DNA of 33,835 bases from positions 1 to 33,835 of IMG/VR virus record IMGVR_UViG_3300034112_000560. One strand, written 5' to 3'. Origin of the DNA: a virus. Positions 1-33,835 of the stretch are shown one piece after another (position 1 is the first letter of the stretch; the number at the start of each line of letters is the position of its first letter). The notes below the pieces were generated by a model. It saw nothing but the letters and a program-made list of their open reading frames with translations. It searched no databases and was not told the origin of the DNA. The position numbers and the translations under genes are program-made.

Positions 1-233
1 CACAGGTCAGCGCAGCCCTTGCGCCGATTGCATGGAGCACAAGCCGGGGCCAGGTTGTGCCGGGAAGTGTCCCCGCCACGGCGGCGCGCCACCAGGTGGT
101 CGAGGGTCAGATGCTCCGGCTGGGCCCCGCACAGATAGCAGGTCCGGCCCCAGTCCTCCAGGATCTGGCGCCGAAACCTGCTTTTGCCTTCCCTGCGCGT
201 GACCAGCACTGAGCCGTCGATCTCGTGGCCCAC
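1..233 (-). CDS. HNH endonuclease, partial (3' end beyond window)
   Basis: The visible 77 codons encode a compact HNH nuclease. A CYLCG knuckle and a later CAPC pair supply four zinc-binding cysteines, and between them lies the HNH core LDHLVARRRGGDTSRHNLAPA, with DH as the catalytic pair and a later Asn. HNH proteins nick or cut DNA; in phages they are often free-standing homing-type nucleases or packaging accessories. The reading frame opens only after the sigma factor's stop codon (258-260), and the only start before the conserved part is GTG at 233, 25 bases downstream of that stop, so it is probably cotranscribed with the sigma gene. The C-terminus runs off the left edge. Whether it helps terminase or is a mobile nuclease cannot be told, because its downstream neighbour is not visible. 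Confidence 0.85.
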   Translation of the reverse strand, partial: MGHEIDGSVLVTRREGKSRFRRQILEDWGRTCYLCGAQPEHLTLDHLVARRRGGDTSRHNLAPACAPCNRRKGCADL

Positions 234-257
234 CGCTGCCCCCGCCGCTGCCCGAGG

Positions 258-1268
258 CTACTCCCGCAGCATCAATCGAACCTGACTGGCCCAGGCCTTG
301 ACGATCCCCATGGCGGCCGACTCGAGCTGCCGAATCCGCTCCCGGCTGAGCTTCAGATCGGCGCCGATCGCGTTCAGGGTCTGCGGTTCGTGGCCATAGA
401 GCCCGAACCGTCTGACCAGCACCTCGCGCTGGTTCTCGGTCATCCGCGTCATCGCCTGCTCGATGGTTGAGCGGATCATGCCCAGCCGCTCGTTCTCCAT
501 CGCCTCGGCCTCGGGCGTCAGTCCGTCGCCGGCGATCAGCTCCACCAGGCTGCTCCGGTCGGTCTCGCCGCCGCCGACCCGGGCGTCCAGGCTGGCCGGC
601 GCTGCGTTGGCCATCGCGGCCGACTGCAGGCTGGCCTCCGTGACGCCGACCTTCTCCGCCAGCTCCCGCAGGTTCGGCTCGCGGCCGGTGGCCTGATGGA
701 TCTCGCGGGCGATCTTCCGGGCCTTGCGCATCAGATCGGCGGCGTGAACCGGGGAGCGGATCACCCGCGACTGCTGATCCAGCGCTCGCTGCATGGCCTG
801 ACGGATCCACCAGAAGGCGTAGGTGGAGAACTTGTAGCCGCGGCCGGGGTCAAACTTCTCAACGGCCCGCACGAGGCCGATGGTGCCCTCTTGGATCAGG
901 TCAATCTGATCAAGGCCGTCGTGCGGGTAGCGGCGGCTCACGGCCACGACCAGGCGCAGGTTGGCCTCGATCATGCGTTTCTTCGCCCGTTGCCCGGCCC
1001 TCAGGGCCCGGCGCTCATCGGGCGTCAGGTCGGCCCGATCGGCCCGATCGGCTAGGGCGGCGGCAGCCTGGACCTGATTCCCAAGCTGGATTTCCTCGGC
1101 AGGCGTCAGCAGCGGCACGCGACCGATGCTGGCCAGATAGCTCTGCATGTGTGGTGTGGCAGGTGTGGATGGGGTCTTACGCTGCTGCCTTGCCGGCGCC
1201 TCACCAGGAATCCGGTCCGCGGTCAGACCTGCGTCATCGCAGGAGGTAGCAGCCGCCCCGCCCGTCAT
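258..1268 (-). CDS. Sigma-70 family RNA polymerase sigma factor (group 2/3-like), phage-borne
   Basis: This is a complete 336-residue sigma factor that would redirect RNA polymerase to a chosen promoter set. Region 1.2 begins near residue 41 (MQSYLASIGRVPLLTPAEEI). Region 2 spans about 95-165, with DLIQEGTIGLVRAVEKFD (core binding) and GYKFSTYAFWWIRQAMQRA (-10 recognition and melting). Region 3 covers about 170-250. Region 4.2 has the helix-turn-helix with LSRERIRQLE near 308-317. There is no region 1.1; residues 1-40 are a low-complexity extension. Wording is closest to cyanobacterial group 2/3 factors rather than to diverged phage factors such as T4 gp55. The ATG at 1268 shares ATGA with the stop of the preceding small ORF, which supports this start over the internal Met41. 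Its position after the lysis genes argues for phage ownership. A role in late or host-takeover transcription is inference. Confidence 0.93.
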   Translation of the reverse strand: MTGGAAATSCDDAGLTADRIPGEAPARQQRKTPSTPATPHMQSYLASIGRVPLLTPAEEIQLGNQVQAAAALADRADRADLTPDERRALRAGQRAKKRMIEANLRLVVAVSRRYPHDGLDQIDLIQEGTIGLVRAVEKFDPGRGYKFSTYAFWWIRQAMQRALDQQSRVIRSPVHAADLMRKARKIAREIHQATGREPNLRELAEKVGVTEASLQSAAMANAAPASLDARVGGGETDRSSLVELIAGDGLTPEAEAMENERLGMIRSTIEQAMTRMTENQREVLVRRFGLYGHEPQTLNAIGADLKLSRERIRQLESAAMGIVKAWASQVRLMLRE

Positions 1269-1432
1269 GGTTCCGGCTGCAGCATGTTCAGCATCCGATC
1301 GATCTCAGCCACGCGCGAGGTGGTGCCGCGAGGGTTGGCGGAGACCAGCATGTCGCGGCGGGTCTCGAGTAGCAGGCGCAGGCGGTCGCGCTCGTGTTGA
1401 GCGCCGATCTGCATGGCCGAATAGGGTTCCAT
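1265..1432 (-). CDS. Small helical protein coupled to the sigma factor
   Basis: A 55-residue ORF starting at the ATG at 1432, with AGGG about 9 bases upstream. A longer version from 1471 has no ribosome site and adds a low-complexity head. The product is charged and almost wholly helical, with RDRLRLLLETRRDMLVSA followed by SRVAEIDRMLNML, and has no membrane segment or cysteine. Its stop overlaps the sigma factor start by four bases (ATGA), so the two are probably translated together. I do not recognise the family. A regulator or partner of the sigma factor is possible from the coupling alone, but it could equally be an ordinary small late phage protein. Confidence 0.6.
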   Translation of the reverse strand: MEPYSAMQIGAQHERDRLRLLLETRRDMLVSANPRGTTSRVAEIDRMLNMLQPEP

Positions 1433-1621
1433 GCCAACGACCCTACGCTGGGATGCTGCCCTGCCGCCCATAAATGTGCCAGTCGCGCCGCTGTCCCAGA
1501 GTTGTCCGCCTTGATGCGATGTGGGCCATGGTGCTACCGGATCGCATCCGCCTGACGCCAGATACCTGGCAGCTGCTGGTGTGGCTGCACCAATATCAGG
1601 TCAGCCCGGATCGACCAGCCC
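1433..1621. other. Gap between lysis and sigma modules
   Basis: This 189-base stretch separates the endolysin stop from the sigma/HNH group and is the largest break in the left part of the late transcript. On the minus strand I see no intrinsic terminator with a T tract and no convincing -35/-10 pair. On the plus strand there is one short ORF, described separately. A promoter for the sigma genes could lie here but the sequence alone does not show it. Confidence 0.4.
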
Positions 1622-1635
1622 TCACCGCGGCTTGA
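1519..1635 (+). CDS. Doubtful 38-residue ORF on the opposite strand
   Basis: The only plus-strand reading frame in the window that does not simply mirror a minus-strand gene. It encodes a protein-like segment, LPDRIRLTPDTWQLLVWLHQ, with a plausible amphipathic helix, begins at ATG 1519 (or ATG 1528) and ends 14 bases inside the 3' end of the convergent endolysin gene. No clear ribosome site precedes it. It may be a real micro-gene, a remnant of a longer gene, or chance; confidence is low. Confidence 0.25.
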   Translation: MWAMVLPDRIRLTPDTWQLLVWLHQYQVSPDRPALTAA

Positions 1636-2785
1636 CCAGCAGCGCCCATCCAGTCCCGGGCCCATCGGCCTCCCATCTCCGGAGCCAGTTCTTTCTTGAG
1701 TAGCGAATGCCGGCGCCGTTCGAGTGGTTCACGTAGCCGCCGGCGACCATGTTGGCCTCGCCGTTGGGGTCGTTCATCACGATCGCTTCCGGTGTGAAGC
1801 CGATGCACAGCGTCCAATGGCCGCCGCCGGTGGGGGCCTTCACGGGGCCCTGGTGCAGCCAGCCAACACCGACGGGGCGGCCGGCCAGGATCTCGGCCTC
1901 CAGCAGCCCCACGGCGGCATTGGTGACGAATCTGGCGTCCAGATCCAGGGAGCGCAGAGCGCGGATCTGGGCCTGGCTGTCGGTCGTGTCGCCGAACTTC
2001 GCGCGGATGGCGTTGTAGGCGTCGTCGTTCCGCACCCGCCCATAGGACGCCGCGATCATGGCGCTGGTCGAGCTGAAGCACTCGCGGTAACCGGTGCCGC
2101 TGGTGTTGTCGTTCTGGCTGAAGTACTGGACCCTCAGGATCTTTTCGGTCGGACGCTGGGTCTCGCCCCACAGATTCGCCTCGGCATCCCGCCGCCGCCG
2201 CAGCCCCGCTTCGCTGGGCCCGCCTGGGTTGACGTAGAGCCTCATCGCGGCTGGCACCGCTGGCCAGTCGCGGTCCCGCAGGACTCGGGTGATGGTCTCA
2301 AAGCCATCGGCGCCATAGAACGCTGGACCGACGTTGTAGCCGAACGAGATGATCGCCGCCTGCTGCCGGGCCGACATCTGACGCCAGGTCGGGATCGACC
2401 GCGCCAGTCCGCCGGCGACGGTGAACCGCACGAACGTGTCAAGCATCTGATCGGCGACCCCCTGGGTGATGGTGTCGCCCGGCTTGACCTTCGTCCCGTC
2501 GAAGTGGGTGGTGTTGCCCCAGCCGATGGTCCACGGCTCGCCGCCAGTCTCAGGGTCGGGGTAGGCCTTGAGCTGGCACCCCTCAAACTCCTTGATCACC
2601 GGCAGGGCGAGCTTCACCGCTGGATCGTCGGCTGGCTTCGGCAGCGGGGCCGCCCGGAACAGCTCGAGGAACCTGGCGAGCTGATCAGGCATCAGCTGCT
2701 CATGCAGCCAGTTCCAGGCCGCGGCCTGATGTGGCTCCGGCGGGTTCGGGGTGAACCGGGCGGCGTCGATCAGCGTGCCGCTCAT
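1622..2785 (-). CDS. Endolysin: GH24 lysozyme plus C39-like peptidase
   Basis: A 387-residue lysis enzyme with two likely catalytic parts. Residues about 55-205 match the T4-lysozyme/GH24 muramidase fold: the catalytic Glu in KEFEGCQLKAY (E68), Asp in YPDPETGG (D77) and Thr in WTIGWGNT (T86) align with the T4 E11/D20/T26 triad, with a three-residue insertion before TIG. Residues about 215-385 resemble the C39-like (papain-fold) peptidase family, with Cys236 in GYRECFSSTSAM, His323 in GGHWTLCIGF and Asp339 in VMNDPNGE. The enzyme would cut both glycan strands and peptide stems of peptidoglycan. No signal peptide is visible, so export should need a holin. The start at 2785 overlaps the stop of the upstream small membrane protein as ATGA. 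Confidence 0.9.
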   Translation of the reverse strand: MSGTLIDAARFTPNPPEPHQAAAWNWLHEQLMPDQLARFLELFRAAPLPKPADDPAVKLALPVIKEFEGCQLKAYPDPETGGEPWTIGWGNTTHFDGTKVKPGDTITQGVADQMLDTFVRFTVAGGLARSIPTWRQMSARQQAAIISFGYNVGPAFYGADGFETITRVLRDRDWPAVPAAMRLYVNPGGPSEAGLRRRRDAEANLWGETQRPTEKILRVQYFSQNDNTSGTGYRECFSSTSAMIAASYGRVRNDDAYNAIRAKFGDTTDSQAQIRALRSLDLDARFVTNAAVGLLEAEILAGRPVGVGWLHQGPVKAPTGGGHWTLCIGFTPEAIVMNDPNGEANMVAGGYVNHSNGAGIRYSRKNWLRRWEADGPGTGWALLVKPR

Positions 2786-2952
2786 CGCTTGGCCAGGGGG
2801 GTCACAAGGCCGGCGAACAGTTCGATGGCGCGATAGAACCGGCTGACCAGGTCGTCGTCCTTCGGCGTGTCCGTCAGGTTGACGATCAGAACAGCAGCGC
2901 CGTGGAGCGCCAGGACGATTTCGACCAGGTCGGTCAGGCTGACGTTGCTCAT
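2782..2952 (-). CDS. Small membrane protein, holin candidate
   Basis: A 56-residue protein directly upstream of the endolysin. Residues about 5-25 (LTDLVEIVLALHGAAVLIVN) form a hydrophobic helix; a charged turn TPKDDD follows, then a second weaker amphipathic helix with IELFAGLVTPLAK. Small proteins of this pattern, with an N-terminal helix, a TPKDDE-type turn and a LAGxVTPLAK end, recur near phage lysis genes, but I know of no proven function. Both ends overlap neighbours by four bases (ATGA with 2949 and with 2785), so it sits inside a lysis cassette. Holin is a contextual guess; a structural or regulatory small protein is the alternative. Confidence 0.75.
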   Translation of the reverse strand: MSNVSLTDLVEIVLALHGAAVLIVNLTDTPKDDDLVSRFYRAIELFAGLVTPLAKR

Positions 2953-3230
2953 GGGTGCGACACCGCAGCAGGGGCTGCATCCACTCTAGGAAAGGCCCGG
3001 TCCATGCCCACGGTGACCAGCACGGGCAGCACCAGGCCGCTGATCACGGCCACCAGCATCAGCTGCGCCCGCGACTGCTCCAGTCGGTTCAGGCGGGCAT
3101 AGATCCCGTTCTCGGGATCCCCAAGCTGGGTCCGGTACTCGGCGATGTCGGTGACCAGCCGGTCGACCAGGGTGCGCACCGCCACGACCTCGCGCAGCAG
3201 GTCCAGGTGGTTGATGCGCTCGGCGTCCAC
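2949..3230 (-). CDS. Coiled-coil protein with one C-terminal TM helix, XhlA/holin-like
   Basis: A 93-residue protein with a helical, heptad-like N-terminal half (residues about 8-55, including VAVRTLVDRLVTDI and YARLNRLEQSRAQ) and a single strong membrane helix (about 56-75, LMLVAVISGLVLPVLVTVG). A short, Ala/Pro-containing tail follows. This layout matches XhlA-type and related phage lysis accessory membrane proteins. The start codon is GTG at 3230, four bases after the stop of the preceding gene; no better in-frame ATG exists. With the next gene it forms a pair of small membrane proteins before the endolysin, so one is probably the holin and the other an accessory or antiholin. Confidence 0.72.
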   Translation of the reverse strand: MDAERINHLDLLREVVAVRTLVDRLVTDIAEYRTQLGDPENGIYARLNRLEQSRAQLMLVAVISGLVLPVLVTVGMDRAFPRVDAAPAAVSHP

Positions 3231-3234
3231 TGGC

Positions 3235-3510
3235 TCAGTCTGGCTCTGCGGTCAGGCTACTGAGATCAGGGTTCGGCACCCACGTCCAGGCCTGGACCCA
3301 GTCGCCAGCCTCGGATTGAACGATCTCGCAGGTGTAGGACCCATCCGCCAGGCTGTGCGGCGGCGGGCTGGTGGGTTGGACCATGACCACGCCGAACGGC
3401 AGCAGATCCTCAGCCGTCGGGAATGCCGGGAACCACGTCCTCGGATTCTCGGCCTGCAGCTGCTCCATGGTGATCGGCGCCGGGGTTGGCGCCAGCCTGT
3501 AGATGATCAT
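3235..3510 (-). CDS. Small tail-fibre-associated protein
   Basis: A 91-residue soluble protein opening with MIIYRLAPTPAPITMEQL, then a NPRTWFP segment and a DLLPFGVVMV segment. Phage genes directly downstream of tail fibres often encode such small proteins, with a YRL opening, a x-NP-x-x-x-FP motif and a FGVxxV strand, and are annotated as fibre-assembly or hypothetical proteins. The start overlaps the stop of the upstream fibre gene as ATGA. A role as fibre chaperone or accessory is inferred from position and pattern only. Confidence 0.65.
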   Translation of the reverse strand: MIIYRLAPTPAPITMEQLQAENPRTWFPAFPTAEDLLPFGVVMVQPTSPPPHSLADGSYTCEIVQSEAGDWVQAWTWVPNPDLSSLTAEPD

Positions 3511-5021
3511 CGTGCGGACATCAGGGTGAACTGCTCAAGGCCGGTCAGCTCGCGGTTCCAGCCGATCACTCGGGCGATCGGAACGTTGGTGTGGCCGTTG
3601 TTGCCCTGGGCGATCATCAGGCGGGAGATCGTCGGCAGCCCTCCCAGGTCGTGCGAGATCTGCTGGGTGCCGGGCCCACCGCCCGCCAGGGCGGACACGG
3701 TGGAGCTGTTCCATGACACCACGAACCGCTGACGGGTTGGCAGCAATCCCGCCCCGGCTCGGGGGCCCTGGTACACCCCCGTCCATGAGCCGGTCGTAAT
3801 GACCGCCGGGGCCATGCCAGCCGCGGCCAGGAACTCAGTGCCGGAATTGCGGCGCATCGCCACTCGGTACTGGCTTGCCTGGGCCTGCAGGTCGATGTAG
3901 TTCCCGGCGAAGGTGCTGCCGGATGCAGTGCCGTCGTCCAGGGTCAGCAGGCTGGACGTGTCGACGTGGCCGAACACCTCAACGAACACCGCCCGCAGGT
4001 TCGGATTGATCGGGTTCGGCAGGGTCCAGGACAGGCCATCGGATGGGCGGCTGATCGGACTGGCCGGGCCGTCGGAATGGACGTAGCTACTGGGCAGCAG
4101 CTGGTTGTACTCACGCATGAAGCCGAACAGATAGACGCCGCTGGCGCCATCGCCGAAGAATTGCTCGGCCGGATAAACCACACTGTTCCCAACCTTCCTG
4201 ACGATGCGGATTCGCGGCTGCGAGTAACTGGTCCCGCCGCCTGAAAGGAAGTTGTTGCCAGCCTGAAATGAAACCAGCAGCCAGCCGTCTTGTGTGATTC
4301 GGATGTGCGGATAGGCGATCAACCTCTCCTGACCACTGGAGATGGCAGTCCGAAAGTCCAGGATCTGCCCATTCTGCAGATCAAGGGTGATGCAGATTGC
4401 GCCTTCGCCTTCAGTGCCAGATCCAGCTGATTCAATCCTCACCGCATGGTTGGTCGTGTCGCCAAATCCCTTGATAGCGATGGTGTACGACTGAAATGTT
4501 GAGATGTTCCACAGTCCAAACTTGCCGATGTAGTGATGCCCGTAGGAGGTGTCCAGCATCAACCGGCTGGATTGGTATCCGGCTGTGTTCTCCAGCCCAT
4601 CAATCGGGCCCGGGAAGCCGCCGGTGATGGTGCAGCCCTTCAGGTAGCCGCCACCACCGGCGCCCTGGTTGCCGCCCCACGTGACGTTCGGGGCCTCCCA
4701 TCCGCCAGTCCCCGCGAAGCGATTGCTGTACCTGATCCCCTGAAATCTCTGCAGGTACTGCCCCTCGATCAGGACGCCGAGATTGTTGCCGCTGCTGTCA
4801 TGGTCGTAGACCACAGTGCCAGCGGCTGTTCTGGTGTAACGCTTGCTGCTGCTGATGTGATACTTCTCATACGGCCTTGTTACCGTCAGCACGTTTGTGC
4901 TGCTGACCAGGTCATTGATTGTGCCAGTGTTGAAGTCGAATCGGAATGAAGCATCGGCGATGATGCTGTTTGCCGTCAATCCAGAACTGACGGCAAAGTG
5001 TCGGCGGGCGTTGAGGCTCAT
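3507..5021 (-). CDS. Tail fibre / receptor-binding protein with jelly-roll domains
   Basis: A 504-residue beta-rich protein. The ATG at 5021 overlaps the previous stop as TGATG, whereas upstream start codons would only add residues shadowing the 1080-residue fibre gene. The middle contains the phage spike/CBM-like pattern ITQDGWLLVSFQAGNN followed by SGVYLFGFMREY, the same family pattern seen in the protein at 22121-23428. The C-terminal third has a LamG/concanavalin-like feel, with RVIGWNRELTGLEQF near the end, a motif common at the close of such domains. The first half is less GC-rich than the surrounding genes and contains TA-rich codons, suggesting acquisition of a receptor-binding module. 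It probably sits beside or on top of the long fibre encoded just upstream. Confidence 0.8.
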   Translation of the reverse strand: MSLNARRHFAVSSGLTANSIIADASFRFDFNTGTINDLVSSTNVLTVTRPYEKYHISSSKRYTRTAAGTVVYDHDSSGNNLGVLIEGQYLQRFQGIRYSNRFAGTGGWEAPNVTWGGNQGAGGGGYLKGCTITGGFPGPIDGLENTAGYQSSRLMLDTSYGHHYIGKFGLWNISTFQSYTIAIKGFGDTTNHAVRIESAGSGTEGEGAICITLDLQNGQILDFRTAISSGQERLIAYPHIRITQDGWLLVSFQAGNNFLSGGGTSYSQPRIRIVRKVGNSVVYPAEQFFGDGASGVYLFGFMREYNQLLPSSYVHSDGPASPISRPSDGLSWTLPNPINPNLRAVFVEVFGHVDTSSLLTLDDGTASGSTFAGNYIDLQAQASQYRVAMRRNSGTEFLAAAGMAPAVITTGSWTGVYQGPRAGAGLLPTRQRFVVSWNSSTVSALAGGGPGTQQISHDLGGLPTISRLMIAQGNNGHTNVPIARVIGWNRELTGLEQFTLMSAR

Positions 5022-8000
5022 CAGGTCCAGATAGTGGGGCGGCTGCCGCGCCAGGTGGTGCCGCCATTCCTGGTGTAGAAGGCGACGGTGTAGGTGTAGC
5101 CGGCCACAAGGGTTGGCGCCGTCCCGTCGGCCCACAGGATCGCCGGCCAGGTGATCGTGCCGGAGGTGTAGAGGAACTCAAACAGGAATAGGGTGATGCC
5201 GTTGGACGGAACATTCGTGAACGTGAATGTCACGTTGCCGTTGACGGTGCGGAAGAAGAATGATCCCAGGCTCAGGTCGAGCGCCGTGGCGGATCCCAGG
5301 TCAACGGCATTGGATCGCATCGCGGCCGGCATGGCATCGGTCGTGATCGCCAGGCCGCCCGCGCCCACCGTCGTCATGGCGGTCAGCACCTCGGCGATCG
5401 TCGCGGTCTCGATCAGGCCAGCGGTCGAGCTGTTGGCCAGCGGGAAGCCCTGCAGCGTCGCGCCGGTGAAGTCCATCACGCCCTGGAACACCGAATCGAT
5501 GATGGTGCCGCTGAACGTGGTTGAGGAACCGATCGCCACGTCCGGGGCCCCGATGTCACCGACCTGCGCCACCTCGCCGGTCGTCAAGTCCTCCAGGCCG
5601 GCGGGCGTGAACCGCAGCATGTCCTCCTGGGTGCCGTCGCAGGCGACGAAGCCGCCGCCGTTGTTGGTGAACAGGTAGCTGAACCGGTTGCGGGCTGCCA
5701 TGTCCTGCTGGACCTGCGGCAGGGCCGTCGAGTAGTTGCCCCAGCCTGACCATGCCGTGCGATGCGGTGCCATCGCCAGGGTTGAGGGCCGGCGGAACTC
5801 CACCGGGTAGTTGGCGCGACCGGTCGCCAGGCCGCCGGCGGGTGCCACCGGGAAGTCGGACGATGATGCCGGATCGCGCAGGCGGCTGGCCTCGAGCTGT
5901 GGCGCCAGGGCGGTGTGGGCATCGGCGGAGCTGAGGCCCAGGGCCACCAGCAGGGCATGAGCGGCCAGGTAATCGACGCCCGAGCGGTACTGGGTCCGCA
6001 GCCACACCGCGGCCGTCGCCGAGCTGCTGGTGAAGGCGGTCGACCAGCTCCAGCCGAGGGTCGTTGATGCCTCAGTGCCGCTCGCATCGTCGTCGAACAC
6101 CAGGCTGGGTGCCTCGTTGACGAATGGGTCCTCAGCGTTGAACGCCTCCGGCATCCCCACGTAGCACTCGGACCACAGCGCAGGGTCAGGGCTTGCGGTC
6201 GCGGTCGTCAGATCGCTGATCGCCGCCCAGTGCTTGTTGGCGTGCTTCACCACCGTGCCCTTGCGGTAGTAGGTGCTGTTGGCGTAGTTCTGGTCGGGGT
6301 TGGAGCGCCGCAGGGAGATCAGCGCCGACCGCAGCACCCCGTCACCCACGGGGGTCGTCGCCGTGGTCGATGTAACCGCCAGTGTCGTGGCTGCCGGCAG
6401 GGCGCCACTGACGCCGGCACGGGTTGGATCCAGCTGCAGGATCTGGTGCCGCTGCGGGGTCCTGGCGTTGGTGGTGTTTGCGAGCTTGAGCACCAGCCGG
6501 CGCTCCTCTTTCGTGCGATTGTCGGCGATGCGACGGATGTAGACCCGGCGGTTGTTGACGCTTGACCCGCCGGCGGCGCCGTTCTCATCGGCCAGGGCCG
6601 CTGCGATGTTGATGATCGTCGGGCTGCCGGCACTCCATGACGGGTTGGCCAGCTGCGCCCGCCAGTCGGGGCCCTGTGGATTCTCGACCCAGATGTAGGA
6701 GTCGGGCCGCAGGGTGAAGGACTCAAGCACTGCCGGATCCAGCGCGGCCGACAGGGTGATGGCGCCGGAGGTGGCGCTGCTGACGGTGCCGAGGAAGATC
6801 CGGCGGATCGCGGGCGTCTTGGCGTCGGGCCGCAGGGGCACGCGAAACGCCGAAAGGGTCCAGCTCTTGTCGATCGGGAACGCCGCCGACCGATACCCCT
6901 CAGCCAGGGCGGTGATGCCACCGAAGCTGGTGTTGCCGTTGGTTGAATCCAGTTCGCCGCCGGTCTGCACCCAGTTGTGGACGCCGGCGCCGATGGAGAA
7001 CACCGACACCTCCTGGACGAAAGCGCCATTGATGACGCGGATGTGGAACGACCGCCGGCCGGGCTTCATCCGCCGCGAGTCCGGCGATGAATCGATCAGC
7101 GCCTGATAATTCGCGGGCGTCACCCAGCTGCCGCCCGAGTAGATCTGCCAGCAGCTGAGGGTCTTCTGGTTGCCGGTATTCGTGTATTGGGCCGTCACCA
7201 TGGACCGCAGGCCTGTGACCTTGCTGCCGTCCATCAAGGCCCCGCAGAGGCCCCGGACCGACCTGATGCCGACGTTGAGGATGTAGAACGACGCCGATCC
7301 GACGGTGTCCCACGCCTCCGACGGGCTGCCGCTGATCGGGCCGACGATCTGGTGCTCTGACGTCCTGGCGACCAGCAGGGCCGCCGACCCGTTGCCGTTC
7401 GGCGCCAGGGCGGTGTTGATCTTGCCGTAGAAGCCTGTCAGCTGCGCTTCGGATGCGAACTCATAACCCGAGAGCAGATGGTGGCTGCTGGTGCTGCCCA
7501 GCTTGTCCATCAGGGTGTAGCCGAACGTGTAGCCGGTCCCGGTCGTGCGGAACATGCAGCTGCGGTTCGTGATCGTCGCCACACCGCTGGACTCGCTGTA
7601 GGCCTCATCGGCGTCAGCAGGAACGTAGTTCGGGCGGATCGTGCATTTCCGATAGTCCGGCGCCCACATGGTGCAGCCACGGGGCAGGATGCAGCCACCT
7701 TCATTCGGGTTGAACCCGACCAGTTCAGCGATCGTCGGCACCTTGCCGTCAGCCCAGACGGCAGGCGTGGTGCCGGTGTTGCCGGGGTCGTTGTAGAGGG
7801 TGTGGACGCCAGCCGACAGGCGGATGCTGACACAATCCAGATGAGCGGCCTCCTGGCTGTAGTTGAACCAGCTCTTGCTGGTGATCAGTCCCGCCTCGAT
7901 CAGTGCGCGGTTGATGGTCTTGAACGGCCGCATCTCGCTGTAGCCGCACGTCAGCCGCTGGTTGTCGATCCGGCGGATCTTGGCGTCAATGTTCGCCGTC

Positions 8001-8263
8001 GTCGGATTGGTGCCCGACGGATCCGGGTCGTAGGACGCGAACGATCCAGCGGCGAAGGCGTCCGATCCGATGTAGGGGTTGACGTAGAGCTGGAATGGGG
8101 CGTTGAGCGGATCGTTCAGCTCGCCCGATCCCGCGAGGATGTTGGCATTGCCCAGCAGCTGCCGCAGGCCATCCAGCATTGCGGTGAGCTGGGCTTTGAC
8201 GTCTGCCTGGCTGGCGGCCAAAGGCCAGCTGCCGGCATCGGCCGCCTTCTTGATAATCGTCAC
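5021..8263 (-). CDS. Large tail fibre protein, cyanophage type
   Basis: A 1080-residue fibre. The N-terminus (about 1-60) is a helical attachment segment, followed by a long beta-helix-like body with the phrase MRPFKTINRALIEAGLI near 110-127 that I associate with pectate-lyase-like fibres of picocyanobacterial phages. The C-terminus has ITWPAILWADGTAPTL and a final FYTRNGGTTWRGS, a typical trimerising or tip motif for phage fibres. The start is GTG at 8263; the ribosome site is weak (GACAGCG). It is the first gene after a strong intrinsic terminator, only about 40 bases away, so it either relies on read-through or has its own promoter. The next fibre gene overlaps its stop as TGATG. Role: host surface recognition. 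Confidence 0.85.
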   Translation of the reverse strand: MTIIKKAADAGSWPLAASQADVKAQLTAMLDGLRQLLGNANILAGSGELNDPLNAPFQLYVNPYIGSDAFAAGSFASYDPDPSGTNPTTANIDAKIRRIDNQRLTCGYSEMRPFKTINRALIEAGLITSKSWFNYSQEAAHLDCVSIRLSAGVHTLYNDPGNTGTTPAVWADGKVPTIAELVGFNPNEGGCILPRGCTMWAPDYRKCTIRPNYVPADADEAYSESSGVATITNRSCMFRTTGTGYTFGYTLMDKLGSTSSHHLLSGYEFASEAQLTGFYGKINTALAPNGNGSAALLVARTSEHQIVGPISGSPSEAWDTVGSASFYILNVGIRSVRGLCGALMDGSKVTGLRSMVTAQYTNTGNQKTLSCWQIYSGGSWVTPANYQALIDSSPDSRRMKPGRRSFHIRVINGAFVQEVSVFSIGAGVHNWVQTGGELDSTNGNTSFGGITALAEGYRSAAFPIDKSWTLSAFRVPLRPDAKTPAIRRIFLGTVSSATSGAITLSAALDPAVLESFTLRPDSYIWVENPQGPDWRAQLANPSWSAGSPTIINIAAALADENGAAGGSSVNNRRVYIRRIADNRTKEERRLVLKLANTTNARTPQRHQILQLDPTRAGVSGALPAATTLAVTSTTATTPVGDGVLRSALISLRRSNPDQNYANSTYYRKGTVVKHANKHWAAISDLTTATASPDPALWSECYVGMPEAFNAEDPFVNEAPSLVFDDDASGTEASTTLGWSWSTAFTSSSATAAVWLRTQYRSGVDYLAAHALLVALGLSSADAHTALAPQLEASRLRDPASSSDFPVAPAGGLATGRANYPVEFRRPSTLAMAPHRTAWSGWGNYSTALPQVQQDMAARNRFSYLFTNNGGGFVACDGTQEDMLRFTPAGLEDLTTGEVAQVGDIGAPDVAIGSSTTFSGTIIDSVFQGVMDFTGATLQGFPLANSSTAGLIETATIAEVLTAMTTVGAGGLAITTDAMPAAMRSNAVDLGSATALDLSLGSFFFRTVNGNVTFTFTNVPSNGITLFLFEFLYTSGTITWPAILWADGTAPTLVAGYTYTVAFYTRNGGTTWRGSRPTIWT

Positions 8264-8289
8264 CGCTGTCTAGGCAGGGCCATGGACCT

Positions 8290-8300
8290 AGGGTAGCGGG
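8290..8300 (-). promoter_or_regulatory. Repeated intergenic 11-mer, copy 1 (possible promoter element)
   Basis: On the minus strand this reads CCCGCTACCCT and lies 26 bases before the fibre gene's GTG, just past the terminator's T tract. The same 11 bases occur before the tail-tube-like gene at 9783. TACCCT fits the TAnnnT form of a -10 element, but no good -35 is seen. Weak evidence. Confidence 0.3.
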
Positions 8301-8302
8301 CC

Positions 8303-8340
8303 AAAAAAAAGGCCTGACAGGCCACCACGCCCGTCAGACC
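8303..8340 (-). terminator. Strong rho-independent terminator
   Basis: On the minus strand an 11-bp stem (arms 8340-8330 and 8321-8311, with two G-U pairs) encloses an 8-base loop and is followed at once by eight T residues (8310-8303). It lies 23 bases after the stop of the gene at 8363-9403, so it should end or attenuate the head-tail transcript before the fibre and lysis genes. Confidence 0.9.
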
Positions 8341-8362
8341 TGCCACTTCCCACGCGCAGATC

Positions 8363-9403
8363 CTAACCCATCCGCAGCTGCGTTTCACCGAGCACCAGGA
8401 ACGCCGCGCTGCCGCTGATCAGCTCCCTGGCGCCGGTCTCGACGCCGGTGCGGGCCAGCAGCAGGTCGGCCTCATACCAGAGCGCCCCGCCCAGCCGTGG
8501 ATCGCGGCAGGGGTTGCTGCCGGGCGCCTCCGCCGGCCGTTCGCGGTGCAGGTAGAACCGGGCCCGGCACCGGCAGCCGCGGTCGAGCATCATCACCAGC
8601 CGCAGCAGGGCTGTTGAGTCCTGGCTGCCGGCCCGGTAGCTGCGCTCCAGGTCGAACTGCAGGGTGCCGCTGCCGCGCACCAGGGCCTTCACCGAATCCC
8701 CGAACGGTTCCGCCAGCGCCGTGGTGTCGGCCGTCGCGGCCTCCTGGTCCAGCGTCCAGCGGGCCAGCTGGGCCTGCAACTTCCACCCGATCAGCTCAGC
8801 GCCGGCCGCGGCCGAGGGGATGACAGCGACCTGGTCGGCAGGCAGCTCCGGCTCCGCCAGTGGCAGCACCGCAAGCACCGACTGAGCCAGGGTGAGCAGT
8901 GCCGCCTGGTAGGCCGCCTCAGCGGAGTAGGGGGCCAGCACGAGGGCGCCGAACGCCACGCCCGCCAGGGGCAGCCGGCCGGTGGTGCCACCGTTCACGC
9001 CGTTGATTTCGGAGTCGTAGAACGCCAGCCGACCCAGGGTGTCGCGGCCGGCGTAGCAGGTCAGCTGCTGGGTCAGGCCGGTCGTCGCCGACGCCTCCCA
9101 GTAGGCCGCGGCATCACTGGCGGCCCAGTACGACCCGGCGTCGTTGGTGCGGTGCGCCGTCGCGGGCCCTGCAATGCCCAGGCCGCCCCAGTGGCGGTGG
9201 CCATCGGGGCAGTCGGCGTAGCCGTTGAGGTTGGCGTCGATCGGCAACCCGCGGGCACAGGAGATGATCACCCGATCGCCAGGCCAGAAGCCCGGCTGCG
9301 CCAGCCAGAGGCGGCCGTTATCAAAGCGGGCATCGGTGAGCACCGTGAGCGGCGGCCACTCACGGCTCAGCTCCATCTCCCCGCCGGTGCCCAGCAGGCT
9401 CAT
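8363..9403 (-). CDS. Virion protein with C-terminal tail-tube-like domain
   Basis: A 346-residue protein of two parts. Residues 1 to about 195 are a unique N-terminal region containing aromatic repeats (SYWAASDAAAYWEASA) and six cysteines spread over the whole chain. Residues about 205-346 parallel the adjacent 126-residue protein: DTTALAEPFGDSVKALVRGS lines up with DTALGDTTRSYVYGLRAYSG, and both end in a strand pair after a TGV/TGI turn. I infer a shared tail-tube/baseplate-hub fold. The start overlaps the upstream stop as TGATG, so the two are co-translated. Similar proteins occur in cyanophages, to my recollection, without an assigned function. It probably forms part of the distal tail or fibre collar. 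Confidence 0.7.
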   Translation of the reverse strand: MSLLGTGGEMELSREWPPLTVLTDARFDNGRLWLAQPGFWPGDRVIISCARGLPIDANLNGYADCPDGHRHWGGLGIAGPATAHRTNDAGSYWAASDAAAYWEASATTGLTQQLTCYAGRDTLGRLAFYDSEINGVNGGTTGRLPLAGVAFGALVLAPYSAEAAYQAALLTLAQSVLAVLPLAEPELPADQVAVIPSAAAGAELIGWKLQAQLARWTLDQEAATADTTALAEPFGDSVKALVRGSGTLQFDLERSYRAGSQDSTALLRLVMMLDRGCRCRARFYLHRERPAEAPGSNPCRDPRLGGALWYEADLLLARTGVETGARELISGSAAFLVLGETQLRMG

Positions 9404-9783
9404 CAGACCGTCCCGCTGATGGCGTTGAAGACCACCGAGACCTGGCAGCTGACCACGTCGCCGACGCTGGTGGAGATGCCGGTGTTCTGGAACAGGACGG
9501 GCCCGCGGATGTTGCGGTCGAGCAGGATCAGCTCCAGGTCGCGGATGGTGTCGTCGGCCGTGATCTGCTGCTGCAGCAGCTGGCTGACGGGGCTGCTGCG
9601 GTCATAGAGCAGGGTCATGGACCCGGAGTAGGCCCGCAGTCCGTAGACGTAGCTGCGGGTGGTGTCACCCAGGGCGGTGTCCTCCGGGGTCTCGGAGGAC
9701 AGCTGTAGCGAGATGTCGCGGGCCTTGGCGATCGCGATGCCGTCCAGGCGCACCTCGGCGTCGCGTGAGGTTAGGACGGCCAT
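9403..9783 (-). CDS. Tail-tube-like structural protein
   Basis: A 126-residue protein with the pattern of small tail-tube proteins: LTSRDAEVRLDGIAIAKAR, then ETPEDTALGDTTRSYVYGL, SGSMTLLYD and a closing VGDVVSCQVSVVFNAISG. This is a second tube-fold protein in addition to the main tube gene at 20056-21252, which sits in the canonical place. It may form a distal tail ring or an adaptor to the fibre. No Shine-Dalgarno sequence is evident before the ATG; the 42-base gap upstream is C-rich and holds one copy of an 11-base element shared with the fibre gene's leader. Confidence 0.72.
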   Translation of the reverse strand: MAVLTSRDAEVRLDGIAIAKARDISLQLSSETPEDTALGDTTRSYVYGLRAYSGSMTLLYDRSSPVSQLLQQQITADDTIRDLELILLDRNIRGPVLFQNTGISTSVGDVVSCQVSVVFNAISGTV

Positions 9784-9807
9784 CGGGGCGGCTGGGGGGA
9801 TAGGGTC

Positions 9808-9818
9808 AGGGTAGCGGG
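9808..9818 (-). promoter_or_regulatory. Repeated intergenic 11-mer, copy 2 (possible promoter element)
   Basis: Minus-strand CCCGCTACCCT, identical to the element at 8290-8300 and at nearly the same distance (24 bases) from the next start codon. A related CCGCTAGCAT lies in the gap before the gene at 24386-24721. It could be a -10-type element or simply a leader sequence; no -35 match is visible. Confidence 0.3.
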
Positions 9819-9825
9819 TTGGTCA

Positions 9826-9984
9826 TCACCCCCGAAACCACCGAACCGCACCCCAGATGGGGAACAGCATCGGATTCCATGCCTGACTCGGCTGCTGCAT
9901 GGTGTTGACCCACCAGATGCGGCCGATGCAGCCGAAATGGTCGTTGATGTAGAAGGCGGGGGGTTGCATGGGTTTTAATTCCAT
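9826..9984 (-). CDS. Trp-rich 52-residue protein
   Basis: A very small gene. It is supported by an excellent ribosome site, GGAGGTGAG, eight to nine bases before the ATG at 9984; that site lies inside the last codons of the upstream gene, whose stop it overlaps by ten bases. The product contains five tryptophans, including IGRIWWVNTM, AWNPMLFPIWG and a VRWFRG end, and is hydrophobic without a clean long membrane helix. A surface-active, membrane-associated peptide is possible. No family is recognised. Confidence 0.7.
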   Translation of the reverse strand: MELKPMQPPAFYINDHFGCIGRIWWVNTMQQPSQAWNPMLFPIWGAVRWFRG

Positions 9985-10205
9985 CGTTTCTCACCTCCAT
10001 GGCAAATGTAAAGAGCTGAAGTCATGCTCATAGGGATTAGCGTTTTCCCGACCGGGACCAATGTTGTGGATCGTCTTGTTTCACCAGTTGGCTTGCAGTG
10101 AGTTCGCAGATAAGCATTGCCTGCCTCATGCAGCAGTAGCACTGCAGCTAGGCCAACAGTTGCCCCAACCATCAAAACAACGGCAAAGGTCATTTCCCTA
10201 TCCAT
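9975..10205 (-). CDS. Small single-TM protein
   Basis: A 76-residue protein starting at the ATG at 10205 (TGATG overlap with the previous stop). Residues about 6-27 (TFAVVLMVGATVGLAAVLLL) form one membrane helix. The remaining 48 residues are polar, with TLVPVGKTLIPM and two cysteines (CKPTGE and YICHGGEKRW) that could form a disulfide or bind a ligand. The base composition of its second half is lower in GC than its neighbours. Function unknown; a membrane protein in a small-gene cassette of this kind could affect superinfection or host physiology, but nothing in the sequence proves this. Confidence 0.7.
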   Translation of the reverse strand: MDREMTFAVVLMVGATVGLAAVLLLHEAGNAYLRTHCKPTGETRRSTTLVPVGKTLIPMSMTSALYICHGGEKRWN

Positions 10206-10453
10206 CAGACCCGCTCCTCGAAGCGCATGTGAGCCACTACCTTGTTGATCAGCGCCAGCGGCACCTTCGGTGACCTCGGCACCCAGCGCCTCGAGGCCCA
10301 GACCTGCGCGACAGGATCCCACTCGGCGATCTGGTCGAGCAGCGCCCGCGTCCGGCTTCGGCGGTGGAAGCGGACCAGGTTGGGATTGCGGCTGAAGATT
10401 GGATCCTGGGTGACCGTCCACCCATCGCCGTGGTAGAGGATGTGCGGGGCCAT
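10205..10453 (-). CDS. Hypothetical basic 82-residue protein
   Basis: Starts at the ATG at 10453 in a TGATG overlap with the previous stop; a longer reading frame upstream only shadows that gene. The product, opening with MAPHILYHGDGWTV, is basic (RFHRRSRTRALLDQIAEW, RRWVPRSPKVPLALI) and has neither a membrane helix nor a cysteine. A nucleic-acid-binding role would fit the charge but no motif confirms it. I do not recognise the family. Confidence 0.65.
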   Translation of the reverse strand: MAPHILYHGDGWTVTQDPIFSRNPNLVRFHRRSRTRALLDQIAEWDPVAQVWASRRWVPRSPKVPLALINKVVAHMRFEERV

Positions 10454-10635
10454 CACCCCACCCTCCCCCGCCGCTGACGCCGCCGAAGCCACATCCCAAC
10501 CCGCACCGCAACCACCAGCGGCCACAGGGCCCCAGCGAGCAGGGCGGCGAGCCATTCGCCGGGCTCGCGGCATTCATGGGGGCGCACGACGCTCATCGCG
10601 GTGAAGGCGCCGGCCCAGGCGTAGATCTCAAGCAT
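10453..10635 (-). CDS. Small membrane protein with basic tail
   Basis: A 60-residue protein from the ATG at 10635, which overlaps the previous stop by eight bases. It has a short hydrophobic N-terminal segment (about 4-17), a PHECREPGEW linker and a strong membrane helix (about 28-50, LAALLAGALWPLVVAVRVGM), then an Arg-rich tail RRRQRRGR that would sit in the cytoplasm by the positive-inside rule. The CREPGEW linker before the helix resembles small phage membrane proteins I have seen annotated as hypothetical. Function unknown; a holin-like role is possible but it is 7 kb from the endolysin. Confidence 0.7.
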   Translation of the reverse strand: MLEIYAWAGAFTAMSVVRPHECREPGEWLAALLAGALWPLVVAVRVGMWLRRRQRRGRVG

Positions 10636-10996
10636 TGGGGGCCTCGGGTTGGGGGATGGAATCGGCTTGCAGCCAGTCGCCCGCCAGTCGCCTAGCCCAA
10701 ACCGTGCCGTCATTGCAGGCTGCGTACAGGACGTTATTGGCATAGGTCATCGCCGTCACCACGCGGGCCGGGGCCGGCGCAGGCGGCGGGGTCTGCTGGG
10801 CGGCTCGGGCGGCTCGGGGGACTCGGGGGACTCGGGGGACTCTTTCCGACCACCACGGCTGGCCGGGGACGATGCAGTCGTATTTGGCAAAGTGACCGTT
10901 CGTCGGATGGCTGCCACGTCGGGTCATGATCCGCACAAACCCATCCCCATCCGCATCCTCCGCCGTCGGCAGGCGATCAGTGATCCATTCGCTCAT
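10628..10996 (-). CDS. Hypothetical protein with DUF551-like start and VPR repeats
   Basis: A 122-residue protein. The opening SEWITDRLPTAEDADGDGF resembles the N-terminal WI-x-x-RLP motif of DUF551-type phage proteins, in which the remainder usually carries a short beta segment with a DG-x-V strand; here FVRIMTRR follows and PGQPWW ends that part. A low-complexity linker (RVPRVPRVPRAARAA, then a Pro/Ala run) leads to a C-terminal beta-hairpin-like VLYAACNDGTVWARRL. No ribosome site is obvious before the ATG at 10996. It is the first of five overlapping small genes. Confidence 0.65.
   Translation of the reverse strand: MSEWITDRLPTAEDADGDGFVRIMTRRGSHPTNGHFAKYDCIVPGQPWWSERVPRVPRVPRAARAAQQTPPPAPAPARVVTAMTYANNVLYAACNDGTVWARRLAGDWLQADSIPQPEAPNA
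10801..10842. repeat. 9-bp tandem repeat inside a coding region
   Basis: About four and a half copies of a 9-base unit: two of CGGCTCGGG, then two of GGACTCGGG and part of a third. It encodes the VPR/AAR linker of the 122-residue protein. Because the unit is a multiple of three, copy number can change without breaking the frame. Confidence 0.8.
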
Positions 10997-11076
10997 GTTC
11001 GCTGGGGAAGCTCAACACCCAGACCCTACCCTCACCCCAGCCTTCGCCTGCAATCCCTGTGCCAGATCGGTGACCG

Positions 11077-11457
11077 TCACACCGCTACGGCTCGCAGCTC
11101 CACCGTGATGTTCACCCGCCCGATCAGCTCCCGCGGTTCGGACTTCTGTGGCGGCTGGTCGGGGATGAACCGCCACTGCAGCCCCGGCAGCTCCGGGGCG
11201 ACGCCGGGCGCCCAGATCTCGGCCGGCAGCAGCAGCTCATCCATTCCGCTGCCGCTGGCCAGCCATGCCGCTTCAATCGCCACCCAGTCGGCCACCGGCC
11301 TGGCGTCGAACCGCAGGGCCAGCGTGGCGTCGACCGCCAGGCTGCCGCGGCGGCGCCGAAACGTCAGGCCCGATTCGCTGCGGGTCTCGCTCACCGGCAC
11401 CGACGGCGCGGTGAACTGCCGGTCCGCCGGGCGGATCGCAGGGAATGCCACGCTCAT
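11077..11457 (-). CDS. Minor tail protein following the tip protein
   Basis: A 126-residue protein overlapping the tail-tip gene's stop by four bases (ATGA). It begins with a PAIRPADRQFTAPSVPVS segment and ends in GRVNITVELRAVAV, with a central LLLPAEIWAPG strand and GLQWRFIPDQPP. The order of a short opening sheet, a FxLPxExW element and a (K/Q)WR(F/Y) strand matches small minor tail proteins found next to tail-tip genes of cyanosiphophages, as I recall them. Probably part of the tail tip; no enzymatic motif. Confidence 0.65.
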   Translation of the reverse strand: MSVAFPAIRPADRQFTAPSVPVSETRSESGLTFRRRRGSLAVDATLALRFDARPVADWVAIEAAWLASGSGMDELLLPAEIWAPGVAPELPGLQWRFIPDQPPQKSEPRELIGRVNITVELRAVAV

Positions 11458-14400
11458 GAGATCACCACCTGCTGCAGGTCCGACTTGCCCAGTCTGGTCA
11501 CCCGGTACGACCCGCTGGCGGTGCCGGACAGGCCCAGCAGGGTGCCCCCAGGCTCTGCTGCCACCGTGAACTCATCGGTCGTCAGGCCGCCGCTGCGCAC
11601 CCAGTACGTGGTCTGCTGCAGCAGCCCCGTCGGCAGGTCGCCACTCGTCGCCGTGAACGTGACCTGGTCGCCGGCGGCGAACCCATGGGCCGTTGCGGTC
11701 GCGGTGTCGGTGCTCAGGTTGAACGTCACCGCCTTGTCGACGATCCGATCGGTCGCCACATAGCTCGTCACCCGGCACGCCAGCTGGTAGGTGCCGGCGC
11801 CGGTGAACACCGCCGTCGCGCTCGCCTCATTCGTGGAACTCCAGTCCACCGCACCACCCGCCGGGATCACCGGGGCCGTCCAGCTGTAGACCGGATCGGT
11901 CGCCGTGCCGCTGATCCCAGCGGTTGACGTGATCGTCGCCGGGCTGGTGCCGGTCGTGCTGCCGGTGATCGTCACGGTCCCGATCGTCGTACTGGTCGGC
12001 GCAGCCACCGCCAGGATCAGATGCGTGTCGGTGATGGTCACAGCACCCCGCGTCACGGCGCAGCTGGCGGTCTTGCTGCCGCTGCTGCTGGCGGTGATCG
12101 TCGTCGATGCTGCCGTCGGCGTCCCGAACGTCAGGCCGGCGCCGGTCCAGCTGTAGGTGAACCCCGTCCCGGTCCCGCTCACCACCGCCGCATAGCTGCC
12201 GGCCACGCCGACGGTCAGAGTCGAGGGCCCGGTGATCGTGACGCCGGTGAAGCTCGCGGTGATCGTGCCCGGCGCGTCGGTGCTGCCGATCGCGCCTTCA
12301 ATGACCCAGTTCTGGGCCACGTCGAACCCCTCGGAGATCAGCGACAGGCCATCCTCATCGGTCGGCCAGTGCAGGGCCGTCACCGCGATGTTGCCGGCAT
12401 CGTTGAACGCCATCGACTGCACCTTGTAGCTCATCTCCGTCGCGTTGCGCTCCGCCAGGCAGAACACCGCAGGGCCGCGGCCGACAGCGCGACCGTTGAG
12501 GATGACCAGCCCCACCTCCTGGGTCTGGCTGCTGCCGTCCCACAGGAGGGCGTCGTAGGTGCCGTCGGCAATCGGTTCGCTGGTGACGATCGTGCCGTCC
12601 GCCAGGATGGCGCCGTTGCGGGCGGTCTCGTAGGCGACGGTCTCCATCGCCAGGCGGCAGCAGCGGCCCGGGCTCAGGGTCGCTTGCTGCGGGATCGTCT
12701 CGAACGTGACCTGGTGGGTCACCAGCCGCTTCATGCGGCACTTCAGCTTGGCCACGTCGATCGCGTGCCGCTCGCTGGTGCAGAAGTCGCTCATGTCGAT
12801 CACCTCAAGCGGTGCCGCCTCGCTCACCCCGATCTCGCGGACCGTCACCTCCCGGGTCACGGGGAACAGGCCCCGGTTGCTGCCGTCGCCCTCGGCCCGG
12901 CGCTCCTCCCTCCACTTCACCGACACCCGCACCGGCTGGCGCTCGGTCTGGTCCAGGTAGCTCAGCTTGAAACTGCCCTCGATGATGTTGCCGGCGTTGA
13001 ACAGGCCCGTGATCTGCTCCGGTGCGCCGAACAGCACCGCCGGCTGCAGATAGCTCACGCCGTTGCGGGTGATCAGGTCCAGCAGGAACAGGGCCGCCGT
13101 GTCGTTGCCCCATGTGCGGATGTTGACCGGCTTCGGCAGTGCCCCATCCCAGAAGTAGCCGCGGGTCCGGGTCCAGTCCGTTGCGCTGGCGAAGCTCGCC
13201 TCGTCGACCTGCAGCGGGCTCAGGATCGATCCCACCCCATAGCGCTGGTTCAGCAGCCCAGCGGCCAGGAGGGCCGGGAATGAATGGCTGGCGCCGGGCC
13301 CGTCGTTCACGTAGACGCTGAGCTGCCCCAGCTGCTGCGCCTCGGTGCCGCTGCGGATGTTGACGCCCACCAGCGTCATGTCCGGATAGGTCGGCGTCGT
13401 CGGCGCCGTGTCGATCACGTTGACGTAGGTGATCTCGTGCTCGGGGCTGCTGGCGCTGGTCGTGATCTCGTCGTAGACGAACTGCTCCGCCAGGCGGGCC
13501 CATTCGTCCACATAGTTGCCGCCGTCAACGTTCGGCATCCCGATCCCGCCGCGCGTGTTGATGGTGCAGGGCATCTGGAACGTGGCCGCCTGGCGCTGCA
13601 CATACTCCCCGGCGACGCGCACCACCACCGACCCATCGCCGACGGTCTGCAGCGACGACAGCCGCGCATCGATGACGATCAGGTCGCCGCTGGCGGTGCC
13701 GCTGCGCACCTCCCAGCCGCTCACCGGGTCAAGGCGCACCTCCCATCGCTGGCGGGTCGGGAACTCGATCCGCAGGAAGTTGAACTGCGCCTGCTGCGTG
13801 CTGCCGCTGACGCCGAACAGCTGTGGCAGGCTGGACCAGCCGCTGGTGCTGCCGGCGATTCGGTAGCGCAGTCTCCAGAACGCGTAGCGGGTCTCAATCT
13901 GGGTGATCGTGCCCGACTGATACTGCGTCACCCGCAGGATCTGCTGGGCTGGCAGCTGCGACAGGTTGTAGTAATCGCAGGCCCGGCCGTCCACCTCCCC
14001 ATAGGGCATAGCGTCGCGGAAGTTCATCAGGCCCGCCACCCGGATCCCGACGGTGGAGCGGATGCCCAGCTCGATCACCTGCGCCGGCTGCGGAATCGCA
14101 ACGGTCGCCCGGGCCATCCGCAGCACATGCGGCGCCGCGGTGCCAGATCTGGTGCCGCCGGTGCCGGGGAAGTCCGCCGTGCCGGCTTCCACCACCCGGA
14201 ACGTCGCGGTCACGCTGATCCCACCGCCGATCGGCTGCTGGTCCACGTCCGAGCGGAACACGTCATCGGACGGGCTGCGTCCTGAGCAGACGCACACCGC
14301 CGAACCAATCCGGTACAGCTCCCCCACGACGATCGCGTCATCCCATGCCCGCTGGCGGCCGGCGACGGCTGAACCGATGTCGCCCTTGCCCTCGGAGTAG

Positions 14401-15518
14401 TCGCCGCTAGTGAACGATCCTCCGGCGTCGGTGCCGGCGTCGAGCTGCAGGTCGACCTCGTCGTCAACCAGCAGGGTGTTGTCGGTCACGCTGCCGCCGC
14501 CCCGGCGGTGGGCCGTCAGGCCGCAGCGGCTCGAGCTGATCGCGTCGGACTTCTCACGTTGCGCCGTCGCGGCGTTGTCGCGGCTGCAGACGATGATGCT
14601 GATCCCCTGCTTGACCAGGTTCTCATCCTTCGGCGTCTTGAGGTTCGCCTGCGTGATCGGGCGGATCTGCGGGTTCACGCGGTACGCCAGGCCGTTGCCG
14701 ATCGGGGCATAGACGCCGAACGCCGTCTGGCTGCTGGGCTGGTAGCTGTAGCACGTCGCTGGCACGTACTGGTTGTTCAGCCCCCGCACCTGAAACACGT
14801 CGCCAGCACCAGCGGCCTCGGCATTGCCCGGGTCGTTCGCGGCCAGCCGGCCCGCGATGCGATCGGTCGCGCGGATCCGGCCGCCGCCCGGGCGGTGATA
14901 GATCGTCACCCTCGCGCTGCTCTCGCCTGCGGCGCCCAGGTCATAGGCGGACAGCAGGTTCTCACCGAACGCGAACTGCTGGGGATCGATGCCTGTGATC
15001 GGGGCCTCGCCGACCAGATAGACGGCCCGGAGCATCTGCGAACCGCCGAGGCTGACCATCTGGCTCCACAGCAGCGGGCAGTTGACGCGCACGCCCCCAT
15101 AGGTGATGCCGTTGATGGTCTCGCGGTGGGCCCAGACCACCGGGATCGTGGCGCCCAGCTCGACGGTGTCCTGGGTGCTTGAGATCCCTTGCTTCGGGGC
15201 GAACTCTGTCCTGGAGACCAGCTGCTGGCCCTGCTGCTGCTCCTGCCGCAGCTCGCCGGGGCGGGGGGCGTTGCGCTGCTTGAGGCGCGGGCGGGGCGTC
15301 AGGAGGTAGGCCGCGGCCGACAGGACGGCGGAGATGGCGAGGTTGATTAGGAAGGCAGTCAGCGGATCAACGGCCACGGGCCCCGCCACCGGCCGCAGCC
15401 GGCTCAGGCGCTCCTGCTCAAGCTGAAACTGCCGGTACTGGGTCTCGCTCAGGCCCAGAGCGGTCATGATCTGCCGATCAATCGGCAGCAGCAGGCGGTG
15501 GCGGCGCTTCCCCAGCAT
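11454..15518 (-). CDS. Tail-tip attachment protein, lambda J-like
   Basis: A 1354-residue protein at the end of the tail operon, in the position of lambda J (host specificity and tail-tip assembly). The ATG at 15518 has GAGG six bases upstream and forms TGATG with the previous stop; a TTG one codon earlier is less likely. Near the N-terminus a hydrophobic helix (about 54-73, TAFLINLAISAVLSAAAYLL) recalls the membrane-like segment in the I/J region of lambdoid tails. The centre is long and beta-rich. The C-terminal 280 residues carry two Ig/PKD-like domains (FTYSWTGAGLTF and PVYSWTAPVIPAG), then a HGFAAGDQVTF domain of about 65 residues that is also found in the protein at 23802-24389. The Ig-like end is likely exposed and variable. 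Confidence 0.85.
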   Translation of the reverse strand: MLGKRRHRLLLPIDRQIMTALGLSETQYRQFQLEQERLSRLRPVAGPVAVDPLTAFLINLAISAVLSAAAYLLTPRPRLKQRNAPRPGELRQEQQQGQQLVSRTEFAPKQGISSTQDTVELGATIPVVWAHRETINGITYGGVRVNCPLLWSQMVSLGGSQMLRAVYLVGEAPITGIDPQQFAFGENLLSAYDLGAAGESSARVTIYHRPGGGRIRATDRIAGRLAANDPGNAEAAGAGDVFQVRGLNNQYVPATCYSYQPSSQTAFGVYAPIGNGLAYRVNPQIRPITQANLKTPKDENLVKQGISIIVCSRDNAATAQREKSDAISSSRCGLTAHRRGGGSVTDNTLLVDDEVDLQLDAGTDAGGSFTSGDYSEGKGDIGSAVAGRQRAWDDAIVVGELYRIGSAVCVCSGRSPSDDVFRSDVDQQPIGGGISVTATFRVVEAGTADFPGTGGTRSGTAAPHVLRMARATVAIPQPAQVIELGIRSTVGIRVAGLMNFRDAMPYGEVDGRACDYYNLSQLPAQQILRVTQYQSGTITQIETRYAFWRLRYRIAGSTSGWSSLPQLFGVSGSTQQAQFNFLRIEFPTRQRWEVRLDPVSGWEVRSGTASGDLIVIDARLSSLQTVGDGSVVVRVAGEYVQRQAATFQMPCTINTRGGIGMPNVDGGNYVDEWARLAEQFVYDEITTSASSPEHEITYVNVIDTAPTTPTYPDMTLVGVNIRSGTEAQQLGQLSVYVNDGPGASHSFPALLAAGLLNQRYGVGSILSPLQVDEASFASATDWTRTRGYFWDGALPKPVNIRTWGNDTAALFLLDLITRNGVSYLQPAVLFGAPEQITGLFNAGNIIEGSFKLSYLDQTERQPVRVSVKWREERRAEGDGSNRGLFPVTREVTVREIGVSEAAPLEVIDMSDFCTSERHAIDVAKLKCRMKRLVTHQVTFETIPQQATLSPGRCCRLAMETVAYETARNGAILADGTIVTSEPIADGTYDALLWDGSSQTQEVGLVILNGRAVGRGPAVFCLAERNATEMSYKVQSMAFNDAGNIAVTALHWPTDEDGLSLISEGFDVAQNWVIEGAIGSTDAPGTITASFTGVTITGPSTLTVGVAGSYAAVVSGTGTGFTYSWTGAGLTFGTPTAASTTITASSSGSKTASCAVTRGAVTITDTHLILAVAAPTSTTIGTVTITGSTTGTSPATITSTAGISGTATDPVYSWTAPVIPAGGAVDWSSTNEASATAVFTGAGTYQLACRVTSYVATDRIVDKAVTFNLSTDTATATAHGFAAGDQVTFTATSGDLPTGLLQQTTYWVRSGGLTTDEFTVAAEPGGTLLGLSGTASGSYRVTRLGKSDLQQVVIS

Positions 15519-15991
15519 CAAAACCTCAGGTCTGCACTCGGAGGCAGTGCGCCGACCATCGCCTGCGTCAGCACCCGCCGGGGCCAGTCGCCGCCGATCG
15601 CGTCCAGCGGGCTGCCGAGGGTCACCGAGACCTGCTGCAGATCCTGCACGTAGGCGGTGATCGCGTAGGTGTCGATCATCTCGATCCCCGTTTCTTCAAG
15701 GGTGACAGGGTCCAGCCAGACGGTGCGGATCCTGGCGATCCACAGATCATCGGCCGCCTGCTTCCAGATGTTCAGACCCAGCACGTCGGCGTCGAATGCC
15801 AGCACGGCCTCAGCGTTGGGGAAGCCCAGGTCCACCGTCGCGCCAGAGTAGGCAAAGCCGGCGTGCATGTAGTCCACGCCCTGATAGGCGCGGGTCTCGC
15901 CGGTGTGGAACTGCTGGAACGCATAGCCCGTCGGGGCCCCGTCGCGGGTCAGCAGCTGCACGTAGACGCCTTCGGAGATGTCGTGATCCAT
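15518..15991 (-). CDS. Minor tail protein, L-like
   Basis: A 157-residue protein between the tape measure and the tip gene, overlapping both neighbours by TGATG. It contains a central sheet with TGETRAYQGVDYMHAG and DLWIARIRTVWLDP, and ends with VTLGSPLDAIGGDWPRRVLT followed by GALPPS. The LGSPLDA-x-GG-x-x-PRR-x-LT end is typical of minor tail proteins that cap the tape measure region, such as lambda L and DUF1833/DUF2163-like families. Only this one gene stands where lambda has M, L, K and I. No cysteine cluster for the Fe-S centre of lambda L is present. Confidence 0.65.
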   Translation of the reverse strand: MDHDISEGVYVQLLTRDGAPTGYAFQQFHTGETRAYQGVDYMHAGFAYSGATVDLGFPNAEAVLAFDADVLGLNIWKQAADDLWIARIRTVWLDPVTLEETGIEMIDTYAITAYVQDLQQVSVTLGSPLDAIGGDWPRRVLTQAMVGALPPSADLRF

Positions 15992-18900
15992 CAGATCCCC
16001 AGGCTCCGGCGGGCCCCTGGGCTGGACTGCAGGGCCCGCTGCTGACGTGCGGTGCTGCGGGTCGCGGCGGCCTGCGCCAGGGCCTCGGCCTGCTCGGCGG
16101 TGACGTAGTCCACCGAGTTGATCCGGGTCGTCTCCACCTTGATCCGCACCGTGCCATCCGGCGAGCTGGCGGCGACGGCCGCGGCCCGGGCGGTGGACTC
16201 CTGGCGCGCAGTCTCGACCAGCCGCTGGACGACCTGATCGGTCGACTCGAACTGGGCTGCTGAGGAGGTGCCCGGGATGCCGGGGTACTGCTTCAGTGCC
16301 ACCGGCACCCGGCGGCCGTCGGGCAGGGGGATGAAGGCCTCAGGGGTGGAGCCCTCCCCGTAGATCGCCGCCTGCGGGGCCGTGGCGATCCCGCCGCGGG
16401 CATAGGTGCGCAGGGGCACCGGGCCCTGGGGGGTCATGATGCCGCCGGTGGCGAAGCTGAAAGGGTTGCCGCCTTGGAATGGGGTGATCCCGGCTGTCGG
16501 CAGCCCGGCCGTGAACGATCCGGCCGCGGGGGCGAAGAACTGGCTGAAATCACCGGCGGGGAGGGCGTTGATGCCGGGGGAGATCGGTGCGATGCCGCCA
16601 CCACCACCAATGCCGCTGATCGCCCTGATGACCGGCGCGATCACCGCGATCTGGATCAGCTGCTGGGCGATGTCCTTCAGGACCGTGGCGCCCAGCTCCT
16701 GCAGGCTCTGGCCCAGGTTCTCGGCACCTTGAATCGCCAGGCTGAACGCCTGCTGCATTCCTTGGCCAATCGTCTGGGCCAGGCTGCCGGCCAGCTCGTT
16801 CTGTTCCTGCAGCTTCTCGGATTGCTGGCTGTAATAGTCGCTGAGCGTGGCGGCGAGGGTGACTTGCTGGTCTTGCCATTGCGTTGACAGCTGATCGTAA
16901 TACGACTTTCTTTCAGCATCAGCTAAAGTCAGTTTTGCCTCTTCTTTCTTGACTTCCGCAAATGCTTCGGCGGACTTGAGGGCCCCTTCGCTCATCATCG
17001 GGTCCGCTTTTTTGGCCGCAAGGTCCGATTCAATTTGCTGCAGTTGATACGCAAATTCAAGCCTGGCCCTCATCACCTCAGTCATGTTCTGCATTGCGGC
17101 AAGCTGCTGCTGTGCTGTATTGAGACTGCTGGCTTCTGTGATCTCACGCTCTGCCATCTGGTCATTGATTTTCTGATTCTGTTCAGCAGTGCGCTCCATT
17201 TGTTGTTGCTGTTGCTCAGCAAGTTTTTGGGCGTCGCGCTTTCGCTGATCAAGTGCTGATACCTGCAGCTCTGCCGCTTTGATTCCTCCAGCATCTTCAT
17301 ATCCAAACCCCTTGGCTGCTGCTAATACCTTGCCAGGATATAGCCTTGCTTCCGCTGAAACCCCACCCGGGAATCTCTGCTGATTGCCGGGCCCTTGATT
17401 GTAAGCTCGCAATCCACCCTCAAGGCCAAACGTTGCAATTTGCTTGGCAAGATATTCGGCGGCGCCCGCAAGATTTTGCAGTGCATCCCTTGGATTAACG
17501 CCAAGCTCTCTGGCGGTCCCTGGCATCAGCTGGCCGAGGCCTATTGCACCTGCCGAACTAAGTGCGGACTGACTAAATGCACTTTCGGTTGAAATAAGAC
17601 CTGCAAACAGCGCAGGGTCAAGCCCTCTTTTTCTTGCCGCGGCAATGATCTGCGCCCCATATGGCTTCTTGAGGATCAACGATTCAGCTGTGGGCTTATT
17701 GCTTCCACCTTCCAGCACCTGTCCCGCCAATTCGGTGATTTTCGGGTCTTCCGTTTTCTGCGGCGGAAGAATGCGGCCGAGCTTGCTTGGCGTCGGCAGA
17801 TCCCTTCTTCCGTCTGGCGGCGGAGGGGGCGGCGGTGCAAACTCATCCATCAATGCACTGCCGGCCTTGCCGATTGCCGTGCCGATCGCGAACGCTGCGC
17901 CAGGTGAGCCAAATGCAGAAGGCGCGATTGGCATCGCAAGCCCACTGCTTAGACTCAGCAGCTCCTTAATCCGGTCGGGCACGCCTTGGCCCATGATCAC
18001 CCGAACCAGCTCCGTGACCTTCTTCGTCACAGACGTCAGAGGTGGCAGCAGGACCTGCCCTAGCGAATTGCCAAGATCCTTGTTGGCGTTGGAAAATTGC
18101 TTGAATGGATCGACCGCCTTCTCTGCTGCTTTGGCTGATGCATTTAAGACTCGTTCTTGATTGCGGCTGAATTGGTTGAACCTTTGTAGGTCATCGTTGG
18201 CCAAGCCGACAACCGCCTTATACCCGTCAATGTCGCTGAATAGAATACTCAGAGCTGCGCTATTGCCCTTTGTCTTGCTCGTGACGTCCGCCAAGAATCC
18301 GCCAAATCCCTTAGCCGCCAACGCCGACGCGCTGAAGTCAAGCCCTAACGCAGCGGCCATTCGCCGCGCTTCGTCAGTTGGCTTGATGATTGACTTAATT
18401 GCCTGGTTAATGCCAGAGAATGTCGACTCTACTGGGACACCTTGAGCGGTTAGGGCTGAAACTGCAGCATTGATCTCCTCAAGGCTGATGTTGGCAGCTG
18501 CAGCTGTTGGCACAAGTCGGCCGATACTAGTTGCGTATTCTGCAACAACAATCTTGCCATCATTCTGGGTCTGGATCATCATATCGACGACCTTCTGCGC
18601 ATCAGCCGCAGATCGCCCATAGCCGTTCAGGATACTGGTAGTTGCATCCGCGACCGTGCGAATATCACTGAATCCACCGACTGCGCCTAGCGTGCTCGCT
18701 TTCAGAATCTGAATAATATCGCTGGTCTTAGAAAATCCAGAGCTAAGAATCTCGTAAGCGGCGGACGTCGCTTCGGCCTGGCTGGTCATGTAGCCCTGCG
18801 CGCGTGTCAGATCCGCAATTGATTGGTTGAGCTTGGCGGTGTCGCCAGTCAAGGTGCTGACCTTCCGTTGCTCGGCGGCGAGGTCCATGGCAGTGCTGAT

Positions 18901-19401
18901 GGATCCGCCAACGACAGCAGCAGCTCCGGCTCCGGCGGCGAGGCCTGCCGTAATGCCCCCCGCAAGCGCCAGACGGCCGGCCATGGCAGCCTCACCTGCC
19001 TGCATCGTCAGGGCGCCCCTGACGCCGGCCCCAGTGGCCAGGGAGGCCATGATCCCCCCGCCCCTCTGCTGCTGGTTGGAGACGTTCCTTTCCGCCCTGG
19101 TCACCGCATCCAGCTTCGCCCGGACCTCGTCGAGCTGAGCGGTGTACCTGCCAAACATGACAGTTCCGGTGCCCACGGACTCCCGCAGCTGCGTCAGCGC
19201 CTGCACCTGCAGCCGCATGCTGTTGATGCTGCCGTCACTGCCTCGCCTGAGCTTCTCGTAGGCGGCGTTGAGCTTGAACAGGTCCTGGTGGGTCGCGGCA
19301 GACTGCTGCGCCAGCCCCTGCAGCGACCGCTTGAGCCCGTCGAACCCCTGGATGCCTTCAACCGACGCCAGGATCTTCAGTCGCGTCGCGTTGTCAGCCA
19401 T
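15991..19401 (-). CDS. Tape measure protein with lytic transglycosylase domain
   Basis: A 1136-residue protein that sets tail length and enters the host envelope. The N-terminal 115 residues are coiled; about 120-175 is a Gly/Ala-rich membrane-like stretch; 175-470 matches the TP901-type tape measure core (LTRAQGYMTSQAEATSAAYE, SILNGYGRSAADAQKV). A poly-Pro linker (about 522-529) leads to a lysozyme-like SLT transglycosylase at about 579-702: catalytic Glu606 in LISTESAF, then GAIGLGQLMPGTA and LRAYNQGPGN. Coiled coil (about 710-870) and a Gly-rich hydrophobic end follow. The stretch between roughly 16.9 and 18.8 kb, including the SLT domain, is clearly lower in GC than both ends. The start at 19401 overlaps the T reading frame by eight bases. 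Confidence 0.92.
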   Translation of the reverse strand: MADNATRLKILASVEGIQGFDGLKRSLQGLAQQSAATHQDLFKLNAAYEKLRRGSDGSINSMRLQVQALTQLRESVGTGTVMFGRYTAQLDEVRAKLDAVTRAERNVSNQQQRGGGIMASLATGAGVRGALTMQAGEAAMAGRLALAGGITAGLAAGAGAAAVVGGSISTAMDLAAEQRKVSTLTGDTAKLNQSIADLTRAQGYMTSQAEATSAAYEILSSGFSKTSDIIQILKASTLGAVGGFSDIRTVADATTSILNGYGRSAADAQKVVDMMIQTQNDGKIVVAEYATSIGRLVPTAAAANISLEEINAAVSALTAQGVPVESTFSGINQAIKSIIKPTDEARRMAAALGLDFSASALAAKGFGGFLADVTSKTKGNSAALSILFSDIDGYKAVVGLANDDLQRFNQFSRNQERVLNASAKAAEKAVDPFKQFSNANKDLGNSLGQVLLPPLTSVTKKVTELVRVIMGQGVPDRIKELLSLSSGLAMPIAPSAFGSPGAAFAIGTAIGKAGSALMDEFAPPPPPPPDGRRDLPTPSKLGRILPPQKTEDPKITELAGQVLEGGSNKPTAESLILKKPYGAQIIAAARKRGLDPALFAGLISTESAFSQSALSSAGAIGLGQLMPGTARELGVNPRDALQNLAGAAEYLAKQIATFGLEGGLRAYNQGPGNQQRFPGGVSAEARLYPGKVLAAAKGFGYEDAGGIKAAELQVSALDQRKRDAQKLAEQQQQQMERTAEQNQKINDQMAEREITEASSLNTAQQQLAAMQNMTEVMRARLEFAYQLQQIESDLAAKKADPMMSEGALKSAEAFAEVKKEEAKLTLADAERKSYYDQLSTQWQDQQVTLAATLSDYYSQQSEKLQEQNELAGSLAQTIGQGMQQAFSLAIQGAENLGQSLQELGATVLKDIAQQLIQIAVIAPVIRAISGIGGGGGIAPISPGINALPAGDFSQFFAPAAGSFTAGLPTAGITPFQGGNPFSFATGGIMTPQGPVPLRTYARGGIATAPQAAIYGEGSTPEAFIPLPDGRRVPVALKQYPGIPGTSSAAQFESTDQVVQRLVETARQESTARAAAVAASSPDGTVRIKVETTRINSVDYVTAEQAEALAQAAATRSTARQQRALQSSPGARRSLGI

Positions 19402-19729
19402 CTCGGTTCAGCTCCTCCAGCGCGGCTGACTCCATCACCTGCAGGCCCTCGATCATCGTGACGGGGTCCTCCACATGGTAAAGGTCCAGCAGCCAGCGGG
19501 CGGCGTTGTAGTCCAGTCCCTGATAGCCCGCCATCGTCGTTCGCCACTGGGTCTGCAGACGCATGAACATCCGCACCGTCTCCCAGTTCTCCTCCCACAC
19601 CTCGCAGTCGCCGCTGCGCTCGTCGTCGTCGCGGATCCAGATCACCCCGAGGGCCGCCGCGTCACGGTCGGCCTCGGAGTAGTCCCTGCCGCTGCTGCCG
19701 GTCGCCCAGTACCGAGCGACCGCGGCTAG
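19394..19729 (-). CDS. Tail assembly chaperone extension (T part, DUF1799-like), made by -1 frameshift
   Basis: This frame lies -1 relative to gpG and continues it after a slip at GGGAAAC. It adds 111 residues, giving a predicted 219-residue G-T protein. The added part carries the DUF1799 signature: CEVWEENWETVRMFMRLQTQ followed by AGYQGLDYNAARWLLDL. Such fusions bind the tape measure through T while G contacts tube subunits. An independent GTG start at 19645 would give 83 residues but has no ribosome site, whereas the frame is open all the way from the slip codon. The segment from the slip to 19645 encodes a normal-looking linker (RDYSEADRDAAALGV). The tape measure gene begins eight bases before its stop. 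Confidence 0.8.
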   Translation of the reverse strand, partial: LAAVARYWATGSSGRDYSEADRDAAALGVIWIRDDDERSGDCEVWEENWETVRMFMRLQTQWRTTMAGYQGLDYNAARWLLDLYHVEDPVTMIEGLQVMESAALEELNRDG

Positions 19730-19735
19730 TTTCCC
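19699..19735 (-). promoter_or_regulatory. Programmed -1 ribosomal frameshift signal
   Basis: Minus-strand heptamer GGGAAAC (19735-19729) in the zero-frame phase G GGA AAC, directly followed by the gpG stop TAG. Six bases further on, a 7-bp perfect stem CGGTCGC/GCGACCG (19722-19716 with 19705-19699) encloses a 10-base loop. Slippery site, spacing and stem fit the X XXY YYZ rule; lambda uses GGGAAAG at the same junction. Confidence 0.85.
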
Positions 19736-20052
19736 GCCTTGCCCCCGTTCACGCCCAGGTAGAAGGCCTCGATGACGGCCCGCAGGAACGACTGGTCCAG
19801 CATCAATTCATCCCGGGCCGCTTCGCTGTAGGGGATCTCCTCACCCTGGCTGTCGAGGATGCCAGACCACCCGATGAGGACGCCGCGCACCAGCTGTTCA
19901 TCGCCCTTGTCGGTCAGCCCCTGCATCTCCGGGCGGGTCACCCGGCGGAACACCGCGTCGAAGGTTTCCTCAATCTGCACCCCGCCGTCGCCGGCAGTGC
20001 GGATCGGCACAGGCCACCGGTAGCTGGTGGCCTTCACTTTGGTGTAGGGCAT
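19726..20052 (-). CDS. Tail assembly chaperone G
   Basis: A 108-residue acidic-to-neutral protein between the tail tube and tape measure genes, which is the place of lambda G. It opens with a beta strand pair (KATSYRWPVPIRTAG, then GVQIEETFDAVFRRVTRPEM) and ends in helices (EAARDELMLDQSFLRAVIEA and YLGVNGGKAGN). Phage tail assembly chaperones share this plan: a beta start with F-x-V/A-x-F-x-R followed by helical packing. It would bind the tape measure during tail building and is absent from the finished virion. The last codons carry the frameshift site that yields the G-T product. Confidence 0.85.
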   Translation of the reverse strand: MPYTKVKATSYRWPVPIRTAGDGGVQIEETFDAVFRRVTRPEMQGLTDKGDEQLVRGVLIGWSGILDSQGEEIPYSEAARDELMLDQSFLRAVIEAFYLGVNGGKAGN

Positions 20053-20055
20053 GGC

Positions 20056-21252
20056 TCAGGAGTAGCAGAGGATCAGTTCGTCATTGCCGGCCACACTCGG
20101 CACGGCGGTGTAGGGCAGGGTGAAGTGCTCAACACCCTGCGCCGACTGGTAGGCCGGCAGCCCGAGGTCACAGTAGGGCACCACCAGGCCCACCCGGTTG
20201 CCGGCGGTCGTGCCATGCAGATAGCTCAGGCGGCCCAGGGCGCCGTCGGTGCGGGCCTGCTCGAAGGGGTTGAACGTCGCCATGCTGGTGGCCTCCATCA
20301 CCACGGTGCCGCTCATCGCGCCGTCGGTGATCAGCACTTCCTTGCTGCAGCCGATCAGCTCCCGGTACTCCACCTGGTTGCCCAGGTCGAAGTTGCTGGA
20401 CTGCAGACAGCCGGCCACGCCGAAGAACCGGAACGATCCGGCGGTGTCGTTGCGGAACGTCTGCGGAGTCGCCTGGTTCGCATAGGTCGGCGTCACCGGG
20501 CTGGCATCGGTCGGGGCGTTGTAGAGGCCCGTGATGTTGAACGTGATCGTCGGGATCTGGCCCAGCGTGTGGTTCATCGTGGCGGTGCCACGGCAGCCGG
20601 TCAGGGTGTGGACGATCTCGGTCCCGCTGGGCCCCCCGAGTCGATACTGGATGGTGCAGCTGGTGTCGCTGACGCCGTCAATCGTGCTGATCGGCAGGTA
20701 GCGCACGTTGGCGCCGATGCTGTAGCCGCTGCCGACGCCAGGCACAAACGTCGAGGTGTAGGCCGCCACGGTGGCGACCTTCGTGCTGCCCACGTACTGG
20801 GTGATCAGGCCCACATGACCGTTGCCGGTGCCGCTGGTGATGCTCACCACCATGCCGGTGTAGGCGTCGTTGACGGCGCTCGCGCCCGCCGCCAGGGTGA
20901 TGGTGCCGGCGGCTCCGGCGGTGGAGGTGCCGGTCACGGCCGTGCCCATCACGGTCTCAGACAGGCGGCAAGATCTCAGCAGGGGGGAATAGCGGGGGGC
21001 AGTGCCAGCGGTGCCGCTGCCGGCGTACTCCACCGTCATCTGCAGCTGCACCTGTGTGTTGCTCAGCAGCCCCTCGTAGGCGCCCATGTAGGGCCGGATG
21101 ATGTCCCGGCTCACCACGTCGCCAGCGAGGGGCGTCAGGGCCAGGTCGGAGTTGACCAGAACCGCATTGGTGCCATCCGGGCTTGAGCTGACGCCATAGC
21201 TGGCGCCCTCAGTCTTGGCCAGGATCGTCCGCAGCTTCGTCTTGTAGGCCAT
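20056..21252 (-). CDS. Major tail tube protein
   Basis: A 398-residue protein in the position of lambda V. The first hundred residues (YKTKLRTILAKTEGASYGVS, ALTPLAGDVVSRDIIRPYMG) and the last half (GCRGTATMNHTLGQIPTITF, NFDLGNQVEYRELIGCSKEV) are typical of the tube fold of long-tailed phages. Residues about 106-182 are an inserted small beta domain (GTITLAAGASAVNDAYTGMV, then STKVATVAAYTSTFVPG) that recurs in many phage structural proteins and would project from the tube. No ribosome site precedes the ATG at 21252, but a 50-residue ORF runs across it, so the start may depend on translational coupling. Hundreds of copies form the tail shaft. Confidence 0.88.
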   Translation of the reverse strand: MAYKTKLRTILAKTEGASYGVSSSPDGTNAVLVNSDLALTPLAGDVVSRDIIRPYMGAYEGLLSNTQVQLQMTVEYAGSGTAGTAPRYSPLLRSCRLSETVMGTAVTGTSTAGAAGTITLAAGASAVNDAYTGMVVSITSGTGNGHVGLITQYVGSTKVATVAAYTSTFVPGVGSGYSIGANVRYLPISTIDGVSDTSCTIQYRLGGPSGTEIVHTLTGCRGTATMNHTLGQIPTITFNITGLYNAPTDASPVTPTYANQATPQTFRNDTAGSFRFFGVAGCLQSSNFDLGNQVEYRELIGCSKEVLITDGAMSGTVVMEATSMATFNPFEQARTDGALGRLSYLHGTTAGNRVGLVVPYCDLGLPAYQSAQGVEHFTLPYTAVPSVAGNDELILCYS

Positions 21253-21361
21253 GCTCGGGTTCGGGGTCGGCAGGGGCTGGCTCGGCTGCGGGGCGATGCC
21301 TCAGGCCGGTGGCCGGATCCATCTCCCAGATCCCGCCGATGCCGCGGGTGTCGTCCTCCAT
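21209..21361 (-). CDS. Small acidic ORF coupled to the tail tube gene
   Basis: A 50-residue ORF filling the gap between the tail terminator and tube genes. GGAGG lies ten bases before its ATG at 21361, inside the end of the terminator gene. It encodes GIWEMDPATGLRHRP followed by a Pro/Ala/Glu-rich acidic tail. The E/R-x-DPxTGLR motif is often seen in small phage ORFs at this place. Its 3' end overlaps the tube gene start by 44 bases in another frame, so its main role could be to deliver ribosomes to a start that lacks its own ribosome site. Confidence 0.5.
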   Translation of the reverse strand: MEDDTRGIGGIWEMDPATGLRHRPAAEPAPADPEPEHGLQDEAADDPGQD

Positions 21362-21366
21362 GCTAC

Positions 21367-21792
21367 TCAGGCCTCCAGGTCGGCTTCACTCGTACGGTAG
21401 TTGAACACGAATGGCACGGTGATCAGGCCAGCTGGTGAATCGGCCTGCAGCAGCTCGCAGGTGGTCCGGCCTGGCATGACGTCAATCGTCAGATCGCGCA
21501 GGGCCGTGCTGGCCATCGTGCGGCGGTGAATCTCCGCCACGATCGGATCCGCGATCACGTCCGGCTGGGCATCGCGCACGATCACCACCGCCCTGGCCTG
21601 GAGGGTCCAGTCGAGGAACGGAAGGCTGGTCCGCACGTCCGGGCTGTCGTCGATCCACTCCAAGGCGATGCCGGGCGATTCGTGGCGCTGCAACGGCTCC
21701 ACCCGGCTGCGCCAGATCCGGCCCGACACCTGCGGCATCCCCGCGAGGGCTGCGGCCCAGGTGGACAGGATCTGCTCGCGGCGGGTGGTCAT
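21367..21792 (-). CDS. Tail terminator protein, gpU-like
   Basis: A 141-residue protein. The N-terminal helix with REQILSTWAAALAGMPQV, the RVEPLQRHESPGIALEW strand, the VVIVRDAQPDVIADPIVAEI core and the closing EADSP-like strand match the lambda gpU/minor tail U family. These proteins form a hexameric ring on top of the tail tube, stop its growth and join the tail to the head. The position before the tube gene agrees. The ATG at 21792 overlaps the previous gene's stop as ATGA. Confidence is based on fold pattern and position rather than on a diagnostic residue. Confidence 0.78.
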   Translation of the reverse strand: MTTRREQILSTWAAALAGMPQVSGRIWRSRVEPLQRHESPGIALEWIDDSPDVRTSLPFLDWTLQARAVVIVRDAQPDVIADPIVAEIHRRTMASTALRDLTIDVMPGRTTCELLQADSPAGLITVPFVFNYRTSEADLEA

Positions 21793-22124
21793 GGGGTTGG
21801 GGTTGGGGGCCAGGCTGTTGGGTCGGGCTCGGTGCCAGCGAAGATCCTGCCGCCTGAGCCGTAGGGGGTGCGGAAGGGGGCCAGGGTGCGGGGCAGCGGG
21901 CCGGGGATGGCCAGGTTGACGTAGAAGCCGGGCAGCGGTGTGGGCGGGGATAGCTCGTTGCCGTCAGCGTCGTAGGTGCCGGGCAGCACGACTTCGCCGA
22001 TGATGTCGAGCGCCCCTTTATGGCCGAGGGACACCAGCTCGCCGTCGTCATCGAGGTAGCCGGCCCCATCTGCGGCATCATGGGCGGCCTGGTGATCGGG
22101 GAAGCGGAGGGTGTAGTGGTTCAC
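21789..22124 (-). CDS. Conserved small phage protein of the fibre/tail junction
   Basis: A 111-residue protein beginning MNHYTLRFPDHQAAHDAADG, with a middle LDIIGEVVLPGTYDADGNEL and a closing LPGFYVNLAIPG, then PYGSGGRIFAGT. I recognise this sequence style from a recurrent phage protein of unknown function found in tail regions, with an alpha/beta first half (YTLRFPDxxAA) and the fixed phrase PLPG-x-xVN. Its neighbours, a spike/fibre protein upstream and the tail terminator downstream, both overlap it by four bases. The likely role is structural or accessory; nothing suggests an enzyme. Confidence 0.65.
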   Translation of the reverse strand: MNHYTLRFPDHQAAHDAADGAGYLDDDGELVSLGHKGALDIIGEVVLPGTYDADGNELSPPTPLPGFYVNLAIPGPLPRTLAPFRTPYGSGGRIFAGTEPDPTAWPPTPTP

Positions 22125-23428
22125 AGCATCATCGCCTGAAGGTTGGTGTTGGGGCGGCGGGACTTGAAGAGTCCCATCTCGCGGATGTAGCCTTGCAATT
22201 CAGCATTGGCGAATGTTGCGTAGTTTAGATAGATTCGATCTACCACTGGCATTACGCTGCCTGGTATGCCTGATGCAATACTGCCGCTCTGGATTCTGAA
22301 CTCATTTGCCTTCATTGCTAACGCAGCGATGCGTCGAGATTGGCTTCCGATCGTGATCGTCCGACTGTGAGAGCTACCAGCAACTACGACATCGCTTCTC
22401 AACACATCAGCACTAGAACCCACTGGTCTGATTTCCATTCGATTGCTTTGGCTTCCATCGTTAATGGAAATAGTTTGATTTGCCTTTGCCGATGCAGTTA
22501 CAACGTCAGCAAACAATGTCGCTTCGTTCGGATTCCAGATCCCCGCAAACGCCGCGCCAGTGATCGACGCCACGTCCGCCGTGCTGCTGGCGGCAAGGCT
22601 GGTCGTGGGCACATACGGGGCCAAGGGGCCGGTGTTGATCTGTGCACCCCAGGCATAGACACCATCGACACCATTGCCAGCAAAGCTGGGATCCCGAGCG
22701 TTTCTGTCGGAGTCAAGGGCAATAAACACTGGGCCGCCTGTTGTTGCGGACGCGCCAGATGTTGCCGTCAAAAAGCAGCGATACCAGCCATTAGGCAAAG
22801 CCTGAATCCCAGCGGTGCCACCTGCGCCCTTGAACCCGACAGACCCAGCGCCGGAAAGAATAAAGTTCGCCCATGCAGTTGAGTTTCCGAAAGCCGAAGT
22901 AAAAGCAAACTGGGCCGTAGTGTAACCGCCGGCCTTTAAGAACAATGACCAGGTGTAAAGCGTTGACGAGCTGAAAGCAATGCTGGCATTAAAAGACGCG
23001 TGAGAAGCTGTTGTTGTATTTGGGACAAGCAGGTCCGCGGTTTGCGCACCGCTTGGCGCTGCGATTACGTCTGACGTGACAGTTGATTGCTGCTGCGTAA
23101 ATCCCGCTGATACGCTCTCTGAGTTCGTCTTAAGATTCGTCACCGCATCCCACACCCGCCAGCCCAACGCCGATCCCGTCGCCGGGTCGTACTCGATGAA
23201 CGGCACGTTGGCCGCAGGCTGCACCAGCACGCCCGAGCTGTCGAACCCCCAGGCCGGGCTTGAGTTGGTGAAGGTGATGATCTGAGATCCGCTGATCAGA
23301 TCCGTCACCGTGCCGGTTCGCACCGGGACGATGTGCCAGCTCGGCATCTCGCCAGCTGCTCGATACAGCGATGCCCGCCGGAACGGGCTGCCCAGGACGG
23401 GCCTCAACACCGGCACCAGATGGGTCAT
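22121..23428 (-). CDS. Phage spike/fibre protein with carbohydrate-binding-like domain
   Basis: A 435-residue fibre protein. After a 50-residue N-terminal anchor it shows the head-spike/CBM-like pattern: YTWSLFLKAGGYTTAQFAF, LPNGWYRCFLTATSG, GVYAWGAQINTGPLAPYVPT. The C-terminal 150 residues form a second beta domain of lectin-like type, ending with LNYATFANAELQGYIREMGL. The same mid-domain pattern is present in the 504-residue tail fibre. GC content falls noticeably from about 22.15 to 23.1 kb, inside this gene only, which suggests an exchanged receptor- or glycan-binding cassette. Whether it sits on the head (as a fibre) or at the neck is not clear; it follows head genes and precedes the tail terminator. 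Confidence 0.8.
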   Translation of the reverse strand: MTHLVPVLRPVLGSPFRRASLYRAAGEMPSWHIVPVRTGTVTDLISGSQIITFTNSSPAWGFDSSGVLVQPAANVPFIEYDPATGSALGWRVWDAVTNLKTNSESVSAGFTQQQSTVTSDVIAAPSGAQTADLLVPNTTTASHASFNASIAFSSSTLYTWSLFLKAGGYTTAQFAFTSAFGNSTAWANFILSGAGSVGFKGAGGTAGIQALPNGWYRCFLTATSGASATTGGPVFIALDSDRNARDPSFAGNGVDGVYAWGAQINTGPLAPYVPTTSLAASSTADVASITGAAFAGIWNPNEATLFADVVTASAKANQTISINDGSQSNRMEIRPVGSSADVLRSDVVVAGSSHSRTITIGSQSRRIAALAMKANEFRIQSGSIASGIPGSVMPVVDRIYLNYATFANAELQGYIREMGLFKSRRPNTNLQAMML

Positions 23429-23805
23429 GTTGCGCTCACCTCCCCAGTCAGCAGGAACTCATCCGTGGTCGGCAGCGCGATCACGCTCGCGGTCGCATAC
23501 TGGTAGGCCGTGCCCGTCGCGCTCGTCGCCGCCCGTCGTGTGGCGCCAGCTCCAGCGCTGACCACGACCCGGCCGGTGCCGTACTGCAGCATCAGGCACT
23601 CGAACTCGGCCCCCAGTCCCGCCGGGTAGGTCACGGTCACGGTGCTGCTGCTGGTGAACACCAGCAGTTCGCTCCAATTCTCGATCGTCAGGGTGTAGCT
23701 CGTGCCGGCCACCGTCCGGCGTCGGATGATCCCGGCAGGGCCTCGCTGCCCCGGCACTGACACCGACACACCGGCGCGGCCCTGCTCCATCACGCTCGCG
23801 CTCAT
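23425..23805 (-). CDS. Small beta-rich fibre/decoration protein
   Basis: A 126-residue protein with a Gly-rich N-terminus containing a collagen-like GQRGPAGI segment, followed by a beta domain (GTSYTLTIENWSELLVFTSS, VTVTYPAGLGAEFECLMLQY, TGRVVVSAGAGAT). The phrase pattern of T-L-x-x-E followed by a V-T-x-P sheet is typical of phage fibre knob domains. Both ends overlap neighbours by four bases. Probably a trimeric decoration or fibre element on the head or neck. The VSVPGQRGPAG start could be the trimerising stalk. Confidence 0.65.
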   Translation of the reverse strand: MSASVMEQGRAGVSVSVPGQRGPAGIIRRRTVAGTSYTLTIENWSELLVFTSSSTVTVTYPAGLGAEFECLMLQYGTGRVVVSAGAGATRRAATSATGTAYQYATASVIALPTTDEFLLTGEVSAT

Positions 23806-24389
23806 GGGCGGCTCCTGGTGCCGAGCACCGTCAGCTGGCCAGCCATCGGGTAGTAGCTGTCGCCACCCACCTGGTAGTTCAGGTCGTAGGCGTACTGGTC
23901 GCTGGCGGGCATCGCAAGGGTCGTCGCCGGGGCCAGCCTCATCCGCAGCGTGCCGGCCGCGGCGGTCAGGGGCGTCACCGTGAACGATGCGACCAGTGAG
24001 CCGTCGATCGTGGACTTCACGTCAGCATCCAGCGTCGCACCGACCAGGCTCACGGCCTTGCCGACCTCGTAGCCGATGCCGGTCAGGTCTTCAGCGATCG
24101 GGCTGATCCCGATGCTCGCGCCGCCCACCGTCGTGCTCACCTTGAACGCATCGCTGGTCAGGCCGCTGCTGATCACGTAGTAGCCCGCCACCCCGGCCAT
24201 GCCGCAAGGGAACGTCCCGGCGTCCGATCGGAAGCCCACCAGGTCGCCTGCCACGAATCCATGGCACCGCAGGCCGATCAGGTCGCTGCCGGCCGTCAGC
24301 GTCACCGGCCGCACGTTGTCCAGCAGCTGCACGTCCAGCTGGTAGGTGCCGCCCTGGGCCACCGTGATCGGATAGTCGTCCGGAATCAT
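23802..24389 (-). CDS. Structural protein with inserted HGF-type domain
   Basis: A 195-residue protein. The ends, residues 1-35 (DYPITVAQGGTYQLDVQLLD) and about 109-195 (TIDGSLVASFTVTPLTAAAG, YYPMAGQLTVLG), make one beta sandwich of the BppU-like, upper-fibre type. Between them, residues about 36-108, sits a separate small domain (CHGFVAGDLVGFRSDAGTFP, then GYYVISSGLTSDAFKVSTT). The same insert closes the J-like tail-tip protein. It overlaps its neighbours by four bases on each side. A role as a decoration or fibre adaptor is inferred. Confidence 0.65.
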   Translation of the reverse strand: MIPDDYPITVAQGGTYQLDVQLLDNVRPVTLTAGSDLIGLRCHGFVAGDLVGFRSDAGTFPCGMAGVAGYYVISSGLTSDAFKVSTTVGGASIGISPIAEDLTGIGYEVGKAVSLVGATLDADVKSTIDGSLVASFTVTPLTAAAGTLRMRLAPATTLAMPASDQYAYDLNYQVGGDSYYPMAGQLTVLGTRSRP

Positions 24390-24721
24390 CGACCAGTCCC
24401 GACGGTGCCCGTCACGCTCGGCGTGCCGCCGGTGACGCTCACCAGCCGCAGCCGCACAAACCGCACCGGGCCGCGCATCTGGTACAGGTAGGTGCCGTTC
24501 GCGGTGATCGTGTAGCTGTCCACCACGCCATCGCTCAGGCGGCCGTAGCTCGTGCCATCCAGGCTGCCCTCAAACGCCACGACCACATTCGTGCCGATGC
24601 TTGACACGACCACCTGAAACGTCAGGTCGACGCCCGTGCTCTCGCGGGCTGTGCCGACACCGGCGCTGGTCAGGGTGCCCAGGTCGCGGGTCAGAAACCC
24701 TGATGTTGCGCCGAGGGTCAT
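24386..24721 (-). CDS. Hypothetical beta-rich structural protein
   Basis: A 111-residue protein made of short strands (GVDLTFQVVVSSIGTNVVVA, FEGSLDGTSYGRLSDG, TYLYQMRGPVRFVRLRLVSV). The layout looks like a single beta-sandwich of decoration or fibre-base type, with the RFVRLRL strand typical of discoidin-like folds. A strong ribosome site, AGGAGG, lies before the ATG at 24721 after a 34-base gap from the previous gene, so it is one of the few in this operon started independently. No catalytic motif. Role inferred from its neighbours. Confidence 0.65.
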   Translation of the reverse strand: MTLGATSGFLTRDLGTLTSAGVGTARESTGVDLTFQVVVSSIGTNVVVAFEGSLDGTSYGRLSDGVVDSYTITANGTYLYQMRGPVRFVRLRLVSVTGGTPSVTGTVGTGR

Positions 24722-24755
24722 GATCGCGCCTCCTGTGCCCTCATGCTAGCGGCCC

Positions 24756-25370
24756 TCACAGATGCACCTGGCTCGCCACCAGCCGGGCCCTGGTCACGGT
24801 GATGTTGGCTGATGCGCTCAGATTCGCCAGGTGCATCGACACCTCGCCGTTTGCCGGCAACGACACCATCCACGTCGTCTTCAGGCTCGCATCCTGGCCG
24901 CCGCCGCCGGCGCCGTGGATCGCATGGGTCTCGGTCGCATCGATCACGACGCCATTCACGGCCAGCTTCAGGGCCAGGATGTTGTTCCCGGCCGTCGCCT
25001 CCACCGATCCCGACACTCGCAGCAGCACGGTGTTGCCGCTGCTGTTGCGCAGGCCCATCGTGTCCGTCGTGCCCAGCACCAGGCCGCTCGCTGTGGTCGT
25101 GTCCAGCGTGCCGGTGGCGCCGATCGCCCGGTAGACCCCCTGGGCCGCGGAGGGAATCTGATAGCTGGTCAGCCGGCTCACCTGCCCCCGCACGTCAGCA
25201 CCAGCGAGGAAGTACGGCAGGCTGGCCCAGGCGGTCGTGCCGTCGCCCATCTTCAGGCGCCGAGTGTCGGTCTCGATGCCGAACTCACGGGAGAGCAACA
25301 CCGGGTTGGCCGCCGTCCACTCGGCTGCCGTGCCGCCGCGCATCCGCAGCCTGGTGATCCGTTCGCTCAT
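24756..25370 (-). CDS. Head fibre with Mtd-type N-terminal domain
   Basis: A 204-residue protein. Residues about 8-54 carry the phage fibre attachment domain also found at the N-terminus of the major tropism determinant: RMRGGTAAEWTAANPVLLSR, then FGIETDTRRLKMGDGTTAWA and SLPYF. The remaining 150 residues form a beta-rich trimeric knob (TVLLRVSGSVEATAGNNILA, ALKLAVNGVVIDATETHA). GGAGGGG precedes the ATG at 25370. The position within the head genes suggests a head-decorating fibre. There is no C-type lectin region or template repeat for diversification in this window. Confidence 0.78.
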   Translation of the reverse strand: MSERITRLRMRGGTAAEWTAANPVLLSREFGIETDTRRLKMGDGTTAWASLPYFLAGADVRGQVSRLTSYQIPSAAQGVYRAIGATGTLDTTTASGLVLGTTDTMGLRNSSGNTVLLRVSGSVEATAGNNILALKLAVNGVVIDATETHAIHGAGGGGQDASLKTTWMVSLPANGEVSMHLANLSASANITVTRARLVASQVHL

Positions 25371-25780
25371 GGTGCCCCTCCGTCAATGACGTTGTCGTAG
25401 ATGTAGACCGTGCTCGGGGTGCCGCCGTCCAGCACCACCTCGCTGTCGGTGTCCACGCTGTCGCCCTCGAGCACCGACGGGCCCAAGGGCGCCGGGCTCT
25501 CAATCGCTGTTGCCTGCATCCGCACGATGCTCAGCCGGCCGTCATCGATCGGCATCACGTTCCGCACGGTGTAGGGCACGGCGTCAACCACGATTCCGGT
25601 CCCGTACTGCAGGTTGCCGAACTCGCTGGTCTTCACCGTCAGCTCATAGTCCGTCGTCAGCACCATCCCGTCGGCGATGATCTCGCCGGGCATCATCAGC
25701 AGCCCCAGACCAGAAACGGCGCCCGCAGTCACGCTGCTGGCGCCGAAACTGAACAGCAGATCCAGGTCTGCGTCAATCAT
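25367..25780 (-). CDS. Head-tail joining protein, FII-like
   Basis: A 137-residue protein. Its first 95 residues resemble the lambda FII/head-tail attachment family: an N-terminal FGASSVTAGAVSG segment, then YGTGIVVDAVPYTVRNVMPI and DDGRLSIVRMQ, i.e. a beta-barrel with the V-D-x-x-x-Y-x-V-R strand. FII-like rings bind the portal/W connector and receive the tail. The last 40 residues are an acidic, beta-prone extension (SVDTDSEVVLDG, STVYIYDNVIDGG) that is not part of FII. It overlaps the next fibre gene by four bases. Confidence 0.72.
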   Translation of the reverse strand: MIDADLDLLFSFGASSVTAGAVSGLGLLMMPGEIIADGMVLTTDYELTVKTSEFGNLQYGTGIVVDAVPYTVRNVMPIDDGRLSIVRMQATAIESPAPLGPSVLEGDSVDTDSEVVLDGGTPSTVYIYDNVIDGGAP

Positions 25781-25783
25781 CGA

Positions 25784-26194
25784 TCAGAGGTACTTCGCCG
25801 AACCCCGACCCATCGCGCTCACGGCACCGGAGCTGGTGCCGCCGGAGGTGGTGAACAGCACCCGCACGTAACGGCGCAGGATGTCGCTATTCAGCGTCAG
25901 CGTGGCGAAGCCGGCGGTGTTGGCGGCAGCCGCAGTGAACGCACCCCCGGTCACGTCGACGAAATCGCCGGCGGTCGTGGTGTCGCTGTGCTGGATCTTG
26001 GCGGTCAGGGTGACGCCAGAGCCGGCTGCGGCATGGTCCAGGGAGAACGTCACGTCACCCTCGTAGGGCAACAGGTCCACGGTGGCGGCAGATCCGCCGA
26101 CCTGGCCGGCGCCGGTGGTGCTCGCCAGGGCCACGACGGCGCAGGCGTGAAGCTGGAAGGCGGTCGTTTTGCCGCCGAGGTTCTGGATGGTCAT
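25784..26194 (-). CDS. Head decoration/cement-type protein
   Basis: A 136-residue protein after the capsid gene. It is a single beta-rich domain with EGDVTFSLDHAAAGSGVTLT, AKIQHSDTTTAGDFVDVTGG and a closing ILRRYVRVLFTTSGG. This arrangement (a sheet with T-x-K-I-Q-x-S/D-T, then R-Y-V-R-V) resembles capsid cement proteins such as the Bbp16-like family and takes the place of lambda D and FI. The start at 26194 overlaps the preceding stop (ATGA). It probably stabilises the expanded head. Confidence 0.65.
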   Translation of the reverse strand: MTIQNLGGKTTAFQLHACAVVALASTTGAGQVGGSAATVDLLPYEGDVTFSLDHAAAGSGVTLTAKIQHSDTTTAGDFVDVTGGAFTAAAANTAGFATLTLNSDILRRYVRVLFTTSGGTSSGAVSAMGRGSAKYL

Positions 26195-26397
26195 TTGTCA
26201 GCGACGGGGGGTTTCAGGTTGCGGGGCTTGCACACCGGCGCCTCGACCGGGGCCGGGGCCGGCGCCTCCGCCGGCAGGGCAAGCTGCTGGGAGATCAGCA
26301 GCTTGGCATCGGCAGAGGAGACCTGAATTGGATCAGGTCCCGGCTGGCACTGTTCGCCTGCAATGCAGCAGGCGGTCTGGAGGATGATCCAGGCCAT
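26191..26397 (-). CDS. Small hypothetical protein after capsid
   Basis: A 68-residue protein starting in a TGATG overlap with the capsid stop at 26397. The N-terminal 14 residues (MAWIILQTACCIAG) are hydrophobic with two adjacent cysteines, followed by GEQCQPGPDPI, a helical ADAKLLISQQLALP and a Pro/Ala-rich tail with one more cysteine. A lipoprotein signal is suggested by the short hydrophobic stretch ending in cysteine but lacks positive residues at the start, so it is doubtful. Translational coupling to the capsid gene supports it being real. Function unknown. Confidence 0.6.
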   Translation of the reverse strand: MAWIILQTACCIAGEQCQPGPDPIQVSSADAKLLISQQLALPAEAPAPAPVEAPVCKPRNLKPPVADK

Positions 26398-29201
26398 CAG
26401 CTTCCCAGGGCGAAGCTGGCGGCCCGACGGCACACCCAATCCAGATCTTGCATCACGGTGTAGATCACCTGACGCTTGGCCGACTGGGTGGAGGGGTCCA
26501 CGACGATATCCAGGCCGCTCCAGGTGGCCAGGACCAGATCGGAGAACACCCCGTAGAACACGTCGTTGGTCTGCACCTGGTTGGACACCAGGACCGGATG
26601 GCGGCCGATGGTGCCAGCGTCCGAGACGATGTAGTCCGACCCAGCAGCCGAAGCCCGCAGGGTCTTCATGCCGCCGGCCTCGGTGATGGCGTTCATGATG
26701 TAGCGGGCGCTGCCCACGTTCACGTTCGCCGCGGTGCAGGCTGCCCGCAGGTCGATGTAGTCGGCCCAGTCGCCGGAGTCGTGCGTGCCGCTGCCCAGGT
26801 TGGCCGGGTACACCTGAGAGGCGCCGCCGCCCAGGGTCACCGAACCGATGCCGGTCACGTTGCGCAGGCCCAGCGGCTGCGCATTGGAGCCGGTGCCGTA
26901 CAGGCCGCTGGAGTCCACGCCCAGCGCCATGCGCTCGGCCATGTCCTGGCGCACCAGAGTGTCAATGTCCGGAGTGGTCTGGATCAGGGACCGGCGGGAC
27001 ACCGGCACTCGAACGCCGATGGTCTTGGGGGTGCTGGAGATCAGGCCAAAGGTGGCGTCGCTGTTGGTGACGTCAACGTCCTCGCCGACCCAGTAGTGCT
27101 GCGATGCAGCGGTCTTCCGGGGAATGTCCACGTTGCCGGTCAGGCCCGCCAGGGTGGTGATGCCGGACTGGAGCAGGGCCGACTGGTTGATCAGCAGATC
27201 AATGAACGACCCGGCCAGCAGCTCGGTGCCGACCAGGGCGCCGCCCTTGCCGAAGTTGCCGACGGTCTGGTCGCGCTTGGCGACCACCACGTCAAACGGA
27301 ACCCACTTGCCATTGGCGGCACGGTCGGCTTTGGCCTCGGCAGCGTTGTGGCACTCCAGCTCAAAGCCGGCGGCATCGCGGAGGGACTGATTGGTCGGCT
27401 CGGCCATGTGCCGCAGCAGCTTGATCATCGAGTAGCGCTTCAGGTCGCGCTGATCCATCCCGATCAGGGCGTCAGCCTCGACGTGCAGGCCGCCGGGCTG
27501 CAGCTCGCGGCTGCGGGCGCCGATCTTGCCCAGCACCTGCTCACGGGCCTGGTCAACGGAAGCGCCAGCGTCGACCAGGTCGTCGGCCATGCCCTCAGGC
27601 ATGCCGTGATGGCGGCAGATGGCGTTGATGCTCTTGATGCGCTCACGCTCGACCTCAGCGGCCGAACGGGCGTCTTGTTGGGTTTCGACGGTCATCGTTT
27701 CGGGCGGGGCCGATACATGCTCTTCCATGCTAGAGGGTTGCGATTGTTCAGGTTCCGGTGGGGCGGCAGCCGGACGCTCCCGCTGCAGCTCGTGGGTGAG
27801 CGCCACCAGATCGGCAGCGCTGGCCTGCAGCTGCCGCTCATGCCCCACCGAGTCGTCGGCAGGGATCGACACGGTGGAGACCTCCAGCGGTGCCCATTTG
27901 GTCACCAGGATCTTGCCGTCGCCCATGTCCATCGCGTCGCGCACCTCATAGGCGAAACTCACCTTGCTCGTGATCCCGCTCTCGACGTCCTGCCGGCGTT
28001 TCCATTCCTGACTCCCGCGCTCGTTGGTGTTCGGACTCCAGCGGGTCGTCACCACACCACGGCGATCGGCGCCGATCTCAGCGCCAGTCACGACACCCAG
28101 CACCACGTCGCGGTCGTGGTTCCACAGGTGGACCGCTCGATTGTTCAGCCGGCTCAGGTCCGCCGCGCCAGGGGCGTGACTCAGCACCTCACTGCCGAAC
28201 CACCGCTCCACCGGTGACTCACTGCTGAACGTGAACCGGATCCCGTCCTCGATCGCCTCCGGAGCCATCGCCACGTCAAGCTCACGGCGGACCACGCCAG
28301 ACCCAAAGCACCGCTCCATCTCACCATGCGCCAGCTGGCGCGGGGCCGCAGGCTCAGCGCTCAGCTTGCTCGCCGGGATGATCCAGTGCTTGCACAGTGC
28401 GCCCGGGGCGATCTCGCCCTCGACCACCTCGCAGGCCGCCGGGCCCTGGTAGAACGCGCAGTTGCTGCACACCATCCCCTGCCCCACGAACGGGCTCTCG
28501 GGCATGTAGTGGGCATCGGCCTGGCTGAACTGGCCCACCTCGTCGGTGATCTCCTCCAGCGCCTCGTAGAGCATCCCCTGCGCCACCGTCATGTCTGGCG
28601 TCAGCTCACGCTCCCCCGTCGCTTCCTCAAACAGGATCGCTTGGTGATCGTGGTCGTCCAGCCACTTCCGCGCCTCCGCCGGGGTGAACCGTTCGGCATC
28701 GAATCGGATCGCCTGCAGCACCACCGGATCGTCGCCCTTGATGCCGTAGATGAAGTCCACCCCCTCGCCCCCGGCGTCGTTCTGGCGGCGGAACCTATCG
28801 AACCCATCCGGGTCCACCAGTCGCGCGGCATGCTCATTCGGATACGGGCGGGCCCCCTGATCTTCCATCCCGGCAATGCTGCGATCTGCCTTGATGCTAT
28901 CGGCCCTCTCACTCGCCCACCGCTGCCCTGGATCGCCGCCCCATGCTGCCCATGCCACACGCCCCGGGCTGGGGTAGCCGTCCTCTCCCGGCCGGAAGCC
29001 CTCGGCTTGCTTGTCCACCTCGTGCCGGGCGAACCATGCGGCCATGGTGATCACGGTCTGCTCAGACAGCGGCTCACCGCTCAGGATCTGCCCCGCACGC
29101 CTGGCGGCCACGGCTGTCCCGCCGCGGCGGCCTTCGGCCTTCCAGTCGCGGTAGCGCTGCGCTTCCTCGCGCATCCCGGCGGTCGGTGTCAGGTCAGGCA
29201 T
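26397..29201 (-). CDS. Capsid polyprotein: phage N-domains, prohead protease, scaffold and HK97-type major capsid protein
   Basis: One 934-residue ORF combining head maturation and capsid functions. GGAGG lies about nine bases before the ATG at 29201, which overlaps the portal stop; this is preferred over the longer reading. Residues about 10-100 hold the phage domain GGTAVAARRAGQILSGE, with EVDKQAEGF and YPSPGRVAWAAWGGD; 118-200 holds YPNEHAARLVDP with IRFDAERFTPAEARKWLDDH. A C-x2-C-x8-C-x12-C motif follows at 245-270. The HK97-type protease lies about 295-450, with probable His362 in LWNHDRD and Ser415 in KVSFAY. An acidic Gln/Glu-rich linker (460-520) and a helical delta/scaffold-like part (520-650) lead to the HK97-fold capsid (about 655-934). 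Self-cleavage should release the capsid subunit. Confidence 0.92.
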   Translation of the reverse strand: MPDLTPTAGMREEAQRYRDWKAEGRRGGTAVAARRAGQILSGEPLSEQTVITMAAWFARHEVDKQAEGFRPGEDGYPSPGRVAWAAWGGDPGQRWASERADSIKADRSIAGMEDQGARPYPNEHAARLVDPDGFDRFRRQNDAGGEGVDFIYGIKGDDPVVLQAIRFDAERFTPAEARKWLDDHDHQAILFEEATGERELTPDMTVAQGMLYEALEEITDEVGQFSQADAHYMPESPFVGQGMVCSNCAFYQGPAACEVVEGEIAPGALCKHWIIPASKLSAEPAAPRQLAHGEMERCFGSGVVRRELDVAMAPEAIEDGIRFTFSSESPVERWFGSEVLSHAPGAADLSRLNNRAVHLWNHDRDVVLGVVTGAEIGADRRGVVTTRWSPNTNERGSQEWKRRQDVESGITSKVSFAYEVRDAMDMGDGKILVTKWAPLEVSTVSIPADDSVGHERQLQASAADLVALTHELQRERPAAAPPEPEQSQPSSMEEHVSAPPETMTVETQQDARSAAEVERERIKSINAICRHHGMPEGMADDLVDAGASVDQAREQVLGKIGARSRELQPGGLHVEADALIGMDQRDLKRYSMIKLLRHMAEPTNQSLRDAAGFELECHNAAEAKADRAANGKWVPFDVVVAKRDQTVGNFGKGGALVGTELLAGSFIDLLINQSALLQSGITTLAGLTGNVDIPRKTAASQHYWVGEDVDVTNSDATFGLISSTPKTIGVRVPVSRRSLIQTTPDIDTLVRQDMAERMALGVDSSGLYGTGSNAQPLGLRNVTGIGSVTLGGGASQVYPANLGSGTHDSGDWADYIDLRAACTAANVNVGSARYIMNAITEAGGMKTLRASAAGSDYIVSDAGTIGRHPVLVSNQVQTNDVFYGVFSDLVLATWSGLDIVVDPSTQSAKRQVIYTVMQDLDWVCRRAASFALGS

Positions 29202-30690
29202 CTGGCGAGTCCTCCGGTGGCGGATCCGGTCGGATCGGTGGCGCCTGAGGCCGCACCCCATACTGGGCCTCGAGCTGCTGTTCCTGCTGCTTGTCCTTCA
29301 AGATCTGCTCGTAGGTGGTCCCCAGCCTGGCGATGATCTGGGTCTTGCTCACATAGCCCGCTCCCTCCATAATCACGTTCGCCTCGGCCTCCTTCTTGGG
29401 GTCCACCCACTGCCATCCCCTCGGCTGCCACTGCGCCGCCATCAGGTAGCGCTCCGGTCGCAGCTCGAAGTCCGGCAGCCGCACCGCGCCGGCCAGCACA
29501 GCCAGCGGCAGCCACTCGGCGAACACTCGCTCGTGTAGACGCTGGATCAGCATCGTCTGCTCCACGCTCCAGGCGTCCTGATCCTGCAGATACTCCTGGC
29601 GCTGGCTGCTGTAGCTCGCCTGGCTTGCGTCGCGGGTCAGGCTGGCGTAGCTCACGCCCGTTCCCATCGCAATCCGCCGCCCCTTCTGCCGCACGAACAT
29701 CTCAAACTGCGAGTCCGGCGACTGCATCTGCGGCACCACCACATCCTCGCCAGCCTTCAGGTACTTGAACACCCCAGGCTCGAAGTCCGTCACCCTCTGG
29801 TTATCCATCACCCCATCGCCGATCAGCTCGCCGTCATCGGTGCGGATGAACCCCATCTGCGACGCCGCAGTCCTGGCCCGGATCGTCGCCGCTTCCTCAT
29901 AGCCGTTCGCCTGGTGCGCGTCCGCGATCACCGCATGGATCCGCGGCACGCCACGGGTCTGGCCCAGCCGCTCGGGGAAGAACACATGCACGATGTCCTC
30001 CGCCGGCACGTACTCGACCCGGCGCTGCGATGCCGCATTCGTGCCCGACGTCAGGTAATCGCCCGGGTGAGCCGTTAGGATCGCGTAGGTCTGCGGACGC
30101 CCCCAGCGGTCGCGCTCGATTCCCATCCGCCAACTGTTGCGCGGATCCTTCAACGGTCCGACGTGGTTCAGGTCCAGCTGGTCGGATTCGATCGCCTCCA
30201 GTGCCAGTGGGATTCGGTTGTTGCGGCCGAACGGCTGTCGGACGAAGCGGATGATGGTCTCGCCCGAATCCACCCCGGCCATCACCGCCTGCCACTCAAA
30301 GTCCAGCCAGGACTTCTGCCCCGCCACGTCGCAGCTGTCGCGGTTGCCCCATTGCCGCCAGCCCTGCTCAATCGACGAGTTGATCCGCTCATCCAGCTGG
30401 CCGCCGCGTAGCTGCATCACTCGCATCTGCAGCTGGATGCCGTGGGGGCCCACCACGTTGTCCCGCACCAGCCGCTTGATCTGCGGCACGTAGGGGGTAT
30501 CCCGATCCATTGACCGGGCCCGGTCCCGGATCCGCGGCAGGCTGCCCTGGATCTCAGCGTCGGCGCTCGTGCCCGCCGTCAGCCATCCCGCCGTCAGTCG
30601 GCCGCCGGTCGCGGCGGCATAGCTGCGTCGCGCGGGCTGCGGGGGCAGTGGGCCGGCGAAGGCGTGCTGAATCCGCTGCCAGAATCCCAT
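29194..30690 (-). CDS. Portal protein, lambda gpB family
   Basis: A 498-residue portal that forms the dodecameric DNA channel at the head vertex. Family marks include the N-terminal SADAEIQGSLPRIRDRARSM, then TPYVPQIKRLVRDNVVGPHG, QLDLNHV, YVPAEDIVHVFFPERLGQTR with GVPRIHAV, and YASLTRDASQASYSSQRQEY. The C-terminus is helical and Gln-rich with a Pro-rich end (PPIRPDPPPEDSP), suited to binding the connector or scaffold. The ATG at 30690 overlaps the W-like stop as TGATG. The length is close to that of lambda gpB. Confidence 0.93.
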   Translation of the reverse strand: MGFWQRIQHAFAGPLPPQPARRSYAAATGGRLTAGWLTAGTSADAEIQGSLPRIRDRARSMDRDTPYVPQIKRLVRDNVVGPHGIQLQMRVMQLRGGQLDERINSSIEQGWRQWGNRDSCDVAGQKSWLDFEWQAVMAGVDSGETIIRFVRQPFGRNNRIPLALEAIESDQLDLNHVGPLKDPRNSWRMGIERDRWGRPQTYAILTAHPGDYLTSGTNAASQRRVEYVPAEDIVHVFFPERLGQTRGVPRIHAVIADAHQANGYEEAATIRARTAASQMGFIRTDDGELIGDGVMDNQRVTDFEPGVFKYLKAGEDVVVPQMQSPDSQFEMFVRQKGRRIAMGTGVSYASLTRDASQASYSSQRQEYLQDQDAWSVEQTMLIQRLHERVFAEWLPLAVLAGAVRLPDFELRPERYLMAAQWQPRGWQWVDPKKEAEANVIMEGAGYVSKTQIIARLGTTYEQILKDKQQEQQLEAQYGVRPQAPPIRPDPPPEDSPDA

Positions 30691-31265
30691 CAGGTGAACC
30701 TCACATAGAGCGTCCGGCCGCTGCCCCTGCCGGCGGCGATGTTCTCAGCTTCCTCCTCCCGCGCCACCTCCGCCTTCAGCTGGGCCTCCAGCGTCAGCAG
30801 CTCGCTCAGCTCATATCGCTTCACCTGCCTCGTGCCGATCCGGTACTCCTGCGCCCCGCCGCCGGCAATCACAGCCCGGATCGCGGCCTGGCATGCCTCC
30901 AGATCCTTCCGCGCCTGGCTGCGGGTGTCGATCGCACCGGCGGCCGTCAGGCTCGGCAGCACCATGAACGATCCCGACCCGATCGTGTAGGCGTCTGCCG
31001 CCAGCGTCGCCACTGACTGCCAGCTGCCGCGCTGCCCAGCCGGGAACAGGCTGGTCAGCGCAGCGCTCACCGTTGAATCCCATCCATCGCCAGATGCCGC
31101 GCCGGTTGACTGGGTGGCGCCGGTGGCGACTGGGAACCGGATGTAGGTCGTCAGCGCCCAGCCGGCGCCGGCCGTGATCGGGCCGCCGGTCGGCGTTGCA
31201 GCCGATGCCGTGCCCCAGATCAGGGTGTCGCCCGGCCGGACCTCTGCGGGGAAACTTGCGGTCAT
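30690..31265 (-). CDS. Head-tail joining protein, gpW-like with N-terminal beta domain
   Basis: A 191-residue protein between terL and portal, where lambda has gene W. The first 110 residues are a beta domain (RPGDTLIWGTASA, GAGWALTTYIRF, GSGSFMVLPSL) common in this family. The last 75 are helical: ARKDLEACQAAIRAVI, QEYRIGTRQVKRYELSELLT, LEAQLKAEVAREEEAENIAA, with the gpW-type Y-x-I-G/A-x-R-x-V/L strand followed by a long helix. gpW-like proteins bind the portal ring and prepare it for FII. The ATG at 31265 is in TGATG with the terL stop; a GTG one codon earlier is possible. No ribosome site is obvious. Confidence 0.78.
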   Translation of the reverse strand: MTASFPAEVRPGDTLIWGTASAATPTGGPITAGAGWALTTYIRFPVATGATQSTGAASGDGWDSTVSAALTSLFPAGQRGSWQSVATLAADAYTIGSGSFMVLPSLTAAGAIDTRSQARKDLEACQAAIRAVIAGGGAQEYRIGTRQVKRYELSELLTLEAQLKAEVAREEEAENIAAGRGSGRTLYVRFT

Positions 31266-33163
31266 CACCAGTTCGTCACGAACCCGCCGCGGCGCCGGGG
31301 CTGCCTGGACTCTAGCGGGGCAGTGCCGAGCGGCTCAGGCGCGGGCGCGGGGGCAGCGGGCTTCAGTTGCCGTTCGATCTGGTCCCACATCGTGGCGCGG
31401 TGGTAGCGACGCTTGATCAGCTCGAGCACCGCCAGGGCGTAGACCGTCAGGTCCAGCGGCTCGTTGCGGGCTCCCGCCGGCTTCTGCCACTCCAGCACCT
31501 GGAACCCCTTGACCGATCTCGGCACCAGCCGCTCGCAGGTCAGGCCCCGCAGGTAGTCCTCTGTCGTGCCGGTGCCGAAGTGGATCCCGCCAGGGCCGGT
31601 CACGTCGCGCTTGAGCCGGGCGTAGATCGTCCGCTTGAGGCTGTCGGTGCCGACCATGTAGAGCGTCACGCCGCCCTTGATGGTCTCGCCCTTCGTGTTC
31701 ACGTCCACCTTCTTGCCCTTGCTGATCGCCACCGCCGACCTGGTGCTGCTGCCCTTCAGGGCCACCACGCCCTCGCGGGATCGCTCGCGGCAGTAGTTGT
31801 AGGCCTCGTGGGTGAAATGGCCGCCGGTGTCAACGCCCGCGGCCTTGATCGTCATCGTGCCACCGGCTGCCGTGGGCCATTGCGTCCGGCGGATGCTGTC
31901 GATCTGCTCCCACGCCTCCGGATCGTCCGGTGTCAGCTCGACCTTCTGGTGCCAGATGCGCCACATCTCGTCGCCGCGGCCGAACCCCCAGACAGTCGTT
32001 TCCAGCCAGGTGTCCTGCACGTCGACAGTCTGGACCAGCAGTAGTACGCCCTCTGGGCAGGTGCCGTCCTCGTGGGCGCCGTCCAACCGGCTCATCAGGC
32101 CCTCGGCGCTGACCGCTGCGATCGCGGCATCCTCCCAGGCCTCGGCCGCGCGCTTGTTCACCCAGCCCTTCAGCAGTAGAGGGTCGTCCTTCGCCCGCAG
32201 GAACTCGTCGCGGATCTTCTCCCAGCTCAGCCAGCCGTAGGGGGCGTACCACCCGGGCAGGTGGAATCCAGCCGTCTCGCCATCACCCTTCGCCGTCGGC
32301 CGCCAGATGCCGCCGTCCAGCATGGAGCCCTTGTTGTGCTGCCCGATGCGCTCACCACAGGCCGGGCACTGGCACCAGACCTCGCCGTCGGGCCGATCCC
32401 AGACCATGTGATCCCGCCACACCAGCACCTCGTGGGCGCCGCAGCACGGCATCAGGGCCGCGTACCGGCGCCGGTCGCTGCGTTCCTCGTACTCCCACGT
32501 GATCCGGCAGGTGCCGCGCGTGCCGGGCGTGCTGGTGATCAGGCTCTTGCGGTCCGGGAAGTTGGTCTGACGGGCCTCGGCGTTCTCCAGTGGGTCGCCC
32601 TTGTCATCCATCTCCAGCGGCAAGCTCGAGACCTCGTCGGCCCAAACGTTCTGAGCCGGCATGCCCTGGGCCGCGCTGCCGCTGTTGCCGCCGATGATGC
32701 TCAGCAGCATGTCGCCCTGGAACTCCTTCAGGAACATCGCGTTGGCGGCATCCCGCGACTTGCTGCTGATCTGCTTCGCCTTGACCGCTGGGCTGTCCTC
32801 GAACAGTGGAGTCAGGCGCTGACGCACCTGGCGTTTGGCGAATGACTCGGTCGGGAACATCGCCAGGAACGGCGCCGGATCCATGGCGATCGTTCGTCCC
32901 AGCCAGTTCAGCCCGCACTCGGTCTTGGCGAGTTGGGAGCCGAACAGCAGCACAACTCGTCGAATCCGGCGCTCACGCGGGCTCAGCAGGTCCATCGGCT
33001 CGCGCAGGTAGGGCACGCGATCCGTGCGCCACAGTCCCGGCTCAGAGCTGCTGCGGCTGGTCAGGTGCCGCTCTCGGTCCGCCCACTCGCTGACGGTCAG
33101 GTCCAGCGGGGGCTGCAGGGCCTCGATCAGGGCCTCGCGGTAGATCAGGGCGCCGTCAGGCAT
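31265..33163 (-). CDS. Terminase large subunit, GpA-like
   Basis: A 632-residue DNA-packaging ATPase and nuclease. The P-loop is the GpA-type GSQLAKTE (residues 75-82). A Walker-B-like NVWADEVSSL (172-181) and a STPGTRGT coupling motif (211-218) follow. A zinc knuckle is suggested by MPCCG (239-242) and CQCPAC (264-269). The RNase-H-like nuclease has Asp381 in LVQTVDVQDTW and Asp445 in AAGVDTGGHFTHEAYNYC. The C-terminus carries LDLTVYALAVLELIKRRYH, then a Pro/Ala-rich tail that would contact the portal. GpA-type terminases usually cut at a cos site. The ATG at 33163 overlaps the terS stop by eight bases. Confidence 0.95.
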   Translation of the reverse strand: MPDGALIYREALIEALQPPLDLTVSEWADRERHLTSRSSSEPGLWRTDRVPYLREPMDLLSPRERRIRRVVLLFGSQLAKTECGLNWLGRTIAMDPAPFLAMFPTESFAKRQVRQRLTPLFEDSPAVKAKQISSKSRDAANAMFLKEFQGDMLLSIIGGNSGSAAQGMPAQNVWADEVSSLPLEMDDKGDPLENAEARQTNFPDRKSLITSTPGTRGTCRITWEYEERSDRRRYAALMPCCGAHEVLVWRDHMVWDRPDGEVWCQCPACGERIGQHNKGSMLDGGIWRPTAKGDGETAGFHLPGWYAPYGWLSWEKIRDEFLRAKDDPLLLKGWVNKRAAEAWEDAAIAAVSAEGLMSRLDGAHEDGTCPEGVLLLVQTVDVQDTWLETTVWGFGRGDEMWRIWHQKVELTPDDPEAWEQIDSIRRTQWPTAAGGTMTIKAAGVDTGGHFTHEAYNYCRERSREGVVALKGSSTRSAVAISKGKKVDVNTKGETIKGGVTLYMVGTDSLKRTIYARLKRDVTGPGGIHFGTGTTEDYLRGLTCERLVPRSVKGFQVLEWQKPAGARNEPLDLTVYALAVLELIKRRYHRATMWDQIERQLKPAAPAPAPEPLGTAPLESRQPRRRGGFVTNW

Positions 33164-33692
33164 TGGCCAGGCCTCGCAAGGCGGATTCGATCTCGACCTG
33201 CAGCAGCAGCCGGATGTCCTCCTGGTCCTGCATGGTGCAGAGCTTCGCCGCGTTCCGCGCCGGGATCATCAGCAGCAGGTCGCGTACCTGGCGGCCCAGT
33301 CGGGTTGCCTCGCGGCGGACGTCTGTGATCGGCACCAGCTCGCCGCGGCGCTGCAGCGCATCCTGCTTGTCTTTCTCGGCCTGGTAATAGGCCCGGCGCT
33401 TGCGGCTGTCGTTGATGTCCGGGATCTCGTCGTCCGGGATCGCGTCGATGATCGCCCGAAGCTCGTTGCGGTCGGCGGCCGTGGGGGCGGCAGCTGGCTG
33501 TCGTGGCGGGGGTGGATCGTCGCTGATCGTGTTGCGCTCCCACAGCTCCATCGCCAGGTCGTGGTCGATGAACTCCTTGCCGTTGCGGGTCACCACGGCG
33601 CCACGGATTCGGCCAGATCTGATCGCGTGCGTGATCGCCGCCGGGGTCACCCCACGGATCCTGGCGAATTCGCTCTTGCGAACCAGTCTCAT
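33156..33692 (-). CDS. Terminase small subunit, Nu1-like
   Basis: A 178-residue DNA-binding packaging subunit. The N-terminus forms a MerR/Nu1-type winged helix: VRKSEFARIRGVTPAAITHA, then IRSGRIRGAVVTRNGKEFID with the DHDLAMELW helix. A Pro-rich linker (DPPPPRQPAA) joins a helical oligomerisation and terL-binding part (SRKRRAYYQAEKDKQDALQR, VRREATRLGRQVRDLLLMIP). AAGG lies just before the ATG at 33692. It is the first gene of the late transcript in this window; its target site should be close upstream. Confidence 0.9.
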   Translation of the reverse strand: MRLVRKSEFARIRGVTPAAITHAIRSGRIRGAVVTRNGKEFIDHDLAMELWERNTISDDPPPPRQPAAAPTAADRNELRAIIDAIPDDEIPDINDSRKRRAYYQAEKDKQDALQRRGELVPITDVRREATRLGRQVRDLLLMIPARNAAKLCTMQDQEDIRLLLQVEIESALRGLANA

Positions 33693-33835
33693 GCCTTATT
33701 GCGACTTGAATGGGCTTAAGTCAGGCTAAAGACCCGATAAAGGCGGCGGGGGGATGGGGGCAAAGTGCTTGGTATGACTAGGTTTTAGCCAGTTCGGGGT
33801 CACCCGCTAGGCGAAGATCGCGGGTCGAAAATAAC
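33693..33835. promoter_or_regulatory. Leader upstream of terS with inverted repeats
   Basis: A 143-base non-coding stretch, more AT-rich than the genes. GGCTAAAGACC (33724-33734) and GGTTTTAGCC (33781-33790) form a 10-bp inverted repeat apart from one extra base, with 46 bases between the arms. A second short pair, ACCCGC (33802-33807) and GCGGGT (33820-33825), follows. Such a place could hold the terS-binding (cos or pac) site or a late promoter; no -35/-10 pair stands out. Confidence 0.4.

Follow-up and report, generated by a model that had tools for sequence, protein, structure and literature searches.

The sigma gene and its neighbours

The window, by which we mean the entire 33,835-bp stretch analysed here, is an IMG/VR virus record without end repeats. 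Its late region runs along the minus strand from terS (33692) through terL, the portal, tape measure and tail genes to the lysozyme (Table 1), and beyond the lysozyme, on the same strand, come a small gene (orf55), a sigma factor of 336 amino acids and an HNH endonuclease. The extent of the sigma ORF agrees with the original prediction, which had set the gene directly behind the lysis genes, coupled to a small ORF and followed by an HNH gene. Coupling was confirmed, as orf55 overlaps the sigma start by ATGA, its best reading being 55 rather than 68 amino acids, and the HNH gene is indeed present, albeit cut by the window edge. The order lysozyme, small ORF, sigma, HNH stands as well; the word "directly" does not, because an ORF on the opposite strand intervenes.

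Table 1. Features of the window discussed in the text, with positions, strand and the evidence for each.
Feature	Position	Strand	Evidence
HNH endonuclease, cut by window edge	3..233	-	Pfam PF01844; 77/106 aa in window
Sigma-70 factor, group-2-like	258..1268	-	Pfam; TIGR02997 best model; dN/dS; tree; AlphaFold2 model
orf55, small protein before sigma	1265..1432	-	dN/dS 0.086 against L005; homologues in clade
Putative -10 element TAGGGT of the orf55-sigma unit	1440..1445	-	Phylogenetic footprint
Conserved block GGGACAG..GACTGGCACA	1475..1497	-	Footprint; 29-31 nt upstream of the -10-like element
Opposite-strand small ORF (mini-gene), 53 aa	1474..1635	+	Homologues; dN/dS 0.15 against L005
Lysozyme (endolysin), last gene of late region proper	1622..2785	-	Pfam PF00959; PHROG endolysin families
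Terminase large subunit, start of late region	31265..33163	-	Pfam GpA ATPase and nuclease; phrog_15

No match to orf55 was found in Pfam or PHROG. A homologue precedes the sigma gene in every member of the window's clade (described below) whose contig reaches that far, and orf55 is weakly similar to gp28 of phage S-CBS3, which itself abuts a sigma gene. The HNH protein is full length (106 amino acids) in the close relative L005, and the window and L005 copies differ with a dN/dS of 0.036; an HNH gene adjoins sigma in S-CBS1, KBS2A and other phages too. The opposite-strand mini-gene shows zero non-synonymous differences from that of another close relative, L007, and its true start may be Met16, at 1519. 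With the mini-gene lying in between, sigma cannot simply be counted as the late gene that follows the lysozyme. In L012, a methylase-like and a helicase-like gene on the opposite strand occupy the gap between lysozyme and orf55, so the sigma block forms an independent unit and not the last part of the late operon. At the distal end of this block, in both lineages, the strand opposite to sigma encodes a 145-aa protein with weak helix-turn-helix matches (L005 11322-11759 and L012 12094-12531, both on the minus strand of their records), a candidate regulator.

All four Pfam domains of the sigma factor scored above their gathering thresholds, with region 1.2 at 35 bits (cut-off 22), region 2 at 81, region 3 at 43 and region 4 at 44, so the claim of a complete factor with regions 1.2 to 4 intact holds. 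The best NCBIfam model was TIGR02997, the cyanobacterial RpoD/SigA family, at 311.9 bits, short of its curated cut-off of 384.5. Region 1.1 is absent; the N-terminal 40 amino acids match no family and are predicted to be disordered. These first 40 codons are constrained too (dN/dS 0.056), which supports a start at Met1. Over the whole gene we counted 45 synonymous and 5 non-synonymous differences from L005 (dN/dS 0.034), and sigma is under strong purifying selection. An AlphaFold2 model (pLDDT 75.7, pTM 0.42) has the helices of sigma2, sigma3 and sigma4 and leaves residues 1-36 disordered, and its best Foldseek matches were primary sigma factors in initiation complexes (TM 0.35). As the pTM and TM values make the domain arrangement unreliable, we took the model for secondary structure only.

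The sigma factors of T4 (gp55) and SPO1 are strongly diverged, and the late sigma of the T4 gp55 type is reduced and needs co-activators. Like them, the window sigma is phage-encoded and would use the host core polymerase. It is unlike them, as originally proposed, in keeping regions 1.2 to 4 and the RpoD-like contacts of host factors.

Phage relatives, host loci and phylogeny

Scans of IMG/VR yielded four contigs (L005, L006, L007, L011) whose DNA is 93-96% identical to the window through the end of the late region, and four others (L008, L009, L010, L012) whose sigma protein is 52-56% identical. Lysozyme, orf55, sigma and HNH follow in this order on one strand wherever the relatives' contigs reach far enough, and the same sigma block is present in nine phage contigs. 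Among genomes of 84,980 species, the best 80 host loci encode sigma factors that are all cyanobacterial, mostly from records titled Synechococcus, Cyanobium or Prochlorococcus, and at most about 50% identical to that of the window. None of these 80 loci has a neighbouring window gene or this HNH beside it.

The phylogeny that had been proposed as a check placed sigma in a fully supported phage clade. A 77-factor tree that included the sigma sets of four picocyanobacterial genomes grouped the window with L005, L008, L009 and L012 (99/100) outside every host family, on a long branch. A smaller tree from which the longest branches had been removed returned the same clade at 100/100, beside the sigmas of S-CBS1, S-CBS3, KBS2A and relatives (88/84); judging by this last grouping, the clade may belong to an old cyanosiphophage sigma lineage. 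With host families labelled by their NCBIfam scores, the approximately unbiased (AU) test rejected forced membership in the SigA (p 0.0004), SigB/D-type (p 1.5e-5) and SigC-type (p 0.007) families, and thus orthology to any of the three, while grouping with the L270 family (p 0.07) or with the two nearest host families together (p 0.22) was not rejected. Those nearest factors come from Cyanobium and Synechococcus and make up two group 2 families for which NCBIfam has no name (L261 and L266 types); they are 46-50% identical to the window sigma and have the same region architecture. They retain Thr440, K597 and R599, whereas the window clade, which falls outside both families, has all three changed.

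Group 3 sigmas (SigF and its kin) lack region 1.2, so the presence of this region in the window rules that class out. Together, the tree and the AU results indicate a group-2-like sigma of old origin, not a recent capture. Of the captured host group 2/3 factor that had been expected, the group-2-like architecture, the cyanobacterial affinity (TIGR02997) and the phage location were confirmed; group 3 was eliminated, and a simple capture does not agree with a long-branched clade outside every host family, no closer than about 50% to any of the best host matches. A host chromosomal flank, or a recent host orthologue carried along by chance, would account for family membership and for nothing beyond it. 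With the block repeated in nine phage contigs, the best host matches standing beside neither phage genes nor this HNH, and membership in the three named host families rejected, we regard such an origin as practically untenable. Indeed, neither of the two findings that the original prediction had named as speaking against a phage gene was made: the same sigma-HNH pair without a phage did not occur among the best 80 host loci, and the tree did not place sigma as the orthologue of a core host factor.

A second set of viral sigmas (L018, L019, L021, L024, L025, L042, L044, L051, L052 and L062) nests beside the host SigB/D-type family (99/93), and picocyanobacterial viruses therefore seem to have acquired sigma genes at least twice. 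One contig filed among the viruses, L087, encodes a sigma (10001-10831) that falls into the host L270-type family with 100/100 support; this gene is either a recent capture or part of a host fragment. A 27-kb contig in the assembly of Cyanobium sp. FGCU6 (L276) carries a long-branched phage-like sigma and may be a prophage or a phage contig within the host assembly.

GC content (66%), sigma type and phage relatives point to a picocyanobacterial host. All records of the lineage are partial. In four partial genomes of the lineage (G005-G008), the early regions carry genes for an exonuclease, an Erf-like annealing protein, helicases and a resolvase. An integrase was not detected in any of the four, which leaves the suggested role in lysogeny unsupported.

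The junction in other cyanosiphophages

A sigma gene at the late/early junction has already been published for S-CBS1, S-CBS3, KBS2A, S-LBS1 and freshwater 30-kb cyanophages. In S-CBS1 and S-CBS3 it is described as a "group 2 RNA polymerase sigma factor", rpsD4 (gp27 and gp29, respectively). Both phages have the terminase (terL 64-65%), the portal and several late genes in common with the window, and in both the junction sigma comes after the endolysin, with an HNH gene close by as well as a mini-gene on the opposite strand. Their sigmas are 42% and 39% identical to that of the window, lie on the strand opposite to the late genes and have Cys or Ser at position 440 (residues are numbered as in E. 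coli RpoD), where the window clade has Gln. KBS-S-2A (KBS2A) is otherwise a different siphophage; its RpoD, 35% identical and on the opposite strand, likewise lies behind the endolysin, beside an HNH (51% identical) and the same mini-gene. S-LBS1, a freshwater cyanophage of 60.2% GC with a sigma gene and an integrase (PMC6157547), and six freshwater cyanophages with complete genomes of 30-31 kb and a sigma gene (PMC9878933) have TIGR02997-type sigmas, likened here to that of the window from the papers' descriptions. The integrase of S-LBS1 distinguishes it from the four partial genomes of the window lineage.

The window sigma thus shares the placement of the RpsD4 kind, at the end of a siphophage late block behind endolysin and mini-gene, but not its strand. 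Nine contigs of the clade carry sigma on the late strand; the gene runs the other way in S-CBS1, S-CBS3, KBS2A and ten further contigs with a sigma gene. Elsewhere among cyanosiphophages it closes the early block and faces the late one. A sigma-HNH block of the S-CBS1 kind that had simply been inverted does not fit the arrangement: counted outward from the lysozyme, the genes keep their order, yet their strands differ. The mini-gene follows the endolysin in the window, L012, S-CBS1 (gp25), KBS2A (CPKG_00009) and S-CBS3 (gp25). The window copy matches that of L012, which in turn matches those of S-CBS1, KBS2A and S-CBS3 (0/500 shuffles reached each score); direct matches between the window and these three phages are weak. 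Judged from these alignments, the late/early junction is homologous across all five. The window sigma represents a known cyanosiphophage gene in a diverged form and a changed orientation; new, and confined to its clade, is the late-strand, coupled orf55-sigma-HNH unit with its putative promoter, behind a conserved opposite-strand mini-gene.

Promoter contacts, promoters and proposed role

The main -10 and -35 contact residues of the window sigma match those of RpoD, with the exception of position 440, a -12 contact in RpoD. Gln occupies this position in all eight readable clade members and in only 5 of 86 other phage factors, whereas host factors have Thr (99/105) or Asn (4/105); such a change could mean altered promoter specificity. 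Region 4.2 retains R584, E585, R586, R588 and Q589. By contrast, the window clade has Ile in place of K597, which 100 of 105 host factors retain, and positions 593, 596 and 599 of the window sigma also differ from the E. coli activator surface. In E. coli RpoD this region-4 surface is used by activators and by the alpha C-terminal domain, and our argument about the activator patch is carried over from there by analogy.

A footprint across the window, L008, L009 and L012 outlines a putative promoter for the orf55-sigma unit. The -10-like hexamer of the window, which reads TAGGTT in the other three (TAGGKT overall), precedes the first in-frame ATG of orf55 by 7 nt and the second by 25 nt. The conserved block upstream of it, ending in GGCACA, is common to all four in otherwise poorly conserved DNA and is a candidate activator or operator site. 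The scores of local alignments upstream of orf55 between the window and L008, L009 and L012 were reached by 4, 3 and 32 of 500 shuffles, respectively, and we consider the footprint modest. Between lysozyme and orf55 no terminator was detected, and sigma may instead be transcribed by late read-through alone, with no dedicated promoter.

Starts in the lineage are preceded at 15-40 nt by TANNNT more often than in shuffles (26 versus 9.8, mostly with GC before it), as counted with a simple codon-usage gene caller in few upstream regions (72). The same element, with the same GC preference, is enriched in host contigs (149 versus 59). Nothing therefore points to a -10 class peculiar to the phage, whose starts have the GCTANNNT element of the host. 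A phage-specific -10 motif was not found in upstream regions of the lineage, and scans for sigma-70 promoter and terminator consensus gave no excess over shuffles. In the window, a strong terminator-like hairpin with a T run (8341-8298, minus strand) is directly followed by CCGCTACCCT before the fibre gene, and CCGCTACCCT at 9816 (minus strand) precedes the gene at 9783; the sister genome G007 has both elements at the same places and G005 has one.

The sigma gene is complete, under purifying selection, flanked by phage genes only and on the late strand within the orf55-sigma-HNH unit; it is real, phage-borne and probably functional. On balance, we favour a phage-adapted, group-2-like factor that is made from its own promoter and competes with SigA at host-type promoters. 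Expressed from the TAGGKT element and its upstream block, and possibly by late read-through as well, the protein would bind the host core RNA polymerase as a competitor of SigA and read promoters of the TANNNT type. Its altered region-4 surface would render the polymerase less responsive to host activators; phage starts, having the same -10 element, would then be favoured over regulated host genes. The small protein orf55 may tune the factor. In line with this reading, cyanophage sigmas introduced into S. elongatus reportedly altered carbon metabolism and held back growth (Sawa 2019, as cited in PMC10452541 and PMC9878933). Redirection of the host polymerase, as originally envisaged, finds no support, given the host-like promoter-contact residues and the lack of a phage-specific -10 motif in the upstream regions of the lineage.

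A stage-specific switch in the manner of T4 gp55 or SPO1 gp28, in which Gln440 would alter -12 recognition and direct the polymerase to phage-only middle or late promoters, is in our judgement unlikely, if a serious contender. The invariance of Gln440 in the readable clade members, where 103 of 105 host factors have Thr or Asn, would fit such a switch, as would CCGCTACCCT in front of two late genes and the position of sigma at the end of the early block elsewhere in cyanosiphophages. However, CCGCTACCCT conforms to the host-type GCTANNNT pattern, which is equally strong in host contigs, and all -10 and -35 contacts other than 440 are host-like. We find it quite improbable that the factor is outright blind to activators, with host promoter recognition kept, the regulator surface of region 4 lost and a private -12 contact; if it were, transcription would be freed from host light, nutrient or circadian regulators, and a phage-specific promoter class would not be needed.

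Very doubtful, to our minds, is a gene for reprogramming the host, whose main targets would be the stress or metabolic genes of group 2 sigmas while SigA served the phage genes. The group-2-like architecture is consistent with it, and so is the report, given in PMC10452541 with reference to Sawa 2019, that the RpsD4 of S-CBS3 raised acetyl-CoA 1.9-fold when expressed in S. elongatus. The altered activator surface, on the other hand, speaks against service at activated host promoters.

Our literature search found no transcription programme of a small cyanosiphophage with a sigma gene. Such genes recur in these phages, and the window lineage lends itself to comparison with the others: here a factor of this kind lies on the other strand, has a -12 residue peculiar to it and an altered region-4 surface, and adjoins a defined small partner, orf55. 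The purpose of a host-like phage sigma is thereby reduced to two questions, namely how it ranks promoters relative to SigA and how it responds to host activators.

Several other elements were seen in the lineage. A near-palindromic repeat (TGACCCGTAGGGGTTACATT in G007, CGTAACGGTGGGGTTACAGT in G008) precedes several early genes, overlapping a -10-like hexamer (L293, minus strand, 9279, 8511, 7480, 7059, 6274 and 5746; L306, plus strand, 3595, 4812 and 6026), and resembles an operator controlling a phage early regulon. When a weight matrix for a phage promoter class was built from this repeat, it degenerated on iteration and was dropped. A conserved early protein of about 190 amino acids with a MALISGT..AD-like start (L292 4274-4849, L306 2923-3510, L293 14024-14620), which has no PHROG match, resembles calcium-binding repeat proteins by eye. 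Comparison of the DNA upstream of terS for a common late promoter gave, instead, lineage-specific short repeats of the TTGAACC, TTTAAGC or CTAAGG types (window 33693-33835, L171-L250), often after a CCCC(T)ACCCC stretch, a possible TerS-binding or packaging site.
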